From Solirubrobacter phytolaccae (lineage in GTDB: Bacteria > Actinomycetota > Thermoleophilia > Solirubrobacterales > Solirubrobacteraceae): a DNA stretch of 50,046 nt. The notes beneath the pieces were generated by a model. That model saw only the letters and a program-made list of their open reading frames with translations, was not told where the DNA came from and made no database searches. Location: positions 1-50,046 of the forward strand of contig NZ_JAPDDP010000055.1 in NCBI RefSeq assembly GCF_027587195.1, given 5' to 3'. Of this stretch, positions 1-50,046 are shown piece by piece. The translations under genes and the position numbers were made by a program. The stretch's first letter is position 1; each line of letters starts with the position of its first letter.

Positions 1-66
1 CCCCCGCCGCCGCCCCCGCGGCCGCGCCGGCCGCTCCAGCGCCGCCGCCCGCGGCCGCGCTTGCGC
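1..66. repeat. Low-complexity GC triplet run at left edge
   Basis: Almost every base is G or C and the stretch reads as Ala/Gly codons on the minus strand. It sits at the window boundary. It is a plausible natural assembly break, but whether the molecule ends here cannot be seen. Confidence 0.6.
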
Positions 67-391
67 CGCCCCCCTGCGTGGTCTCTTCCCCCGCGATCGG
101 CGCGATCACCAGCGCGACGTTCGCCGGCACAGGGCCGCCGTCGTGGAAGATCGCCACGGGCAGGCGCGCCGCGACGTCCGCGACCGCCTCGAAGCGGTAG
201 CCGTCGATCACGGCGAGCTCGGCGCGCAGCGCCGACAGCGGGCCGTTCCACGGCTCCCACGCGACGCCGTCGCGCTCGAACGGGCCCGGCGCGTCGTAGG
301 CCAGGCAGCGGGCCGGGCCGTCGTAGGCCGCCGCGAGCGCGGAGCAGCGGCTGACGTGGCCCATGCCGACCGCCGGGGCGGCGTCGGCCAC
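1..391 (-). CDS. SpsG/PseG-like nucleotide-sugar hydrolase, partial
   Basis: Partial gene running off the left edge. The first ~85 residues contain GMGHVSRCSALA near the N-terminus, matching the G-x-GH-x-x-RC-x-x-LA signature of PseG/SpsG proteins (GT28-fold UDP-sugar hydrolases that release 2,4-diacetamido-trideoxyhexoses for nonulosonic acid synthesis), then an AVIDGYRFE strand like the family's DDY segment. After about residue 85 the reading becomes Ala/Gly-rich to the edge, which is not typical of the family. The GTG at 391 is 10 nt after the stop of the upstream methyltransferase but cuts into the first beta-strand (VVFVAD), so the true start may lie further upstream inside that gene. 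The neighbouring NeuB, SpsF and DegT genes support the assignment. Confidence 0.6.
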   Translation of the reverse strand, partial: MADAAPAVGMGHVSRCSALAAAYDGPARCLAYDAPGPFERDGVAWEPWNGPLSALRAELAVIDGYRFEAVADVAARLPVAIFHDGGPVPANVALVIAPIAGEETTQGGGASAAAGGGAGAAGAAAGAAAG

Positions 392-401
392 GAAGACGAC
401 C

Positions 402-1004
402 TCAGCGGTAGGCGTAGACCGTGAAATCGCGCGTGTGGTAGTCGTGGCGCAGGACGAGGCGGGGCGTCAGCGTCGCGCGGACCCAGCTCACCGTCTCGGC
501 CGGGTCGGCGTGGAACTCCTCCGCCTCGGCGTCGGTGGCCCAGGCGCTCAGCGAGTTGAACGCGACGGCGCGCTGGGCGTGCGACCACATGCGCTCGACC
601 AGCCCGTGCATGAGGCTGAGCGCGTCGTCGCCGAGCAGGTAGAAGATCCCGTTCGCGAGCACGACGTCGAACTCGCCCAGGTCCTCGTGGAGGATGTTGG
701 CCTGGCGGATGTCGAGGTCGGGGCGGCGCTCACGGGCGAGGCCGACCATCGCCGCGGACAGGTCCACGCCGGTGTACGTGACCCCGAGCCCGGCCTCGTC
801 CAGGTAGTCGGCGAAGTGGGCCAGGCCGCAGCCGACGTCGAGCACGCGCGCGCCACGCAGCTCCTCCACCGCCGCGAGCACCGCGAACTTGGCCTGCTGG
901 GAGCGTGGGTCGCCGTAGTCGGCCGAGCGCGGGCTGTCCCCGTGCTCGGCGACGAGGCCGTCGTAATAGCTCGCGACCCCCGCGAACACGTCGTCTTCAG
1001 CCAT
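402..1004 (-). CDS. Class I SAM-dependent methyltransferase
   Basis: A 200-residue Rossmann-fold methyltransferase. The SAM-binding motif I is VLDVGCGLAHFADYL near residue 50, followed by the acidic VDLSAAMV strand and the VVLANGIFYLL motif around residue 115. The ATG at 1004 was chosen because a -10-like box (TAGCCT) lies 8 nt upstream and the upstream reading enters the divergent gene. It is probably cotranscribed with the SpsG/PseG-like gene that follows. The substrate is unknown; a surface sugar or its carrier is inferred from the neighbours. Confidence 0.85.
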   Translation of the reverse strand: MAEDDVFAGVASYYDGLVAEHGDSPRSADYGDPRSQQAKFAVLAAVEELRGARVLDVGCGLAHFADYLDEAGLGVTYTGVDLSAAMVGLARERRPDLDIRQANILHEDLGEFDVVLANGIFYLLGDDALSLMHGLVERMWSHAQRAVAFNSLSAWATDAEAEEFHADPAETVSWVRATLTPRLVLRHDYHTRDFTVYAYR

Positions 1005-1011
1005 GGATCCG

Positions 1012-1018
1012 TAGGCTA
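1012..1018. promoter_or_regulatory. Bidirectional -10 box between divergent methyltransferases
   Basis: The heptamer TAGGCTA reads TAGGCT on the plus strand (9 nt before the ATG at 1027) and TAGCCT on the minus strand (8 nt before the ATG at 1004). Only 22 bp separate the two start codons, so both transcripts would be leaderless or nearly so. No clear -35 is visible for either. Confidence 0.45.
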
Positions 1019-1026
1019 TCCCGCAT

Positions 1027-1635
1027 ATGAGCGGCGACGAGGCGCAACGGCTGGAATCCCTGTGGGGCGGGGACTTCGGCGATGAATATGTGAAGCGCAA
1101 CTTCGACGACGGCAGCGCGCGCGTGCCGCTGTGGCAGTGGGTGCTGGACACGATCGAGGCCAAGACGGTGCTCGAGGTCGGCTGCAACGTCGGCGGCAAC
1201 CTGCGGGCGCTGGCGACGCTGCTGGGCGTGGAGAACGTGGCCGGCGTGGACATCAACGCGTCGGCGTTGGCGGCCCTGAAAGAGGCCGAGCCGCGCATCC
1301 GCACGGAGCTCACGCCGGCGAAGGAGCTCCCGTTCGCGGACGGTGAGTTCGACCTGGTCTTCACCACCGGCGTGCTGATCCACCAGCCGCAGGAGACCCT
1401 GCCGGACGTGATGGACGAGATCGTGCGCGTGAGCGGGCGCTACGTCGTCTGCGGCGAGTACTTCGCCGAGGCGACCGAGGAGGTCCACTACCGCGGCCAC
1501 GAGGGCGCGTTGTTCCGGGCCGACTTCGGCGCGCTCTACGCCGAGCGCGGGCTCAAGGAGCTCGACCGCAAGTTCTTCCCGCAGGACGCCGTGTGGGACG
1601 ACCTCACGGTCTGGATCCTCGAGAAGTCCGCCTAG
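1027..1635 (+). CDS. Pseudaminic-acid-biosynthesis-associated methylase
   Basis: A 202-residue SAM methyltransferase. It begins with LWGGDFGDEYVKRN, the characteristic opening of the methylase family found in pseudaminic and related nonulosonic acid loci, then has VLEVGCNVGGNL (motif I, ~residue 55) and LVFTTGVLIHQP (~residue 115). It probably methylates the nonulosonic acid or a nucleotide-sugar intermediate; that role is inferred from family context. Its stop codon interlocks with the stop of the convergent NeuB gene on a shared CTAG. Confidence 0.85.
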   Translation: MSGDEAQRLESLWGGDFGDEYVKRNFDDGSARVPLWQWVLDTIEAKTVLEVGCNVGGNLRALATLLGVENVAGVDINASALAALKEAEPRIRTELTPAKELPFADGEFDLVFTTGVLIHQPQETLPDVMDEIVRVSGRYVVCGEYFAEATEEVHYRGHEGALFRADFGALYAERGLKELDRKFFPQDAVWDDLTVWILEKSA

Positions 1636-2657
1636 AAGTCCTCGGGGGTCAGCACGTGGCCGTCGACGACGGCGTGCGTGAGCGTGCGGCCCACGAGCCA
1701 CTGCTTGCCCTTGGGCGGCATGCCCTGGCCGGGGCGGCTGAAGGCGATGTCGTCCGGTGTGAGCGTGTGGCCGGCCGGGAGGTCGTGGGCGGCAACGCAG
1801 CTGAGGCGGAACGAACGGCGGCCGGCTTCCTCGGTCGCCGTCGGGCCGATGGCACTGGTGCCGAGCGCGCGCTCGACGGCGCTGACGCCGTCGACCAGCG
1901 CGCGCAGCTCGTCCGGCGTGGCCGAGAACCAGTGGTCCGGGCCCGGCAGGTTGCGGTCGGTCGTGAAGTGCTTCTCGACGAAGCAGGCGCCCAGCGCGAC
2001 GGCGCCGAGGGCGGCCTCGATGCCCGCGGTGTGGTCGCTCAGGCCGACCGGGCAGCCGAACGCGGCCGCGAGCGCCGGGATCTTGCGCAGGTGCACGTCC
2101 TCGGGCTTGGTCGGATAGCTGGAGGTGCAGTGCAGCAGCGCGAGCGGTCCACCGCCCGCGGCGCGGAACGCTCGCACGGCGTCGTCGATCTCGCCGAGCG
2201 TGGCCATGCCGGTCGAGATCAGCGTCGGCAGGCCGGTCCGGGCCATCTCCTCGATCAGCGGGAGGTCGACGAGGTAGTCCGAGCCGTTCTTGAGCAGCGG
2301 CGACTGCAGCTCGACGAGCTGGCGCACGCCGTCGGCGCTGGTGGGCGTGCTGAAGAACAGCGCGTCACGGGCCTCGCAGTGCTCGCGCAGCTCGGTCAGC
2401 TGCGCGCTGGAGAGCTCGCAGCGCTTGAACATCTCGTACTGCGTCTCGACCACGGTCTTGCCCTGCGACGTGTACTCGTACGTGAGCGTGCGGTCGTGCA
2501 GGAAGTCCTCGGTGCGGTAGTTCTGGAACTTCACCGCGTGCGCGCCGTGGTCGACGGCGGAGTCGATCATCGCGTGCGCGAGGTCCATGTCGCCGTTGTG
2601 GTTGACGCCGATCTCGGCGGCCACCAGGCACGGGCCGTTGAAGTCGATCGCGGTCAC
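1632..2657 (-). CDS. neuB: Nonulosonic acid synthase (NeuB/SpsE family)
   Basis: A 341-residue enzyme that condenses phosphoenolpyruvate with a C6 amino sugar to make a nine-carbon acid. The N-terminal AEIGVNHNGD and AVKFQ motifs belong to the TIM-barrel NeuB domain, and LSDHTAGIEAALGA and FVEKHFT are conserved further on. The C-terminal ~60 residues (VAAHDLPAGHTLTPDDI) form the SAF/antifreeze-like domain. The GVNHNGD form is that of NeuB/LegI/SpsE rather than the variant in PseI, so sialic or legionaminic-type product is favoured. It is the last gene of an operon starting at 5023 and overlaps WbqC by 4 bp. Confidence 0.92.
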   Translation of the reverse strand: MTAIDFNGPCLVAAEIGVNHNGDMDLAHAMIDSAVDHGAHAVKFQNYRTEDFLHDRTLTYEYTSQGKTVVETQYEMFKRCELSSAQLTELREHCEARDALFFSTPTSADGVRQLVELQSPLLKNGSDYLVDLPLIEEMARTGLPTLISTGMATLGEIDDAVRAFRAAGGGPLALLHCTSSYPTKPEDVHLRKIPALAAAFGCPVGLSDHTAGIEAALGAVALGACFVEKHFTTDRNLPGPDHWFSATPDELRALVDGVSAVERALGTSAIGPTATEEAGRRSFRLSCVAAHDLPAGHTLTPDDIAFSRPGQGMPPKGKQWLVGRTLTHAVVDGHVLTPEDF

Positions 2658-3337
2658 GCCAGCAGCTCCTTCGCGCCTTCGCGCCCGAGGGCCAGGAGCG
2701 CGTCGAGCGCCGCCATGTAGGGCTCGAAGCCCGGCTGGGCCTGCTCGTAGGTCGGATGCGTGTAGTCGTGGAAGCGCAGCTCGATCCCTGCCTCGTCGAA
2801 GTCCGCCGGGTCAAGATAGTCGCGGCCGAACGGCCCCGAGAGGTACACGGTCGCGCCGACCGCCTTGCACAGGTTCAGCACGAGGTCGGCCTTGGCGCCC
2901 TCGACCTGCAGGTTGCTGGAGAACCGCAGCTCGGTGGTGATGGCGAGCGCCTCGAGCTGGTGGGTGAGCGTCTCGCGCTGGAGGTCGATCAGCCGCTCCC
3001 ACGTGCGGGCGAAGATCGCCTCCCAGTACGGCGCCTCCTCCGCGAAGTGCGCGGCCTTCTTGTAGCCGAAGCGCAGCGTGTCCCAGTGCTTGCGCGCCCA
3101 CGGGCGCTCGTTGGCGATCTCGACCGTGTTGATCGCGAGGTCGCCGAACTTGCCCTTGGTGAGCAGCGGGACGCTGAGCCACGTCCAGCCCTCGTTGGTC
3201 CGCATCTTGTTGCGGTTGGTGAACGAGTTCTTCTCGAACTGGACGTCGTCGAGCACGATGTGCAGGTCCGAGTGCTGGATGCGGTGGAAGTAGCCGAGCC
3301 ACGGCAGGTACGCGGGCTGGTTGATCGAGACGATCAT
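2654..3337 (-). CDS. WbqC family protein
   Basis: A 227-residue WbqC-like protein. The start MIVSINQPAYLPWLGYFH and the downstream LDDVQFEKNSF and YLSGPFGRDYL segments are diagnostic of the family. WbqC proteins recur in O-antigen and nonulosonic acid loci, but their biochemical function is not established; an acyl or aminoacyl transfer to the sugar is one idea. It overlaps both operon neighbours by 4 bp (ATGA-type), implying translational coupling. Confidence 0.88.
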   Translation of the reverse strand: MIVSINQPAYLPWLGYFHRIQHSDLHIVLDDVQFEKNSFTNRNKMRTNEGWTWLSVPLLTKGKFGDLAINTVEIANERPWARKHWDTLRFGYKKAAHFAEEAPYWEAIFARTWERLIDLQRETLTHQLEALAITTELRFSSNLQVEGAKADLVLNLCKAVGATVYLSGPFGRDYLDPADFDEAGIELRFHDYTHPTYEQAQPGFEPYMAALDALLALGREGAKELLA

Positions 3338-4314
3338 GCGGCCTCCAGCGCGGCGATCACGCGGTCCTGCTCGGCGTCGGTGAGCGTGGGGTACAGCGGG
3401 AGCGAGAGCAGGCGCTCGTAGGCGCGGGTGGCGATCGGGGTCGCCTCGCGCTGCTCAGGGCTGCGCCAGTCCTCGACGGGCTCGTGGGCGATCACGCCGT
3501 GCTCTCGGAGGTGGGCGGCGAGCTCGCGGGCGGTCGTGTGTTGCGCCTCGACGGCGTAGCGGTACCAGACACGTCCGGATGCTTCGGCCGGGAGCGCGAT
3601 CGTCTTGAGGTGCGCGAGCCGCTCGCCGTAGCGTCGCGCCAGCCGCTCCCGGGCGGCGAGCAGGTCCGGAAGCCGGCGGAGCTGCGCGAGGGTGAGCGCG
3701 GCCTCGAGGTCGTTCATCTTGTCGTTCAGGCGGAGCGCGCTGGCCGGCTTGTCCGTGTAGTCGCGCGCGTCGCGGACCGCGTCGGCGAGGTCGCCGAGCA
3801 CCGCGCCGCCCTCCGCGCCGCCGATCAGCTTCGTCGCGTAGAACGAGGTGATCGTGGCGGCGGTCGGCGGGATGCCGGCCGGGAGCCCGTGGGCCGCGTC
3901 GTCGATGAGCGTGCCCGTGAAGGCGGCGACGTCGGCGGGCGCGCCGAACGTGTGCACGGCGACGGCGTAGCGGGCGTCGGTGGGGGCGAGCGTCCAGGTG
4001 CGCGGCTCGATCTCGCCCGCGACGGGCGTCGCGCCGAGCGCGGCGACGGCGTTCGGGATCGCGACGCACGCGTAGGCGGGCACCAGCACTTCGTCGCCGG
4101 GGCCGACGCCGAGCGCGGCGAGCGCGAGCCGGAGCGCGGAGAGGCCGGAGGCGACGCAGGCGGCGTCGGGCTTGCCGAACGCGTGCGCGAGCGCCTGCTC
4201 GAGCTCGGCCACGCGCGGGCCGCCGGCCCAGTAGCCGCTCGCGACGACGGCCGCGACCGCCGCGGTCTCCTCGTCGCCGAAGGTCAGGCGGTTGTGCGGG
4301 ACGACGTCAGCCAC
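3334..4314 (-). CDS. DegT/DnrJ/EryC1/StrS aminotransferase
   Basis: A 326-residue PLP-dependent sugar aminotransferase. The catalytic lysine lies in SFYATKLIGGAEGG, equivalent to the family's K-x-x-x-x-GEGG motif, and FGDEETAAVAAVVASGYW is the usual N-terminus. It is somewhat shorter than the common 370-400 residues. It probably transfers an amino group to a 4-keto hexose on the nonulosonic acid route (SpsC/PseC/LegC role, inferred). GTG start at 4314 overlaps the upstream SpsF gene by 8 bp. Confidence 0.9.
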   Translation of the reverse strand: MADVVPHNRLTFGDEETAAVAAVVASGYWAGGPRVAELEQALAHAFGKPDAACVASGLSALRLALAALGVGPGDEVLVPAYACVAIPNAVAALGATPVAGEIEPRTWTLAPTDARYAVAVHTFGAPADVAAFTGTLIDDAAHGLPAGIPPTAATITSFYATKLIGGAEGGAVLGDLADAVRDARDYTDKPASALRLNDKMNDLEAALTLAQLRRLPDLLAARERLARRYGERLAHLKTIALPAEASGRVWYRYAVEAQHTTARELAAHLREHGVIAHEPVEDWRSPEQREATPIATRAYERLLSLPLYPTLTDAEQDRVIAALEAA

Positions 4315-5023
4315 GCTTGCCGCGGAAGTCGGCGAGCGACGGCTCGGCGTGCACCGTCGCCATCAGCTCCCGCCAGTCCGCGACGTGACGGCGGTCGCCG
4401 AGCCGGCCCACGAGCTCGCGCACGAACAGCAGGTCGTCCTCGTAGTCGACGGTCCAGCGGACCTCGCTGAGGTCCTCGTCGTTGACGAGCGAGGCGTGCT
4501 TGAAGCGCTCCGGGTCGCGCTCGAGCGCGGGGGTGATGTGCTCGCGGTCGAAGGCGTCGTCGGTCTCGGCGGCGATCGCGCGCAGCGCCCACGCGCCGCA
4601 CACCTCGGTCTCCAGCCCCATGGGGAATGCGCGCGGGTGCACGTTGGAGGCGTACCCACAGCCGGGGGTCGCGTTGAACTTGGCGACTGTGGCGGCGACC
4701 ACGTCGGGGTCGATCAGCGGGCAGTCGGCGGTCACGCGCACGACGGGGCCGTCGAAGTCGCCGATCGCGCCCAGGTAGCGGTCCAGCGCGTCCATCAGCG
4801 AGCCGCGGTGCGCGCGCACGCCCAGCGCGTTCGCGGCCTCCTGGATCGGGTCGTCGTCGTCGCGGTCACTCGTCGCGACCACGATCTCACCGCGCCCGGG
4901 CACGCGGTCCAACCGCTTGAGCATCAGGTGCAGCATGGGCTCGCCGTGCACGTCCGCCAGCACTTTTCCGGGGCGCCGGGACGAGGACATCCGCGCCTGC
5001 ACCACGATCATGGGCTCCGCCAT
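4307..5023 (-). CDS. spsF: Cytidylyltransferase, SpsF family
   Basis: A 238-residue nucleotidyltransferase of the NeuA/SpsF type that would activate the nonulosonic acid as its CMP derivative. The N-terminus IVVQARMSSSRRPGKVL carries the CTP-binding R-x-x-S-x-R-x-PGK motif; RVTADCPLIDPDVV near residue 100 is the conserved sugar/metal site. It is the first gene of the four-gene minus operon (spsF, aminotransferase, wbqC, neuB). A TACTAT box lies 9 nt before the ATG. Confidence 0.9.
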   Translation of the reverse strand: MAEPMIVVQARMSSSRRPGKVLADVHGEPMLHLMLKRLDRVPGRGEIVVATSDRDDDDPIQEAANALGVRAHRGSLMDALDRYLGAIGDFDGPVVRVTADCPLIDPDVVAATVAKFNATPGCGYASNVHPRAFPMGLETEVCGAWALRAIAAETDDAFDREHITPALERDPERFKHASLVNDEDLSEVRWTVDYEDDLLFVRELVGRLGDRRHVADWRELMATVHAEPSLADFRGKRG

Positions 5024-5032
5024 AGGGGGCCG

Positions 5033-5038
5033 ATAGTA
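5033..5038 (-). promoter_or_regulatory. -10 box for the nonulosonic acid operon
   Basis: TACTAT on the minus strand, 9 nt upstream of the spsF ATG, fits the TANNNT leaderless pattern seen at many genes here. A convincing -35 is not visible. Confidence 0.4.
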
Positions 5039-5042
5039 GGGC

Positions 5043-5070
5043 TAAAGCCTCGGCGGTCGAACGCCGACAC
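5043..5070 (+). promoter_or_regulatory. Flagellar-type (sigma-28/SigD-like) promoter
   Basis: TAAAGCCT at 5043-5050 and GCCGACAC at 5063-5070 resemble the sigma-28 consensus (TAAA, 15-16 nt spacer, GCCGATAA/T). The spacer from TAAA to GCCG is 16 nt. The expected transcription start falls next to the GTG start at 5079, so the CHAP transcript would be almost leaderless. The match is by eye. Confidence 0.5.
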
Positions 5071-5078
5071 ATGACCTA

Positions 5079-5708
5079 GTGAGCTACGACGTCGCCATGG
5101 CCCGCATGCAGCAGCTGCAGGCGCTCTTCACCCCGGTCGCCGCCGCGCCGGTCGCCCCCGCAGCCCCCGCGGCCACGCCGGCCTCCTCCACCGCCTTCTC
5201 CACGGCCCTGCAGAGCGCGGGCCAGACCGCTCAGCTGGCCAGCACGGCCGCGCAGCCCACCTCCAACGCCGGGCAGGCGATCGTGAACCTGGTCAGCCAG
5301 GAGATCGGCGTCAAAGAGCAGCCCATGGGCTCCAACGACTCGCCGCGGATCGCCCAGTACCGCCAGGCCACGGCCGGCTCGGGCGTCGGTCCCTGGTGCG
5401 CGTACTTCACCTCTTGGGCCGCTCGCGAGGCGGGCGTGCCGCTGGGCGACAACGGCCAGGGCTTCGGCCGCGTCGACGACGTCTACGCCTGGGCCGAGAA
5501 GTCCGGCAAGGCCGTGCCGAACACCGGCGGCGACGTCAAGCCCCAGCCCGGCGACCTGATCGTCTGGGACGAGCACATCGGCGTCGTCGAGAACGTCGCC
5601 GCGGACGGCACGATCAACACGATCGAGGGCAACTCCTCCGACCAGGTCATCCGCCGCAGCTACGCGCCCGGTGACCGGCCCGCGATCGGCTACGTGCGCC
5701 TCGGCTAA
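5079..5708 (+). CDS. CHAP-domain peptidoglycan hydrolase, probably flagellum-associated
   Basis: A 209-residue protein with an Ala/Pro-rich N-terminal 70 residues and a C-terminal CHAP (NlpC/P60-like) amidase domain. The nucleophile Cys is in GPWCAYFTSW (~residue 107) and the catalytic His in WDEHIGVVENV (~residue 167). No signal peptide is evident. The N-terminus MSYDVAMARMQQLQALF resembles cell-wall hydrolases encoded in actinobacterial flagellar clusters, which open peptidoglycan for the rod. GTG start, with a sigma-28-like promoter directly upstream. The flagellar role is inferred from promoter, N-terminus and neighbouring nonulosonic acid genes. Confidence 0.85.
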   Translation: MSYDVAMARMQQLQALFTPVAAAPVAPAAPAATPASSTAFSTALQSAGQTAQLASTAAQPTSNAGQAIVNLVSQEIGVKEQPMGSNDSPRIAQYRQATAGSGVGPWCAYFTSWAAREAGVPLGDNGQGFGRVDDVYAWAEKSGKAVPNTGGDVKPQPGDLIVWDEHIGVVENVAADGTINTIEGNSSDQVIRRSYAPGDRPAIGYVRLG

Positions 5709-5739
5709 CGCTTCCTCCCCATCGATCCTCCCCCCTCGG

Positions 5740-5768
5740 AAAGGGCGCCCCGCAAGGGCGCCCTTTTT
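5740..5768 (+). terminator. Rho-independent terminator after CHAP gene
   Basis: An 11-bp perfect stem (AAAGGGCGCCC, 5740-5750, pairing with 5756-5766), a CGCAA loop and a T run. Confidence 0.85.
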
Positions 5769-5770
5769 CG

Positions 5771-5776
5771 TACGCT
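5771..5776 (+). promoter_or_regulatory. -10 box of small gene 5784
   Basis: TACGCT lies 7 nt before the ATG at 5784, immediately after the terminator of the preceding gene, indicating a separate leaderless transcript. Confidence 0.35.
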
Positions 5777-5783
5777 CACCCGT

Positions 5784-5972
5784 ATGGCCGATCCCGAGAC
5801 CGAGGAGCTGCAGCTCGAGCAGCTGCAGCGCGAGCACGCCGAGCGCGAGCAGGCGAAGGACGCCGACCTGCCCCGCGAGGAACGCACCCACGAGCGCCGC
5901 GCCGACCGCGCCGCCTACCTGCAGGAGAAGCTGGAGGAACGCGCGCGCTCAGAAGACGCCGCGGACGGGTAG
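5784..5972 (+). CDS. Small highly charged coiled-coil protein
   Basis: A 62-residue protein made largely of Glu, Arg, Gln and Leu, with an EELQLEQLQREHAERE stretch expected to be helical or coiled-coil. No known domain is recognised. It has its own -10-like box and a clean ATG, and is followed 10 nt later by another small gene of similar composition. Coding status rests on the promoter, the terminator before it and high GC3. Confidence 0.6.
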   Translation: MADPETEELQLEQLQREHAEREQAKDADLPREERTHERRADRAAYLQEKLEERARSEDAADG

Positions 5973-5982
5973 ACCGTCCTCG

Positions 5983-6165
5983 ATGAGCACGCCCGAAGAC
6001 GAGGTCGAAGAACTCCAGAAGCGCTCGAACGAGCTCGGCGAAGAGATCGCCGACGCCCGCGAGGACTGGGAGCGCAAGCAGGCCGACGACGCCGTGCCCG
6101 GTGCCGTCGGGACGCCCAAGAGCGAACGCGGGCTGCCTGAGCCCGATCCGACTGAGACGGACTAA
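5983..6165 (+). CDS. Small charged hypothetical protein
   Basis: A 60-residue acidic protein: a predicted helix (EDEVEELQKRSNELGEEI, residues ~5-22) followed by a Pro-rich tail ending in EPDPTETD. No family recognised beyond similarity in style to small actinobacterial coiled-coil proteins. The ATG lies 10 nt after the stop of the preceding small gene, so the two are probably cotranscribed. The structured repeat begins 15 nt downstream. Confidence 0.6.
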   Translation: MSTPEDEVEELQKRSNELGEEIADAREDWERKQADDAVPGAVGTPKSERGLPEPDPTETD

Positions 6166-6180
6166 GCCGCCGGGCCGCGT

Positions 6181-6546
6181 GAACGGCGAGCACACCCGCG
6201 GCCGCCGCGTCAAGAAATCCGTGCCCCAACGGTGTGGCGCCGCGCGGCGGTCGCTACGGATTTCTTGACCCGTCGGGGCGGGTGCGCTCATGTGCAGATG
6301 AGCCGGGTTCCCCGGACTGTGAACGCGTTCGCGTTCCCCTCGAGCGATTCGCTCGGGTTCGTTCCGCGATGCAAAACGATCACGGCCCTCTGCACGCGAG
6401 CGTCGACTTTCTCGTGCTGGAGCCGAGAAACTCGACGCTCGCGTGGCATGTCTCCAAAACGGGCGTGCGCGCCTGGTCCTTCGTGATCGAAACGAGGTGA
6501 ACGCCTGAGCGTTCACTCAGTGAGGGGAACCCTCCTCACCTGCCCA
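6181..6546. repeat. Structured intergenic repeat, copy 1 (366 bp)
   Basis: Aligns without gaps to 33267-33632 (offset 27086) with about 16 mismatches by hand count; positions 6256-6446 (191 nt) are identical. Successive hairpins are visible: a 14-bp perfect stem (6209-6222 with 6256-6269); CCGGG/CCCGG (6303-6315); GAACGCG/CGCGTTC (6321-6336); CGAGC/GCTCG (6341-6355); a 21-bp stem with one C-C mismatch (6394-6414 with 6424-6444); GTGAACGC/GCGTTCAC (6497-6516); GTGAGG/CCTCAC (6520-6539). It lies between convergent genes. It could be a REP/MITE-like element or a structured RNA; no transposase is nearby. Confidence 0.85.
6394..6444. other. Long hairpin in repeat copy 1
   Basis: Arms 6394-6414 and 6424-6444 are complementary at 20 of 21 positions (only C6407 faces C6431), with a 9-nt loop TGCTGGAGC. 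It is the strongest secondary structure in the repeat and is identical in copy 2 (33480-33530). Confidence 0.8.
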
Positions 6547-6566
6547 CATCACGCCCGCCGCGACGG

Positions 6567-6626
6567 GTCAAGCAATTCCTGACGACCGCGTCGTCAGCCT
6601 CAACGCCGGGGCATGAATTGCTTGAC
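6567..6626. repeat. Inverted relative of the repeat's first hairpin
   Basis: GTCAAGCAATTC (6567-6578) pairs with 6615-6626; the loop contains its own 8-bp hairpin (CTGACGAC 6579-6586 with 6590-6597). Read on the minus strand, it and its flank match the left end of the repeat: CACAC-CGCGG-CGCCGCGTCAAG-AAT, then TGCCCC. So copy 1 is bounded by two related hairpin modules in opposite orientation. Copy 2 has a different hairpin at this place. Confidence 0.7.
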
Positions 6627-6658
6627 GCGGCGCCCGCGCGTGTGATCAGCCGTTGCCG

Positions 6659-7948
6659 TTACCGCGCGGCGAGCGCGGAAGCGAAGCGCGGCAGCGCGCC
6701 GATGCGGCCCGCGGCCGGCCACTCGCTGAGGAGCGTGTCGGCCCGCTCGGCGAGGGCGGCGTCGACCTTCGGGGAGCCCGCGAGCGGGGCGAGGAGCATG
6801 TCCGGGAGGCGGTTGGGGTCCACGCCGGAGGTCTCGATCGCCGTCTCGGCCATGGCGAGGAGCTCCTCGGCCGGGACGCCCGGGGCCCACAGGAGCAGGC
6901 TTGCGTCGTCCTCGGGGCCGTAGGTGTTGCAGTAGGCCTTCAGGAGGGCGGGGTTCTCGACGAGCTCGTCGGCGAGGGCCAGGGTGGTGTGGCTGCGGGT
7001 CTCGTCGATGTGGACGGGCGCGTCGGGGTCCTCGGACATGATGCGCTCGACGAGGCGGACGAACTTGAGGGGGTCGAAGTCCTCGCCGACGTAGCGGCGG
7101 CGCCAGGCGGTGGCCTCGGTGCGGGCGGCGGTGCGCACGAGCGTCTCGAGGTCGCCGTTGGCGAGGTCGTACGGGTACTGCGCGTAGTCCCAGTAGAGCT
7201 CGGGCCGGTCGGGCATCAGCTTGGGGGTCTCGCCCGGGAAGCCGATCGCCATCACGCCCTGGCCGTAGACGACGGTCGGGACGCCGCGGGCGACCGCGAT
7301 CGTCGGGTAGGTGCCGTCGGCGGCGACGACCGCGTCGGCGCGGTCCATCTCGGTGTTCTGCGCCGAGGTGCGGCCGTTGACGTAGGTGACGCCTTCGGCC
7401 TTCCAGAGGCCGTTCTGCTCGAGCGTGCCGATGTGGCGGACGGTGATCTTGAAGGGGGAGGCGAGGAGCTGCTCGAAGGCCTTGGTGTTCCAGTCGCGCT
7501 GGACGTCGGTCATCGAGCCGTCGCCGTTGGGATGCCACGGCGCGAACACGACGTTGCGGACGTCCTCGCAGGTGCGGAACGGCAACTGGTCGCAGTAGGT
7601 CCAGCCGATGGAGTGGACCTGCGCGGGGTAGTCGATGCGGCGCAGGTACTCGGCGTGGCCGGGGCCGGTCACGAGGTTCGCGAACACGCGCGCGTCCGGC
7701 GCCCACAGGCCCTCATAGCTCAGCTGCGGACCGCCGCCGCCGTGCGGATAGAGGATGATCTTCGCCCCCATCTCCGAGTACGTGTCGAGGAGACGCTTGT
7801 GGAGCAGGTACGGGGGATCGAGGTCGAGCAGCAGGATGTCGACCTCGCCGTCCGGCTGGAACGTGTGCCCAGCCGCGGCGAGTGCGCCGACGAACGCGTG
7901 GGATTTGCGGCCGTGGTCGCGGACTGAGATCTTCAGACGGCGGTTCAT
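6659..7948 (-). CDS. GT-B-fold glycosyltransferase-like protein
   Basis: A 429-residue cytoplasmic protein, family not firmly recognised. The second half has ADAVVAADGTYPTIAVARGV followed by PTVVYGQG, which resembles the nucleotide-binding half of GT-B enzymes such as CDP-glycerol glycerophosphotransferases and sugar epimerases; FAPWHPNGDGS and LYPHGGGG fit a GT-B inter-domain region. A role in surface glycan transfer is inferred from this and from the nearby nonulosonic acid genes. ATG at 7948 is preceded by an AGGAG ribosome-binding site. The gene ends next to the right-hand repeat hairpin. Confidence 0.65.
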   Translation of the reverse strand: MNRRLKISVRDHGRKSHAFVGALAAAGHTFQPDGEVDILLLDLDPPYLLHKRLLDTYSEMGAKIILYPHGGGGPQLSYEGLWAPDARVFANLVTGPGHAEYLRRIDYPAQVHSIGWTYCDQLPFRTCEDVRNVVFAPWHPNGDGSMTDVQRDWNTKAFEQLLASPFKITVRHIGTLEQNGLWKAEGVTYVNGRTSAQNTEMDRADAVVAADGTYPTIAVARGVPTVVYGQGVMAIGFPGETPKLMPDRPELYWDYAQYPYDLANGDLETLVRTAARTEATAWRRRYVGEDFDPLKFVRLVERIMSEDPDAPVHIDETRSHTTLALADELVENPALLKAYCNTYGPEDDASLLLWAPGVPAEELLAMAETAIETSGVDPNRLPDMLLAPLAGSPKVDAALAERADTLLSEWPAAGRIGALPRFASALAAR

Positions 7949-7997
7949 CGAGGCTCCTATCGGCAGCGCGCCGCGGAACCTGAACCATCCGTCGAGC

Positions 7998-9056
7998 TCA
8001 GGTCGTGACGCTCAGGCCATTGCGGTCACCCGCGACGCCGGGCGCGCTGACGCGACCCGCCTCGCTCGTGACCGTACCGATCCGTCGTGTACCCGGATGA
8101 TGCGCGGCGAGCACCTCGGTCGCGGCGTCCGCTTCGGCCTCCGGCACGACCGCGACGAAGCCGCAGCCCATGTTGAAGACCTCCCACGCCTCCGGCACCG
8201 AGACGCCACCGCGCTCGATCAGGAAGGCGATGATCGGCGGCACGGGCAGCGGGTCGGAGACCGCGAAGCCCGCGGACTCGTTGAGGCGCAGCAGGTTCAG
8301 CAGGCCGCCGCCGGTGATGTGCGCGAGGCCGCGCACGTCGACCGCGCTGCGCACGAGCTCCAACGCGGCGCGCACGTAGATCACGGTCGGCTCGAGCAGC
8401 GCGTCGGCGAGCGTGCCGCCCTCGAACGCCTGGTCGAGCGGCAGGCCCTCGACGATCTTGCGCGCGAGCGTGTAGGAGTTCGAGTGCAGGCCGCTCGACG
8501 GCACGCCGATCAGCGCGTCGCCGGGAGCGATCCGCTCGCCCGTGACCATGCCGTCCAGCGCGACGGTGCCGAAGCACGTGGCCGTCAGGTCGAACCCGTT
8601 CGGCGACGGATGGCCGCGGATCAGCTCGGGCAGGATCGCGACCTCGCCGCCCGGGATCTCCACGCCGGCGAGCTCCGCGCCGCGCTTGAGGCCGATCCCG
8701 ATCTGCTCCATCACGGTCGGGTCGGCCTGCTCGACGGCGAGGTAGTCCAGCAGCGCGATCGGCTCCGCGCCGACGCACACCACGTCGTTGACGTTCATCG
8801 CCACGCAGTCGATGCCGACCGTGTCGTAGCGGCCGGTCTGCTCCGCGAGGATCAGCTTGGAGCCGACCCCGTCGGTCCCGACCGCGATGCCGAGGTTCGG
8901 CGCCACCTCGAGCACGGCGGCGTAGTGGCCGCTGGCGAGGCGGGAGCGCGAGGCGCGACCCGGATCGATGGTCTTGAGGACCGACACCAACGCCGTGACG
9001 GCCCGGTCGGCTCCGTGTTGGTCGACTCCTGCCTGGGCGTACGCGTCGGTGCTCAC
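7998..9056 (-). CDS. purM: Phosphoribosylformylglycinamidine cyclo-ligase (AIR synthase)
   Basis: A 352-residue PurM enzyme converting FGAM to AIR in purine biosynthesis with ATP. Family signatures are VGTDGVGSKL (~residue 60), AMNVNDVVCVGAEP (~85), GVPSSGLHSNSYTLAR (~190) and AHITGGGLLNLLR (~260). Length is normal. The GTG start overlaps the stop of uppP by 4 bp (GTGA), so it is translationally coupled to a cell-envelope gene; no other purine gene is in the window. Confidence 0.96.
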   Translation of the reverse strand: MSTDAYAQAGVDQHGADRAVTALVSVLKTIDPGRASRSRLASGHYAAVLEVAPNLGIAVGTDGVGSKLILAEQTGRYDTVGIDCVAMNVNDVVCVGAEPIALLDYLAVEQADPTVMEQIGIGLKRGAELAGVEIPGGEVAILPELIRGHPSPNGFDLTATCFGTVALDGMVTGERIAPGDALIGVPSSGLHSNSYTLARKIVEGLPLDQAFEGGTLADALLEPTVIYVRAALELVRSAVDVRGLAHITGGGLLNLLRLNESAGFAVSDPLPVPPIIAFLIERGGVSVPEAWEVFNMGCGFVAVVPEAEADAATEVLAAHHPGTRRIGTVTSEAGRVSAPGVAGDRNGLSVTT

Positions 9057-9817
9057 GCGTGCCGACGGTAGCGCACGGCCAGGATCGCTCCCGCGAGCCC
9101 TACCCGTTCGGCCGCGAACGGCCACAGCGGCCCGCGCTCGAGCCCGAACGCCTTCAGCGCGGCCCGCGTGCCGATCAGCGACGCGGCGACGCCGGTCGCG
9201 AGGACCGCTCGATCGGCGGTCTTCCGGCCGCGCCAGGCCTTGAGCGCGGTCGCGCCGACGAGTACGGGCCCGGCGACCCCGAACGACAGCCGCGAGGCCT
9301 CGGCCCGCGAGTACCCGAGCGCCCGCGCGGCGGCGAGCGTCGCGCCGGACCGCGACACGCCCGGGATGAGCGCCGCGGCCTGGGCCAGGCCGAGCGCGAG
9401 GCCGGGCTGGAACGCGTCGCCGCGCTCCCGCGGCCCGCACCCGCCTTCACCCCCGGCGATGTCAGCGGCCGCCAGCGCGGCGGCGCCGAGCAGGAGCCCG
9501 GCGACCAGTCCGCCCATCCGCTCCTCGATCGCCCGCTCGAACAGCCCGCCGACGATCACGGGCGGAGCCAGCGACAACGCGAGCGTCTTCGCATCCGGCA
9601 GCAACCGCAGCAGCTCGGGCGCGAGCGCCAGCGCCGCGCCCGTGTGCAGCGCGACCTCGAGCTCCTTGCGGCGCGCCGCGTCCCACCCGGCCACGTCCCA
9701 CCCCAGCAGCTCCGGCACCGCCGCGACGTGCGCGGACGAGGACACCGGCAGCAGCTCGGCGACGCCCTGGATCAGGCCCAGGGCGGCGACCTGCGCGAGC
9801 TCAGGCGGACGTCGCAT
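9053..9817 (-). CDS. uppP: Undecaprenyl-diphosphatase (BacA/UppP family)
   Basis: A 254-residue polytopic membrane phosphatase that recycles undecaprenyl diphosphate for cell wall and glycan export. Both active-site signatures are present: GLIQGVAELLPVSSSAHV (Glu/Ser motif, ~residues 14-31) and LIPGVSRSGATL (~residue 150). The loop between is Gly/Ala-rich and hydrophobic segments continue to the C-terminus. It overlaps the upstream DedA gene by 17 bp and the downstream purM by 4 bp. Confidence 0.94.
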   Translation of the reverse strand: MRRPPELAQVAALGLIQGVAELLPVSSSAHVAAVPELLGWDVAGWDAARRKELEVALHTGAALALAPELLRLLPDAKTLALSLAPPVIVGGLFERAIEERMGGLVAGLLLGAAALAAADIAGGEGGCGPRERGDAFQPGLALGLAQAAALIPGVSRSGATLAAARALGYSRAEASRLSFGVAGPVLVGATALKAWRGRKTADRAVLATGVAASLIGTRAALKAFGLERGPLWPFAAERVGLAGAILAVRYRRHA

Positions 9818-10451
9818 CCGCGGCCGCGTCGGCGTTCCCGCGCCCGCGCCGCCAGCGGAAGAAGAGCCAGATCGCGCCGAGGATGATCAGCGCGACGACC
9901 GCGTAGTCGATGTAGTGCAGGTTGTCCTTCCAGGACTCCCAACGGTCACCGGCCTGCTGGCCGATGAAGACGAGCATGAAGACCCACGGGATGCAGCCGA
10001 GCGTCGTCAGGACCGTGAAGCGCCAGAACGGCATCTTCGCGACGCCGGCCGGCAGCGAGATGAACGTGCGGATGATCGGCAGCATGCGCGAGAAGAACAC
10101 GGTCGCGTCGCCGTACTTCTCGAACCAGTTGTCCGCCCACGTGAGGTGGTGCGGCTTGATGAAGACCTTGCGCCCGTGCTTCTCGATCAGGTCCACGCGC
10201 CCGAAGTAGCCGACCGCGTACGCGATCCAGGACCCGACGACGTTCGCCGCCACGCCGACGAAGGTCGCCAGGAAGAGCGAGTACTCGCCCTCGGCGACGT
10301 TGAAGCCGGCGAACAGCATCGTCGCCTCGGACGGGATCGGCAGGCATGCGCTCTCGCCCAGCATGAGCAAGAACACGCCGACCAGCCCCATCTCGCGGAC
10401 GACGTCCACGGCGAAGTTGACGATCGGATCGGTTATGGACGCGACGAGCAC
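9801..10451 (-). CDS. DedA family membrane protein
   Basis: A 216-residue DedA/SNARE-associated-family membrane protein. Features are ESACLPIPSEAT near residue 30, AYAVGYFGR, and the conserved FFSRMLPIIRTFISLPAG (~residue 130). Some DedA members are reported undecaprenyl-phosphate flippases, which would fit the adjacent UppP. The GTG at 10451 is preferred because a TACTCT box lies 7 nt upstream; a TTG at 10484 (11 residues longer) would overlap the STAS gene. A basic C-terminal tail (RWRRGRG) follows the last membrane segment. Confidence 0.92.
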   Translation of the reverse strand: MLVASITDPIVNFAVDVVREMGLVGVFLLMLGESACLPIPSEATMLFAGFNVAEGEYSLFLATFVGVAANVVGSWIAYAVGYFGRVDLIEKHGRKVFIKPHHLTWADNWFEKYGDATVFFSRMLPIIRTFISLPAGVAKMPFWRFTVLTTLGCIPWVFMLVFIGQQAGDRWESWKDNLHYIDYAVVALIILGAIWLFFRWRRGRGNADAAADATSA

Positions 10452-10458
10452 GGCGCCC

Positions 10459-10464
10459 AGAGTA
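10459..10464 (-). promoter_or_regulatory. -10 box deciding the DedA start
   Basis: TACTCT on the minus strand, 7 nt before the GTG at 10451; it supports a leaderless DedA-uppP-purM transcript starting at that codon. Confidence 0.4.
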
Positions 10465-10470
10465 GAGAAG

Positions 10471-10926
10471 CTAGTTGGGTTCAATCCTGGGAAGTGTCAA
10501 AGAGTTGATCCGCTGCTTGGCGCGGCGGATGTCCGTCTTCGGGCGCAACATCTTCAGGATCATCACGGCCTGGTCGACGTTCGCGGCCACGGCCGGGCGG
10601 TGGGCGACGTCGTAGGCGGCGAGTCGTTGCGCGACGTGGCGCTGGGCACCCGCGACGATCAGCTCGCCCTTGCGTGAGCGCAGCGCGCCCGCGGCGTCGA
10701 CGAGGCCTTCGAGCACGAGGTCGGAGACGACGGCCGCCTCGCTGAGGTCGAGGATGAGCCAGCGCACCCCGGCGGCCAGCGCGCCCTCGATCCGGCGGTT
10801 CAGCTCGGAGGTGTCCTCCAGCGCGCCCACGACATCGATCTGATGCACGACGTCGTCGAGCCGGTGCTCCTTGAACCCAACGGAGCCCGGCTTCGGTACG
10901 GCTCGCAGGGACTGAGACGTGAACAT
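10471..10926 (-). CDS. STAS-domain protein (anti-sigma-factor antagonist-like)
   Basis: A 151-residue protein with one STAS domain (~residues 18-115): VHQIDVVGALEDTSELNRRI, then WLILDLSEAAVVSDLVLEGL. In anti-sigma antagonists the serine phosphorylated by the partner kinase lies in a DSxG loop; here the loop reads VVSDLV, so a serine is present but the context is altered. The C-terminal 35 residues are basic. No anti-sigma kinase gene is adjacent. A possible TACGCT -10 box lies about 33 nt upstream (10959-10964, minus strand). Confidence 0.8.
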   Translation of the reverse strand: MFTSQSLRAVPKPGSVGFKEHRLDDVVHQIDVVGALEDTSELNRRIEGALAAGVRWLILDLSEAAVVSDLVLEGLVDAAGALRSRKGELIVAGAQRHVAQRLAAYDVAHRPAVAANVDQAVMILKMLRPKTDIRRAKQRINSLTLPRIEPN

Positions 10927-11004
10927 GGCTGGACGGTGCGGCGCGGGCCGGCTCTGAGAGCGTATGGCGCGCGCCGCGTGGCCGTCAAGCCTGCAAGTCG
11001 GGGA

Positions 11005-11811
11005 TCAGCCGACGAGGGAGCCGGTGAACGGCTCGGTGCCCGCCGCGAGCGAGACCTGCGGGCCGCCGTGGGCGCGGGCGTACGCGAGCGCCTTGGGCAG
11101 GTCGGAGACGCCGTTGGAGGCGACGACCGGCGCGAGCTGGAGCGTCGACAGCACGCCGAACGCGTTGCCCTTGGCGTCCATGAAGCCGCTGCCCGAGTCG
11201 CCCGGGATGCCCGGCGTGACCGTGTAGACGAGGTGCGTCCAGCCGCCGCCGGAGGCGCCGAGGCTCTTGCCGATCTTCGGCGACAGCAGCGTGATGCCCT
11301 GGCGCAGCGAGGAGTTGCCGTACGTGTAGACCGTGTCCAGCGTCGCGGTGGTCGTGCCGAGCGCGGTCGGGCCGCCGAGCGTCGGGACCGACGGGTTGAC
11401 CTTGCCGTAGTCGGCCGGGTCGAGCTTGATCAGCGCGAAGTCGTTGTAGGCGCAGGTGTCGGGATCGGTCTCGCCGGCCGCCTGCATCGCCGTCCAGCTG
11501 TTGTAGACGAGCGTGCCGGGCTTGGACGCGCCCGTGACCTCGACCGCGGTGCCGTTCGGCAGGCTCTGCGTCGCGCAGCCGTCCGTGTCGGTCTGGCCGC
11601 CGGTGCCCGAGCAGTGCGCAGCCTGGCCGATGTAGACGTCGGATCCGTCGTTGAAGATGAAGTTCGCGGTGCACTGGGCACCGTCCGTGTACGTCTGAAC
11701 GCCCGGATGAACCGTGGCGGAGGAGGCGGGGGCCCAGGACTGGGCGGAAGCGGACGAAGCGCCGATGAGCGACAGCGCAACGGCGAGTCCGGTGATGAGG
11801 CGCTTGTTCAT
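11005..11811 (-). CDS. Secreted trypsin-like serine protease (S1 family)
   Basis: A 268-residue exported protease. Residues 1-23 form a signal peptide ending ASSASA-QS. The chymotrypsin-fold triad is visible: His66 in GQAAHC, Asp124 in NDFALIKLD, Ser206 in PGDSGSGF. The overall build resembles small actinobacterial secreted S1 proteases, without a long propeptide. It is a single-gene unit divergent from the surface glycan region. No palindrome like those at 24482 and 39676 is seen upstream. Confidence 0.9.
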   Translation of the reverse strand: MNKRLITGLAVALSLIGASSASAQSWAPASSATVHPGVQTYTDGAQCTANFIFNDGSDVYIGQAAHCSGTGGQTDTDGCATQSLPNGTAVEVTGASKPGTLVYNSWTAMQAAGETDPDTCAYNDFALIKLDPADYGKVNPSVPTLGGPTALGTTTATLDTVYTYGNSSLRQGITLLSPKIGKSLGASGGGWTHLVYTVTPGIPGDSGSGFMDAKGNAFGVLSTLQLAPVVASNGVSDLPKALAYARAHGGPQVSLAAGTEPFTGSLVG

Positions 11812-11851
11812 ATCCGCACGAACGACGGTCCGAATGAGAACTTGCGGTAAC

Positions 11852-11857
11852 TAGAGT
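11852..11857 (+). promoter_or_regulatory. -10 box of the DUF354 gene
   Basis: TAGAGT lies 8 nt before the TTG at 11866 and supports that start. No clear -35. Confidence 0.35.
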
Positions 11858-11865
11858 GGTCCGCC

Positions 11866-12861
11866 TTGCGCGTCTGGATCGACCTCACCAACTCGCCGCA
11901 CGTGCTCGTCATGCGGCCCGTGATCGAGGAGCTCCGGAGCCGCGGCGACGAGGTGCTGATCACCGCGCGGGACTTCGCGCAGACGCTCGGCCTGCTCGAG
12001 CGCTTCCGGCTCGATCACACGGCGATCGGCCACCACCGCGGCGGCAAGCTGGCGGCGAAGGGGCTCGGGCTGCTGTCGCGCTCGGGCGCGCTCACGCGCT
12101 GGGCGAGCGGACGCGGGATCGACCTCGCGCTCGGCCACGGCTCAAATGACATCTCGGTCGCGGCGAAGCTGCTGCAGATCCCGTCCGTCACCGCGTTCGA
12201 CTACGAGTGGGCGCGCCAGCAGCACGCGATCAACTGCCGGCTGGCGTCGGGGATCGTCGTCCCGGACGTGATCCCCTTCGACCGCCTCGCCCAGTACGGG
12301 GCGACGGAGCGCAAGATCCGCGCCTACGCGGGCCTGAAGGAGGAGTACTACCTCGCGGATTTCGAGCCCGACCCCGCCGTGCTGGCGGAGCTCTCCCTCG
12401 ACCCCGCGCAGCCGATCGCGGTCGTGCGCACGCCGCCGGCGGTCTCGCTCTACCACCGCTTCGACGCGCCCGTGTTCACGCAGGTCCTGCACCGCCTGAA
12501 GGGCGGCCAGGTCGTCGTGCTGCCGCGCACGGAGGAGCAGCGGGCCGAGCTCGCGCGCGAGGGCGGGTTCATCGTCCCGGAGCGCGCGATCGACGCGCAG
12601 TCGCTGATCGCGTACGCCGACCTCGTGATCTCGGCCGGCGGCACGATGAACCGCGAGGCGGTCGCGCTCGGCACGCCGGTGTGGACGACGTTCGAAGGCC
12701 GCCTCGGCGCCGTCGACGAGGCGCTGATCGCGTCCGGCCGGCTGCGCCATCTCGAGCGCGCGGAGGACGTCGTGTTCGAGAAGCGCGACGCCGCGAGCGC
12801 GGCCGAACGCATCCGGCGGGACCCGAAGGTGTTCACCGACCTCTTCGTTGGGGCGCGTTAG
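11866..12861 (+). CDS. DUF354 family glycosyltransferase-like protein
   Basis: A 331-residue DUF354 protein, a GT-B-fold family common in archaeal and bacterial surface glycan loci. MRVWIDLTNSPHVLVMRPV at the N-terminus is the family hallmark, and the C-terminal SAGGTMNREAVALGTPVWT corresponds to a nucleotide-sugar-binding loop. TTG start. Donor and acceptor are unknown. The next gene encodes a membrane UDP-sugar dehydratase 41 nt downstream with its own promoter-like box. Confidence 0.85.
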   Translation: MRVWIDLTNSPHVLVMRPVIEELRSRGDEVLITARDFAQTLGLLERFRLDHTAIGHHRGGKLAAKGLGLLSRSGALTRWASGRGIDLALGHGSNDISVAAKLLQIPSVTAFDYEWARQQHAINCRLASGIVVPDVIPFDRLAQYGATERKIRAYAGLKEEYYLADFEPDPAVLAELSLDPAQPIAVVRTPPAVSLYHRFDAPVFTQVLHRLKGGQVVVLPRTEEQRAELAREGGFIVPERAIDAQSLIAYADLVISAGGTMNREAVALGTPVWTTFEGRLGAVDEALIASGRLRHLERAEDVVFEKRDAASAAERIRRDPKVFTDLFVGAR

Positions 12862-12889
12862 CGCCGCGTCTTCGCGCCGCGCTGCCCAA

Positions 12890-12895
12890 TACACT
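12890..12895 (+). promoter_or_regulatory. -10 box of the CapD/PglF-like gene
   Basis: TACACT, 7 nt before the ATG at 12903; consistent with leaderless initiation. Confidence 0.4.
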
Positions 12896-12902
12896 GCTCC
12901 AG

Positions 12903-14807
12903 ATGCGCCGCCGGCTCCGTACCGCGGCCTTTCCGATCCACCGCCACTCCGTTCCACAGGTGGTGCTGGACGCGGGGCTGGTCGCGCTGGCTTATTACCT
13001 CGCTTACTCGCTGCGGTTCGACGGCGAGTTGCCGTCGCGGTACTCGGACCTGTTGTGGCGGACGATCACGTTCGCGATCTTCGGGTCGCTGTTCTGCTTC
13101 GCGATCGTCGGCATGTACCGGCACTGGATGCGGTACTCCTCCCAGCGCGAGTACCTGAAGATCGCCGAGGGCACCGTCCTGGCGGTGCTCGTGCTGGTCG
13201 GCTACGTCGCGATCGTCCAGCCCGTGATGCTGACGTCGACGCCCGACGGCCTGCGCCCGCTGTCGATCCCGGCCAGCGTGCTCGTGCTCTACGGGCTGCT
13301 GCTGGGCGCGCTGCTCACCGGCTCGCGCTTCGTCGCGCACCTGATCTTCATGCGCGGGATCTCGGGCTGGCGCACGCGCCGCGACGGCCGCAAGGTGCTG
13401 ATCGTCGGCGCCGGCGACGGCGGCCACCTGCTGTACGCGGAGCTGCGCAAGAACCCGGACCTCGGCTACCGCCCGATCGGCTACGTCGACGACAACAAGA
13501 AGGGCTCCGACATCCTCGGGACGACCTTCGAGCTCGACGAGGTGCTCGAGGACGTCGAGCCGGACGAAGTCATGATCGCGATCCCGTCGGCGTCCGGCGA
13601 GCTGCGCGGCCGCGTCGTCCGCGCCTGCCGCGAGCAGGGCGTGCCGGTGCGCACGGTCCCGACCGTGTTCGAGCTGCTCCAGGGCGGCAACCACCTGACG
13701 CGCCAGCTGCGCGAGGTGCGCGTCGAGGACGTGCTCGGCCGCAACCCGGTGCGGATGGAGATCGAGTCCGTCGGCAACTACCTGCGTGACCAGCGCGTGC
13801 TGGTCACGGGCGCGGGCGGCTCGATCGGCTCGGAGATCTGCCGACAGATCGCCCGCGTGAACCCGAGCCGGCTCGTCCTCGTGGACCACAGCGAGGCGAA
13901 CCTGTTCGAGATCGAGCGCGAGCTCGTCGGCGAGCGTCACGTGCTCACCTCGGTCTCCGTCCTCGCGGACGTCAAGGACGAGGAGCGGATGCGCGAGGTG
14001 TTCGCCGAGCACCAGCCCGAGATCGTCTTCCACGCCGCCGCCTACAAGCACGTGGGCCTGATGGAGTCCAACCCGATCGAGGCCGTGCGCAACAACGCGC
14101 TCGCCACGCGCGCCCTGACGACCGTCGCCGGCGAGGCGGGCGTCCAGACCTTCGTGCTCATCTCCACGGACAAGGCGGTCGCGCCGGCCACGGTCATGGG
14201 TGCGTCGAAGGCGCTCGCCGAGTGGGCGATGGAGGCGGCGAACACGCACTTCCCGGAGACCAGCTTCTGCGCGGTGCGCTTCGGCAACGTGCTCGGCTCC
14301 TCGGGCTCGGTCGTCCCGATCTTCCGGCGCCAGATCGCGGCGGGCGGTCCGCTGACGGTCACCGACCCGGAGATGACCCGCTTCTTCATGACGATCCCCG
14401 AGGCGGTCCAGCTCGTCATCCGCTCGGGCTCGCTGTCCAACGGCGGCGAGGTGTACGCGCTGGACATGGGCGAGCCCGTCTCGATCATGGGGCTGGCAAA
14501 GCAGATGGTCGAGTTCTCGGGCCTGCAGGTCGGCCGCGACATCGGCATCGAGATCGTCGGCCGGCGTCCGGGCGAGAAGTTGCACGAGCAGCTCTTCAAC
14601 TCCTACGAGACGCCCGAGCCGACCCCCGCGGAGAAGATCCGCCGAGCGGCCCGTCCGGCCGTGGATCCCGCGTGGGTGGACTACGTCTTCGACAAGGTCG
14701 CGCTGCTCGTGGCAGAGGGCGACGCGGCCGCGCTGGCGGTCGCCGTGGCGGAGCTCTCGACCGGCCGCGCGACGCCCGCGGAACCTTCCGGGGGCACGGC
14801 CTCCTAG
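12903..14807 (+). CDS. Membrane UDP-N-acetylhexosamine 4,6-dehydratase (PglF/WbpM/CapD-like)
   Basis: A 634-residue protein with 4-5 N-terminal membrane segments (residues ~18-150), a CoA-binding-like Rossmann domain (VGAGDGG at 168-174) and an extended SDR domain (GAGGSIG at 303-309, FHAAAYKHV ~377). The catalytic segment STDKAVAPATVMGASK has Met432-x-x-x-Lys436, the SMK form that replaces YxxxK in this dehydratase class. It makes UDP-4-keto-6-deoxy-HexNAc at the membrane, feeding bacillosamine/legionaminic- or quinovosamine-type sugars (product inferred). Confidence 0.93.
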   Translation: MRRRLRTAAFPIHRHSVPQVVLDAGLVALAYYLAYSLRFDGELPSRYSDLLWRTITFAIFGSLFCFAIVGMYRHWMRYSSQREYLKIAEGTVLAVLVLVGYVAIVQPVMLTSTPDGLRPLSIPASVLVLYGLLLGALLTGSRFVAHLIFMRGISGWRTRRDGRKVLIVGAGDGGHLLYAELRKNPDLGYRPIGYVDDNKKGSDILGTTFELDEVLEDVEPDEVMIAIPSASGELRGRVVRACREQGVPVRTVPTVFELLQGGNHLTRQLREVRVEDVLGRNPVRMEIESVGNYLRDQRVLVTGAGGSIGSEICRQIARVNPSRLVLVDHSEANLFEIERELVGERHVLTSVSVLADVKDEERMREVFAEHQPEIVFHAAAYKHVGLMESNPIEAVRNNALATRALTTVAGEAGVQTFVLISTDKAVAPATVMGASKALAEWAMEAANTHFPETSFCAVRFGNVLGSSGSVVPIFRRQIAAGGPLTVTDPEMTRFFMTIPEAVQLVIRSGSLSNGGEVYALDMGEPVSIMGLAKQMVEFSGLQVGRDIGIEIVGRRPGEKLHEQLFNSYETPEPTPAEKIRRAARPAVDPAWVDYVFDKVALLVAEGDAAALAVAVAELSTGRATPAEPSGGTAS

Positions 14808-14827
14808 ACTTCTGGGCTCCGGCTCCC

Positions 14828-15934
14828 ATGGTTTTTCTCGCGTTCTCGCTCCAGGAGCAGGTCGAGAAGTACGGCGCATACATCGGTATCGCCGCCTTCT
14901 TCGGCCTGGCTGTGCTCACGTTGCTCTACTTCGCCCAGGCGCGCGAAGTCAAACGCCTGCGCGAATGGGCGGGCCGCGCGCCCGAGCGTGCGGCGGAGCT
15001 CGAGTACGCCGTCGCCGAGCACGCGCAGCAGGTTCGCCAGGCCCCGGTCGCTCAGCCCGTCGCGGCTCAGCCGCAGCGCGTCGCGCAGGCGCAGCCCGTC
15101 GTGGCCGCGCCGGCCAACGGCACGGCGGCGCTGAAGCCGGAGGAGGTCGCCGCGCTGGCGTTCGCGCGCGCCGCCGGCGTCCACGACCCGCACGAGCCCA
15201 AGCCGCACCCGGTGCCCGCAGCGGCGCTGGCCACCGCGGCTGCCCCGCCCACCCAGACCGTCGCGGACGTCCCGCCGGCGCCGTTGCCCTCCACCACCAA
15301 CGGTGGCGGGTACGTGCCGCCCCCGGCGACGCCGGCCGCGCGCCGCGTGGAGCCGCTCCCGCCGCGCCGCACCCAGCAGCCGCCGCCCCGTCGTGGTGGC
15401 GCCGCCGCTCCGCCGCCGCGCCGCGACAGCAGCACGCGCGGCATCGTGATCGGCGCGATCCTGGCGGTGCTCGTGATCGCGGCCGTCGGCTACGGCTTCA
15501 CGAAGATCGGTGGCGACGGCGAGCAAGCGGTGCCGCCGAACCCCACGGCCAACCCGACCGCTGAGGCCGGTGCCGAGAGCACGCCCGAGGCCACCGCGGA
15601 GCCCGGCGTGACCAAGGAAGACGCGCAGATCGTCGTCTTCAACGCCACGAGCACGACGGGTCTGGCCGGCACCTACAAGACCATGCTGACCGACGAGGGC
15701 TACCCGGAAGGCAACATCGAGGCCGCTACGCTCGGCGAGGCGGCCCAGACCACCACTTCCACCGTCATGTACGCCCGCGGGGACAAGGCCGCCGCCCAGG
15801 GGGTCGCCGACGTGCTCGGGATCGATCGCGTGGAGCAGCTCTCCGAGGCGATCCAGGGCGAGTCCAGCGCCGTCGAGCAGGGCCGGGAGTGGAACGTGGT
15901 CGCGATCGTTGGCCAAGACAAGTCCACCGGCTGA
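14828..15934 (+). CDS. Membrane protein with C-terminal LytR_C domain
   Basis: A 368-residue protein with two membrane segments (residues ~15-37 and ~205-223) separated by a long Ala/Pro/Gln-rich region with QPVAAQPQ-like repeats and a PPRR-rich patch. The extracytoplasmic C-terminus (~258-365: IVVFNATSTTGLAGTYKTML...) is a LytR_C domain, commonly found at the end of LytR-CpsA-Psr ligases but here without the catalytic LCP domain. It probably binds cell-wall or glycan at the envelope. The start overlaps nothing; the next gene begins within 20 bp. Confidence 0.82.
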   Translation: MVFLAFSLQEQVEKYGAYIGIAAFFGLAVLTLLYFAQAREVKRLREWAGRAPERAAELEYAVAEHAQQVRQAPVAQPVAAQPQRVAQAQPVVAAPANGTAALKPEEVAALAFARAAGVHDPHEPKPHPVPAAALATAAAPPTQTVADVPPAPLPSTTNGGGYVPPPATPAARRVEPLPPRRTQQPPPRRGGAAAPPPRRDSSTRGIVIGAILAVLVIAAVGYGFTKIGGDGEQAVPPNPTANPTAEAGAESTPEATAEPGVTKEDAQIVVFNATSTTGLAGTYKTMLTDEGYPEGNIEAATLGEAAQTTTSTVMYARGDKAAAQGVADVLGIDRVEQLSEAIQGESSAVEQGREWNVVAIVGQDKSTG

Positions 15935-15950
15935 GGCCCGCGGCGGCGCC

Positions 15951-17834
15951 ATGACGCTCGTCGCCCGGATCACGTTCGTGGTCCTGGTCGGCGCGACGTT
16001 CGCGGCGTTCTTCGTGGCCCAGCGGCTCAAGAACGAGCCGTCGGTGATCACCGTCGGCGACATCACGCAGTACTTCTCGCCCAACGGCGACGACAAGCGG
16101 GACGTCAGCCGGATCTCGTTCTCGATCAAGGACGCGGACGTCGCGACGGTCGACGTCGTCGACATCGACGGCGACCGCGTGCGCCGGCTGCGCGAGAGCG
16201 TGTCGATGGCGGCCTACCGCCCGCTGCGGCTGGAGTGGGACGGCAAGGGCGACGACGGCACCGTGGTCCCGGACGGCCGCTACCGGGTTCGCGTCGCGCT
16301 CCGCGACGAGAACCGCTCCGCGGTGCTGCAGAAGACGATGAACGTCGACACGAAGGCGCCCGCGCCCCAGGTCTGCATCGGCGACCCCTGCACGAAGCGG
16401 GATCCGCGGCTGCAGAACATCGTCTCCCAGGGCGACCGTGAGATCGACATCTACGTCAAGGGCCGCTCGCGCGACAACACGATCCTGCGCGTCTTCCGCA
16501 CCGACCAGGGCGAGCCGAAGCTCATCCACACGATGTCGCGTCCGGGCCGCTACCAGCGCACGCGCTGGGACGGCCGGACCGAGGACGGCAAGCCGCTTCC
16601 GCCGGGCACCTACCTCATCCAGGCGCAGGTGCGCGACCGGGCCGGGAACCGTGGCCTCTCGCCGTCTGAGTTCGAGCCCGGCGCCGTCGACGGCCGCCCG
16701 GGCCTGACCGTGCGGGGCATCAGCGCCCAGCCGCCGGTGCGGCCGGTCACCGCCGGCGGGCGCACTGAGGTGTTCGTGGACGCCCGCGGCGCCGAGTTCC
16801 GCTGGCGCGTGCGCCGCGTGGGCCAGGGGCGGTACGTCAAGGGCGGCACGGCGACCGACCCGAACCTCGTCTTCCGCGCGCCGGAGGGTCCCTCGGGCGT
16901 GTACCTGCTGGAGCTGCGCGCCGGCCGCTGGTCGACCACGGTGCCGTTCCTCGTGCAGGCCAAGGAGCGCGCGCGGGTGCTGGTGGTGGTCCCGACGCTG
17001 AGCTGGATCGGCCGCGACAAGGTCGACGACGCGCCGTTCGACGGGCTGCCGAACACGCTCCTGACCGGCGACAAGGTGCGCTGGCCGCGGATGTTCGTGG
17101 GCGACGACGGGCTGCCGGCGGGCTTCGCCGAGAACGTCGCGCCGCTGCTGGTGTTCCTGGACCGCCGGAAGCTGCGGTACGACCTCACGAGTGACATCGA
17201 CCTCGACCTCACGCGCAACCCGCGCGCGTCGGACCGCGAAGGCGTGCTGCTCGCCGGCTCGATGACGTGGGTGACGCGCTCGCTCGGGAACCGCCTGCGC
17301 GACTACGTCGACCAGGGCGGCAAGCTCGCGATCTTCGGCTCGGACACGCTGCGTCGCGGCGTCCGCCTGCGCGTGCGCAACAACGAGGACGTCGGCACAC
17401 TCGAGCGCCCGACGCAGCCCGCGGCGGCCGACCCGTTCGGCGCGCGCGTAGCCCGCGAGCGGCGACTGCCCGCGCCGGCGGATCTCGTCGAGTACTCCGA
17501 CGCAAGCGCCAGCTACGGGCTGATGGAGGGCGCGCTGGACCTGCCGGGCTTCACGCGCCTGGAGGAGTCCACCTCGCTCGGCAAGGGCAAGGTGCTCTCC
17601 GGCGTCGGCCAGCCGCTCTCGCCCGAGGAGGAGGCCGAGGCCGCGCAGTCCGGCAAGGCCGCGCGCGAGCTCCGCCCGGCGCTCTCGGCGGTGCAGCTCG
17701 GCAAGGGCACCGTGATCCGCGTCGGCTTGCCCGAGTGGCCCCAGAAGCTGGACGATCCGAACGTGGCGCAGGTCACCCGCAACATCTACGACATCCTCCG
17801 GGGCGTGCAGCCGCGGATCAGGTCCGAAGAGTGA
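15951..17834 (+). CDS. Membrane-anchored FlgD-Ig/DMFase-like surface protein
   Basis: A 627-residue protein with an N-terminal signal anchor (ITFVVLVGATFAAFFVA, ~residues 5-22). Two tandem FlgD-like Ig repeats follow (FSPNGDDKRDVSRISFSI ... LEWDGKGDDGTVVPDGRYRV and TRWDGRTEDGKPLPPGTYLI). The second half (RVLVVVPTLSWIGRDKV ... GVLLAGSMTWVTRSLGNRL ... YVDQGGKLAIFG) resembles the C-terminal GATase-like region of N,N-dimethylformamidase large subunits and related DUF proteins. A TTG at 15909 would add 14 residues and overlap the previous gene. It ends in a GTGA overlap with the polymerase gene; function is unknown, probably glycan assembly or attachment. Confidence 0.75.
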   Translation: MTLVARITFVVLVGATFAAFFVAQRLKNEPSVITVGDITQYFSPNGDDKRDVSRISFSIKDADVATVDVVDIDGDRVRRLRESVSMAAYRPLRLEWDGKGDDGTVVPDGRYRVRVALRDENRSAVLQKTMNVDTKAPAPQVCIGDPCTKRDPRLQNIVSQGDREIDIYVKGRSRDNTILRVFRTDQGEPKLIHTMSRPGRYQRTRWDGRTEDGKPLPPGTYLIQAQVRDRAGNRGLSPSEFEPGAVDGRPGLTVRGISAQPPVRPVTAGGRTEVFVDARGAEFRWRVRRVGQGRYVKGGTATDPNLVFRAPEGPSGVYLLELRAGRWSTTVPFLVQAKERARVLVVVPTLSWIGRDKVDDAPFDGLPNTLLTGDKVRWPRMFVGDDGLPAGFAENVAPLLVFLDRRKLRYDLTSDIDLDLTRNPRASDREGVLLAGSMTWVTRSLGNRLRDYVDQGGKLAIFGSDTLRRGVRLRVRNNEDVGTLERPTQPAAADPFGARVARERRLPAPADLVEYSDASASYGLMEGALDLPGFTRLEESTSLGKGKVLSGVGQPLSPEEEAEAAQSGKAARELRPALSAVQLGKGTVIRVGLPEWPQKLDDPNVAQVTRNIYDILRGVQPRIRSEE

Positions 17835-19378
17835 GCGAGACCGCCGCTTTCCCCGAATGGGTTCTGCTCGCCGGAATGATCCTGGCGGCGGTGCTCGCGG
17901 CCGCGGCCGTGCTCGGTCGCACCGTGCGCGGGCGCGCGTGGGCGATGCTCGGCGCGCTCATCCTCACGCCGGTCCTGCTCGTGGGGGAGATCTGGAACTC
18001 GCCGCAGGTCGAGACGATCCGCGACCGCCCGGTGCTGGGCCTGGCCGCGGCGGGCATCGGCGTCGTCGCGATGGGCGGCCTGGCGTGGCTGTTCGCGCGC
18101 CGGCCCGGGTTCTTCGCCGTGCTGGCGCTCGCGGCGCTGCCGTTCCGCGTCCCGGTCGAGGCGGGCGGGAGCACCGCCAACCTCCTCGTCCCGCTCTACG
18201 TCGTGATCGGGGCGGGTGCGCTCGCGTGGCTCATCCCGCGGCTGGCCGCGCGGCACGCCGGCACCCCCGCGGAGCGTGCCGGGTGGCTCGAGTGGGTGCT
18301 GCTCGGCGGGATCGTGCTCTACGCCGCGCAGTCGATCTACGGCGACGGGCACGCGAAGGCGTTCGAGCAGGTGATCTTCTTCTACGTTCCGTTCGCGCTG
18401 CTGTTCGTGCTGCTGCGCGGCCTGGAGTGGACGCCGCGGCGGCTGCTGTGGGGCGGCGGCGTGCTGGTCGTGCTCGCCCTGATCTTCACCGGGATCGGCT
18501 TCTGGGAGTTCCAGACGCGGCACCTGCTGCTGAACCCGAAGGTGATCGCGTCCAACCAGGTCGAGGAGTACTTCCGGGTCAACTCGCTGTTCTTCGACCC
18601 GAACATCTACGGTCGGTTCCTCGCGCTGGTGATGCTCGGGCTGGCGAGCGTGCTGCTGTGGGCCAAGCGGCCGCGGAACCTGCTGCTGGCGATCGCCGCG
18701 CTGGTCGTGCTCTGGGGCGGCCTGCTGACGACGCTCTCGCAGTCGAGCTTCGCCGCGCTGCTGCTCGGCCTGGTCGTGCTCGCGGCGCTCCGGTGGAGCG
18801 TCAAGCTCGTGGCCATCCCGGTCGCGCTGGCCGTGGTCGTCGCGGCGATCGTGATCTTCGCCTTCCCGAGCGCGCTGCGGCTCGACTTCGACTCGGACTC
18901 GCTCAACGACGCCACCTCGGGCCGCGTCGAGCTGATGGAGGGCGGCGTGGACCTCGCCCGCGAGAAGCTCCTGACGGGCTGGGGCGCGGGCAGCTTCAAC
19001 ACCGAGTACCGGCGCGCCGAGCGCGCGTCCGGGCGTGAGGCGACGTCGGCCTCGCACACGATCCCGATCACGGTCGCCGCCGAGCAGGGCATCGTCGGGC
19101 TGGCCGTCTACATCGCGCTGCTCGTGCTGGCCTTCCGCCGGCTGCTGCGCGGCGCGAGCGGGAACCCGGTGCGGGCCGCGATCGCGGCGGGCTTCGCCGC
19201 GCTCGTCCTCCACACGTGGCTCTACGCCGCCTTCCTCGAGGACCCCGTGGTGTGGACGCTGCTCGCGCTGGGCTCGGCGCTGGCGGCGTCGGCGCCGCGC
19301 TCGCGCCGCCGGCCCGCGGACGACGCGACGGCCGCGCTCAACGGGCACCGCAAAGAGTCCGCCGCCGTCGTCCCGTGA
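17831..19378 (+). CDS. O-antigen ligase/polymerase (Wzy-like) membrane protein
   Basis: A 515-residue polytopic protein with about 12 hydrophobic segments. The large periplasmic-loop signature of the Wzy/WaaL family is visible near residue 365: SGRVELMEGGVDLAREKLLTG then WGAGSFNTEY and later HTIPITVAAEQGIVGL. In a Gram-positive setting it would polymerise lipid-linked repeat units at the outer membrane face. GTG start overlaps the preceding stop (GTGA), and its own stop overlaps the next GTG, so the three genes are coupled. Confidence 0.88.
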   Translation: MSETAAFPEWVLLAGMILAAVLAAAAVLGRTVRGRAWAMLGALILTPVLLVGEIWNSPQVETIRDRPVLGLAAAGIGVVAMGGLAWLFARRPGFFAVLALAALPFRVPVEAGGSTANLLVPLYVVIGAGALAWLIPRLAARHAGTPAERAGWLEWVLLGGIVLYAAQSIYGDGHAKAFEQVIFFYVPFALLFVLLRGLEWTPRRLLWGGGVLVVLALIFTGIGFWEFQTRHLLLNPKVIASNQVEEYFRVNSLFFDPNIYGRFLALVMLGLASVLLWAKRPRNLLLAIAALVVLWGGLLTTLSQSSFAALLLGLVVLAALRWSVKLVAIPVALAVVVAAIVIFAFPSALRLDFDSDSLNDATSGRVELMEGGVDLAREKLLTGWGAGSFNTEYRRAERASGREATSASHTIPITVAAEQGIVGLAVYIALLVLAFRRLLRGASGNPVRAAIAAGFAALVLHTWLYAAFLEDPVVWTLLALGSALAASAPRSRRRPADDATAALNGHRKESAAVVP

Positions 19379-20802
19379 GTCGCTTCTCCCGGCGCGTCGA
19401 GCTGGCCGCCACGGTGCTCGCGCTCGCCGCGGCCGTGCTCGTGTGGGCGCTCACGCGGACCTATCCGAACTACGACTCCTACTACCACCTGGTGTGGGGT
19501 CGCGAGCTGCTCGGCGGCTCGCTGCCGTCCTTCGAGGCCTACGCCGCGCCGACGCAGCATCCGCTCTACATCGCCGTCGCCGCGCTGCTCGGGCTGGTGT
19601 TCGGGGAGAGCGGGGACCGCGCGCTCGTGCTGCTGTGCTTCCTCGCGCACGCGGCGATGGTGCTCGGCACGTACCGCCTCGGCGCGGCCGTGTTCGGGCG
19701 CTGGAGCGGCGCGCTGGCGGCGCTGTTCGTGGCCGCTTCGGCGTCCTTCCTGCTTTACGCCGCACGCGGGTACGTGGACCCGCCGTTCCTTGCGCTGGTG
19801 ATCTGGGCGGGTGTGCTCGCGGCCGAGGATCGCCGGGGCGTGCCGGTCCTGCTCGTCCTCGCCGGCCTCCTTCGTCCCGAGGCCTGGGTCCTGACCGGAC
19901 TCTGGGCCGTCGGTGACTGGTGGCGCGGGAGGACGAGCCCCTCGGGCGAGTCCTCCAAGCGACGCGAGGCCGCAGGCCGAGTCGTCGCCGTGTTCATCGC
20001 CCCGGGCCTCTGGGCGCTCACCGACCTGATCGTGACCGGCAACGCCGCGCACTCGATCCAGGCGACGAGCACGCTCGCGGAGGAGCTCGGCCGCGTCCGC
20101 GGGATCCAGCACGTCCCGGGCTCGTTCGTGACCTTCATCGGCTCGACGGTGCGGCCGCCGGTGGCGCTCCTCGCGCCGATCGGCGCCTATCTCGCGTGGC
20201 GGTTCATCGGCTGGCGCCGGCTGCTCGTCCCGGCCGCGCTGCTCGCCGGCGGGATCATCACGTTCGTCGGCACGGGCATCCTCGGCCTCTCGATCCTGCC
20301 GCGGTACCTCACGGTGCCGGCCATCGCCATGTGCCTGTTCGCCGGCTACGCGCTGCTCGGCTTCACCGAGGCTGAAGGCCGCGTGCGCGCGCTGTGGCTG
20401 CGCACGAGTGCCGGGGCGGCCGTGGTCGGCGCGATCGGGATGCTCATCCTCGCGCCGTCGCTGACCAACGTCACCGAGGAGATGCGGTTCATCCGCGCCA
20501 CGCACGACAGCCTGGTCGCGCTGCTCGACGACCCCGAGGTGCAGGCCGGGCTGGAGTGCGGGCCGCTGACGTTCCCGACCTACCGGCTCGTCCCGGACGC
20601 GAAGTGGCACCTGGAGGACGCGCGGATCGGCGCCCGCAGCGCCAAGCGGCGCGACCGTGGCGTCGAGGTGTTCGCGCTGAGCCAGAAGGGGCTGCGCCGC
20701 TACGGCTTCGCCGACGGGACGAACCCGGCGGTCAACCTGCCGAATCCGGCGTTCGAACGCGTCGCTTCCGCCGGGATCTTGACGGCGTATCGTCGCTGCT
20801 AG
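19375..20802 (+). CDS. GT-C-like polytopic glycosyltransferase
   Basis: A 475-residue membrane protein with ~10 hydrophobic segments. The first extracytoplasmic loop reads RTYPNYDSYYHLVWGREL, an acidic-residue motif typical of GT-C enzymes (dolichyl/polyprenyl-phosphate sugar-dependent, PMT/ArnT-like). YVDPPFLALVIW and LLRPEAW fit the same fold. The C-terminal ~120 residues are soluble. Donor is probably a lipid-phosphate sugar (inferred). GTG start in a 4-bp overlap with the polymerase. Its 3' end overlaps the convergent glycosyltransferase by 71 bp. Confidence 0.78.
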   Translation: MSRFSRRVELAATVLALAAAVLVWALTRTYPNYDSYYHLVWGRELLGGSLPSFEAYAAPTQHPLYIAVAALLGLVFGESGDRALVLLCFLAHAAMVLGTYRLGAAVFGRWSGALAALFVAASASFLLYAARGYVDPPFLALVIWAGVLAAEDRRGVPVLLVLAGLLRPEAWVLTGLWAVGDWWRGRTSPSGESSKRREAAGRVVAVFIAPGLWALTDLIVTGNAAHSIQATSTLAEELGRVRGIQHVPGSFVTFIGSTVRPPVALLAPIGAYLAWRFIGWRRLLVPAALLAGGIITFVGTGILGLSILPRYLTVPAIAMCLFAGYALLGFTEAEGRVRALWLRTSAGAAVVGAIGMLILAPSLTNVTEEMRFIRATHDSLVALLDDPEVQAGLECGPLTFPTYRLVPDAKWHLEDARIGARSAKRRDRGVEVFALSQKGLRRYGFADGTNPAVNLPNPAFERVASAGILTAYRRC

Positions 20803-22006
20803 TCGCATCGCCCAGGGGGCGATGCTTCGGGGAGTTCCCCGGAGGCTCTTGCCGGTTCGGATCGTCGCGGGAACTCCCCCGCTCGGACCCGAGCCGCCCG
20901 CTCTCGATTCCCAGCGCTTCGATCCGCTCCCACAGCGGCCGGTTCTGCGCGTGCGCGGTCTGGGCGAACGCCCACTCGCGCAGCTCGGCGTCGGGGCGGA
21001 CGCGCGCGCCCGCGTGAGCGCGCAGCGCGGTGATCCACTCCTCCGGCGTCTCGGCGGTCGTCACCGCGTTCGCCCACGTGCGTACGCCCGCGAGGTCGCG
21101 TGAGACCGTGCGCCGCCCGAGCCGCGCGTACTTGAGGATCCGGTACGGGAGCCCGGTCTCGTTGAAGTCCGAGCGCTCGAAGGGCACGATGCCGACGTCG
21201 GCCAGGGCGATCAGCCGCGCGGCCTCGTCGTCCGAGCGCTGCCCGAGCCAGACGAGGTTGGGGGCGGAGCGGCAGGCCTGGAAGTCCTCGTCGTGGCCGG
21301 ACTCGGCGTCGTGCCACGCGCCGATCAGCAGCAGCACGAGCTCTGGCATCCCCTCGGCGACCGCGCGCAGCAGCTTCCAGTCCGTGCGGTGGCCGAGGTG
21401 CCCGAGCGAGACCGCCACGACCGTCGCGCCGGGATCGGGCGCGGGGAACGAGTCCGCCGCCAGCGGGATCAGCTCCGGCGCGCCGCCTTCCTCGTGCACG
21501 AGCGCCCCGAGCGCGTCGGTGACGACGACGTTCTTGGTCGCCCGCAGCGAAGCCGCGAGATGGAGCTCCTGCAGCCGGTCGCGCTGGCGCGGCGAGGCGT
21601 CGTAGGCCGCGTCGAAGCGGTCCCACTGCCAGTACCAGAGCTCGGCGTCCGGGTGCTGCGCGATGAGCCCACGGGCGAGCGGGTACTGCAGCGGGTGGAA
21701 GATCACGATCAGGCGCGGCACGCCCGGGAGCTTCAGCCGCTTCGCCTGCGTGGCCGCGAGCCCGTCCCCGACCGCGGCGGGCAGGCGCAGGTACGCGCCG
21801 TAGGAGATCCGGGCGGGCTCGACGGCGAACAGCCCCGGCGCGGACAGCAGATCCTCGGCCTGGTCGCGCAGGATGAACGACTCGAGCGCGCGCGGCAGCA
21901 GCAGCACGCCGATCGCCGGCGCGTCGTCGCCGAGCGACCGCTGCGCGCGCGCCGCGGCGCCCGCGGGTCCCGCTCGCCATCCGTAGCCGCCGGCCGGGTC
22001 GGTCAT
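20732..22006 (-). CDS. GT-B glycosyltransferase
   Basis: A 424-residue predicted cytosolic glycosyltransferase. Segments typical of GT-B group 1 enzymes are VAVSLGHLGHRTDWKLLRAV, LVLLLIGAWHD, PNLVWLGQRSDDEAARLIALADVGIVPF and SDFNETGLPYRILKYARLGRRTVS (donor-binding E-x-x-LP-x-KxxEY-like region). The C-terminal ~50 residues are Ser/Arg/Pro-rich and lie in the region overlapping the convergent gene. ATG at 22006 has a TAGCGT box 9 nt upstream, shared in mirror image with the divergent flippase. Confidence 0.8.
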   Translation of the reverse strand: MTDPAGGYGWRAGPAGAAARAQRSLGDDAPAIGVLLLPRALESFILRDQAEDLLSAPGLFAVEPARISYGAYLRLPAAVGDGLAATQAKRLKLPGVPRLIVIFHPLQYPLARGLIAQHPDAELWYWQWDRFDAAYDASPRQRDRLQELHLAASLRATKNVVVTDALGALVHEEGGAPELIPLAADSFPAPDPGATVVAVSLGHLGHRTDWKLLRAVAEGMPELVLLLIGAWHDAESGHDEDFQACRSAPNLVWLGQRSDDEAARLIALADVGIVPFERSDFNETGLPYRILKYARLGRRTVSRDLAGVRTWANAVTTAETPEEWITALRAHAGARVRPDAELREWAFAQTAHAQNRPLWERIEALGIESGRLGSERGSSRDDPNRQEPPGNSPKHRPLGDATSSDDTPSRSRRKRRVRTPDSAG

Positions 22007-22015
22007 CGCGCACGC

Positions 22016-22025
22016 ACGCTAGCGT
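22016..22025. promoter_or_regulatory. Palindromic bidirectional -10 region
   Basis: ACGCTAGCGT is a perfect palindrome containing TAGCGT on both strands: 11 nt before the flippase ATG (22037) and 9 nt before the glycosyltransferase ATG (22006). A GAAGAG sequence could serve as a weak ribosome-binding site for the plus gene. Confidence 0.45.
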
Positions 22026-22036
22026 CTCCCGAAGAG

Positions 22037-23509
22037 ATGACGAGCTACCTGCGACGGCTGTTGCGCACCGGGGCGGCGTACCAGCTCGCCGATGCGGTCT
22101 CCAAGGTCGTCGCGCTCGCGCTGCTCCCGGTCTACACGCGCCATCTCACGCGTGCGGACTACGGCACCGCCGAGCTGATCCTGACGACGATCATCCTCAG
22201 CTCGATCGTGCTGCGGCTCGGCTTGGGGGAGGCGTTCGTGCGCTTCCACTACCTGGACGCGGACCCGGTGCGGCGGCGCCATCTCGCGCGTACGGCGATC
22301 GGCACGCTGCTGGCGATCACGACGGTGGCGGCGCTGGTGATCGTCGTCTTCGCGGACCCCGTCAGCCGCGCGCTGCTCGGTACGGAGCAGGCCGACGTGG
22401 TGCGCGCGGGCGCGCTGGGCCTGTGGGCGTTCACGAACCTCGAGCTCGTCTACGCGCTGCTGCGGGTGGAGGAACGGGCGCGGGACTTCGCGATCGCCGC
22501 GTTGATCAACGTCGGGCTGACCGTGGTGCTCACCGTGCTGCTGGTGGTGGTCGCCGACCAGGGCGCGTTCGGCCTCGTGCTCGGCAACTACGCCGCGTCC
22601 GCCGTGGTGCTGCTCGGCCTGTGGTTCGTCGAGCGCGACGCGATCGGCCTGCCGTCACGGCCGCAGCTCGGCTCGATGCTGCGCTTCGGCCTGCCCACCG
22701 TGCCCGCCGAGGTGTCCGTCTTCCTGATCTTCTTCGTCGACCGCTTCTGGCTCTACCGCGCGGAAAGCCCCGACGACGCGGGCCTGTACTCGCTGAGCGT
22801 CAAGCTCGCCGGCATCGTCGTGTTCACGGTGCGCGCGTTCCAGCTCGCCTGGCCGCCGCTCGCGTACTCGATCGTCGACGACGCCGAGGCCTCGCGCGTC
22901 TACGCCCGCGTCGCCACGTACTACGTGCTGTTCACCGGGCTCGTGGTCGCGGGCATCGTCCTGCTCGGCCGCTGGGTCGTGCGGATCTTCGCCGCGCCCG
23001 AGTTCTTCGCCGCCCACGAAGCCCTGACCTGGGTGGCGCTCGGCTGGGCGCTCTACGGGCTCTTCCTCGTGCTGGTGGCGATGGCCGGTCGCGCGCAGGT
23101 CACCGTCCGCAACGCGCCCGCCGCGCTGTGCGGGCTCGCGGTCAACGTGATCCTGCTGGTGGTGCTCGTGCCGTCGCTGGGAATCGCGGGCGCCGGCCTC
23201 GCGCTGGTCGGGGCCTACCTGGTCATGCTCGTGGCGATGTGGGCGCTCACCCACAAGCTGTTCCCGGTCGACTTCGAATGGGGTCGCCTCTCCCGGTTCG
23301 TCATCGTCGTCGGCGGGCTCACCGCGGCCGGTGAGCTGCTGCTGCCGACCGACGGCGTCGTGGGCTTCGTCACGCGCGCGCTGGTGCTCGCCGCGCTGCC
23401 GCTCGCGCTCGTCGTCACCCGTTTCTTCCGGCCGGGCGAGCTACGCGCCGCCCGCGGGCTGCTCAGTCGAGGTCGACCGAGCCCATCGGAGGCGACAGCC
23501 GCCGGTTGA
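22037..23509 (+). CDS. Wzx-type polysaccharide flippase (MOP superfamily)
   Basis: A 490-residue membrane protein with 12-14 hydrophobic segments. The N-terminus (TSYLRRLLRTGAAYQLADAVSKVVALALLPVYTRHL) followed by DYGTAELILT is the RfbX/Wzx family opening; FGLPTVPAEVSVFLIFFVDRF is the mid-protein repeat. It would flip undecaprenyl-linked oligosaccharide for the polymerase at 17831. The 3' end overlaps the convergent GT2 gene by 47 bp. Confidence 0.9.
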   Translation: MTSYLRRLLRTGAAYQLADAVSKVVALALLPVYTRHLTRADYGTAELILTTIILSSIVLRLGLGEAFVRFHYLDADPVRRRHLARTAIGTLLAITTVAALVIVVFADPVSRALLGTEQADVVRAGALGLWAFTNLELVYALLRVEERARDFAIAALINVGLTVVLTVLLVVVADQGAFGLVLGNYAASAVVLLGLWFVERDAIGLPSRPQLGSMLRFGLPTVPAEVSVFLIFFVDRFWLYRAESPDDAGLYSLSVKLAGIVVFTVRAFQLAWPPLAYSIVDDAEASRVYARVATYYVLFTGLVVAGIVLLGRWVVRIFAAPEFFAAHEALTWVALGWALYGLFLVLVAMAGRAQVTVRNAPAALCGLAVNVILLVVLVPSLGIAGAGLALVGAYLVMLVAMWALTHKLFPVDFEWGRLSRFVIVVGGLTAAGELLLPTDGVVGFVTRALVLAALPLALVVTRFFRPGELRAARGLLSRGRPSPSEATAAG

Positions 23510-24458
23510 ACTCGTCGGCGCCCTCGCGCAGGCCTTCGCCGCGACCGGGGGCGAGCGTGGCGCTGACGTGCTTGAGGTAGCGCTTGGGGTTGTGGCCCGG
23601 GATCACCAGCGCGCCGACGGCCCGCACGGCGTAGGTCCAGGCCGTGAGCCAGCGGACGATGAGCGCCGAGAGCCACGAGTGGTGCTTGCGCATGTAGCGC
23701 TCGCGGTTACGGGAGAACTCGACGATCCGGCGGCTCGGGACGTTGCCCGTCTGCAGCTGCTCGTGGTGGACGGCGCGCGAGTCGGGCACGTAGAGCGTGT
23801 GCCAGCCGGCGTCGTGCAGGCGCTTGCAGAAGTCGACCTCGTCGGAGTAGACGAAGAACTCGGTGTCGAAGAAGCCGATCTCCTCGGCGGCCGCGCGGCG
23901 GACGAGCATCGCCGCCGACTGCACCCAGTCGACCGGCTTGACGGTCATGCCCGTGCTCTGGACGACGAACGACTTGTGCAGCCAGAGCGCGGTGAAGAGC
24001 GCGGTGCTCGTCGACGGGAAGCGCCACGCCGACGGTTGCTGGACACCGTCGGGGCGCACCAGCATCGCGCCCGCCGCTCCCGCTTGCTCGTCGGCGTCGA
24101 GCGCGGCGTGCAGCGCGACGGTCGCGCCCGGCTCGAGCTCGGAGTCCTCGTTGAGCAGCAGGCAATACCGGCCGCGGGCGCGCTCGAGCAGCAGCGAGTC
24201 GTTGGCCGCCTTGCCCTGGCGCTGGGGCAGGGCGATGACCTCGTTGACCACGGGATGGCGGCTCGCGACCTCCACCGATCCGTCCTGGGAGGCGTTGTCG
24301 AGCACCAGCACTTCGGTCTCGAAGTCGACCGTCGCCCGCTCCCGGGCGATCGAGTCCAGGCAGTAGCGGAGCAGACCACGCTGCTCGGTGTTGACCACGC
24401 AGAAAGAGAGCTCGACGGGCACGAGGGCTTGCAGTGTGGCGCAAGCGTTGTGTGACAT
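23463..24458 (-). CDS. Family 2 glycosyltransferase (rhamnosyltransferase-like)
   Basis: A 331-residue GT-A enzyme. The N-terminal strand ELSFCVVNTEQRGLL, then EVLVLDNASQDGSVEV, and the nucleotide/metal motif LLLNEDSELEPG (NEDxE/DxD-type, ~residue 105) are typical of WbbL-type rhamnosyltransferases, as is FFVYSDEVDFCKRLHDAGW later. A GTG at 24422 (12 residues in) is an alternative start, since the family usually opens at VELSFCVVN. It is divergent from the secreted subtilase. Confidence 0.9.
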   Translation of the reverse strand: MSHNACATLQALVPVELSFCVVNTEQRGLLRYCLDSIARERATVDFETEVLVLDNASQDGSVEVASRHPVVNEVIALPQRQGKAANDSLLLERARGRYCLLLNEDSELEPGATVALHAALDADEQAGAAGAMLVRPDGVQQPSAWRFPSTSTALFTALWLHKSFVVQSTGMTVKPVDWVQSAAMLVRRAAAEEIGFFDTEFFVYSDEVDFCKRLHDAGWHTLYVPDSRAVHHEQLQTGNVPSRRIVEFSRNRERYMRKHHSWLSALIVRWLTAWTYAVRAVGALVIPGHNPKRYLKHVSATLAPGRGEGLREGADEFNRRLSPPMGSVDLD

Positions 24459-24480
24459 GCGCCTCTGAGGGTTGCCAGAT

Positions 24481-24499
24481 CGCTGACACCGTGTCAGCG
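24481..24499. promoter_or_regulatory. 19-bp palindrome, candidate operator
   Basis: CGCTGACAC-C-GTGTCAGCG: perfect 9-bp arms around one base, between a glycosyltransferase and the subtilase gene (69 nt before its ATG). The inner 16 bp (GCTGAC-N4-TGTCAG) recur upstream of the S15 peptidase at 39676, suggesting a common DNA-binding regulator. Confidence 0.5.
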
Positions 24500-24532
24500 G
24501 CAGCGCAAGTCGCGCCGCCCGTGTGCGTTCCA

Positions 24533-24561
24533 GCCTCCCTCAGGGGATGCTCAAGGGAGGC
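24533..24561 (+). promoter_or_regulatory. Shine-Dalgarno-masking hairpin of the subtilase leader
   Basis: GCCTCCCT (24533-24540) is perfectly complementary to AGGGAGGC (24554-24561), which contains the ribosome-binding site of the gene starting at 24568. The loop is 13 nt. In RNA this would hide the ribosome-binding site. Confidence 0.5.
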
Positions 24562-24567
24562 AATCCA

Positions 24568-25728
24568 ATGCAGCGAAAGTTCTGCGTGGCGCTGGGAGTC
24601 GCCGCGCTGCTCACGGTCCCGGCTACGGCGAACGCCGACAGCGTGATCGTCAAGTACAAGGCCGGTGCCGCCGCGAAGTCCAAGTCCGCGGCCGCGGACC
24701 GGGCGGGGCTCTCGACCGTGCTCGGCGCGGTCGAAGCGACCGGCGCGCAGGTCGTGCAGGTCGCGGACGCCAAGGCGGCCGCGGCGACGCTCAACCGCTC
24801 GTCGACCGTCGAGTACGCCGAGCCGAACCTCGAGCTCAAGGCGCTCGGCGTGCCCAACGACGCGCGCTTCGGCGAGCTCTACGGGCTCAACAACGCCAAC
24901 GACGCGGACATGGACGCGCCGGAGGGCTGGGATCTCGCGGGGTACCCGAACATCCCGGCGACCACGGTCGGCATCGTCGACACCGGCATCGACGCCGCGC
25001 ACGAGGACCTGGCGGGGAAGGTCGTCGCCTGCGCCTCGGTGCAGCTGCTGACGGACCGTGTCCGTGAGGGCTCGTGCAACGACGACAACGACCACGGCAC
25101 ACACGTGGCCGGCACGATCGCGGCCAAGGCCAACAACGGCGTCGGCGTCGCGGGCGTGTCCTACAACTCGAGCCTCGCCATCTGCAAGGCGCTCAACGCG
25201 CTCGGCTCGGGTACCACGGCGGGTGTGGCGAACTGCATCACCTACCTCGCGGGCAAGGGCGTGAAGATCATCTCGATGTCGCTCGGCGGTGGTGCCTCGA
25301 CGACGCTGCAGACCGCGGTCCGCAACGCCACCTCGCGCGGCTCGCTGATCATCGCCGCGGCCGGCAACGACGGTGACGCGACGGCCAACTACCCGGCCGC
25401 GTACGCCGAGGTCGTCTCCGTGGCGGCCACCGACCGCAACGACGCGCGCGCCTCGTTCTCGAACGCCAACAGCGACGTCGAGATCGCGGCCGCCGGTGTG
25501 GACGTCCTCTCGACCAAGCGCGGTGGTGGCTACGTGGCCTTCTCCGGCACGTCGATGGCGACCCCGCACTTGGCGGGCGTGGCGGCGCTGATCGCGGCCA
25601 AGAACCCGTCCTTCACGGCGACCCAGATCCGCTCCAAGCTCGACACCTCCGTGGACGACCTCGGCGCGGCGGGCCGCGACCAGCAGTTCGGCTTCGGCCG
25701 CGTGAATTTGGTCAAGGCGCTTTCCTAA
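24568..25728 (+). CDS. Secreted subtilisin-like serine protease (S8)
   Basis: A 386-residue exported protease. Residues 1-23 are a signal peptide (ends ATANA), followed by a short I9-type propeptide (VIVKYKAG ... VEYAEPN, ~24-90). The triad is Asp138 in VGIVDTGID, His176 in DHGTHVAG and Ser331 in SGTSMATPH; Asn269 in AAGNDGD forms the oxyanion hole. The catalytic domain reaches the C-terminus. Translation is from ATG with a strong GGGAGG site, apparently masked by a hairpin. It sits inside the glycan region but is not obviously part of it. Confidence 0.96.
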   Translation: MQRKFCVALGVAALLTVPATANADSVIVKYKAGAAAKSKSAAADRAGLSTVLGAVEATGAQVVQVADAKAAAATLNRSSTVEYAEPNLELKALGVPNDARFGELYGLNNANDADMDAPEGWDLAGYPNIPATTVGIVDTGIDAAHEDLAGKVVACASVQLLTDRVREGSCNDDNDHGTHVAGTIAAKANNGVGVAGVSYNSSLAICKALNALGSGTTAGVANCITYLAGKGVKIISMSLGGGASTTLQTAVRNATSRGSLIIAAAGNDGDATANYPAAYAEVVSVAATDRNDARASFSNANSDVEIAAAGVDVLSTKRGGGYVAFSGTSMATPHLAGVAALIAAKNPSFTATQIRSKLDTSVDDLGAAGRDQQFGFGRVNLVKALS

Positions 25729-25745
25729 AGCCCCCTGGGGCTTTA
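25727..25745 (+). terminator. Terminator overlapping the subtilase stop
   Basis: AAAGCCC/GGGCTTT stem starting inside the TAA stop, with a CCTG loop and a short, imperfect T tract. Confidence 0.6.
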
Positions 25746-25751
25746 TGTTCG

Positions 25752-25776
25752 CGGCGCCCAGGCATACTGGGCGCCG
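25752..25776 (+). promoter_or_regulatory. Hairpin covering the GT4 promoter and start
   Basis: CGGCGCCCAG (25752-25761) and CTGGGCGCCG (25767-25776) form a perfect 10-bp stem with loop GCATA. The second arm runs into the GTG start at 25776. A -10-like CATACT (25763-25768) spans the loop and the start of the second arm. It could be an operator or, less likely, a second terminator without a T tract. Confidence 0.4.
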
Positions 25777-26840
25777 TGCGCGTCCACCTGGTCGATCCGG
25801 CGGCCTATACGCCGCCCTACGACCGGGCACTCGCTTCGGCGCTCGCTCGTGCGGGCGCCGAAGTGTCGTTGGTGACGAGCGCGTTCACGTACGGCGACGT
25901 CCCCGCCGCACCCGGGGTGGACGTCGACGAGGCGTTCTACCGCTGGGCGCCGGCGTGGGGGCGCAAGGCCGCCCGGCTCGCGCAGCACGTCCCGGACATG
26001 CTCCGGTACCGCCGTACCGCCCGGGCCGCCGACGTCGTCCACTTCCAGTGGCTGCCGGTCCAGCACGTCGACGGGTACCTGCTGCCGCGCAAGCGCCCGC
26101 GCCTGCTGACCGCGCACGACGTGCTCCCGCGCGAGCCGAGCCCGGGGCAGCTCGCCGGCCAGCGCAAGCTCTACGAGCGGATGGACGCGGTGGTCGTGCA
26201 CTCCGAGCACGGTGCGGCGCGGCTCCGTGACGAGGTCGGGCTGGACCCGGCGCTCGTCCACGTGATTCGCCACGGCACGCTGACCGGGCTCGACGTGCCC
26301 GGCGAGGCGCCGTTCGCCAAACCCGACAAGCCGGTCGTGCTGATGTTCGGCCTGCTGCGGCCGTACAAGGGCGTCGACGTGCTGCTGGAGGCCTGGCGGC
26401 GCGCGAACGTCGATGCCGAGCTGTGGGTGATCGGCATGCCGCGCATGGACGTCTCCGCGATCCACGGGCCCAACGTGCGGACGGCGCTGCGGTTCGTCTC
26501 GGCGGGCGAGCTCGCGGGCGCGTTCCGGGCCGCGGACCTCGTCGTGCTGCCCTACCGCGAGATCGACCAGAGCGGCGTGCTGTTCACGGCGTTGGCCTTC
26601 GGCAAGCCGATGCTGCTCACGCGCGTCGGCGGGTTCCCGGAGGTGGCGGACACGGGCGCGGCGGCGATCGTCGAGCCCGACGACCCCGACGCGCTCGCGG
26701 GCGAGCTGAGCGCGCTGCTGGCTGACCCGGCACGGCTGGAGCGGATGGCCGCGGCATCACAGGCCGCCGCGGCGGGCGAGTACGGCTGGGACGACATCGC
26801 CCGCCGCACGCTCGACCTCTACTCGGCGCTCCAGGCGTAG
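25776..26840 (+). CDS. Family 4 glycosyltransferase
   Basis: A 354-residue GT-B enzyme. Key segments are VHFQWLPVQHVDGY, VVVHSEHGAARL, the donor-site strand VVLMFGLLRPYKGVDVLLEAW (R-x-x-KG, ~residue 190) and DQSGVLFTALAFGKPMLLT with the E-x7-E-like region altered (DQSGVLFTAL). GTG start. Likely adds a sugar to a lipid-linked intermediate of the surface glycan. The end overlaps a convergent GNAT gene by 22 bp. Confidence 0.9.
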   Translation: MRVHLVDPAAYTPPYDRALASALARAGAEVSLVTSAFTYGDVPAAPGVDVDEAFYRWAPAWGRKAARLAQHVPDMLRYRRTARAADVVHFQWLPVQHVDGYLLPRKRPRLLTAHDVLPREPSPGQLAGQRKLYERMDAVVVHSEHGAARLRDEVGLDPALVHVIRHGTLTGLDVPGEAPFAKPDKPVVLMFGLLRPYKGVDVLLEAWRRANVDAELWVIGMPRMDVSAIHGPNVRTALRFVSAGELAGAFRAADLVVLPYREIDQSGVLFTALAFGKPMLLTRVGGFPEVADTGAAAIVEPDDPDALAGELSALLADPARLERMAAASQAAAAGEYGWDDIARRTLDLYSALQA

Positions 26841-27319
26841 ACGACGTAGTCCGGCGGCGTCGGCGGGTCCACGCGCGGCGCGGGCCGCAGCTCACCCGTG
26901 TCGTGGAAGCCGCTCTTGCGCGCCACCCCGCGTGAGCCCGCGTTGTCCTTGTGCGCGAGCAGCTCGAGCCGCGTGATCCCCAGCTCCAGCGCGGTCGCCT
27001 TGAGCTGCTCGACCGCCTGGGTCGCGATCCCGCGTCCGCGCGCCTCCTTCGCCACCCAGTAGCCGACCTCGCCGTAGTGGGCGTCCAGATCGATCTCGAG
27101 GAGGCTGAACGAGCCTACGAGCTGATCGCCCTCGAAGCCGAGGAAGGCCTTCACGCGCGGGTCGTCGCGATGGATGAAGGTCAGCGCGTGATCGCGCGTG
27201 TACGGGCTCGGGACGTTGGTCCAGCGCGGGATCTCAGGGTCCTGGCAGGCGGCGACGAGCGCGTCGGCGTCGCTGGACTGGGGCGGGCGGAGGACGAGCA
27301 CGAACCGGCAGTCTGCCAC
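26819..27319 (-). CDS. GNAT N-acetyltransferase, RimJ/RimL type
   Basis: A 166-residue acetyltransferase. GEVGYWVAKEARGRGIATQAV (~residue 85) carries the acetyl-CoA-binding R/Q-x-x-G-x-G/A motif, and LELLAHKDNAGSRGVARKSGFHDTGEL is the usual C-terminal half of RimJ/L-like enzymes. The substrate is unknown; a protein N-terminus, antibiotic or amino sugar are possible. GTG start, only 15 bp from the divergent GT2 start. Confidence 0.88.
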   Translation of the reverse strand: MADCRFVLVLRPPQSSDADALVAACQDPEIPRWTNVPSPYTRDHALTFIHRDDPRVKAFLGFEGDQLVGSFSLLEIDLDAHYGEVGYWVAKEARGRGIATQAVEQLKATALELGITRLELLAHKDNAGSRGVARKSGFHDTGELRPAPRVDPPTPPDYVVYAWSAE

Positions 27320-27334
27320 CCTTCACGCCGCCTC

Positions 27335-28435
27335 ATGCGCGCGCTCTTCTGGATCTCCTCCGCCCTGATCGTGTGGACGCAGGCGGCCTACGCGCCCGCC
27401 CTGGCGCTCCTGCGCCGGTTGAAGGGCAACCCGCCGACCGCGCCCGGCGCCGACATCACGCCGAGCGTCACGCTGGTCGTCGCGGCCTACAAGGAGGAGT
27501 CGGTGATCGCGGCCAAGGTCGCGAACGCGCGCGCGCTCGACTACCCCGGGCTCGAGGTGATCGTCGCCGTCGACGGCGGGGACGCCGCCACCGTGGCCGA
27601 GGCCCAGGGCGCCGACCACGTGCTCGCGCTCGCGCGCACGGGCAAGTACCTCGCCCAGGACGCCGCCGTCCAGCGGGCGCGCGGGGAGATCATCGCCTTC
27701 AGCGACGCCAACACGATGTGGGCGCCGGACGCGCTGCGCACGCTCGTGCGCGCGTTCGCGGACCCGCAGGTCGGCTACGCGTGCGGGAACGTCGCCTTCA
27801 CCAACGAGGCGGGCACGAACCAGGAAGGCCTGTACTGGCGCTACGAGATGTTCCTGCGCGCGCAGGAGTCGGCGCTCGCGAGCGTCACGGGCGGCAACGG
27901 CGCGATCTACGCGGTGCGCCGCGCGGCCTACGACCGGGTCGACCCCGCGATGGGCCACGACCTCGCGATGCCGTTCCAGATGGTCAAGGCCGGCTTCCGG
28001 GCCGTCTACGTGCCTGAGGCGAAGGCGAGCGAGAAGATGGTGCCGTCGATCGAGGGCGAGTGGGCCCGCAAGCGGCGGATGATGTCCTACGGCTGGCCGA
28101 TCGTGCTCAAGGGCGGCCTGCTGAGCCCGCGCGGGTACTCGCCGCTGTACGCGCTGATGATCGCCAGCCACCGGCTCCTGCGCTACGGCACGCCGCTGCT
28201 GCACGTGCTGGTGGCGTTCGCGACGCTGGCGCTGCTGCGCCGCGGCGGGGTCTACCGGGCCGCGGCCGTAGCGCAGACGGCGTTGCTGCTCGCCGCGGCT
28301 TCCAAGAGCAAGGCCAAGCCGGTCCTCGTCGCCCGCTACTACGTCCTGACCACGACCGCGCTCGCGCTCGGCCTCTACGACTGGCTGCGTCACGGCACCC
28401 AGGTCGGCTGGGAAGCGCCGGAGGACACCCGGTGA
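27335..28435 (+). CDS. Membrane family 2 glycosyltransferase
   Basis: A 366-residue processive-type GT2. An N-terminal membrane segment (residues ~3-20) precedes the GT-A domain: VTLVVAAYKEESVI, LEVIVAVDGGD, IIAFSDANTMW (DxD-like, DAN), GNGAIYAVRRAAYDRV and the C-terminal RKRRMMSYG (in place of the Q/RxxRW motif). Three hydrophobic segments follow from ~residue 260. It is translationally coupled (GTGA) to the initiating sugar transferase. Confidence 0.88.
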   Translation: MRALFWISSALIVWTQAAYAPALALLRRLKGNPPTAPGADITPSVTLVVAAYKEESVIAAKVANARALDYPGLEVIVAVDGGDAATVAEAQGADHVLALARTGKYLAQDAAVQRARGEIIAFSDANTMWAPDALRTLVRAFADPQVGYACGNVAFTNEAGTNQEGLYWRYEMFLRAQESALASVTGGNGAIYAVRRAAYDRVDPAMGHDLAMPFQMVKAGFRAVYVPEAKASEKMVPSIEGEWARKRRMMSYGWPIVLKGGLLSPRGYSPLYALMIASHRLLRYGTPLLHVLVAFATLALLRRGGVYRAAAVAQTALLLAAASKSKAKPVLVARYYVLTTTALALGLYDWLRHGTQVGWEAPEDTR

Positions 28436-29043
28436 GCAACCGCTACCTGCATTCGCGCCGCAAGCGCGCGTTGGACCTCGCGATCGCCGTGCCACTGCTC
28501 GCGATCACCGCGCCGGTCGTCGGCCTCGCCGCGCTCGCGGTGCGGCTCGAGAGCTCCGGCCATCCGATCTACAGGCAGCGCCGGATCGGCCTGGACGGGC
28601 ACGCGTTCGAGGTCATCAAGCTGCGCACGATGGTCTCCGGCGCCGAGCACATGGGTGCCGGCATGGCCGTCGACGCGGGCGACGCGCGGATCACCAAGAT
28701 CGGCGCGCTGCTGCGCCGCACGTCGATCGACGAGCTGCCGAACCTGCTCAACATCCTGCGTGGCGAGATGTCGCTGATCGGCCCGCGGCCGACGATCCAG
28801 GTCCAGGTCGACCAGTACACCGAGCGGCAGCGCCGGCGGCTGAGTGTCCGGCCGGGCCTGACGGGCTGGGCGCAGATCAACGGCCGCGCCTCGCTGCCGT
28901 GGAGCGAGCGGATCGAGCTCGACCTGCAGTACCTCGAACGGGCGAGCCTGCGGCTGGACCTGCGCATCCTGGTGCTCACCGCGCGCATGGCCGTGACGGG
29001 CCACGGGCTGTACCGCGGCGAGACCGGCGGCTGGCGGGGCTAG
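28432..29043 (+). CDS. Initiating sugar-phosphate transferase (WcaJ/ExoY-like)
   Basis: A 203-residue bacterial sugar transferase that transfers hexose- or HexNAc-1-phosphate to undecaprenyl phosphate, the first step of repeat-unit assembly. One membrane helix (~14-36) precedes the conserved cytosolic block: FEVIKLRTMV, RRTSIDELPNLLNIL-type motif with RGEMSLIGPRP, and RPGLTGWAQINGR. This short form lacks the N-terminal multi-span region. Last gene before a strong terminator. Confidence 0.94.
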   Translation: MSNRYLHSRRKRALDLAIAVPLLAITAPVVGLAALAVRLESSGHPIYRQRRIGLDGHAFEVIKLRTMVSGAEHMGAGMAVDAGDARITKIGALLRRTSIDELPNLLNILRGEMSLIGPRPTIQVQVDQYTERQRRRLSVRPGLTGWAQINGRASLPWSERIELDLQYLERASLRLDLRILVLTARMAVTGHGLYRGETGGWRG

Positions 29044-29049
29044 AACGAC

Positions 29050-29074
29050 AAAGGGCGCCCGCAGGCGCCCTTTC
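29050..29074. terminator. Bidirectional terminator
   Basis: AAAGGGCGCC (29050-29059), loop CGCA, GGCGCCCTTT (29064-29073): a perfect 10-bp stem with A and T tracts on both sides, between the convergent sugar transferase and DUF3105 genes. Its stem is almost the same as that of the terminator at 5740. Confidence 0.85.
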
Positions 29075-29100
29075 TCAAGTTTCGTGTGGCCGCCTCAGGC

Positions 29101-29808
29101 CTACGGCACGACCTCGGGGCCCTTGTCGATGTGCTCGGTGCGGAACGCGCGGATGGCGTCGAACACCTCAGGCTTCATCGTCGGGCAGCCCAGCGAGGCG
29201 TCCCAGGCCGTGGCGGCGACGGCGTACGTCATGCCGGTGCCGTTCTCGAACAGGAGCAGGTGGTGACCGCCGTCCATCTCCTCGTACAGCGTCTCGAGCT
29301 GCGCGACCGTGGTCGCGGGCGTGCCCGGCTTGTACTGGATGTCGATCCGGCCGTGCTCGAGCGTGTGGACGAGCTTGCCGAGCTCAGGCGTGTCGCCCGC
29401 CGCGTAGATGCCGTCCTCGTACCACTCCGGGAAGTGGTTGCCGGACGTCGGCGGGTTCTGCTTGTAGTCCGCCGCCTTGAACTCCTTCTCCTCGTGCCCC
29501 GAGCCCTCGTTGGCGAGCTTGGGCTCGTAGGTGCAGCCCGCGAGCTCCGCCGCCTTCTTGACGTCGGCTTCCTTCTGGGCCGGGATGGCGGCCGCGCCGG
29601 CGGGCAGGTTCTGCTCGTCGTTCGCGTCGTCGCCGCCGAATACCACCACTACGAGGACGACGATGACGGCGACGAGGGCGCCTGCACCGAGCAGGCCGCC
29701 GAGGACCATCTGCGTGCGCTTGCGGCTGGCGGCCTTGGCCTTCTCAGCGGCTTCGCGCTCCTGGCGCTCGCGCTTACGACGTTCTTTTTCTTCTTGGCGA
29801 CTCGACAT
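29101..29808 (-). CDS. DUF3105 membrane protein
   Basis: A 235-residue protein. A basic, Glu/Arg-rich cytosolic coiled-coil (residues 1-38) is followed by a single membrane helix (LLGAGALVAVIVVLVVVVF, ~45-65) and an extracytoplasmic DUF3105 domain with the conserved NPPTSGNHFPEW and VHTLEHGRIDIQY motifs. Function of DUF3105 is unknown; the two His-containing motifs could bind metal. The ATG at 29808 is preferred over longer readings because a TACCAT box lies 10 nt before it. Confidence 0.9.
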   Translation of the reverse strand: MSSRQEEKERRKRERQEREAAEKAKAASRKRTQMVLGGLLGAGALVAVIVVLVVVVFGGDDANDEQNLPAGAAAIPAQKEADVKKAAELAGCTYEPKLANEGSGHEEKEFKAADYKQNPPTSGNHFPEWYEDGIYAAGDTPELGKLVHTLEHGRIDIQYKPGTPATTVAQLETLYEEMDGGHHLLLFENGTGMTYAVAATAWDASLGCPTMKPEVFDAIRAFRTEHIDKGPEVVP

Positions 29809-29840
29809 CCGGCGGGCGATGGTAGCGACCAAACGTGTGT

Positions 29841-30671
29841 TTAAGACGCCCGCGCGCGTACTTTGGTCGCGCGGGGTCGCCAGCACTCGTCCAGGAACCC
29901 CGCGATCTCGTTTGTGAGACGCAGAGGAGAGACCCGCAACTCGACCAGCGAGTGGGCCTGGAGCAGGCGCGCGTTCGGCAGCTCGTCGGCCAGCATCCCG
30001 GCGTCGGAGAAGGGATGGACGAGGTCGAACTGGTGGCCGATTACGAGCGTCGGGGCCGTGATCGCGGCGCGCTCGTCACGCGGCGGTGCGATCCGGTCGA
30101 AGAAGAGGCCCTGGAACACGGCGGCGCTCGGCGCCGGGTCCTGGCGCACCCAGTCGAGCAGGATGTCCGCCTGCCACGGCAGCCGCCGGCGCGGGATGAG
30201 CCGCGTGAGCCGGGAGACGGCGCGCATGGCGGGCTCGCCGGCGGTGAGGGCGACCATCAGCGGCGTGAACGCGAGCGCGCAGCCGATCAGCGCGTGGTCG
30301 AGCACCGGCATCTCCACGACCATCCCGCGGACGCGGTCGGGGGCGCGCACGGCCAGCTCCAGCGCCACGTTCGCGCCGAGCGAGGTGCCCAGGATCACGG
30401 CCTCGCGCTCACCGAGCTCGTCCAGCAGCGCCTCGACCTGGGCGCCGAACGACGGCATCGAGTAGCGCCACTTGTCCGTCGGGCGGTCGGACTCGCCGTG
30501 CCCCAGCAGGTCGAGGGCCACGAGGCGGTGGCCGCGCTCGGCGAGGTCGTGCGCCAGCGCCTCGTGGAAGCGTTGGTTGAACAGCAGCCCGTGCAGCAGG
30601 ATCGTGAGCTTGGGTCCGGAGCCGTACTCCGCGTAGGCGAGCCGCTGACCGTCGATCGAGAAGCTCCCCAT
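29841..30671 (-). CDS. Alpha/beta-hydrolase
   Basis: A 276-residue alpha/beta-hydrolase fold protein. The oxyanion strand is LLHGLLFNQ, the nucleophile elbow GTSLGAN (Ser ~residue 97), the acid VIGHQFDLVHP (Asp ~220) and the His probably in LLQAHSLVEL (~245). Substrate unknown; lipase- or epoxide-hydrolase-like annotations are common for such sequences. ATG at 30671 has a TACGAT box 6 nt upstream. Confidence 0.9.
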   Translation of the reverse strand: MGSFSIDGQRLAYAEYGSGPKLTILLHGLLFNQRFHEALAHDLAERGHRLVALDLLGHGESDRPTDKWRYSMPSFGAQVEALLDELGEREAVILGTSLGANVALELAVRAPDRVRGMVVEMPVLDHALIGCALAFTPLMVALTAGEPAMRAVSRLTRLIPRRRLPWQADILLDWVRQDPAPSAAVFQGLFFDRIAPPRDERAAITAPTLVIGHQFDLVHPFSDAGMLADELPNARLLQAHSLVELRVSPLRLTNEIAGFLDECWRPRATKVRARAS

Positions 30672-30677
30672 GCCAGG

Positions 30678-30683
30678 ATCGTA
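30678..30683 (-). promoter_or_regulatory. -10 box of the alpha/beta-hydrolase
   Basis: TACGAT on the minus strand, 6 nt before the ATG at 30671, inside the 15-bp gap to the divergent GNAT gene. Confidence 0.4.
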
Positions 30684-30686
30684 GTC

Positions 30687-31508
30687 ATGGCCGATCTGCG
30701 CCCGATGCGCGACGAGGACGTCGAAGCGGTGACGGAGCTCGTCTACGCCGCGTCCGACGACCCGCGGCCGAGCGACGCGGTGGCGCACGCCCGCTACCGC
30801 TATCCGCTGCGCCACGACGCCGACGGCGCCTGGGTGGCCGAGGACGAAGCGGGCCTGGCGGCGGTGGCGATCGCGCTGCGGCGCGAGGACCTGTGGATGC
30901 TGACCGAGATCTCGGTGCGGCCCGACCTGCAGTCGGCGGGGCTGGGGCGGCGGATGCTCGAGCGCGTCCACGCCTACGCCGACGGCGCCAAGGGACGGCT
31001 GATCGCCTCCAGCCGTGACCCGCGCGCGCTGCGCGCCTACGCCCGCCTCGGGCTGGACGCGCACCCGTGCCTGGCTGCGTACGGCGTCCCCGCGGGCGTC
31101 GAGGCGCCGGACGGGGTGCGGGAAGGTGGCGCGGACGACCTCGACTTCGCGGCGGACGTGGACCGCCACGTGCGCGGCGCAGCGCACGGCCCGGACCTCG
31201 GCTTCCTCCTCGAAGGCGGCCAGACGCTGCTCGTCTCCGACCGCGGCTACGCCGTCGTCGGCGACACCGGCGGCGTCCGCATCCTCGCCGCCTACGACGA
31301 GGACGGCGCGCGGACGCTCCTGCGCGCGGCGCTGGCCCGGGCGGACGGCCGTGCGGTCGGCGTCGGCTGGATCAGCGCGCGCCAGCCGTGGGCGCTGCAC
31401 GAGTGCGTCGCCGCGCGGATGGCGCTGAGCGCCGACGCGGGCGTGCTGTTCGCGGGCGGCGACGTCGGGCCGTTCCACCCCTACCTGCCGAGCGGGGCCT
31501 ACCTATGA
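30687..31508 (+). CDS. GNAT family protein, tandem paralogue 1
   Basis: A 273-residue protein whose N-terminal half is a GNAT domain: LWMLTEISVRPDLQSAGLG has the acetyl-CoA motif (Q-x-x-G-x-G), followed by ASSRDPRALRAYARLGLDAHP. The C-terminal ~130 residues (ADVDRHVRGAAHGPDLGFLL ... GWISARQPWALHECV ... PFHPYLPSGAYL) form a second, non-canonical domain shared with the next gene. Its stop overlaps the next ATG (ATGA). Substrate unknown. Confidence 0.85.
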   Translation: MADLRPMRDEDVEAVTELVYAASDDPRPSDAVAHARYRYPLRHDADGAWVAEDEAGLAAVAIALRREDLWMLTEISVRPDLQSAGLGRRMLERVHAYADGAKGRLIASSRDPRALRAYARLGLDAHPCLAAYGVPAGVEAPDGVREGGADDLDFAADVDRHVRGAAHGPDLGFLLEGGQTLLVSDRGYAVVGDTGGVRILAAYDEDGARTLLRAALARADGRAVGVGWISARQPWALHECVAARMALSADAGVLFAGGDVGPFHPYLPSGAYL

Positions 31509-32356
31509 CGATCCGCCCGATGCGCGTCGAGGACGTGCTGGCCGTCCACGACCTCAACGTCCTGACCTTCGAGGCGCTCGACATCAGCATGGGCGTCGAG
31601 CCGCCGCCGCGCCCCGATCCCGCCGTCGCCCTGCCGCGCTACCGCAACCTCGCCACCACGGACCCGGACGGCGCGTGGGTGGCCGAGGAGGACGGCGAGG
31701 TCGTCGGCGTCGCGCTCGCGCTGCGGCGCGAGGACGTGTGGGGGCTCTCGCTGCTGCTCGTCCGGCCCGATCGCCAGTCGTCGGGCATCGGCGGCGCGCT
31801 GCTCGCCCGAGCGCACGCGTACGCGGAGGGCGCGCGCGGGCGCATCATCATGGCCTCGCCCGACCCGCGGGCCCTGCGCGCCTACTCGCGCCTCGGCCTG
31901 GACCTGCACCCGTACGTGGCCGCGGTCGGCACGCCGAAGCCGGCCGCGCCACCGGCCGGCGTCCGGGTCGGCGACGCGACCGACATCCCGCTCACGGAGA
32001 CGGTCGACCGCCACGTGCGCGGCGCCGCGCGCGGGCAGGACATCGCGACGCTGCTGGAGATGCGCCAGACGCTGCTGATCGTGCCCGAGCGCGGGTACGC
32101 CGTCGTCAACACCGACGGCGCGGTGCGGATCGTCGCGGCGCTCGACGACGAGGCCGCCGCGGACCTCCTGCGCGCTGCGCTTGCCCGCGCTACGGGCAGG
32201 GTGGAGCTCGAGACGCTCACCGCCAAGCAGCAGTGGGCGGTCGCGGTGGCGCTCGAGGCCGGGCTGGAGCTGCGGATCAACAGCGGCGGCGCGATGTTCA
32301 CCTCCGGCGACGTCGGCACCTTCACCCCGTACCTGCCGAGCGGCGCGTTCCTGTGA
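31505..32356 (+). CDS. GNAT family protein, tandem paralogue 2
   Basis: A 283-residue paralogue of the preceding protein with the same order: GNAT domain (VWGLSLLLVRPDRQSSGIGG), the ASPDPRALRAYSRLGLDLHPY segment, and a C-terminal domain (TVDRHVRGAARGQDIATLL ... TFTPYLPSGAFL). The pair arose by tandem duplication and is translationally coupled. The second domain may be a degenerate GNAT or a sterol-carrier-like ligand domain; not resolved by eye. Confidence 0.85.
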   Translation: MTIRPMRVEDVLAVHDLNVLTFEALDISMGVEPPPRPDPAVALPRYRNLATTDPDGAWVAEEDGEVVGVALALRREDVWGLSLLLVRPDRQSSGIGGALLARAHAYAEGARGRIIMASPDPRALRAYSRLGLDLHPYVAAVGTPKPAAPPAGVRVGDATDIPLTETVDRHVRGAARGQDIATLLEMRQTLLIVPERGYAVVNTDGAVRIVAALDDEAAADLLRAALARATGRVELETLTAKQQWAVAVALEAGLELRINSGGAMFTSGDVGTFTPYLPSGAFL

Positions 32357-32389
32357 CGCATCTTGCCTATTGGCCAGGCACTTACCGGT

Positions 32390-32395
32390 CATAAT
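32390..32395 (+). promoter_or_regulatory. -10 box deciding the SDR start
   Basis: CATAAT lies 6 nt before the ATG at 32402, so transcription should begin at or next to that codon; this argues against the longer reading from 32363. Confidence 0.45.
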
Positions 32396-32401
32396 CGACC
32401 C

Positions 32402-33262
<861 letters not shown>

Positions 33263-33266
33263 GCAC

Positions 33267-33632
33267 GAACGGCGAGCACACCCGTGGCCGCCGCGTCAAG
33301 AAATCCGTGCCCCAACGGCGTGGCGCTGCGCGGCGGTCGTCACGGATTTCTTGACCCGTCGGGGCGGGTGCGCTCATGTGCAGATGAGCCGGGTTCCCCG
33401 GACTGTGAACGCGTTCGCGTTCCCCTCGAGCGATTCGCTCGGGTTCGTTCCGCGATGCAAAACGATCACGGCCCTCTGCACGCGAGCGTCGACTTTCTCG
33501 TGCTGGAGCCGAGAAACTCGACGCTCGCGTGGTGCGTCTCCAAAACGGGCGTGCGCGGATGGTCGTATGTGGTCGGATCGAGGTGAACGCCTGAGCGTTC
33601 ACTCAGTGAGGGGAACCCTCCTCACCTGCCCA
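33267..33632. repeat. Structured intergenic repeat, copy 2 (366 bp)
   Basis: Gap-free match to 6181-6546. The first stem is 15 bp here because of a local two-base change that keeps pairing (copy 1 CT at 6254-6255, here TC at 33340-33341). Differences cluster in the first hairpin loop and in the 45 bases after the long hairpin; the 191-nt centre is identical. Like copy 1 it lies between the 3' ends of convergent genes (SDR and lytic transglycosylase). Confidence 0.85.
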
Positions 33633-33634
33633 TC

Positions 33635-33659
33635 CCACATCCGTCGCTAGTGGATGTGG
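33635..33659. terminator. Hairpin between repeat copy 2 and transglycosylase gene
   Basis: CCACATCC (33635-33642) pairs with GGATGTGG (33652-33659), 9-nt loop. It occupies the place where copy 1 has its inverted terminal hairpin. Possibly the terminator of the minus-strand gene; no T tract is seen. Confidence 0.4.
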
Positions 33660-33678
33660 TCAGCCGTTGACGTTGTCC

Positions 33679-34968
33679 CTAGCCGAGCCGGTCGAGCAGC
33701 GGCTCGAGCACGTCCGCGTCACGGCCCGCCGTGACGCGGATGGTGCGCTCCGCGCGCGACCAGGCGATCACGTTGAGCACCGTCAGGCGGTCCAGGACGA
33801 ACTGGAACGCGAGCGCCTGCGGCTCGGACGTGTAGTCGCGGGAGATGCGGAAGCTCGCGCCGTCGTCGGTGGCGCTGGTGAGCTCGAGGGCGCTGCTGCC
33901 GAGGATGGAGCGGACCTCGCCGCCGATGTACACGGCGGTCGCGGCGGCCTCGTCGCGCAGCTTCAGGTCCGGCGGCACTGTCAGGCCCGTGTTCTCGGCC
34001 GTGGCCTTGACGTCGCGCAGGTCGCCCTCGGGCAGGCCGCGCAGCATCGCCAGGCGGCCGCTCTCGTCCCGCGCGCGCTCGGCGGCGGTCCGGGCCACCG
34101 CGGCGGGGTCCTTGCGGTAGGCGCGCATGATGTCCCGCGCGGCGAGCAGCTTCCAGTAGTAGTTCGAGGAGTCGTCGCCGAACGACGCGAGCTTGTCGAA
34201 CGCCGCCCGATGGCGCCGCGGCGTGGAGTCGAAGTACAGCTCCACATAGGGCCGCGGGCCGCCCCCGAACGCCTCGAGGACGTTGTTCAGGTTGCCCATG
34301 CCCATGTGGTAGGAGACGAACGCGAGGTCCTCGCGGCCGTCGAACTCCTTCAGGGCGAGCTGCAGGTAGCGCGCCGTGCCCGCGAGCGCCTTCGCGGGAT
34401 CGAAGCGGTCGTCCACCCGCCGGCGGGCGCGGTTGAGCGCCGCCGCGCGCTTGAGGTTGCCCTCGCGCAGCGCCCGCTCGAGCCGGCGCGTGTAGCTGCC
34501 GCTCCGGTCCGGGTCGATGTCCATCCGCAGCAGGTTCTGGCCCGTCTCGGCGAGGATCTGCGTGAGGCCGGCCGCGCCCGTGATGTTGCCCGGGGCGCGC
34601 GCGTCGGGCCGCCCGGCGCTCTCCAGGAACACGAGCCCTTCGAGCAGGTCCGGGTTCACCCCCGCGGTCTTGGCCGCCGCCTCGACGTCCTTGCGGAACG
34701 TCGCCACGCGCTTGGCGGTCTCCGCCGCGCCGCCCGGTGAGCGGCTGTAGAGCACGCGGCTCGTGCCCGCGGCGGCGCGTCGCGTCAGGTCGTCCGAGCG
34801 CTCCGGCGACCACGCGAACGGGTCCGCGACGGCCTCCCCGCGCTCGGCGCCGGGCGGGGTCGGGATGACCGGGACGTTCGGGTCCTCGTCGCCGCGGGTG
34901 GAGACGAACAACAGCGCGGCGGCAGCGACGAGCACGGCAGCGACCAGCGCGAGGCGGAGGCGAAGCAC
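33679..34968 (-). CDS. Membrane-anchored lytic transglycosylase (SLT domain)
   Basis: A 429-residue protein with an N-terminal signal anchor (LALVAAVLVAAAALLFV, ~residues 6-22). The SLT (goose-lysozyme-like) domain is at ~90-240: DLLEGLVFLESAGRPDARAP holds the catalytic Glu, then GAAGLTQILAETG and AFVSYHMGMGNLNNVL with the family's YHMG-type motif. It cleaves peptidoglycan glycosidic bonds outside the cell. The C-terminal third has no recognised domain. GTG start at 34968 lies 7 nt after a TAGCCT box shared with pyrD. Confidence 0.88.
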   Translation of the reverse strand: MLRLRLALVAAVLVAAAALLFVSTRGDEDPNVPVIPTPPGAERGEAVADPFAWSPERSDDLTRRAAAGTSRVLYSRSPGGAAETAKRVATFRKDVEAAAKTAGVNPDLLEGLVFLESAGRPDARAPGNITGAAGLTQILAETGQNLLRMDIDPDRSGSYTRRLERALREGNLKRAAALNRARRRVDDRFDPAKALAGTARYLQLALKEFDGREDLAFVSYHMGMGNLNNVLEAFGGGPRPYVELYFDSTPRRHRAAFDKLASFGDDSSNYYWKLLAARDIMRAYRKDPAAVARTAAERARDESGRLAMLRGLPEGDLRDVKATAENTGLTVPPDLKLRDEAAATAVYIGGEVRSILGSSALELTSATDDGASFRISRDYTSEPQALAFQFVLDRLTVLNVIAWSRAERTIRVTAGRDADVLEPLLDRLG

Positions 34969-34974
34969 CGTGTC

Positions 34975-34981
34975 TAGGCTA
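34975..34981. promoter_or_regulatory. Bidirectional -10 box between pyrD and transglycosylase
   Basis: TAGGCTA, the same heptamer as at 1012-1018: TAGGCT is 9 nt before the TTG of pyrD (34990); TAGCCT on the other strand is 7 nt before the GTG at 34968. The start codons are only 21 bp apart. Confidence 0.45.
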
Positions 34982-34989
34982 ACCCGACC

Positions 34990-36081
34990 TTGTACGGCGC
35001 CCTCTACTCCCGCGTGCTGTCGCGCGTCGACGCTGAACGCGCGCATCTGCTCGGCACGCGCGCCCTCGCGCTGCTCGCCCGGGCACCGCGTCCGAAGTTC
35101 GATCCCGTCCTGCGCGTCGAGGCGCTCGGGCTCTCCTTCGACTCGCCGCTCGGCGTCGCCGCCGGCTTGGACAAGCACGCGACGGCCTTCGAGGGGCTCG
35201 GCAACTTCGGCTTCGGCTTCGTCGAGGTGGGGACGATCACGGCGATCGGCCAGCCCGGCAACCCCAAGCCGCGCGTGTGGCGCCTGGCGAAGGACCGCGC
35301 GCTGATGAACGCGATGGGCTTCCCGAACCCGGGCGCGCCCGCCGTGGCGCCGAAGTTGGCCGCGCGGTCCGGTCGCGGGATCGTCGCGATCAACCTCGGC
35401 AAGTCCAAGGTCGCCCCGCTGGAGGCCGCCGCGGACGACTACCGCGCCTCGGCGAAGCTGCTCGCCCCGCACGCCGACTTCGTGGTCATCAACGTCAGCT
35501 CGCCGAACACCACCGGGCTGCGGGACCTGCAGACGATCGAGCACCTGCGTGAGCTGCTGGCAGCCGTGCGCGCGGAGGCGGCGGGCAAGCCCGTGCTGGT
35601 CAAGCTCGCGCCCGACCTCTCCGACGAGCAGCTCGACCAGCTCGCGGACTTCGCCGTCGAGGCGGGCCTGGACGGCCTGGTCGCCACCAACACGACGATC
35701 TCGCGCGAGGGTCTGCACGCGCCCGCGGAGCTGCTCGCCAAGCCCGGGGGCGTCTCCGGCGCCCCGCTGAAGGCGCGCTCGCTCGCGGTCCTGCGGCGAC
35801 TGCGGGCCCGCGTCGGCGACCGGGTGCTGCTGGTGAGCGTCGGTGGCGTCGAGACCGCCGACGACGTGCTCGAGCGGGTCCGCGCGGGCGCGACGCTCGT
35901 CCAGGCCTACACCGGCTTCGTCTACGGCGGGCCGCTGTTCGCGCGTCGCATCAACGCCGAGCTCGCCCGCGCCGTGCGCGCGGCGGGCGCCACCACGATC
36001 CAGGAGTTGGTCGGCAGTGAAGTGGGAGTCGGTCCTGGCGTGGCGCATGGCGCGCCAGCACCTGACGGCGCGCGCGGCTGA
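34990..36081 (+). CDS. pyrD: Dihydroorotate dehydrogenase (quinone), class 2
   Basis: A 363-residue FMN enzyme oxidising dihydroorotate to orotate in pyrimidine synthesis, feeding electrons to quinone. Class 2 features: an N-terminal membrane-associating helix (LYSRVLSRVDAERAHLL), AAGLDKHATAFEGLGNFGF, EVGTITAIGQPGNPKPR, NVSSPNTTGLRDLQ (catalytic Ser) and ATNTTISREGL. TTG start. The last ~22 residues (from about 36017) overlap the next gene by 65 bp and lie beyond the usual C-terminus. Confidence 0.95.
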   Translation: MYGALYSRVLSRVDAERAHLLGTRALALLARAPRPKFDPVLRVEALGLSFDSPLGVAAGLDKHATAFEGLGNFGFGFVEVGTITAIGQPGNPKPRVWRLAKDRALMNAMGFPNPGAPAVAPKLAARSGRGIVAINLGKSKVAPLEAAADDYRASAKLLAPHADFVVINVSSPNTTGLRDLQTIEHLRELLAAVRAEAAGKPVLVKLAPDLSDEQLDQLADFAVEAGLDGLVATNTTISREGLHAPAELLAKPGGVSGAPLKARSLAVLRRLRARVGDRVLLVSVGGVETADDVLERVRAGATLVQAYTGFVYGGPLFARRINAELARAVRAAGATTIQELVGSEVGVGPGVAHGAPAPDGARG

Positions 36082-37015
36082 CCCGCTCGCGGTCGTCTCG
36101 GACATCTGCGGCCTGCACGCGCAGGTGCTCTCCAGCGCCCAGCTGACGCTGTCGGCGCGGGTCGAGGACGCGCCGGACGTGAGCGCGCTGCTGTGGCGGG
36201 ACCGCAGCCTCGTCAAGACGTGGGCGCAGCGCGGCACGCTCCATCTGCACCGCACGGACGAGCTGCCGCTGTGGGTGGGCGCGCAGGCGGCGATCAAGCC
36301 GCGCTACGAGCAGAAGGCGTGGCTGAAGGCGTTCAAGCTCACGCCCGAGGACGTGCAGCGGATCATCACCGGCGTCCCGGAGGCGCTGCGCGAAGGGCCG
36401 AAGGGCCGCGAGGAGCTGGCGGAGTCGGTGCACCCCGGCTTGGCGCGCGGCTATGGCGACCTGCTCAAGCCGGTCGCGTTCCGCGGCGAGCTGATCTACG
36501 CGCAGGACGGGCGCTTCGCGCTGCCCGAGCCGTTCGAGCCGCTCGCACCCGAGGAGGCCACGCGGGAGGTCGCGCGCCGCTTCCTCACGCGCTACGGCCC
36601 CGCTTCCCGCGAGGAGCTGGCGAAGTGGTTCGGCCACCCGTCGCCCGCCCAGGCCGGCAAGTGGTTCCCGGAGGACGTGGAGGAGACGGAGTTCGGCCTT
36701 GCGCTGGCCGGCGATGTCGAGGCGATCGAGGCCGCTGCGCCCGCGGGCCACGTGCGCTTGCTGCCGGCGTTCGACCAGTACGTGGTCGCGGCGCCGCGCG
36801 ACGACCGGGCGACCGTCGCCCCCGAACGGATCTACCGCCCCGGCGGCTGGTTCTCGCCCGTCCTGCTCGTGGACGGCGTGATGGCGGGCGTCTGGGCGCT
36901 GGAGGACGGCGTGGTCACGATCGAGCCGTTCGCGAAGGTCGGCAAGGCCGTCCGCGAGGCCGCCGAAGCCGAGGCCGCGCGGCTGCCAGGCGCATCCGGC
37001 GTGGTCTGGGGGTAG
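36017..37015 (+). CDS. Winged-helix HTH_42 protein, AlkZ-like DNA glycosylase candidate
   Basis: A 332-residue protein of the HTH_42 (AlkZ/YcaQ) family, some members of which are DNA glycosylases that remove bulky or crosslinked adducts. The N-terminus WESVLAWRMARQHLT and ICGLHAQVLSSAQ match the family; the catalytic QxQ motif is HAQ here, i.e. His replaces the first Gln. VRLLPAFDQYV and PGGWFSPVLLVDG are the conserved C-terminal segments. The GTG at 36017 is preferred over the ATG at 36047 because WESVLAWR is conserved. Probably cotranscribed with pyrD. Confidence 0.82.
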   Translation: MKWESVLAWRMARQHLTARAADPLAVVSDICGLHAQVLSSAQLTLSARVEDAPDVSALLWRDRSLVKTWAQRGTLHLHRTDELPLWVGAQAAIKPRYEQKAWLKAFKLTPEDVQRIITGVPEALREGPKGREELAESVHPGLARGYGDLLKPVAFRGELIYAQDGRFALPEPFEPLAPEEATREVARRFLTRYGPASREELAKWFGHPSPAQAGKWFPEDVEETEFGLALAGDVEAIEAAAPAGHVRLLPAFDQYVVAAPRDDRATVAPERIYRPGGWFSPVLLVDGVMAGVWALEDGVVTIEPFAKVGKAVREAAEAEAARLPGASGVVWG

Positions 37016-37019
37016 ATTC

Positions 37020-37637
37020 ATGGGCACGCCGTCGCTCGTCACCATCTCCGCGTCCTACGGTGCCGGCGGGAGCCGCATCGGCCCCGCCGTGGCCGAGCGC
37101 CTCGGGGTCGAGTTCCTCGACCGCGCCATCCCGTCACGCGTCGCCGAGAAGCTCGGCTGCTCGCTGGACGACGCGCTCGCGCACGACGAGTCGCTCGGCG
37201 ACGCGATCGGCCGCCTCGCCTCGTCGTTCGCGCTGCTGCCGGAGCTGGCGGGCGCGATGGTCCAGGCCGGGGTGCTCGCGGGCGAGGACTACCGGCGTGA
37301 GACCGAGAACCTCATCCGCGAGCACGCGAAGGGCGGCGCCGTGATCCTCGGCCGGGCCGGCGCGGTGATCCTGCGCGACGCGCCCGACGCGCTGCACGTC
37401 CGCCTCGACGGCCCGCAGGAGCGCCGCGTCCAGCAGGCGATGGCGCTGGAGGGCGTGACCGCCCGCGACGCCGAGCGCCTCCGCCGCGACGGCGACCGCG
37501 CACGCGAGGCCTACGTGCGCCACTTCTACGGCTGCGACGCCCGCGACCCCGCGCTCTACCACCTCACGATCGACTCGACCGCGCTCTCGCCCGAGACCGT
37601 GGTCGAGGTGATCGCGGCGGCGGCCCTTACGCGCTGA
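37020..37637 (+). CDS. Cytidylate kinase-like protein
   Basis: A 205-residue member of the cytidylate kinase-like family. The P-loop region reads ISASYGAGGSRIGPAVAERL (GAGGSRI, in place of GxxxxGKS/T), then FLDRAIPSRVAEKLG; GGAVILGRAGAVIL and HVRLDGPQERRVQQAM follow, and YVRHFYGCDARDPALYHLTIDS is a conserved C-terminal block. It is not the canonical Cmk; function is uncertain, a nucleoside phosphate kinase by fold. ATG 4 nt after the preceding stop. Confidence 0.85.
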   Translation: MGTPSLVTISASYGAGGSRIGPAVAERLGVEFLDRAIPSRVAEKLGCSLDDALAHDESLGDAIGRLASSFALLPELAGAMVQAGVLAGEDYRRETENLIREHAKGGAVILGRAGAVILRDAPDALHVRLDGPQERRVQQAMALEGVTARDAERLRRDGDRAREAYVRHFYGCDARDPALYHLTIDSTALSPETVVEVIAAAALTR

Positions 37638-38163
37638 ACAACGGCCGGATCACGGCCCGCGCGATGGTGTGGAACGCGAGGTTGAAGCCGACGAACGCCG
37701 GCGAGACGTCCTCGGTCACGTCGAGCTCGTCCACGTCGAGCGCGTGCACGGCGAACACGTACCGGTGCGACGGGTCGCCCTCCGGCGGGGCCGCGCCGCC
37801 CCACGCCTTCTCGCCGTAGTCGTTGCGCACGTGGAACGCGCCCTCCGGCAGCTCGCCACCGCTGCCGGCGCCGCTCGCGAGCTCCGTGGTGGAGGCCGGC
37901 AGGTTGACGAGCACCCAGTGCCAGAAGCCGCTGTGGGTCGGGGCGTCGGGGTCGAAGCACGTCACCGCGAAGCCCTTCGTCTCCGCCGGGAACCCGCTCC
38001 AGCGCAGGTGCGGGGAGTGGTCGGCGTCGCCGCCCGCCATCGGCGCGACGAAGCTCTTGTCCATCAGCTCGCCGTCTTGGACCTCGTCGCTCTCGAGCGT
38101 GAACGACGGCTGCGGCGGGAGCAGGTCGTAGGGATCCGGCGCCTGCGGGCGTTCCAGTGACAT
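37627..38163 (-). CDS. YbhB/YbcL family PEBP (Raf kinase inhibitor-like) protein
   Basis: A 178-residue phosphatidylethanolamine-binding-like protein. FAVTCFDPDAPTHSGFWHWVLVNLPA is the PEBP signature (DPDAP...H.W), with HVRNDYGEKAWGGAAPPEGD and HRYVFAVHALD following. Role in bacteria is not defined. ATG at 38163 has a TACTTT box 7 nt upstream (38170-38175 region), and overlaps the divergent gene's ATG on the palindrome CATG. The 3' end overlaps the kinase-like gene by 11 bp. Confidence 0.9.
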   Translation of the reverse strand: MSLERPQAPDPYDLLPPQPSFTLESDEVQDGELMDKSFVAPMAGGDADHSPHLRWSGFPAETKGFAVTCFDPDAPTHSGFWHWVLVNLPASTTELASGAGSGGELPEGAFHVRNDYGEKAWGGAAPPEGDPSHRYVFAVHALDVDELDVTEDVSPAFVGFNLAFHTIARAVIRPLFSA

Positions 38164-39187
38164 GGTCGGCAAAGTACTGCGTGTGATCCTCAGCCAGCGC
38201 CAGCTCAACCGCGCCGTCCTCGCGCGCCAGGGTCTGCTCGAGCGACGGGCGCTGGAGCTGCCGGCGGCGCTCGACGCGATGGGCGGCCTGCAGGCGCAGT
38301 ACGCGCCGTCGATGTACATCGGGCTGTGGTCGCGCGTGGAAGGGTTCGAGCGGGACGCGCTCACCCGCGCCCTGCACGACCGCAGCGTGATCCAGGCGAC
38401 GCTGATGCGGTTCACGATCCACCTCGTGTCCGCTGCCGACTACTGGCCGCTGGCGGTCGCGATCCGCGAGTCCCGCCGCGCGTCGTGGCTTCGGGTCACC
38501 AAGTCCGGCGATCTGAGCGAGGCGGCGGACGTGCTCGAGACCGCGCTGGAGGGCGGTCCGCTGCGCCGCAAGGAGATCGTCGCGCTGATCGGCGCGGAGG
38601 CGATGCGCGGTATCGGCGCGTGGGTGGACCTCGTCCGTGTGCCCCCGTTCGGCACCTGGGAGCAGCGCCGTGCCGACCTCTACGGGCTGGCCTACGACTG
38701 GCTCGAGCCGCCCGCCGTCGACCCGGACGAGGCGCTCGACCACCTGGTCACTCGCTACCTGACGGGCTTCGGCCCGGCGACCAAGGCCGAGATCGCCAAC
38801 TGGGCGGGAATGACGAACAAGGAGATCGAGCCCGCGCTCGCCCGGCTGCCGCTCGACACGCACGAGGACGAGGACGGCGGCGCGCTCTACGACCTGCCCG
38901 GCCTGCCGCTGCCCGACCCCGACACGCCCGCGCCCGTCCGCTTCCTCCCGACGTGGGACGCCGCGCTGCTCGTGCACTGCCGCCGCGCGGGCCTGCTGCC
39001 GGAGGCGTTCCGCGAGCGGATCTTCAACACCAAGATGCCGCAGTCGATCGGCACGTTCCTCGTCGACGGCGCCGTCGCGGGCACCTGGAAGCCCGACGGG
39101 ACGCTGACGCCGTTCGTCGAGCTGACGAAGGCGCAGCGGGCCGAGGTAGACCGCGAGTTCGCGGCGCTGGTCGCCTTCTCCGCCTGA
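38162..39187 (+). CDS. Winged-helix HTH_42 protein, second AlkZ/YcaQ-like candidate
   Basis: A 341-residue paralogue of the protein at 36017. LSQRQLNRAVLARQGLLERR is the standard opening of the family and MGGLQAQYAPSMYIGLWSRV keeps the full QxQ motif (QAQ). RFTIHLVSAADYW, YLTGFGPATKAEIANWAGM (winged-helix region) and VRFLPTWDAALLVH with TFLVDGAVAGTWK follow. Start uncertain: ATG 38162 shares the CATG with the divergent PEBP start; an in-frame GTG at 38183 would begin VILSQRQ. Confidence 0.85.
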   Translation: MVGKVLRVILSQRQLNRAVLARQGLLERRALELPAALDAMGGLQAQYAPSMYIGLWSRVEGFERDALTRALHDRSVIQATLMRFTIHLVSAADYWPLAVAIRESRRASWLRVTKSGDLSEAADVLETALEGGPLRRKEIVALIGAEAMRGIGAWVDLVRVPPFGTWEQRRADLYGLAYDWLEPPAVDPDEALDHLVTRYLTGFGPATKAEIANWAGMTNKEIEPALARLPLDTHEDEDGGALYDLPGLPLPDPDTPAPVRFLPTWDAALLVHCRRAGLLPEAFRERIFNTKMPQSIGTFLVDGAVAGTWKPDGTLTPFVELTKAQRAEVDREFAALVAFSA

Positions 39188-39192
39188 CCGAG

Positions 39193-39198
39193 TACGTT
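39193..39198 (+). promoter_or_regulatory. -10 box of the cNMP-binding gene
   Basis: TACGTT, 8 nt before the ATG at 39207, within the short gap after the HTH_42 gene. Confidence 0.4.
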
Positions 39199-39206
39199 TC
39201 CGCCCG

Positions 39207-39680
39207 ATGCACGAGGGACCGTTCACCGTCTTCGTCGAGGAAGCGCACGAGGACTCCGCCGACCTGCTGTTCCTGCCGGACGCCACCGCGGCCGACTGGG
39301 CGACGGTGTTCTCCTACGCGGAGGTGCGCCAGGTCGACGCGGGGCTCGCGCTCGTCCAGGCCGGCGAGCACGACCGCGCGCTGTACCTGCTGACCGACGG
39401 CACGGTCGGCGTCCGCCTGCCGCGTGACGAGGGCGCGTTCAAGCAGATCGACGCCCCGTCGGTGCTCGGCGAGCTGGCGTTCTTCGACGGCTACCCGCGC
39501 AGCGCGACGCTCGAGGCCGTGACGGACGTCGAGGTCGTGCGGATCGACCTCGCGGCGTTCGATCGCCTGCACGAGCACGAGCCGGCGATCGCGAACCTGA
39601 TGCTGCGCGACCTGGCGCGGATTCTCGCGCTGCGGCTGCGGCTCGCCAGCGCCGTGATCGCCGACTTGCGCGGCAGCTGA
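39207..39680 (+). CDS. Cyclic-nucleotide-binding domain protein
   Basis: A 157-residue protein made of one cNMP-binding domain: YAEVRQVDAGLALVQAGEHDRALYLLTDGTVGV, then the phosphate-binding cassette SVLGELAFFDGYPRSATLEAV (GE...R-S/T-A). No helix-turn-helix follows, so it is not a CRP-type regulator; it may be a stand-alone sensor or inhibitor. The palindrome of the next gene overlaps its stop codon. Confidence 0.9.
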   Translation: MHEGPFTVFVEEAHEDSADLLFLPDATAADWATVFSYAEVRQVDAGLALVQAGEHDRALYLLTDGTVGVRLPRDEGAFKQIDAPSVLGELAFFDGYPRSATLEAVTDVEVVRIDLAAFDRLHEHEPAIANLMLRDLARILALRLRLASAVIADLRGS

Positions 39681-39691
39681 CGCGCTGTCAG
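39676..39691. promoter_or_regulatory. GCTGAC-N4-TGTCAG motif upstream of S15 peptidase
   Basis: GCTGACGCGCTGTCAG shares both half-sites and spacing with the palindrome at 24482-24497 before the subtilase. It overlaps the stop codon of the preceding gene and ends 41 nt before the peptidase ATG. Confidence 0.45.
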
Positions 39692-39693
39692 AT

Positions 39694-39724
39694 TCCTCCA
39701 CGGGTCAGTCCGGCTCAAGGAGGA
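39694..39724 (+). promoter_or_regulatory. Possible Shine-Dalgarno-masking pair and strong RBS
   Basis: AAGGAGGAGGAG (39717-39728) is the strongest ribosome-binding site in the window. Upstream TCCTCC (39694-39699) could pair with GGAGGA (39719-39724). The GCTCAAGG-GAGG arrangement is like that in the subtilase leader. Confidence 0.4.
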
Positions 39725-39732
39725 GGAGAGAG

Positions 39733-41970
39733 ATGCGCAGGATGCTCACCGCGGCCGCGTGTGCGGCGGCGGCCTGGGCCGTCGTCCCGTCCGTTGCGGA
39801 CGCGGCGATCCCTCAGGTGTTCACCAAGACGGCGTCGCCGATCAACTGCACGGTGCAGGCGAGCGGCCAGCGCTTCTGCGGCACCGGCACCGCCCAGATC
39901 CCGAGCTGGGACGGGATCCCGCTCGACGTCGCGGTCGCGTTCCCGCCCGCACCCGCGAGCGGCGCCGACGGCCCGTACCCCGTGATCGGGATCTTCCACG
40001 GCTGGGGCGGGACGAAGCTCGGCCTCACCGGCGCCGACGTCCAGCGCGCCCTGAGCCGCGGCTACGCCGTCTTCACGATGACCGACCGCGGCTGGGGCGG
40101 CTCGTGCGGGCGCCTGCTGATCGCCGATCCGCGCTGCGCCGGCAAGGGCTACATCCGCCTGATGCACACGGCCTACGAGGTCCGGGACGCGCAGTACGCG
40201 CTCGGCCAGCTCGCCGACGACGGGCTGATCGAGCCGCAGAAGATCGGTGCGACCGGCGGCTCCTACGGCGGCGGCATGTCGATCGCGCTCGGCGCGCTGC
40301 GCAACCGGACGCTGCTGCCCGACGGGTCGTACGTTCCGTGGACCAGCCCGCTCGGCAAGCCGATGGCGATCGCCGCGACCGTGCCGGAGTACACCTGGTC
40401 GGACCTCGCGACCGCGCTGAACCCGAACGGCTCCTCGCTCGACTACGTCGTCGACGCGCCCTACCTGGGCGGCGGCCACCGCGTCGGCATCCAGAAGCAG
40501 GCGTGGAACACGACGCTGTACGGGGCCGGCACGCTGCTGGGCTATTACGCCCCCATGGGGACTGATCCGTCCGCTGACTTGCCGGGGTGGAAGGCGCTCA
40601 CGGACACCGGCGGGCCGTTCGACGGGGTCGCGGCGGCCGCCGCGATGGTGGCCGAGCTGCCGTCGCGGCACTCGGCGTACGGGATCGACGACAGCGTCCC
40701 GCCCGCGCCCGCCCTGCTCGCGAACGGCTGGAACGACGACCTCTTCCCGGTCGACGAGTCGATCCGGTACTACAACCGCGTCCGGGCGAAGCACCCGAGC
40801 TCGCCGATCTCGATGTTCCACATGGACTTCGGGCACTCGCCGCGCGCTGCTTCCGGTTCCGCTGCCGACCGGGCCGCGCTGGCCACGGCCGAGAACGCGT
40901 GGCTGGACCACTACGTCAAGGGCGTCGGCTCCGAGCCGGCGGACGCGCGCGGCGGCGTCGACATCCTCACCTCCAAGTGCCCCGTGGCCGGCGCGGGGAC
41001 GCGGTACCACGCGCCGACCTGGGCGCAGCTGGCCCCCGGCGAGCTGCGCGTGACCGGCGCGGCGGCGCAGACGGTCGTCGCGCCCGGCACCGCGCCGTCG
41101 AACGCGTTCACCTCGGGCGACGTGTGCACGACGACCGCGAGCGCCGACAACGCGTCCGCCGCGACCTACAGGACCGCGCCGGCGACCACCGCGTACACGC
41201 TCGCGGGCTCCCCGACGATCGTCGCCACGCTCGACGTCAAGGGCGCCAACGACATGGTCGCGGCGCGGCTCTACGACGTCGACGGGGCTTCGCAGCGCCT
41301 CATCGCCCGCGGCGTCCAGCGCCCCTTGAACCCGGGCGGCGGCCCGACGGAGCAGGTCTTCCAGCTGCACCCGCAGGCGTGGCGCGTGGAGCCCGGCCAC
41401 GTGCTCAAGCTCGAGCTGCTCGCCCAGGACTCGACGTACCTGCGCACCCCGACCGGCCAGCAGTCGGTCACCGTGAGCGACCTCGAGCTGCGCCTGCCGC
41501 TCGTCGACGCGCCCGGCACGGACCTCGGCGGCGGCGTGAGCGTCGCCGCTCCGAAGGCCAAGTACCTCCCGGCGGGCTACACGCTCGCCCGCGAGTACGC
41601 GACGCAGACGAGCAGCACCGTCGGCGGCACGGTCCCGGCGACCCTGGCCCTGTCGCTGGGCGCACCGGCGACGTTCCCGACGTTCGTTCCGGGCATCGAT
41701 CGCGACTACACCGCGACCACCACGGCCACGGTGACCTCGAGCGCCGGCGACGCGACGCTGACGGTCAGCGACCCGGGGCACCTGGTCAACGGCCCGTTCA
41801 GCCTCCCGCAGCCGTTGCGGATCGAGCTGGCCAAGTCGTCCTGGAGCGGCCCGACGGCGAACGAGCCGGTCGGCGTCACGTTCAAGCAGGCCATCGGCCG
41901 GACGGACGCGCTGCGCACCGGCACCTACTCCAGGACGGTGACGTTCACGCTGTCGACGACGAACCCGTAG
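39733..41970 (+). CDS. Secreted X-Pro dipeptidyl-peptidase-like enzyme (S15/CocE family)
   Basis: A 745-residue exported alpha/beta-hydrolase. Residues 1-24 are a signal peptide (ends SVADA). The catalytic region includes IGIFHGWGGTK, MTDRGWGGS, the nucleophile Ser177 in GATGGSYGGG, Asp in NGWNDDLFPVDES (~335) and His in HMDFGHSP (~365). The C-terminal ~300 residues form the beta-rich jelly-roll domain (X-Pro_C-like), rich in Thr/Ala. It probably cleaves Pro-containing peptides or esters outside the cell. Leader and operator motif are shared with the subtilase. Confidence 0.9.
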   Translation: MRRMLTAAACAAAAWAVVPSVADAAIPQVFTKTASPINCTVQASGQRFCGTGTAQIPSWDGIPLDVAVAFPPAPASGADGPYPVIGIFHGWGGTKLGLTGADVQRALSRGYAVFTMTDRGWGGSCGRLLIADPRCAGKGYIRLMHTAYEVRDAQYALGQLADDGLIEPQKIGATGGSYGGGMSIALGALRNRTLLPDGSYVPWTSPLGKPMAIAATVPEYTWSDLATALNPNGSSLDYVVDAPYLGGGHRVGIQKQAWNTTLYGAGTLLGYYAPMGTDPSADLPGWKALTDTGGPFDGVAAAAAMVAELPSRHSAYGIDDSVPPAPALLANGWNDDLFPVDESIRYYNRVRAKHPSSPISMFHMDFGHSPRAASGSAADRAALATAENAWLDHYVKGVGSEPADARGGVDILTSKCPVAGAGTRYHAPTWAQLAPGELRVTGAAAQTVVAPGTAPSNAFTSGDVCTTTASADNASAATYRTAPATTAYTLAGSPTIVATLDVKGANDMVAARLYDVDGASQRLIARGVQRPLNPGGGPTEQVFQLHPQAWRVEPGHVLKLELLAQDSTYLRTPTGQQSVTVSDLELRLPLVDAPGTDLGGGVSVAAPKAKYLPAGYTLAREYATQTSSTVGGTVPATLALSLGAPATFPTFVPGIDRDYTATTTATVTSSAGDATLTVSDPGHLVNGPFSLPQPLRIELAKSSWSGPTANEPVGVTFKQAIGRTDALRTGTYSRTVTFTLSTTNP

Positions 41971-43387
41971 GCGCGGGCGGCGGAGGGACCTTCAGGAGCA
42001 GATCCTGGAGGTCCGCCGCCGCGATCGCGTGGGCCAGTCGCCGGCAACGTTCGTGGTCGGAGAGTGGGAGGTGCCACGGCGGGATGCACAGGACCCGCTT
42101 CGGGGGCGCTTCGTTCACGGGCTCGTCCGTCCACGGATCGAGACCAAGGACGAGCTCGATCTCATGAAGCCGGTCGAACGGACGGCTCAGGTGGAGCGAC
42201 GCGCGCCGGCAGCTGGACGGAGGCTTGATCTCGGTGGGAAGCACGACGATCCAGACGTCCCGTGCCGCGGGCTCGAGCTTGTCGTCCTCGGCGACGAAGA
42301 ACCGCGCCAGTGCCTCCACCTCGGCCCAGGCGGTGGTCTCGAACCTCTGCACCCCGATCTGCGTCACCGCCCAACGTTCGGGGAGCGAGTGCCGCCGTAA
42401 CCAGGCCCACAGCCGCTCCCGGCGCCCGTACGGAGCGGGCCGCAGCGCCGCGCTCCGTCCGTCCCGGTGGCTGTGCAGCAGCCACCAGTAGCGGTCCATG
42501 TGCTGCACGATCGGAGACCGGAACAGCTGGCGGGTCAGGGTCCGGTCGAACGTCCCCGCGTTGTGCCCGGCGGCGAGCTCCTCGTAGAACTCGATCGTCA
42601 CCTGGATGTCGTTCATCCGCGGGCCGGGCTCGTCGGGCTCGACGCGCTCCAGCAGCTCCGATTCGCCGCTGACCGCGACGTCCCACGCGAGGAGACGGTC
42701 GAAGCAGTCGCCCGCGTCATTGACGCCGTTGATGTAGCGCAGCCCGCGTGACACGTTCCGCAGCGTCTCGCGTCCCTGGCTGCGGTCCAACAGCGCCGAG
42801 ACGCGTGCGCGACGACCCTCCCCCGCCGTGAGCCGCATCTGACGCAACACGAGCCAGAGACCGACCGCGGTGAGCATCAGGGTGACCATCCCGACGGCGA
42901 CCGAGATCACCTCCGTGAGCTTCGGGCCCGGTTCGATCCGCGCGGCCGCGACGCGCAGCGTGTCCGCGGCGACGGCGCTGCCCGTGGCGCCGGGGTCGCC
43001 GTCCACGGTCATCGAGATCCGCTGGCGGTCGGAGGGCGTCATGGCGCCGGTCCGCCAGCAGCGCACCTCCGCCTCGAGCGGGCCTGGGGCCGCATCGGCG
43101 GGGACCGTCCAGCGCCACCGCAGGTCCATGCCGCCGTCCGCGTCGGCGGTCGAGGGCTCGGCCGGCGCGTTCCTGCTGGTGAACACCAGGGCGCAGCGGG
43201 CGAACCCGTGCGCCTCCGCATCGACGTGCGCCTCGGTTCCGGGCTTCAGGACCTCGGGTACCTGGTCGATAATCAACCCGACGGGCTCGGCCGCCGCGGG
43301 CGAGGCGAGCACCCAACTCGCCGCCAGGACCGCCAGCGCCCTTGTGGCCGCGTCTAGAATGAGAGGCACCATGGGACCCGGCTTCAT
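41945..43387 (-). CDS. Membrane protein of unknown function (DUF4760-like)
   Basis: A 480-residue protein, family not firmly recognised. An N-terminal signal or anchor (~residues 8-33, ending ASPAAA) is followed by an extracytoplasmic beta-rich region (~34-150), a membrane helix (ISVAVGMVTLMLTAVGLWLVLRQM, ~160-183) and a cytosolic part with NDIQVTIEFYEELAAG and MDRYWWLLHSHRD that resembles DUF4760-type proteins. ATG at 43387 or 43372. It lies 70 bp downstream of the VWA gene on the same strand and may belong to that unit. Its end overlaps the S15 gene by 26 bp. Confidence 0.7.
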   Translation of the reverse strand: MKPGPMVPLILDAATRALAVLAASWVLASPAAAEPVGLIIDQVPEVLKPGTEAHVDAEAHGFARCALVFTSRNAPAEPSTADADGGMDLRWRWTVPADAAPGPLEAEVRCWRTGAMTPSDRQRISMTVDGDPGATGSAVAADTLRVAAARIEPGPKLTEVISVAVGMVTLMLTAVGLWLVLRQMRLTAGEGRRARVSALLDRSQGRETLRNVSRGLRYINGVNDAGDCFDRLLAWDVAVSGESELLERVEPDEPGPRMNDIQVTIEFYEELAAGHNAGTFDRTLTRQLFRSPIVQHMDRYWWLLHSHRDGRSAALRPAPYGRRERLWAWLRRHSLPERWAVTQIGVQRFETTAWAEVEALARFFVAEDDKLEPAARDVWIVVLPTEIKPPSSCRRASLHLSRPFDRLHEIELVLGLDPWTDEPVNEAPPKRVLCIPPWHLPLSDHERCRRLAHAIAAADLQDLLLKVPPPPAPTGSSSTA

Positions 43388-43400
43388 CAAGAAGTAGAAC

Positions 43401-43421
43401 GCGCCGCCACTTCGGCGGCGC
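43401..43421 (-). other. GC hairpin between VWA gene and downstream membrane gene
   Basis: GCGCCGCC/GGCGGCGC, 8-bp stem with a 5-nt loop. It lacks a T tract; it could attenuate transcription from the VWA gene into the gene starting at 43387. Confidence 0.35.
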
Positions 43422-43457
43422 CCCGCATGGTGTGTCTGGCGCGGGCGCACGGCGTGA

Positions 43458-44573
43458 TCATGCGCCTTCTATGACGACCGTCCGTGCCCATTCGGGCGGG
43501 TTCTCGTGCCACCCGTCGCTGAGCAGTCCGACGACGACGCGGATCCCACGTGGTGGTCGATCCGGCCACGGCGTGAAGCCATCGGTCAGCACGACGACAA
43601 CTGATGGTCGAGGTCGCAGCACCGCCGCCGCCTCGATTCCAGCGCCCATGTCCGTGCCACCCCCGCCCGCGAGCTCCACCTGGGCGGCGCGGCTGACGCT
43701 GCGGACGGCGTGCACCGCGGTGTCGACCGCGAGCACGCGTACCCGTCGCAGCCCGGCTCGCTTGAGCACGGCCTCGACCTCCGCGAGTGCCCGGGCGAGC
43801 AGCTCGTCGTGCATCGAGCCCGAGGTGTCGACGACGATCGCGACGTCCGGAACCGGCCGCACGAGCGCCGGCAGCAGGACGTCCGGGTGCGGCCGCCGCG
43901 CGGGCCGGCGGTAGCTGTAGTCGACCATTCCCGACACGGCGGCGACCGCGGCGCGCACCTCGGCGGCGAGGACCCGTCGCCAGTCGACCTTGGAGGGGAG
44001 CACGGACTCGGCCCAGCGCTGCCAGCCGCCGGGGACGGTGCCCGGCGGCTGGGCGTGGATCTCCGCGGCCGTGCCGAGCCGCAGCAGCGCCGCCTGCTCG
44101 CGGCCGATGCCGTCCTCGCAGGCGTCGGGGCGGCCGTCGGCGCCCGACCCGCAGTCCCAGCGGCGTGGCCCCTCCGCTCCGGCCTCGTAGTAGTGCTCGG
44201 CGAACCGGCCCGGCTCGCAGCCGAGATCCTCAGGCCGGTCGGGAGCGACGTCGGGCACAGCGTCTTCGAGGTCGTCGTTGATCTCGGCGTCAGCGGCCCG
44301 GTTCCAGTGCTCGCGCCGGTCGAGCCCGTCGGCGCGGCCCGCGTGATCGCGGACGACGTGCGCGGTGAGATGGATGAGCAGGCGCGCGAGCTGGTCGACG
44401 GGCAGCGCTTCGACGACCGCCGGGTCGGCGCGGACGGTCCACGCTCGGTCGACGCCGATCGTCCCCGAGCCGGGGTCCGCGCGCACGGTCGTGGCGAACA
44501 ACGCGCTCGCCAGGTACGGCAGACGCGCGGCGGCGGCCACTCGCGCGGCGGCGACCTTGTGCGCGTCGATCAA
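43458..44573 (-). CDS. VWA-like protein with degenerate metallopeptidase domain (DUF2201-like)
   Basis: A 371-residue protein. The N-terminal part resembles the putative metallopeptidase domain paired with VWA-like domains: LLIHLTAHVVRDHAGR (~64-79) stands where HExxH is expected but lacks the Glu (HLTAH), and NRAADAEIND (~91-100) matches the accompanying N-x-AxD-x-x-IN motif. The C-terminal VWA domain has an intact MIDAS, VVDTSGSM (Asp249, Ser251, Ser253), with later GGGGTDMGAG. It likely works with the ATPase immediately upstream: TTG start overlaps that gene's stop (TTGA). Substrate unknown. Confidence 0.85.
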   Translation of the reverse strand: MIDAHKVAAARVAAAARLPYLASALFATTVRADPGSGTIGVDRAWTVRADPAVVEALPVDQLARLLIHLTAHVVRDHAGRADGLDRREHWNRAADAEINDDLEDAVPDVAPDRPEDLGCEPGRFAEHYYEAGAEGPRRWDCGSGADGRPDACEDGIGREQAALLRLGTAAEIHAQPPGTVPGGWQRWAESVLPSKVDWRRVLAAEVRAAVAAVSGMVDYSYRRPARRPHPDVLLPALVRPVPDVAIVVDTSGSMHDELLARALAEVEAVLKRAGLRRVRVLAVDTAVHAVRSVSRAAQVELAGGGGTDMGAGIEAAAVLRPRPSVVVVLTDGFTPWPDRPPRGIRVVVGLLSDGWHENPPEWARTVVIEGA

Positions 44574-45658
44574 GTCAGCAGCCCGGCGTCGCGCAGCAGC
44601 GGGGCGAAGGCCTTGACCTCGTCCGGCACCGGCGCGCCCGCCGGGCGGCACCGGGCGAGCGTGCGTGCGGCGGTGGCGGCGACATCGGGCGCGGCAGCCG
44701 TGGCGCGGCCGAACACGCGCCAGCCACGCGCCCAGCGGTCCGGCGTGGGATCGGTGGCGACGGCCGCGGCGACGGCGCTCAACGCCGCGTAGGCGCGGTC
44801 ACCGCGCTCAGGCAGGATGAAGCCCTCGGGATGGGCGAGCGCGACCTCGGGGTCGGGAAGGTCGGCCTCGGCGAGCCACGTGAGGAGCTCCACGCCCGGC
44901 CCGGCGCCGACGCAGCCGCGGACGAGCAGGGATCGCGCCAGCTCGCTCGCCTTCCCGGCCGCGGCGAGCAGCCGTGCGGTCATGTCCCAACTGCGAGGGC
45001 TCGGCCACGCGCGGCCCGCGGCGGCCGCGTTGTCGGGTACGTCGAGGGCCAGCGGCCCACGGACGGTGAGGAACCCCGCGATCCAGCTGCGCGCGACGGG
45101 AATCCGGCGCTCCCATCCCGGGTTCAAGTCCGGTGGAGTGGGGTCGGGCCAGCCGCCCGCGAAGCCCGCGGCGATCGTCCGCGCGTCCACGGGCCAGTCC
45201 AGGTGGCAGAAGCGGTTGGCCAGCGGTGGCGTCAGCTCCCAGCCGTCCGCCGCCTGCTCGGGCGGGTTCGCGGCGGCCACCACCGCAACGTGCTCGGGCA
45301 GCTCGAGGTCGCCGACGGTCCGCTCGAGCACGACGCGCAGCAACGCCGCCTGCACGGCCGGTGGCGCCGTCGAGACCTCGTCGAAGAACGCCACGCCGTG
45401 GCCTGCCTCGGCGAGCCGCACTGCCCAGCGCGGTGGTGCGAAGTCCACGCGCGAGCCGTCGGCGACGATCGGCAGCCCGGCGAAGTCCGACGGCTCGCGG
45501 ATCGAGGCGATCACCGTCTCGCACGGCCAGCCGGCCGCGTCGGCGAGCGCTCGGATCACGGACGTCTTGCCGGTACCGGGTGCGCCCCACAGCAGCACGG
45601 GCACCCGGGCCGCGACGGCGATCCCGAGCGCTTCGAGCGCGGTCGACTGGTGCTCCAT
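44570..45658 (-). CDS. MoxR-like AAA+ ATPase
   Basis: A 362-residue AAA+ protein. Walker A is WGAPGTGKTSV (~24-33), Walker B GVAFFDEVSTA (~89-98), sensor 1 VAAANPPE (~128) and the arginine-finger region TPPLANRFCHLDW. The C-terminal ~150 residues are helical and Ala-rich. MoxR-type ATPases act as chaperones with VWA partners that recognise or activate targets; the adjacent VWA gene fits. It starts 26 bp from a divergent operon. Confidence 0.92.
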   Translation of the reverse strand: MEHQSTALEALGIAVAARVPVLLWGAPGTGKTSVIRALADAAGWPCETVIASIREPSDFAGLPIVADGSRVDFAPPRWAVRLAEAGHGVAFFDEVSTAPPAVQAALLRVVLERTVGDLELPEHVAVVAAANPPEQAADGWELTPPLANRFCHLDWPVDARTIAAGFAGGWPDPTPPDLNPGWERRIPVARSWIAGFLTVRGPLALDVPDNAAAAGRAWPSPRSWDMTARLLAAAGKASELARSLLVRGCVGAGPGVELLTWLAEADLPDPEVALAHPEGFILPERGDRAYAALSAVAAAVATDPTPDRWARGWRVFGRATAAAPDVAATAARTLARCRPAGAPVPDEVKAFAPLLRDAGLLT

Positions 45659-45684
45659 CGCTCAACTGTGGCACGCTCCCGGCG

Positions 45685-46917
45685 ATGAGCGTGTTCGACG
45701 CCGAGCTGCACCTGCGCCTGGTGGCGGAACGCGCGCTGCTCGAAGCGCCCGACCCGCGCCACGGCGGCGGAGAGGAGACCGTCGCGACGGCTGCGGCGCG
45801 GGCGCTGGTGGCCATCGGCGCGCTGGCGGCGGAGACCGCCGGTGAGGTGCTCGAGGAGTACACGTTCGCCGCCACCTTGCGTGGGCACGAGGTCCACGAG
45901 CTCTTCCACCACTTGCACGCTCCGCCGCGGACGGCCGGCCCAGCGGCGCTCGAACCGCTCCGAGCGCGGCGTGTGGCGGCGATCGGCCAGGACGTCGCGC
46001 ATGCCGCCGGGACGCTCCGCCTGACCTACGTGATCTTCGGCGAGCGGGCCGAGCTCGGCGTCGTCGGCCTGCTCGACGAGTCGGCGTTCAACCACGGGCC
46101 GCCCAGCCTGCGGGTCAAGGACGACACCGGCACGGAGGTGCAGGCCGAGTTCGCGGGCGGCTGGTCCGGCCGTCAGCTGCACGGGACCTTCTACCCCATG
46201 CGCCGCACGCTCTCGCCGACGACGCGCTGGCTCGAGGTCGAGGGTCAGCGGCTGGAGTTGCGGGACGAGGACGCGCACCACGAGGTCCGGCTCGAGCCGC
46301 TGCGGGAGTCCGATCCCGCGCTGCGGCACCTGTGGCGGCAGATCACGCCGGACGAGTGGTCGCACCGTCCGGCGCCGCTCGAGACGGTGATCGACACGCT
46401 CGTGGCGTCGGGCGCGCTTGTAGTCGACCATCCCGAGCTGGACACGATCCGCCGCGTGCACACGGCCTTGGACGGGAACGGCGGCGGCAAGCGCGGCCTG
46501 CCCGAGCCGTGGCGGTCGCTGCGCCGCGGCCACGGGCACCCCCGCGGTGGCGACGGCCCCCGCGGCGTGGTCGTCGTCGGCGCGGTGACGCCGGTGTTCG
46601 ACGAGTGCGCGGTCGCCGTCGACGTCCTCGAGTCCTCCGAAGACGGCTGGAGCCTGATCGTGCGCGTGACGCCGAGCGCGGCGGTGAAGTCGCACTTCGG
46701 CGGTGACCCGCTGCGCTCGCATCTGGTGTGGTGGGCCGCCGACGACCGGCGGCACACGTACGTCGCACACACGGGCAACTGGGACGGCTCCGAGACGGAG
46801 GGCTCAGGCGTCATCCAGTTCGAGGCGCCACTGGACGCGAAGGCGTCGTACGTGGACCTGATGCCCACGGGCCACACCCACCGGGCGGTCATCCGCGTTC
46901 CGCTGGTGTGGCGGTGA
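45685..46917 (+). CDS. Hypothetical protein with two related beta-rich domains
   Basis: A 410-residue protein not recognised. The first ~110 residues are helical (ELHLRLVAERALLEAPDPRH...). Two beta-rich domains follow (~115-215 and ~290-408) that appear to be diverged duplicates: GGWSGRQLHGTFYP ... RWLEVEG in the first aligns in spacing with GNWDGSETEGSGV ... YVDLMPTG in the second. No signal peptide. ATG at 45685 has a CACGCT box 7 nt upstream. It overlaps the next gene (GTGA) and is divergent from the MoxR-VWA pair, suggesting a shared task. Confidence 0.8.
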   Translation: MSVFDAELHLRLVAERALLEAPDPRHGGGEETVATAAARALVAIGALAAETAGEVLEEYTFAATLRGHEVHELFHHLHAPPRTAGPAALEPLRARRVAAIGQDVAHAAGTLRLTYVIFGERAELGVVGLLDESAFNHGPPSLRVKDDTGTEVQAEFAGGWSGRQLHGTFYPMRRTLSPTTRWLEVEGQRLELRDEDAHHEVRLEPLRESDPALRHLWRQITPDEWSHRPAPLETVIDTLVASGALVVDHPELDTIRRVHTALDGNGGGKRGLPEPWRSLRRGHGHPRGGDGPRGVVVVGAVTPVFDECAVAVDVLESSEDGWSLIVRVTPSAAVKSHFGGDPLRSHLVWWAADDRRHTYVAHTGNWDGSETEGSGVIQFEAPLDAKASYVDLMPTGHTHRAVIRVPLVWR

Positions 46918-47675
46918 GCGCGTGGTGGGAGGGCGTTCCGCCCGCCGTCACGCGCGTGCGCTGCGGCGACGCCGTGCATCGTGTGCAGTGGCGTGACGGC
47001 GCGCTGCACGCGCTCGATCATGCGGACGTCGACGGTGAGCGCACGCTGGCCGCGCTCGGCGGGGACCCGTGCGCCTGCATCGAGCTGCTCGACGCGTGGA
47101 CGCGCTTCGCGGCCGACGAGCACGTGCTCGTGCTGGCGAGCCGCGGCCCGGCCGACCGGATCGCCTCGCGCGAGTGGGGTGCCGAGTCCGACGAAGCGCA
47201 CGCGTTCACGTACGCGCCGAGGGGAGCGGGAGGCGCGTCGATCGTGTCGTTCGACGCCGAGCACCTCTCGCTCCTGCGGTTGCCCGGTGGATTGCCGGAT
47301 CGGCTCGTGGCAACGGTCGCGGCCAACGTCGTCGAGCGCGGCGAGGTGTCGTCGCGTGCCTACGCCGCGTTCTATGGGCGCGTGCGCCTGGTCTTGCTCG
47401 ACTGGCTCGGCCTGCCGGACGCGGAGCTCGCGCTCACGCTGGCCGATGCGCCGACGGTGGTGGTCGAGACGCACGTAGTGCGCGCCGCGCTGCCGTTCTC
47501 GTGGCTCGTGGACGTGTGGGCACGTGGGCTCACGACGCTGCTCGGGCGCTTCACGCTCGCCGCGCGGGTGGAGGACGGGACGTACGTCCTGAGCGTCCTC
47601 ACGCCCGACCTGGCGCTCGAGGAGCTGCGGATCGCGATGAATCCGGCCGTCCCGGGCAGTCGAAGCGGGACATGA
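46914..47675 (+). CDS. Hypothetical protein, MoxR-VWA neighbour
   Basis: A 253-residue cytosolic protein with no recognised domain. It opens with WWEGVPPAVTRVRCGDAVHRVQWRDGALHALDH and has a CACIELLDAW segment; Leu/Ala/Val-rich helices follow, e.g. RLVLLDWLGLPDAELALTLADA. Coupled at both ends: GTG overlaps the previous stop and its TGA overlaps the ATG of the serine hydrolase. Coding status is secure from these overlaps; function unknown. Confidence 0.8.
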   Translation: MSAWWEGVPPAVTRVRCGDAVHRVQWRDGALHALDHADVDGERTLAALGGDPCACIELLDAWTRFAADEHVLVLASRGPADRIASREWGAESDEAHAFTYAPRGAGGASIVSFDAEHLSLLRLPGGLPDRLVATVAANVVERGEVSSRAYAAFYGRVRLVLLDWLGLPDAELALTLADAPTVVVETHVVRAALPFSWLVDVWARGLTTLLGRFTLAARVEDGTYVLSVLTPDLALEELRIAMNPAVPGSRSGT

Positions 47676-48778
47676 GCTCCTTCGATGAGATCTGGCGCGT
47701 CCCGGACGGTGGCGTGGCGGACGAGCGGTTCCCAGGCTACGTGGGCGCGGTGCGGGTCCGCGGGCACGTGGAGATCCACGCTGCCGGGCGGACGGCCGTG
47801 GAGGCCGACAGCGCGCCGATGACGGCCGGGACGCAGTTCCGGATCGCGTCGATCACCAAGCCGATGGGCGGCGCGCTGCTGCTCGGGCTCGTCGAGGACG
47901 GGCTCATCGGGCTGGACGACGAGGTGGCGCGGTGGGCGCCGGAGCTGGCTTCGCCGCGGGTCCTGCGCGACCCGGACGGGCCGCTGGACGACACGGTCGC
48001 CGCGGTGCGGCCGGTGACGGTGCGGCACCTGGTGACGTTGACGTCGGGCTGGGGCGTGGGGCTGAAGCCGAACCCGCTGCAGGCGGCGATGATCGAGCGC
48101 GACGTGTTCCCGAGCGCGATGGGGCACGCGTGCACGGGCGACGAGTTCCTGGAGCGGGTCGGCTCGCTCCCGCTCGTGTTCCAGCCCGGTGAGGGCTGGC
48201 GCTACGAGACGTCCTTCAACCTGCTCGGGCTGGTGCTGGAGCGGGCGCTGGGCAAGACCGTCGGCGAGCTGCTGGCCGAGCGGGTCTTCGGTCCGCTGGG
48301 GATGACCGACACCGCGTTCGCCGGCGATCCGGCGCGGCTCGCGGCGGCGTACCGCCCGAAGCGGGCCGGCCTGGAGCTGACCGACCCGCCGGACGGGAAG
48401 TTCGCCCGCCCGCCGGGCTTCGAGCAGCTCAGCGGCGGGCTGGTCTCGACCGCAGGCGACGTGCTGCGCTTCTACAGCGCGATCGCGGACGGCGAGCTGC
48501 TCAGCGACGCCTCACGCGCCGCGATGACCACGAACGCGCTCACGCCGCAGCAGCGGGCCTCCGCGCCGGAGGTCTTCCTGGCGCCTGGTTCGACCTGGGG
48601 CCTCGGGACCGGGATCATCGAGGCGACGGGCGCGTGGGGCTGGTCGGGCGGCACGGGCACCACCGCGGCCGTCGATCCCGCTCACGACACCGTGGCCGTG
48701 CTGTTGACGCAGCGCGCGATGGCCGGGCCGGACGACAGCCCGCAGCCGTTCCACGACGCGGTCTCGGGAGTTCGCTGA
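47672..48778 (+). CDS. Class C beta-lactamase-like serine hydrolase
   Basis: A 368-residue penicillin-binding-protein-fold hydrolase. The nucleophile motif is RIASITKPM (SxxK, Ser ~residue 60), the second motif YETSFN (YxN-like, ~175) and the third probably WGWSGGTGT (in place of HTG, ~325). HLVTLTSGWG matches the family's LL-x-HTSG motif. No signal peptide is seen, so an intracellular esterase or peptidase rather than an antibiotic-resistance lactamase is likely. Third gene of the operon starting at 45685. Confidence 0.9.
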   Translation: MSSFDEIWRVPDGGVADERFPGYVGAVRVRGHVEIHAAGRTAVEADSAPMTAGTQFRIASITKPMGGALLLGLVEDGLIGLDDEVARWAPELASPRVLRDPDGPLDDTVAAVRPVTVRHLVTLTSGWGVGLKPNPLQAAMIERDVFPSAMGHACTGDEFLERVGSLPLVFQPGEGWRYETSFNLLGLVLERALGKTVGELLAERVFGPLGMTDTAFAGDPARLAAAYRPKRAGLELTDPPDGKFARPPGFEQLSGGLVSTAGDVLRFYSAIADGELLSDASRAAMTTNALTPQQRASAPEVFLAPGSTWGLGTGIIEATGAWGWSGGTGTTAAVDPAHDTVAVLLTQRAMAGPDDSPQPFHDAVSGVR

Positions 48779-48843
48779 AGAATGGGCGATGTGCCTGATG
48801 TGGTGCAGCCGCCAGTGCCTCGGGACGCCCGCGACAAGCGTGG

Positions 48844-48858
48844 CGTGCCTCTGGCACG
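48844..48858. other. Small hairpin in intergenic region 48779-48930
   Basis: CGTGCC/GGCACG with a TCT loop, in a 152-bp gap between convergent genes in which nothing else is recognised. It may help terminate either transcript. Confidence 0.3.
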
Positions 48859-48930
48859 TGAGCGTCGTGGGTGGCGCGAGGTGCCGGGGATGTGCCGCAG
48901 CAGGTGTGTCGGAATTCTGCAGCGGGCTCC

Positions 48931-49374
48931 CTAGCGGTCGCGCTCGTGTGAGCCGGGGCCTTTGCCCCACAGGGGGATGCCGCGCGCGACGGGCGGCGTG
49001 ATCACCGTGACGGGCAGCCCGAGCGCCTCCACGCGGCTCGGCAGGTCGCGCCGCAGCCACAGCGACGTGCGCGACGGGAGCGTCGAGAGCACGACGTCGT
49101 CGTAGCGACCCCCGGCGACCGCGGCCTGGATCGACTCGAACGCGTCCCCGGAAGCGCCGGAGAGCCCGTCGACGTGCGTCTCGCGGGTGCCGTGGATGCC
49201 GGCCGCGGCGGCGCGCAGGGTCGCCACCGCATCGTCCAGCGACCAGTTCTCAGGCGTCGGGTCGGGGACGAGCAGCGTGAACGCGGTCGGCTGCTCCGCC
49301 GCGCGCCGGTCGACCTCCTGCAGAAGCACCGGCGTCGACGCGGTCCGGTTGGCGACGATCAGCGTGCGGTGCAT
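48931..49374 (-). CDS. Small universal-stress-like hypothetical protein
   Basis: A 147-residue protein. MHRTLIVANRTASTPVLLQEV at the start, VATLRAAAAGI, and YDDVVLSTLPSRTSLWLRRDLPSRVEALGLPVTVI at the end give the alternating alpha/beta pattern and terminal PVTVI strand of USP-like (Rossmann-type) proteins, but the ATP-binding G-x2-G-x9-GS motif is missing. The ATG at 49374 is preferred to one 18 nt upstream because the first strand begins at HRTLIV. Confidence 0.75.
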   Translation of the reverse strand: MHRTLIVANRTASTPVLLQEVDRRAAEQPTAFTLLVPDPTPENWSLDDAVATLRAAAAGIHGTRETHVDGLSGASGDAFESIQAAVAGGRYDDVVLSTLPSRTSLWLRRDLPSRVEALGLPVTVITPPVARGIPLWGKGPGSHERDR

Positions 49375-49407
49375 CCGGCTGCACACTGGCAACCGCGACC
49401 GTGACGG

Positions 49408-50046
49408 TCAAGGCCCGCCGACAGCGCACAGCACCCCGGGCACGCGCGACCGCGCCACACGCGAAGCGGCCACGAACCGCGACCGCGACGCGACCGGCGC
49501 CGCCGTCGGGAAGCGCGACGCCGGCACGGCGGGCGCGGGCGGCGCGGCCGCAAGCGCGGTGCGCGCCACGAAGAAGGGCACGGGAGCCGGGCGCCGCGGA
49601 GCCGGCGCGATCGGCGCGAGCGCGGGCCGTGCCACGGTCGCGGGCGTGAAGGTGAACGGGGCGGCCGGTGGGAGCGCGGGCGGCATGGGCGGCGCGATCG
49701 CGGCGACAGGATGCGCGGCGACCGTGAGCGTGAGACGGGGAGCCGGGGCGGCACGTCGCGTTGGCGGGACGGCCGGCGCCGCGACAGGCCGCGGGGCGAG
49801 CGTGAGCGTGAGGCGCGGAGCCGGGGCGGCATGTCGCGTTGGCGGGACGGCCGGCGCCGCGGGGGCGGTCGCGGCCGTCAAGCGCTGCGCCGTGACCGCG
49901 GGCGTGAAGGTGAACGCCATGGCGGGGCGGAACGAAGGCGCGGCGGGCGCCGGCGGCGCGGATGCGGCGACGGGCCGCGCGGCGATCGTCGGCACGAAGG
50001 TGGGAGCGACGACGCGGCGGAGCGACGGCGGCGCGGCGGGCGCGGG
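49408..50046 (-). CDS. Pro/Ala-rich repeat ORF, partial
   Basis: An open reading frame that enters from the right edge and ends at 49408; about 212 codons are visible. It is dominated by Pro and Ala with alternating hydrophobic strands (LTLTLAP, LTLTVAAHP, FTFTPA). Two adjacent 26-residue units (VPPTRHAAPAPRLTLTLAP and VPPTRRAAPAPRLTLTVAA) are near-identical, and PVAA-APP...FTFTPA recurs at larger spacing. The plus strand is also open here as a Gly/Ala/Arg-rich frame, so strand is uncertain. It could be a cell-wall spacer or simply low-complexity sequence. Confidence 0.4.
   Translation of the reverse strand, partial: PAPAAPPSLRRVVAPTFVPTIAARPVAASAPPAPAAPSFRPAMAFTFTPAVTAQRLTAATAPAAPAVPPTRHAAPAPRLTLTLAPRPVAAPAVPPTRRAAPAPRLTLTVAAHPVAAIAPPMPPALPPAAPFTFTPATVARPALAPIAPAPRRPAPVPFFVARTALAAAPPAPAVPASRFPTAAPVASRSRFVAASRVARSRVPGVLCAVGGP
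49723..49861. repeat. 78-bp-period direct repeat
   Basis: Positions 49723-49783 and 49801-49861 match at all but 3 of 61 bases by hand count. The 78-bp period keeps the reading frame (26 codons). Confidence 0.75.

What the first reader, a model, noticed from the sequence alone, without database searches (positions are those of the whole stretch)
6181..6546. Duplicated 366-bp structured intergenic element
Two gap-free copies (second at 33267-33632) share about 350 of 366 bases, with 191 consecutive identical bases (6256-6446), although both are intergenic. Each folds into a string of at least seven hairpins, including a 21-bp stem with one mismatch. Both lie between the 3' ends of convergent genes. 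Such conservation without a protein or transposase points to a non-autonomous mobile element (REP/BIME or MITE-like) or a structured RNA. I recognise no known family.
Basis: seen in the sequence. Interest (0 to 1): 0.72.

Follow-up and report, generated by a model that had tools for sequence, protein, structure and literature searches.

The report
Nested hairpin mosaic repeat in Solirubrobacter
The duplicated sequence is one of dozens of mosaic, hairpin-built DNA repeats sitting at gene ends in a soil actinobacterium, and its central hairpin is of the kind that brackets some nuclease genes, which may be what spreads it.

Summary
It is no two-copy duplication: the genome, a Solirubrobacter, gave 110 matches, both strands and pieces counted; I delimited 49 elements or fragments. 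The true element is larger: 6182-6660, and 33263-33678 between two CTAG. Each is a string of hairpins (cap-B-C-core-C'-B'-cap') whose modules are exchanged between copies. Caps keep pairing through change: 98.9% of cells paired, 140 two-sided changes (0 of 500 shuffles as high), with an invariant C·C mismatch (68 of 68). Caps were found in 5 of 121 family genomes, all Solirubrobacter. Elements sit at gene 3' ends (22 of 38 convergent; background 22 of 204). An empty site shows insertion. The core hairpin M2, a 43-bp unit, also occurs alone in two other genera, and inverted pairs bracket AbiEi-DUF559 nuclease genes L260 and L267; end sequences of this genome's one DUF559 gene found match composite modules. 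Best reading: non-autonomous REP/MITE-like DNA elements whose core hairpin is kin to DUF559 gene ends; mobilisation by that nuclease is inferred. RAYT and Rfam readings fail.

The parts
6182..6660 (.). composite element, copy 1 (479 bp), from terminal AACGGC to terminal GCCGTTGCCGTT; overall inverted repeat
   Evidence: self-match of 484 bp at 68.6% on the opposite strand; boundaries from flank alignment
6188..6289 (.). left cap hairpin (GAGCACACC..TCAAG..CTTGAC..GGTGCGCTC), with C·C and G·G mismatches
   Evidence: fold, cap alignment A1, pattern hit 6191-6214, R1 hit 114 bits
6300..6319 (.). hairpin B1 GAGCCGGGTTCCCCGGACTG
   Evidence: sequence; module table
6321..6336 (.). hairpin C1 GAACGCGTTCGCGTTC
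   Evidence: sequence; module table
6393..6445 (.). core hairpin M2 (43-bp unit 6398-6440) with one C·C mismatch; same kind as hairpins at the ends of DUF559 genes L260, L267
6497..6516 (.). hairpin C2' GTGAACGCCTGAGCGTTCAC
   Evidence: sequence; module table
6520..6539 (.). hairpin B2' GTGAGGGGAACCCTCCTCAC
   Evidence: sequence; module table
   Evidence: model R1 hit 6540-6650 minus strand, 103.2 bits; pattern hit 6621-6644
33263..33678 (.). composite element, copy 2 (416 bp), flanked on both sides by CTAG; right cap has lost its inner stem
   Evidence: sequence; empty sites in G003 and G006
33271..33382 (.). left cap hairpin of copy 2
   Evidence: R1 hit, 112 bits
33479..33531 (.). core hairpin M2 of copy 2
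33259..33262 (.). CTAG left of copy 2, holding the stop codon of the SDR gene; possible target duplication
33679..33682 (.). CTAG right of copy 2, holding the stop codon of the convergent gene; possible target duplication

Best explanation
Both copies belong to a genus-specific family of non-autonomous, mobile, composite palindromic DNA elements. SHOWN: dispersal in one genome, modular mosaic anatomy, cap hairpins kept complementary through two-sided change, presence mostly at gene 3' ends, an empty site in relatives, and a central hairpin (M2 and variants) of the kind found at the ends of several AbiEi-DUF559 nuclease genes. INFERRED: the AbiEi winged-helix domain recognises the hairpin, the DUF559 (PD-(D/E)XK/Vsr-like) domain nicks it, and the hairpin is copied to new sites, as RAYT transposases are thought to do for REPs. 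Solitary hairpins would be the products; the composites (up to about 580 bp) would arise by nested insertion and gene conversion between copies, surviving at stop codons, above all between convergent genes. Any effect on mRNA ends would be a by-product.
For: 110 matches; 49 elements or fragments with reshuffled modules; caps in 5 of 121 family genomes. Cap covariation. Convergent location 22 of 38 against 22 of 204, p 1e-9. Empty site of copy 2 in G003 and G006; rpsF-ssb site filled with different modules in four genomes. M2 unit of 43 bp with C·C in 14 of 20 distinct pattern-matched copies from three genera; it occurs alone in two other genera and in capless G005. DUF559 genes abut 4 of 25 M2 places examined outside G000 (19 in 10-kb windows; six in 3-kb loci), of 27 listed, against 2 DUF559 genes in 1.6 Mb of tiles. 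Hairpins at both ends, inverted, in L260 and L267; 16-nt inverted ends in L294, found in tiles (1 of 1000 random placements). End sequences of L294 and L271 hit composite elements almost only (best E 1.6e-7 and 3.5e-10). Pfam: AbiEi_4 and DUF559 over cut-off in 3 of 3 tested.
Against: No movement or cleavage was observed. Caps, B and C are not tied to DUF559 genes. Of two DUF559 genes found in tiles, L294 has inverted ends but no 5' hairpin by my score (983 of 1000 random as good) and a borderline 3' one (60 of 1000); L321 reaches significance nowhere (69, 132 and 140 of 1000); L271 neither. The G063 tiles skipped 4.70-4.72 Mb, where L260 lies. AbiEi proteins bind inverted repeats as autoregulators (PMC7319586, passages), so a 5' hairpin could be an operator. 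No consistent target duplication: CTAG/CTAG at copy 2, TTAA-like at rpsF. No autonomous copy bounded by caps among the 72 pattern hits. The A-T/A·C alternation at two cap positions would be U-A/U·G on the other strand, as in a structured RNA.
Confidence: 0.48

Rival explanations
1. A MITE family moved by a conventional DDE transposase that cuts at TA/YTAR targets. The hairpins only reflect fold-back ends, and the DUF559 link is an insertion of one element into another.
For: CTAG on both sides of copy 2 and TTTAA..TTAAA at rpsF-ssb; ends often read TAACGGC; most bacterial MITEs of that review carry TA at their ends (PMC2229807, passages).
Against: Ends are ragged, with AACGGC runs; no consistent duplication in the flanks listed; no gene lies between paired caps among the 72 pattern hits; inverted M2 pairs bracket DUF559 genes in two genera where the cap model found nothing. 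I did not search for DDE transposase families.
Confidence: 0.25
2. The hairpins are AbiEi operators or 3'-end RNA structures with a regulatory role, spread by recombination rather than transposition.
For: AbiEi binds paired 23-bp inverted repeats (PMC7319586, passages); 3'-end location; strong folding of either strand; A-T/A·C alternation at two cap positions, U-A/U·G on the other strand.
Against: Elements lie next to unrelated genes; at rpsF and groEL they lie beyond intact terminators; among the 23 pairs counted only 5 one-sided cells of 1541; caps absent from two of seven genus genomes; copy 2 is missing from relatives.
Confidence: 0.18
3. A REP/BIME system of RAYT tyrosine transposases.
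For: Mosaic palindromes between convergent genes, like BIMEs; two Y1_Tnp genes in the genome.
Against: 11 of 13 Y1_Tnp loci of the genus have a nearby palindrome, of other sequence (TAAAGAGGGACAGTCCCTCTTTA and the like); two (L138, L146) show none outside the gene. Best match of an element to these loci E 2.5e-4 over 29 bases, over 400 bp from the gene, taken as chance in GC-rich DNA.
Confidence: 0.04

Closest known systems
RAYT/REP and BIME systems (IS200/IS605-like Y1 transposases)
   Same: gene flanked by two inverted hairpins, solitary hairpins dispersed in the genome, clustering into mosaics, position at gene 3' ends (PMC2817692 and PMC3733652, abstracts and passages)
   Different: nuclease is AbiEi-DUF559, not a Y1 tyrosine enzyme; hairpins of 43-53 bp or about 100 bp, not 20-40; no GTAG/CGTC tag seen; composites up to about 580 bp with nested caps
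MITEs such as ERIC, YPAL, RUP, Correia
   Same: non-coding, palindromic, dispersed, empty/filled sites (PMC2229807, passages)
   Different: modular and nested, no fixed ends, no consistent target duplication, no parent IS found (DDE families not searched)
Intrinsic terminators / structured RNA families
   Same: stable hairpins downstream of genes
   Different: no Rfam match; present in addition to real terminators at rpsF and groEL

Membership tests
GTAG/CGTC REP superfamilies | 20-40 bp palindrome with an unpaired GTAG or CGTC tag at one end | tested here: not met
   M2 unit is 43 bp, caps are near 100 nt; the GTC of the cap's CGTC is paired in 66 to 67 of 67 distinct rows, one further row by G-U; no GTAG tag seen by eye in alignment A1
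RAYT-REP | Y1 transposase gene flanked by the same palindromes | tested here: not met
   Y1_Tnp genes in 6 of 7 genus genomes, 13 loci; palindromes near them have other sequences
BIME-type mosaic element | palindromic units in alternating orientation combined with other motifs into mosaics | tested here: met
   module table of 49 elements or fragments
BIME-type mosaic element | units are REPs | tested here: not met
   see the two REP rows
MITE | insertion into an empty site | tested here: met
   copy 2: stops 4 bp apart in G003 and overlapping in G006; one locus
MITE | target site duplication | tested here: inconclusive
   CTAG/CTAG at copy 2; no consistent pattern elsewhere
MITE | ends shared with an autonomous transposon of a known IS family | tested here: inconclusive
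   no gene between paired caps in the own genome; DDE transposase families were not searched
Structured RNA family (Rfam) | match at gathering score | tested here: not met
   0 matches in the window
Structured RNA | transcript | not testable with these tools
   no RNA-seq
DUF559 hairpin element (proposed) | AbiEi-DUF559 gene with inverted hairpins at both ends | tested here: inconclusive
   met in L260 and L267; inverted ends but no 5' hairpin in L294; two different hairpins in L256; not significant in L271 and L321

The most novel reading that the evidence does not exclude
AbiEi-DUF559 (Vsr-like) proteins are a previously unrecognised kind of hairpin-mobilising nuclease: the gene is bounded by inverted hairpins with a conserved C·C mismatch, the ends of the open reading frame being themselves written in the hairpins (EKLDAR / SVEFL..KSTLA), and the enzyme spreads solitary hairpins, which in Solirubrobacter have piled up into nested mosaic elements.
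Probability: 0.35. Interest if true: 0.85.

Novelty: new variant of a known kind. Interest (0 to 1): 0.6.

Why it matters
Palindromic repeats without a known mobiliser (the CGTC REPs are one case, PMC3733652, abstract and passages) are a standing puzzle. A repeat whose hairpin is kin to the ends of a DUF559 gene offers a concrete enzyme to test, and would give a role to a domain that Pfam still calls 'protein of unknown function'. The caps also show strong covariation with few wobble intermediates among the pairs counted, a pattern that module exchange or arm copying in DNA could make and that an RNA covariation test alone could misread.

Tried and rejected
Segmental duplication: rejected by copy number and different sites. 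RAYT mobilisation: rejected by Y1_Tnp flanks. Known RNA: no Rfam hit. Terminator: the element lies beyond terminators at rpsF and groEL. Autonomous element bounded by caps: no cap pair with a gene between, by the positions of 72 hits. Plasmid, phage or virus origin: no matches. DUF559 relatives: none in plasmids (one protein, E 1e-5); in viral contigs 38 stretches matched a peptide pattern and none encoded a relative. Universal TA/YTAR duplication: not supported beyond two loci. Empty site for copy 1: locus not colinear in G003 and G005. Class-wide cap search: 4 of 299, one of them outside the genus and marginal (G175, E 6.5e-5, L236), which I take as chance. 400 kb of G005 held no DUF559 gene. 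The first flank test used hand-set coordinates and did not show the L294 inverted ends; it was repeated with protein-motif anchors.

Rows dropped: in the cap alignment one chance regex hit (L133:240) and duplicates were removed, 75 to 68 rows. The M2 table holds only copies that fit a pattern and so leaves out degenerate ones such as L254 and L272. G001 loci were fetched but not read in the empty-site comparisons.

After the self-check I lowered the best explanation from 0.50 to 0.48 and raised the RNA/operator rival from 0.15 to 0.18, because the A-T/A·C alternation at two cap positions had been left out of the wobble argument.

Full report
OBSERVATION. The two stretches are as described: 350 of 366 identical positions without a gap and a 191-base identical run at 6256-6446. 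Either strand folds far better than shuffles, 0 of 100 as stable. The element is bigger than the box drawn. Copy 1 runs from the terminal AACGGC at 6182 to GCCGTTGCCGTT at 6660, and the stop codon of the right-hand gene (6659-6661) overlaps its last two bases. Copy 2 runs from 33263 to 33678 between two CTAG tetramers. Copy 1 matches its own reverse complement over 484 bp at 68.6%.

COPY NUMBER AND RANGE. The window is contig C120 of a 7.74-Mb genome in 169 contigs. The 491-bp query gave 110 matches there, counting both strands and pieces (40 of 165 candidates scored). A 24-base cap pattern with up to 3 mismatches gave 72 hits against 5 for the reversed control. From fetched stretches I delimited 49 elements or fragments; several lie near contig ends, so copies may be missing. 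In the named species collection the exact pattern was found only in Solirubrobacter taibaiensis, S. deserti and Solirubrobacter sp. CPCC 204708 (22 stretches); contig lengths there agree with genus genomes G006 and G002, so the window's genome is a Solirubrobacter. A covariance model of the cap (R1) found it in 5 of 121 family genomes, all in this genus: 5 of the 7 genus genomes, not G004 or G005. A class scan found 4 of 299: three of the genus plus one marginal hit that I take as chance. Both scans used the stricter filters and a drawn sample. Nothing was found in plasmids or phages (distant blastn), viral contigs (exact pattern) or Rfam.

ANATOMY. Fuller copies share one plan: cap hairpin, hairpin B, hairpin C, core, then C', B' and cap' in reverse orientation. 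Each position has alternatives exchanged between copies: three outer cap variants, long and short cap loops, five B types and six core types (M2, M2b, M3, M4, M5, M6) by my patterns. A second group has other outer arms (GTGGMGYTCMGC.. to CGGGGAGCACACC) and other cores. Many copies are truncated. Runs of AACGGC occur at some ends.

PAIRING. In 68 oriented caps (67 distinct), the 23-pair stem, itself predicted from this alignment, has 98.9% of cells paired, 140 two-sided and 5 one-sided changed cells of 1541; the covariation score is 0.243 against 0.072 in shuffles. No shuffle of 500 reached the percentage, the two-sided cells or the score; 2 and 10 of 500 reached the two measures that count pairs and types. 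Sliding the partner by 1-3 columns destroys it. Pair 13-104 is G-C in 34 and C-G in 32 distinct rows, a flip with no wobble intermediate. This fits copying of one arm from the other, or replacement of whole hairpins, at least as well as stepwise RNA compensation; copies are related, so counts are not independent events. Two further stem positions, not among the 23 pairs, alternate A-T (24 and 25) with A·C (42 and 42 of 68); on the other strand these are U-A and U·G, which speaks for an RNA or is neutral for DNA. One C·C mismatch is invariant (68 of 68) and one G·G nearly so (66 of 68).

LOCATION. My own codon-usage gene caller (crude) put 22 of 38 elements with both neighbours called between convergent genes, 14 between genes of one direction and 2 between divergent genes; 11 more had a neighbour missing. 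Background pairs in the same stretches were 22 convergent, 140 same-direction and 42 divergent of 204 (Fisher p 1e-9 for convergence, 0.02 for scarcity of divergent sites). In 10 of 31 listed left neighbours the stop codon runs straight into the (A)CGGC or ACGTC terminus (counted by eye).

INSERTION. At the site of copy 2 the two stop codons are 4 bp apart in G003 and overlap as CTAG in G006; the stretches read in G002, G005 and G004 also lack the element (G005 and G004 have another neighbouring gene; G001 was not read). At rpsF-ssb, elements with different modules occur in G000, G003, G006 and, shortened, G002, between two intrinsic terminators; G005 has one small GGGGGTGCGTGACGAAAC hairpin and G004 no recognisable element in the stretch printed. 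At groEL, G000 and G006 have elements beyond the groEL terminator, G003 a remnant, and G002, G005 and G004 none in the stretches printed. So elements are gained, persist and differ in content at shared sites, and the element is not the terminator there.

THE CORE HAIRPIN AND DUF559. M2 occurs alone in G005 (no caps) and in two other genera, G063 and G008. Of 20 distinct pattern-matched copies from four genomes of three genera, 14 have C·C at pair 10-34. My pattern fixed most arm positions, so the constancy of pairs 5-9 is imposed; position 34 was free, position 10 could be C, G or A, and positions 32-33 were free yet pair as T-A in 20 of 20. In G063 (L260) and G008 (L267) inverted M2 copies stand directly at both ends of a gene of about 300 codons with AbiEi_4 and DUF559 domains over their cut-offs, MTES_1575 being below its own. 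Five aligned proteins keep D225, E236, D238 and H243, which I read from general knowledge as a PD-(D/E)XK-type site. Of 27 M2 places outside G000, 25 were examined and 4 abut such a gene: L256, L260, L267, L271. In G006 (L271) the gene's 5' end holds a degenerate hairpin, not significant by score (407 of 1000), whose right arm shares 21 bases with window 6428-6448. In G005 (L256) an internally deleted gene has an M4-type hairpin at its 5' side (10 of 1000) and M2 at its 3' side (2 of 1000).

In 1.6 Mb of tiles taken without regard to DUF559 (800 kb G000, 400 kb G063 omitting the 20 kb with L260, 400 kb G005) two DUF559 genes turned up. L294 (G000) carries a 16-nt inverted repeat between its flanks (1 of 1000 random placements as long), a borderline 3' hairpin (60 of 1000) and no 5' hairpin by score (983 of 1000). 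Its 3' end matches modules of elements L136 (E 1.6e-7), L133, L131, L125 and L118 (2.4e-5 each), its 5' flank L118 (8e-6) and the window's M2 (0.004). L321 (G063) is significant on no measure (69, 132, 140 of 1000). In a 1.115-Mb search space of partly overlapping G000 stretches, where the delimited elements are 15.6 kb, the hits of these end sequences fell in or within 250 bp of elements, apart from self-hits, L306 (the place of element L129 read from another tile), solitary M2 in L272 (0.048) and L282 (0.048). Read in frame, window M2 gives ERRLSRAGAEKLDARVA, like ERRLSPPHAEKLDARAD at the start of L260, and in another frame SVDFLVLEPRNSTLAW, like SVEFLSMTLRKSTLAAW at its end.

MECHANISM. Shown: dispersal, mosaics, complementary arms, insertion, and kinship of the core hairpin with DUF559 gene ends. 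Inferred: recognition by AbiEi, nicking by DUF559, copying of hairpins, nesting, gene conversion. [quoted passage not shown] The main alternative for the 5' hairpin is an operator, since AbiEi binds paired 23-bp inverted repeats (PMC7319586, passages); it does not explain the 3' hairpin or the solitary copies. A conventional transposase was not searched for and remains the main rival.

NOVELTY. Nine paper searches in the held library showed in their listings nothing on Solirubrobacter repeats or on DUF559 with hairpins; the three papers with DUF559 and 'transpos' were seen as listings only. I file the composites as a new variant of the mosaic palindromic kind, and the DUF559 link as the part worth testing.

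Noticed in passing
L119 (G000 C103:31000-37300) near 3040; L033 (G003) near 1500: Runs of several AACGGC hexamers (about nine and about seven) at an element end, a likely slippage product.
   Followed up: no
L059, L060, L138-L148: Y1_Tnp (RAYT-like) genes of the genus, 11 of 13 with a nearby palindrome such as TAAAGAGGGACAGTCCCTCTTTA or TAAAGGGGTCTGACCCCTTTA, unrelated to the element.
   Followed up: partly
L107, L123, L128, L131, L103, L095: Several elements lie within about 1.1 kb of contig ends, suggesting that the repeats break the assembly and that copies are missing.
   Followed up: no
L310 from 3886 and L320 from 624: Long hairpins (scores 25 and 20) of other sequence, in G000 and G063; possible further hairpin families.
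   Followed up: no
L344 from 16471: Solitary M4-like hairpin GGGGGTGGCCTACG..CGTAGAACACCCCC in G005.
   Followed up: no
window 18236-18330: ARAGORN calls a 95-base tRNA-Arg (anticodon gcg), unusually long; could be spurious.
   Followed up: no
L094, L104, L108, L112, L127 (right side): A further large palindrome (GGGYCTGTCAAGCCC..CGCCTTGACAGG) lies next to second-group elements.
   Followed up: no
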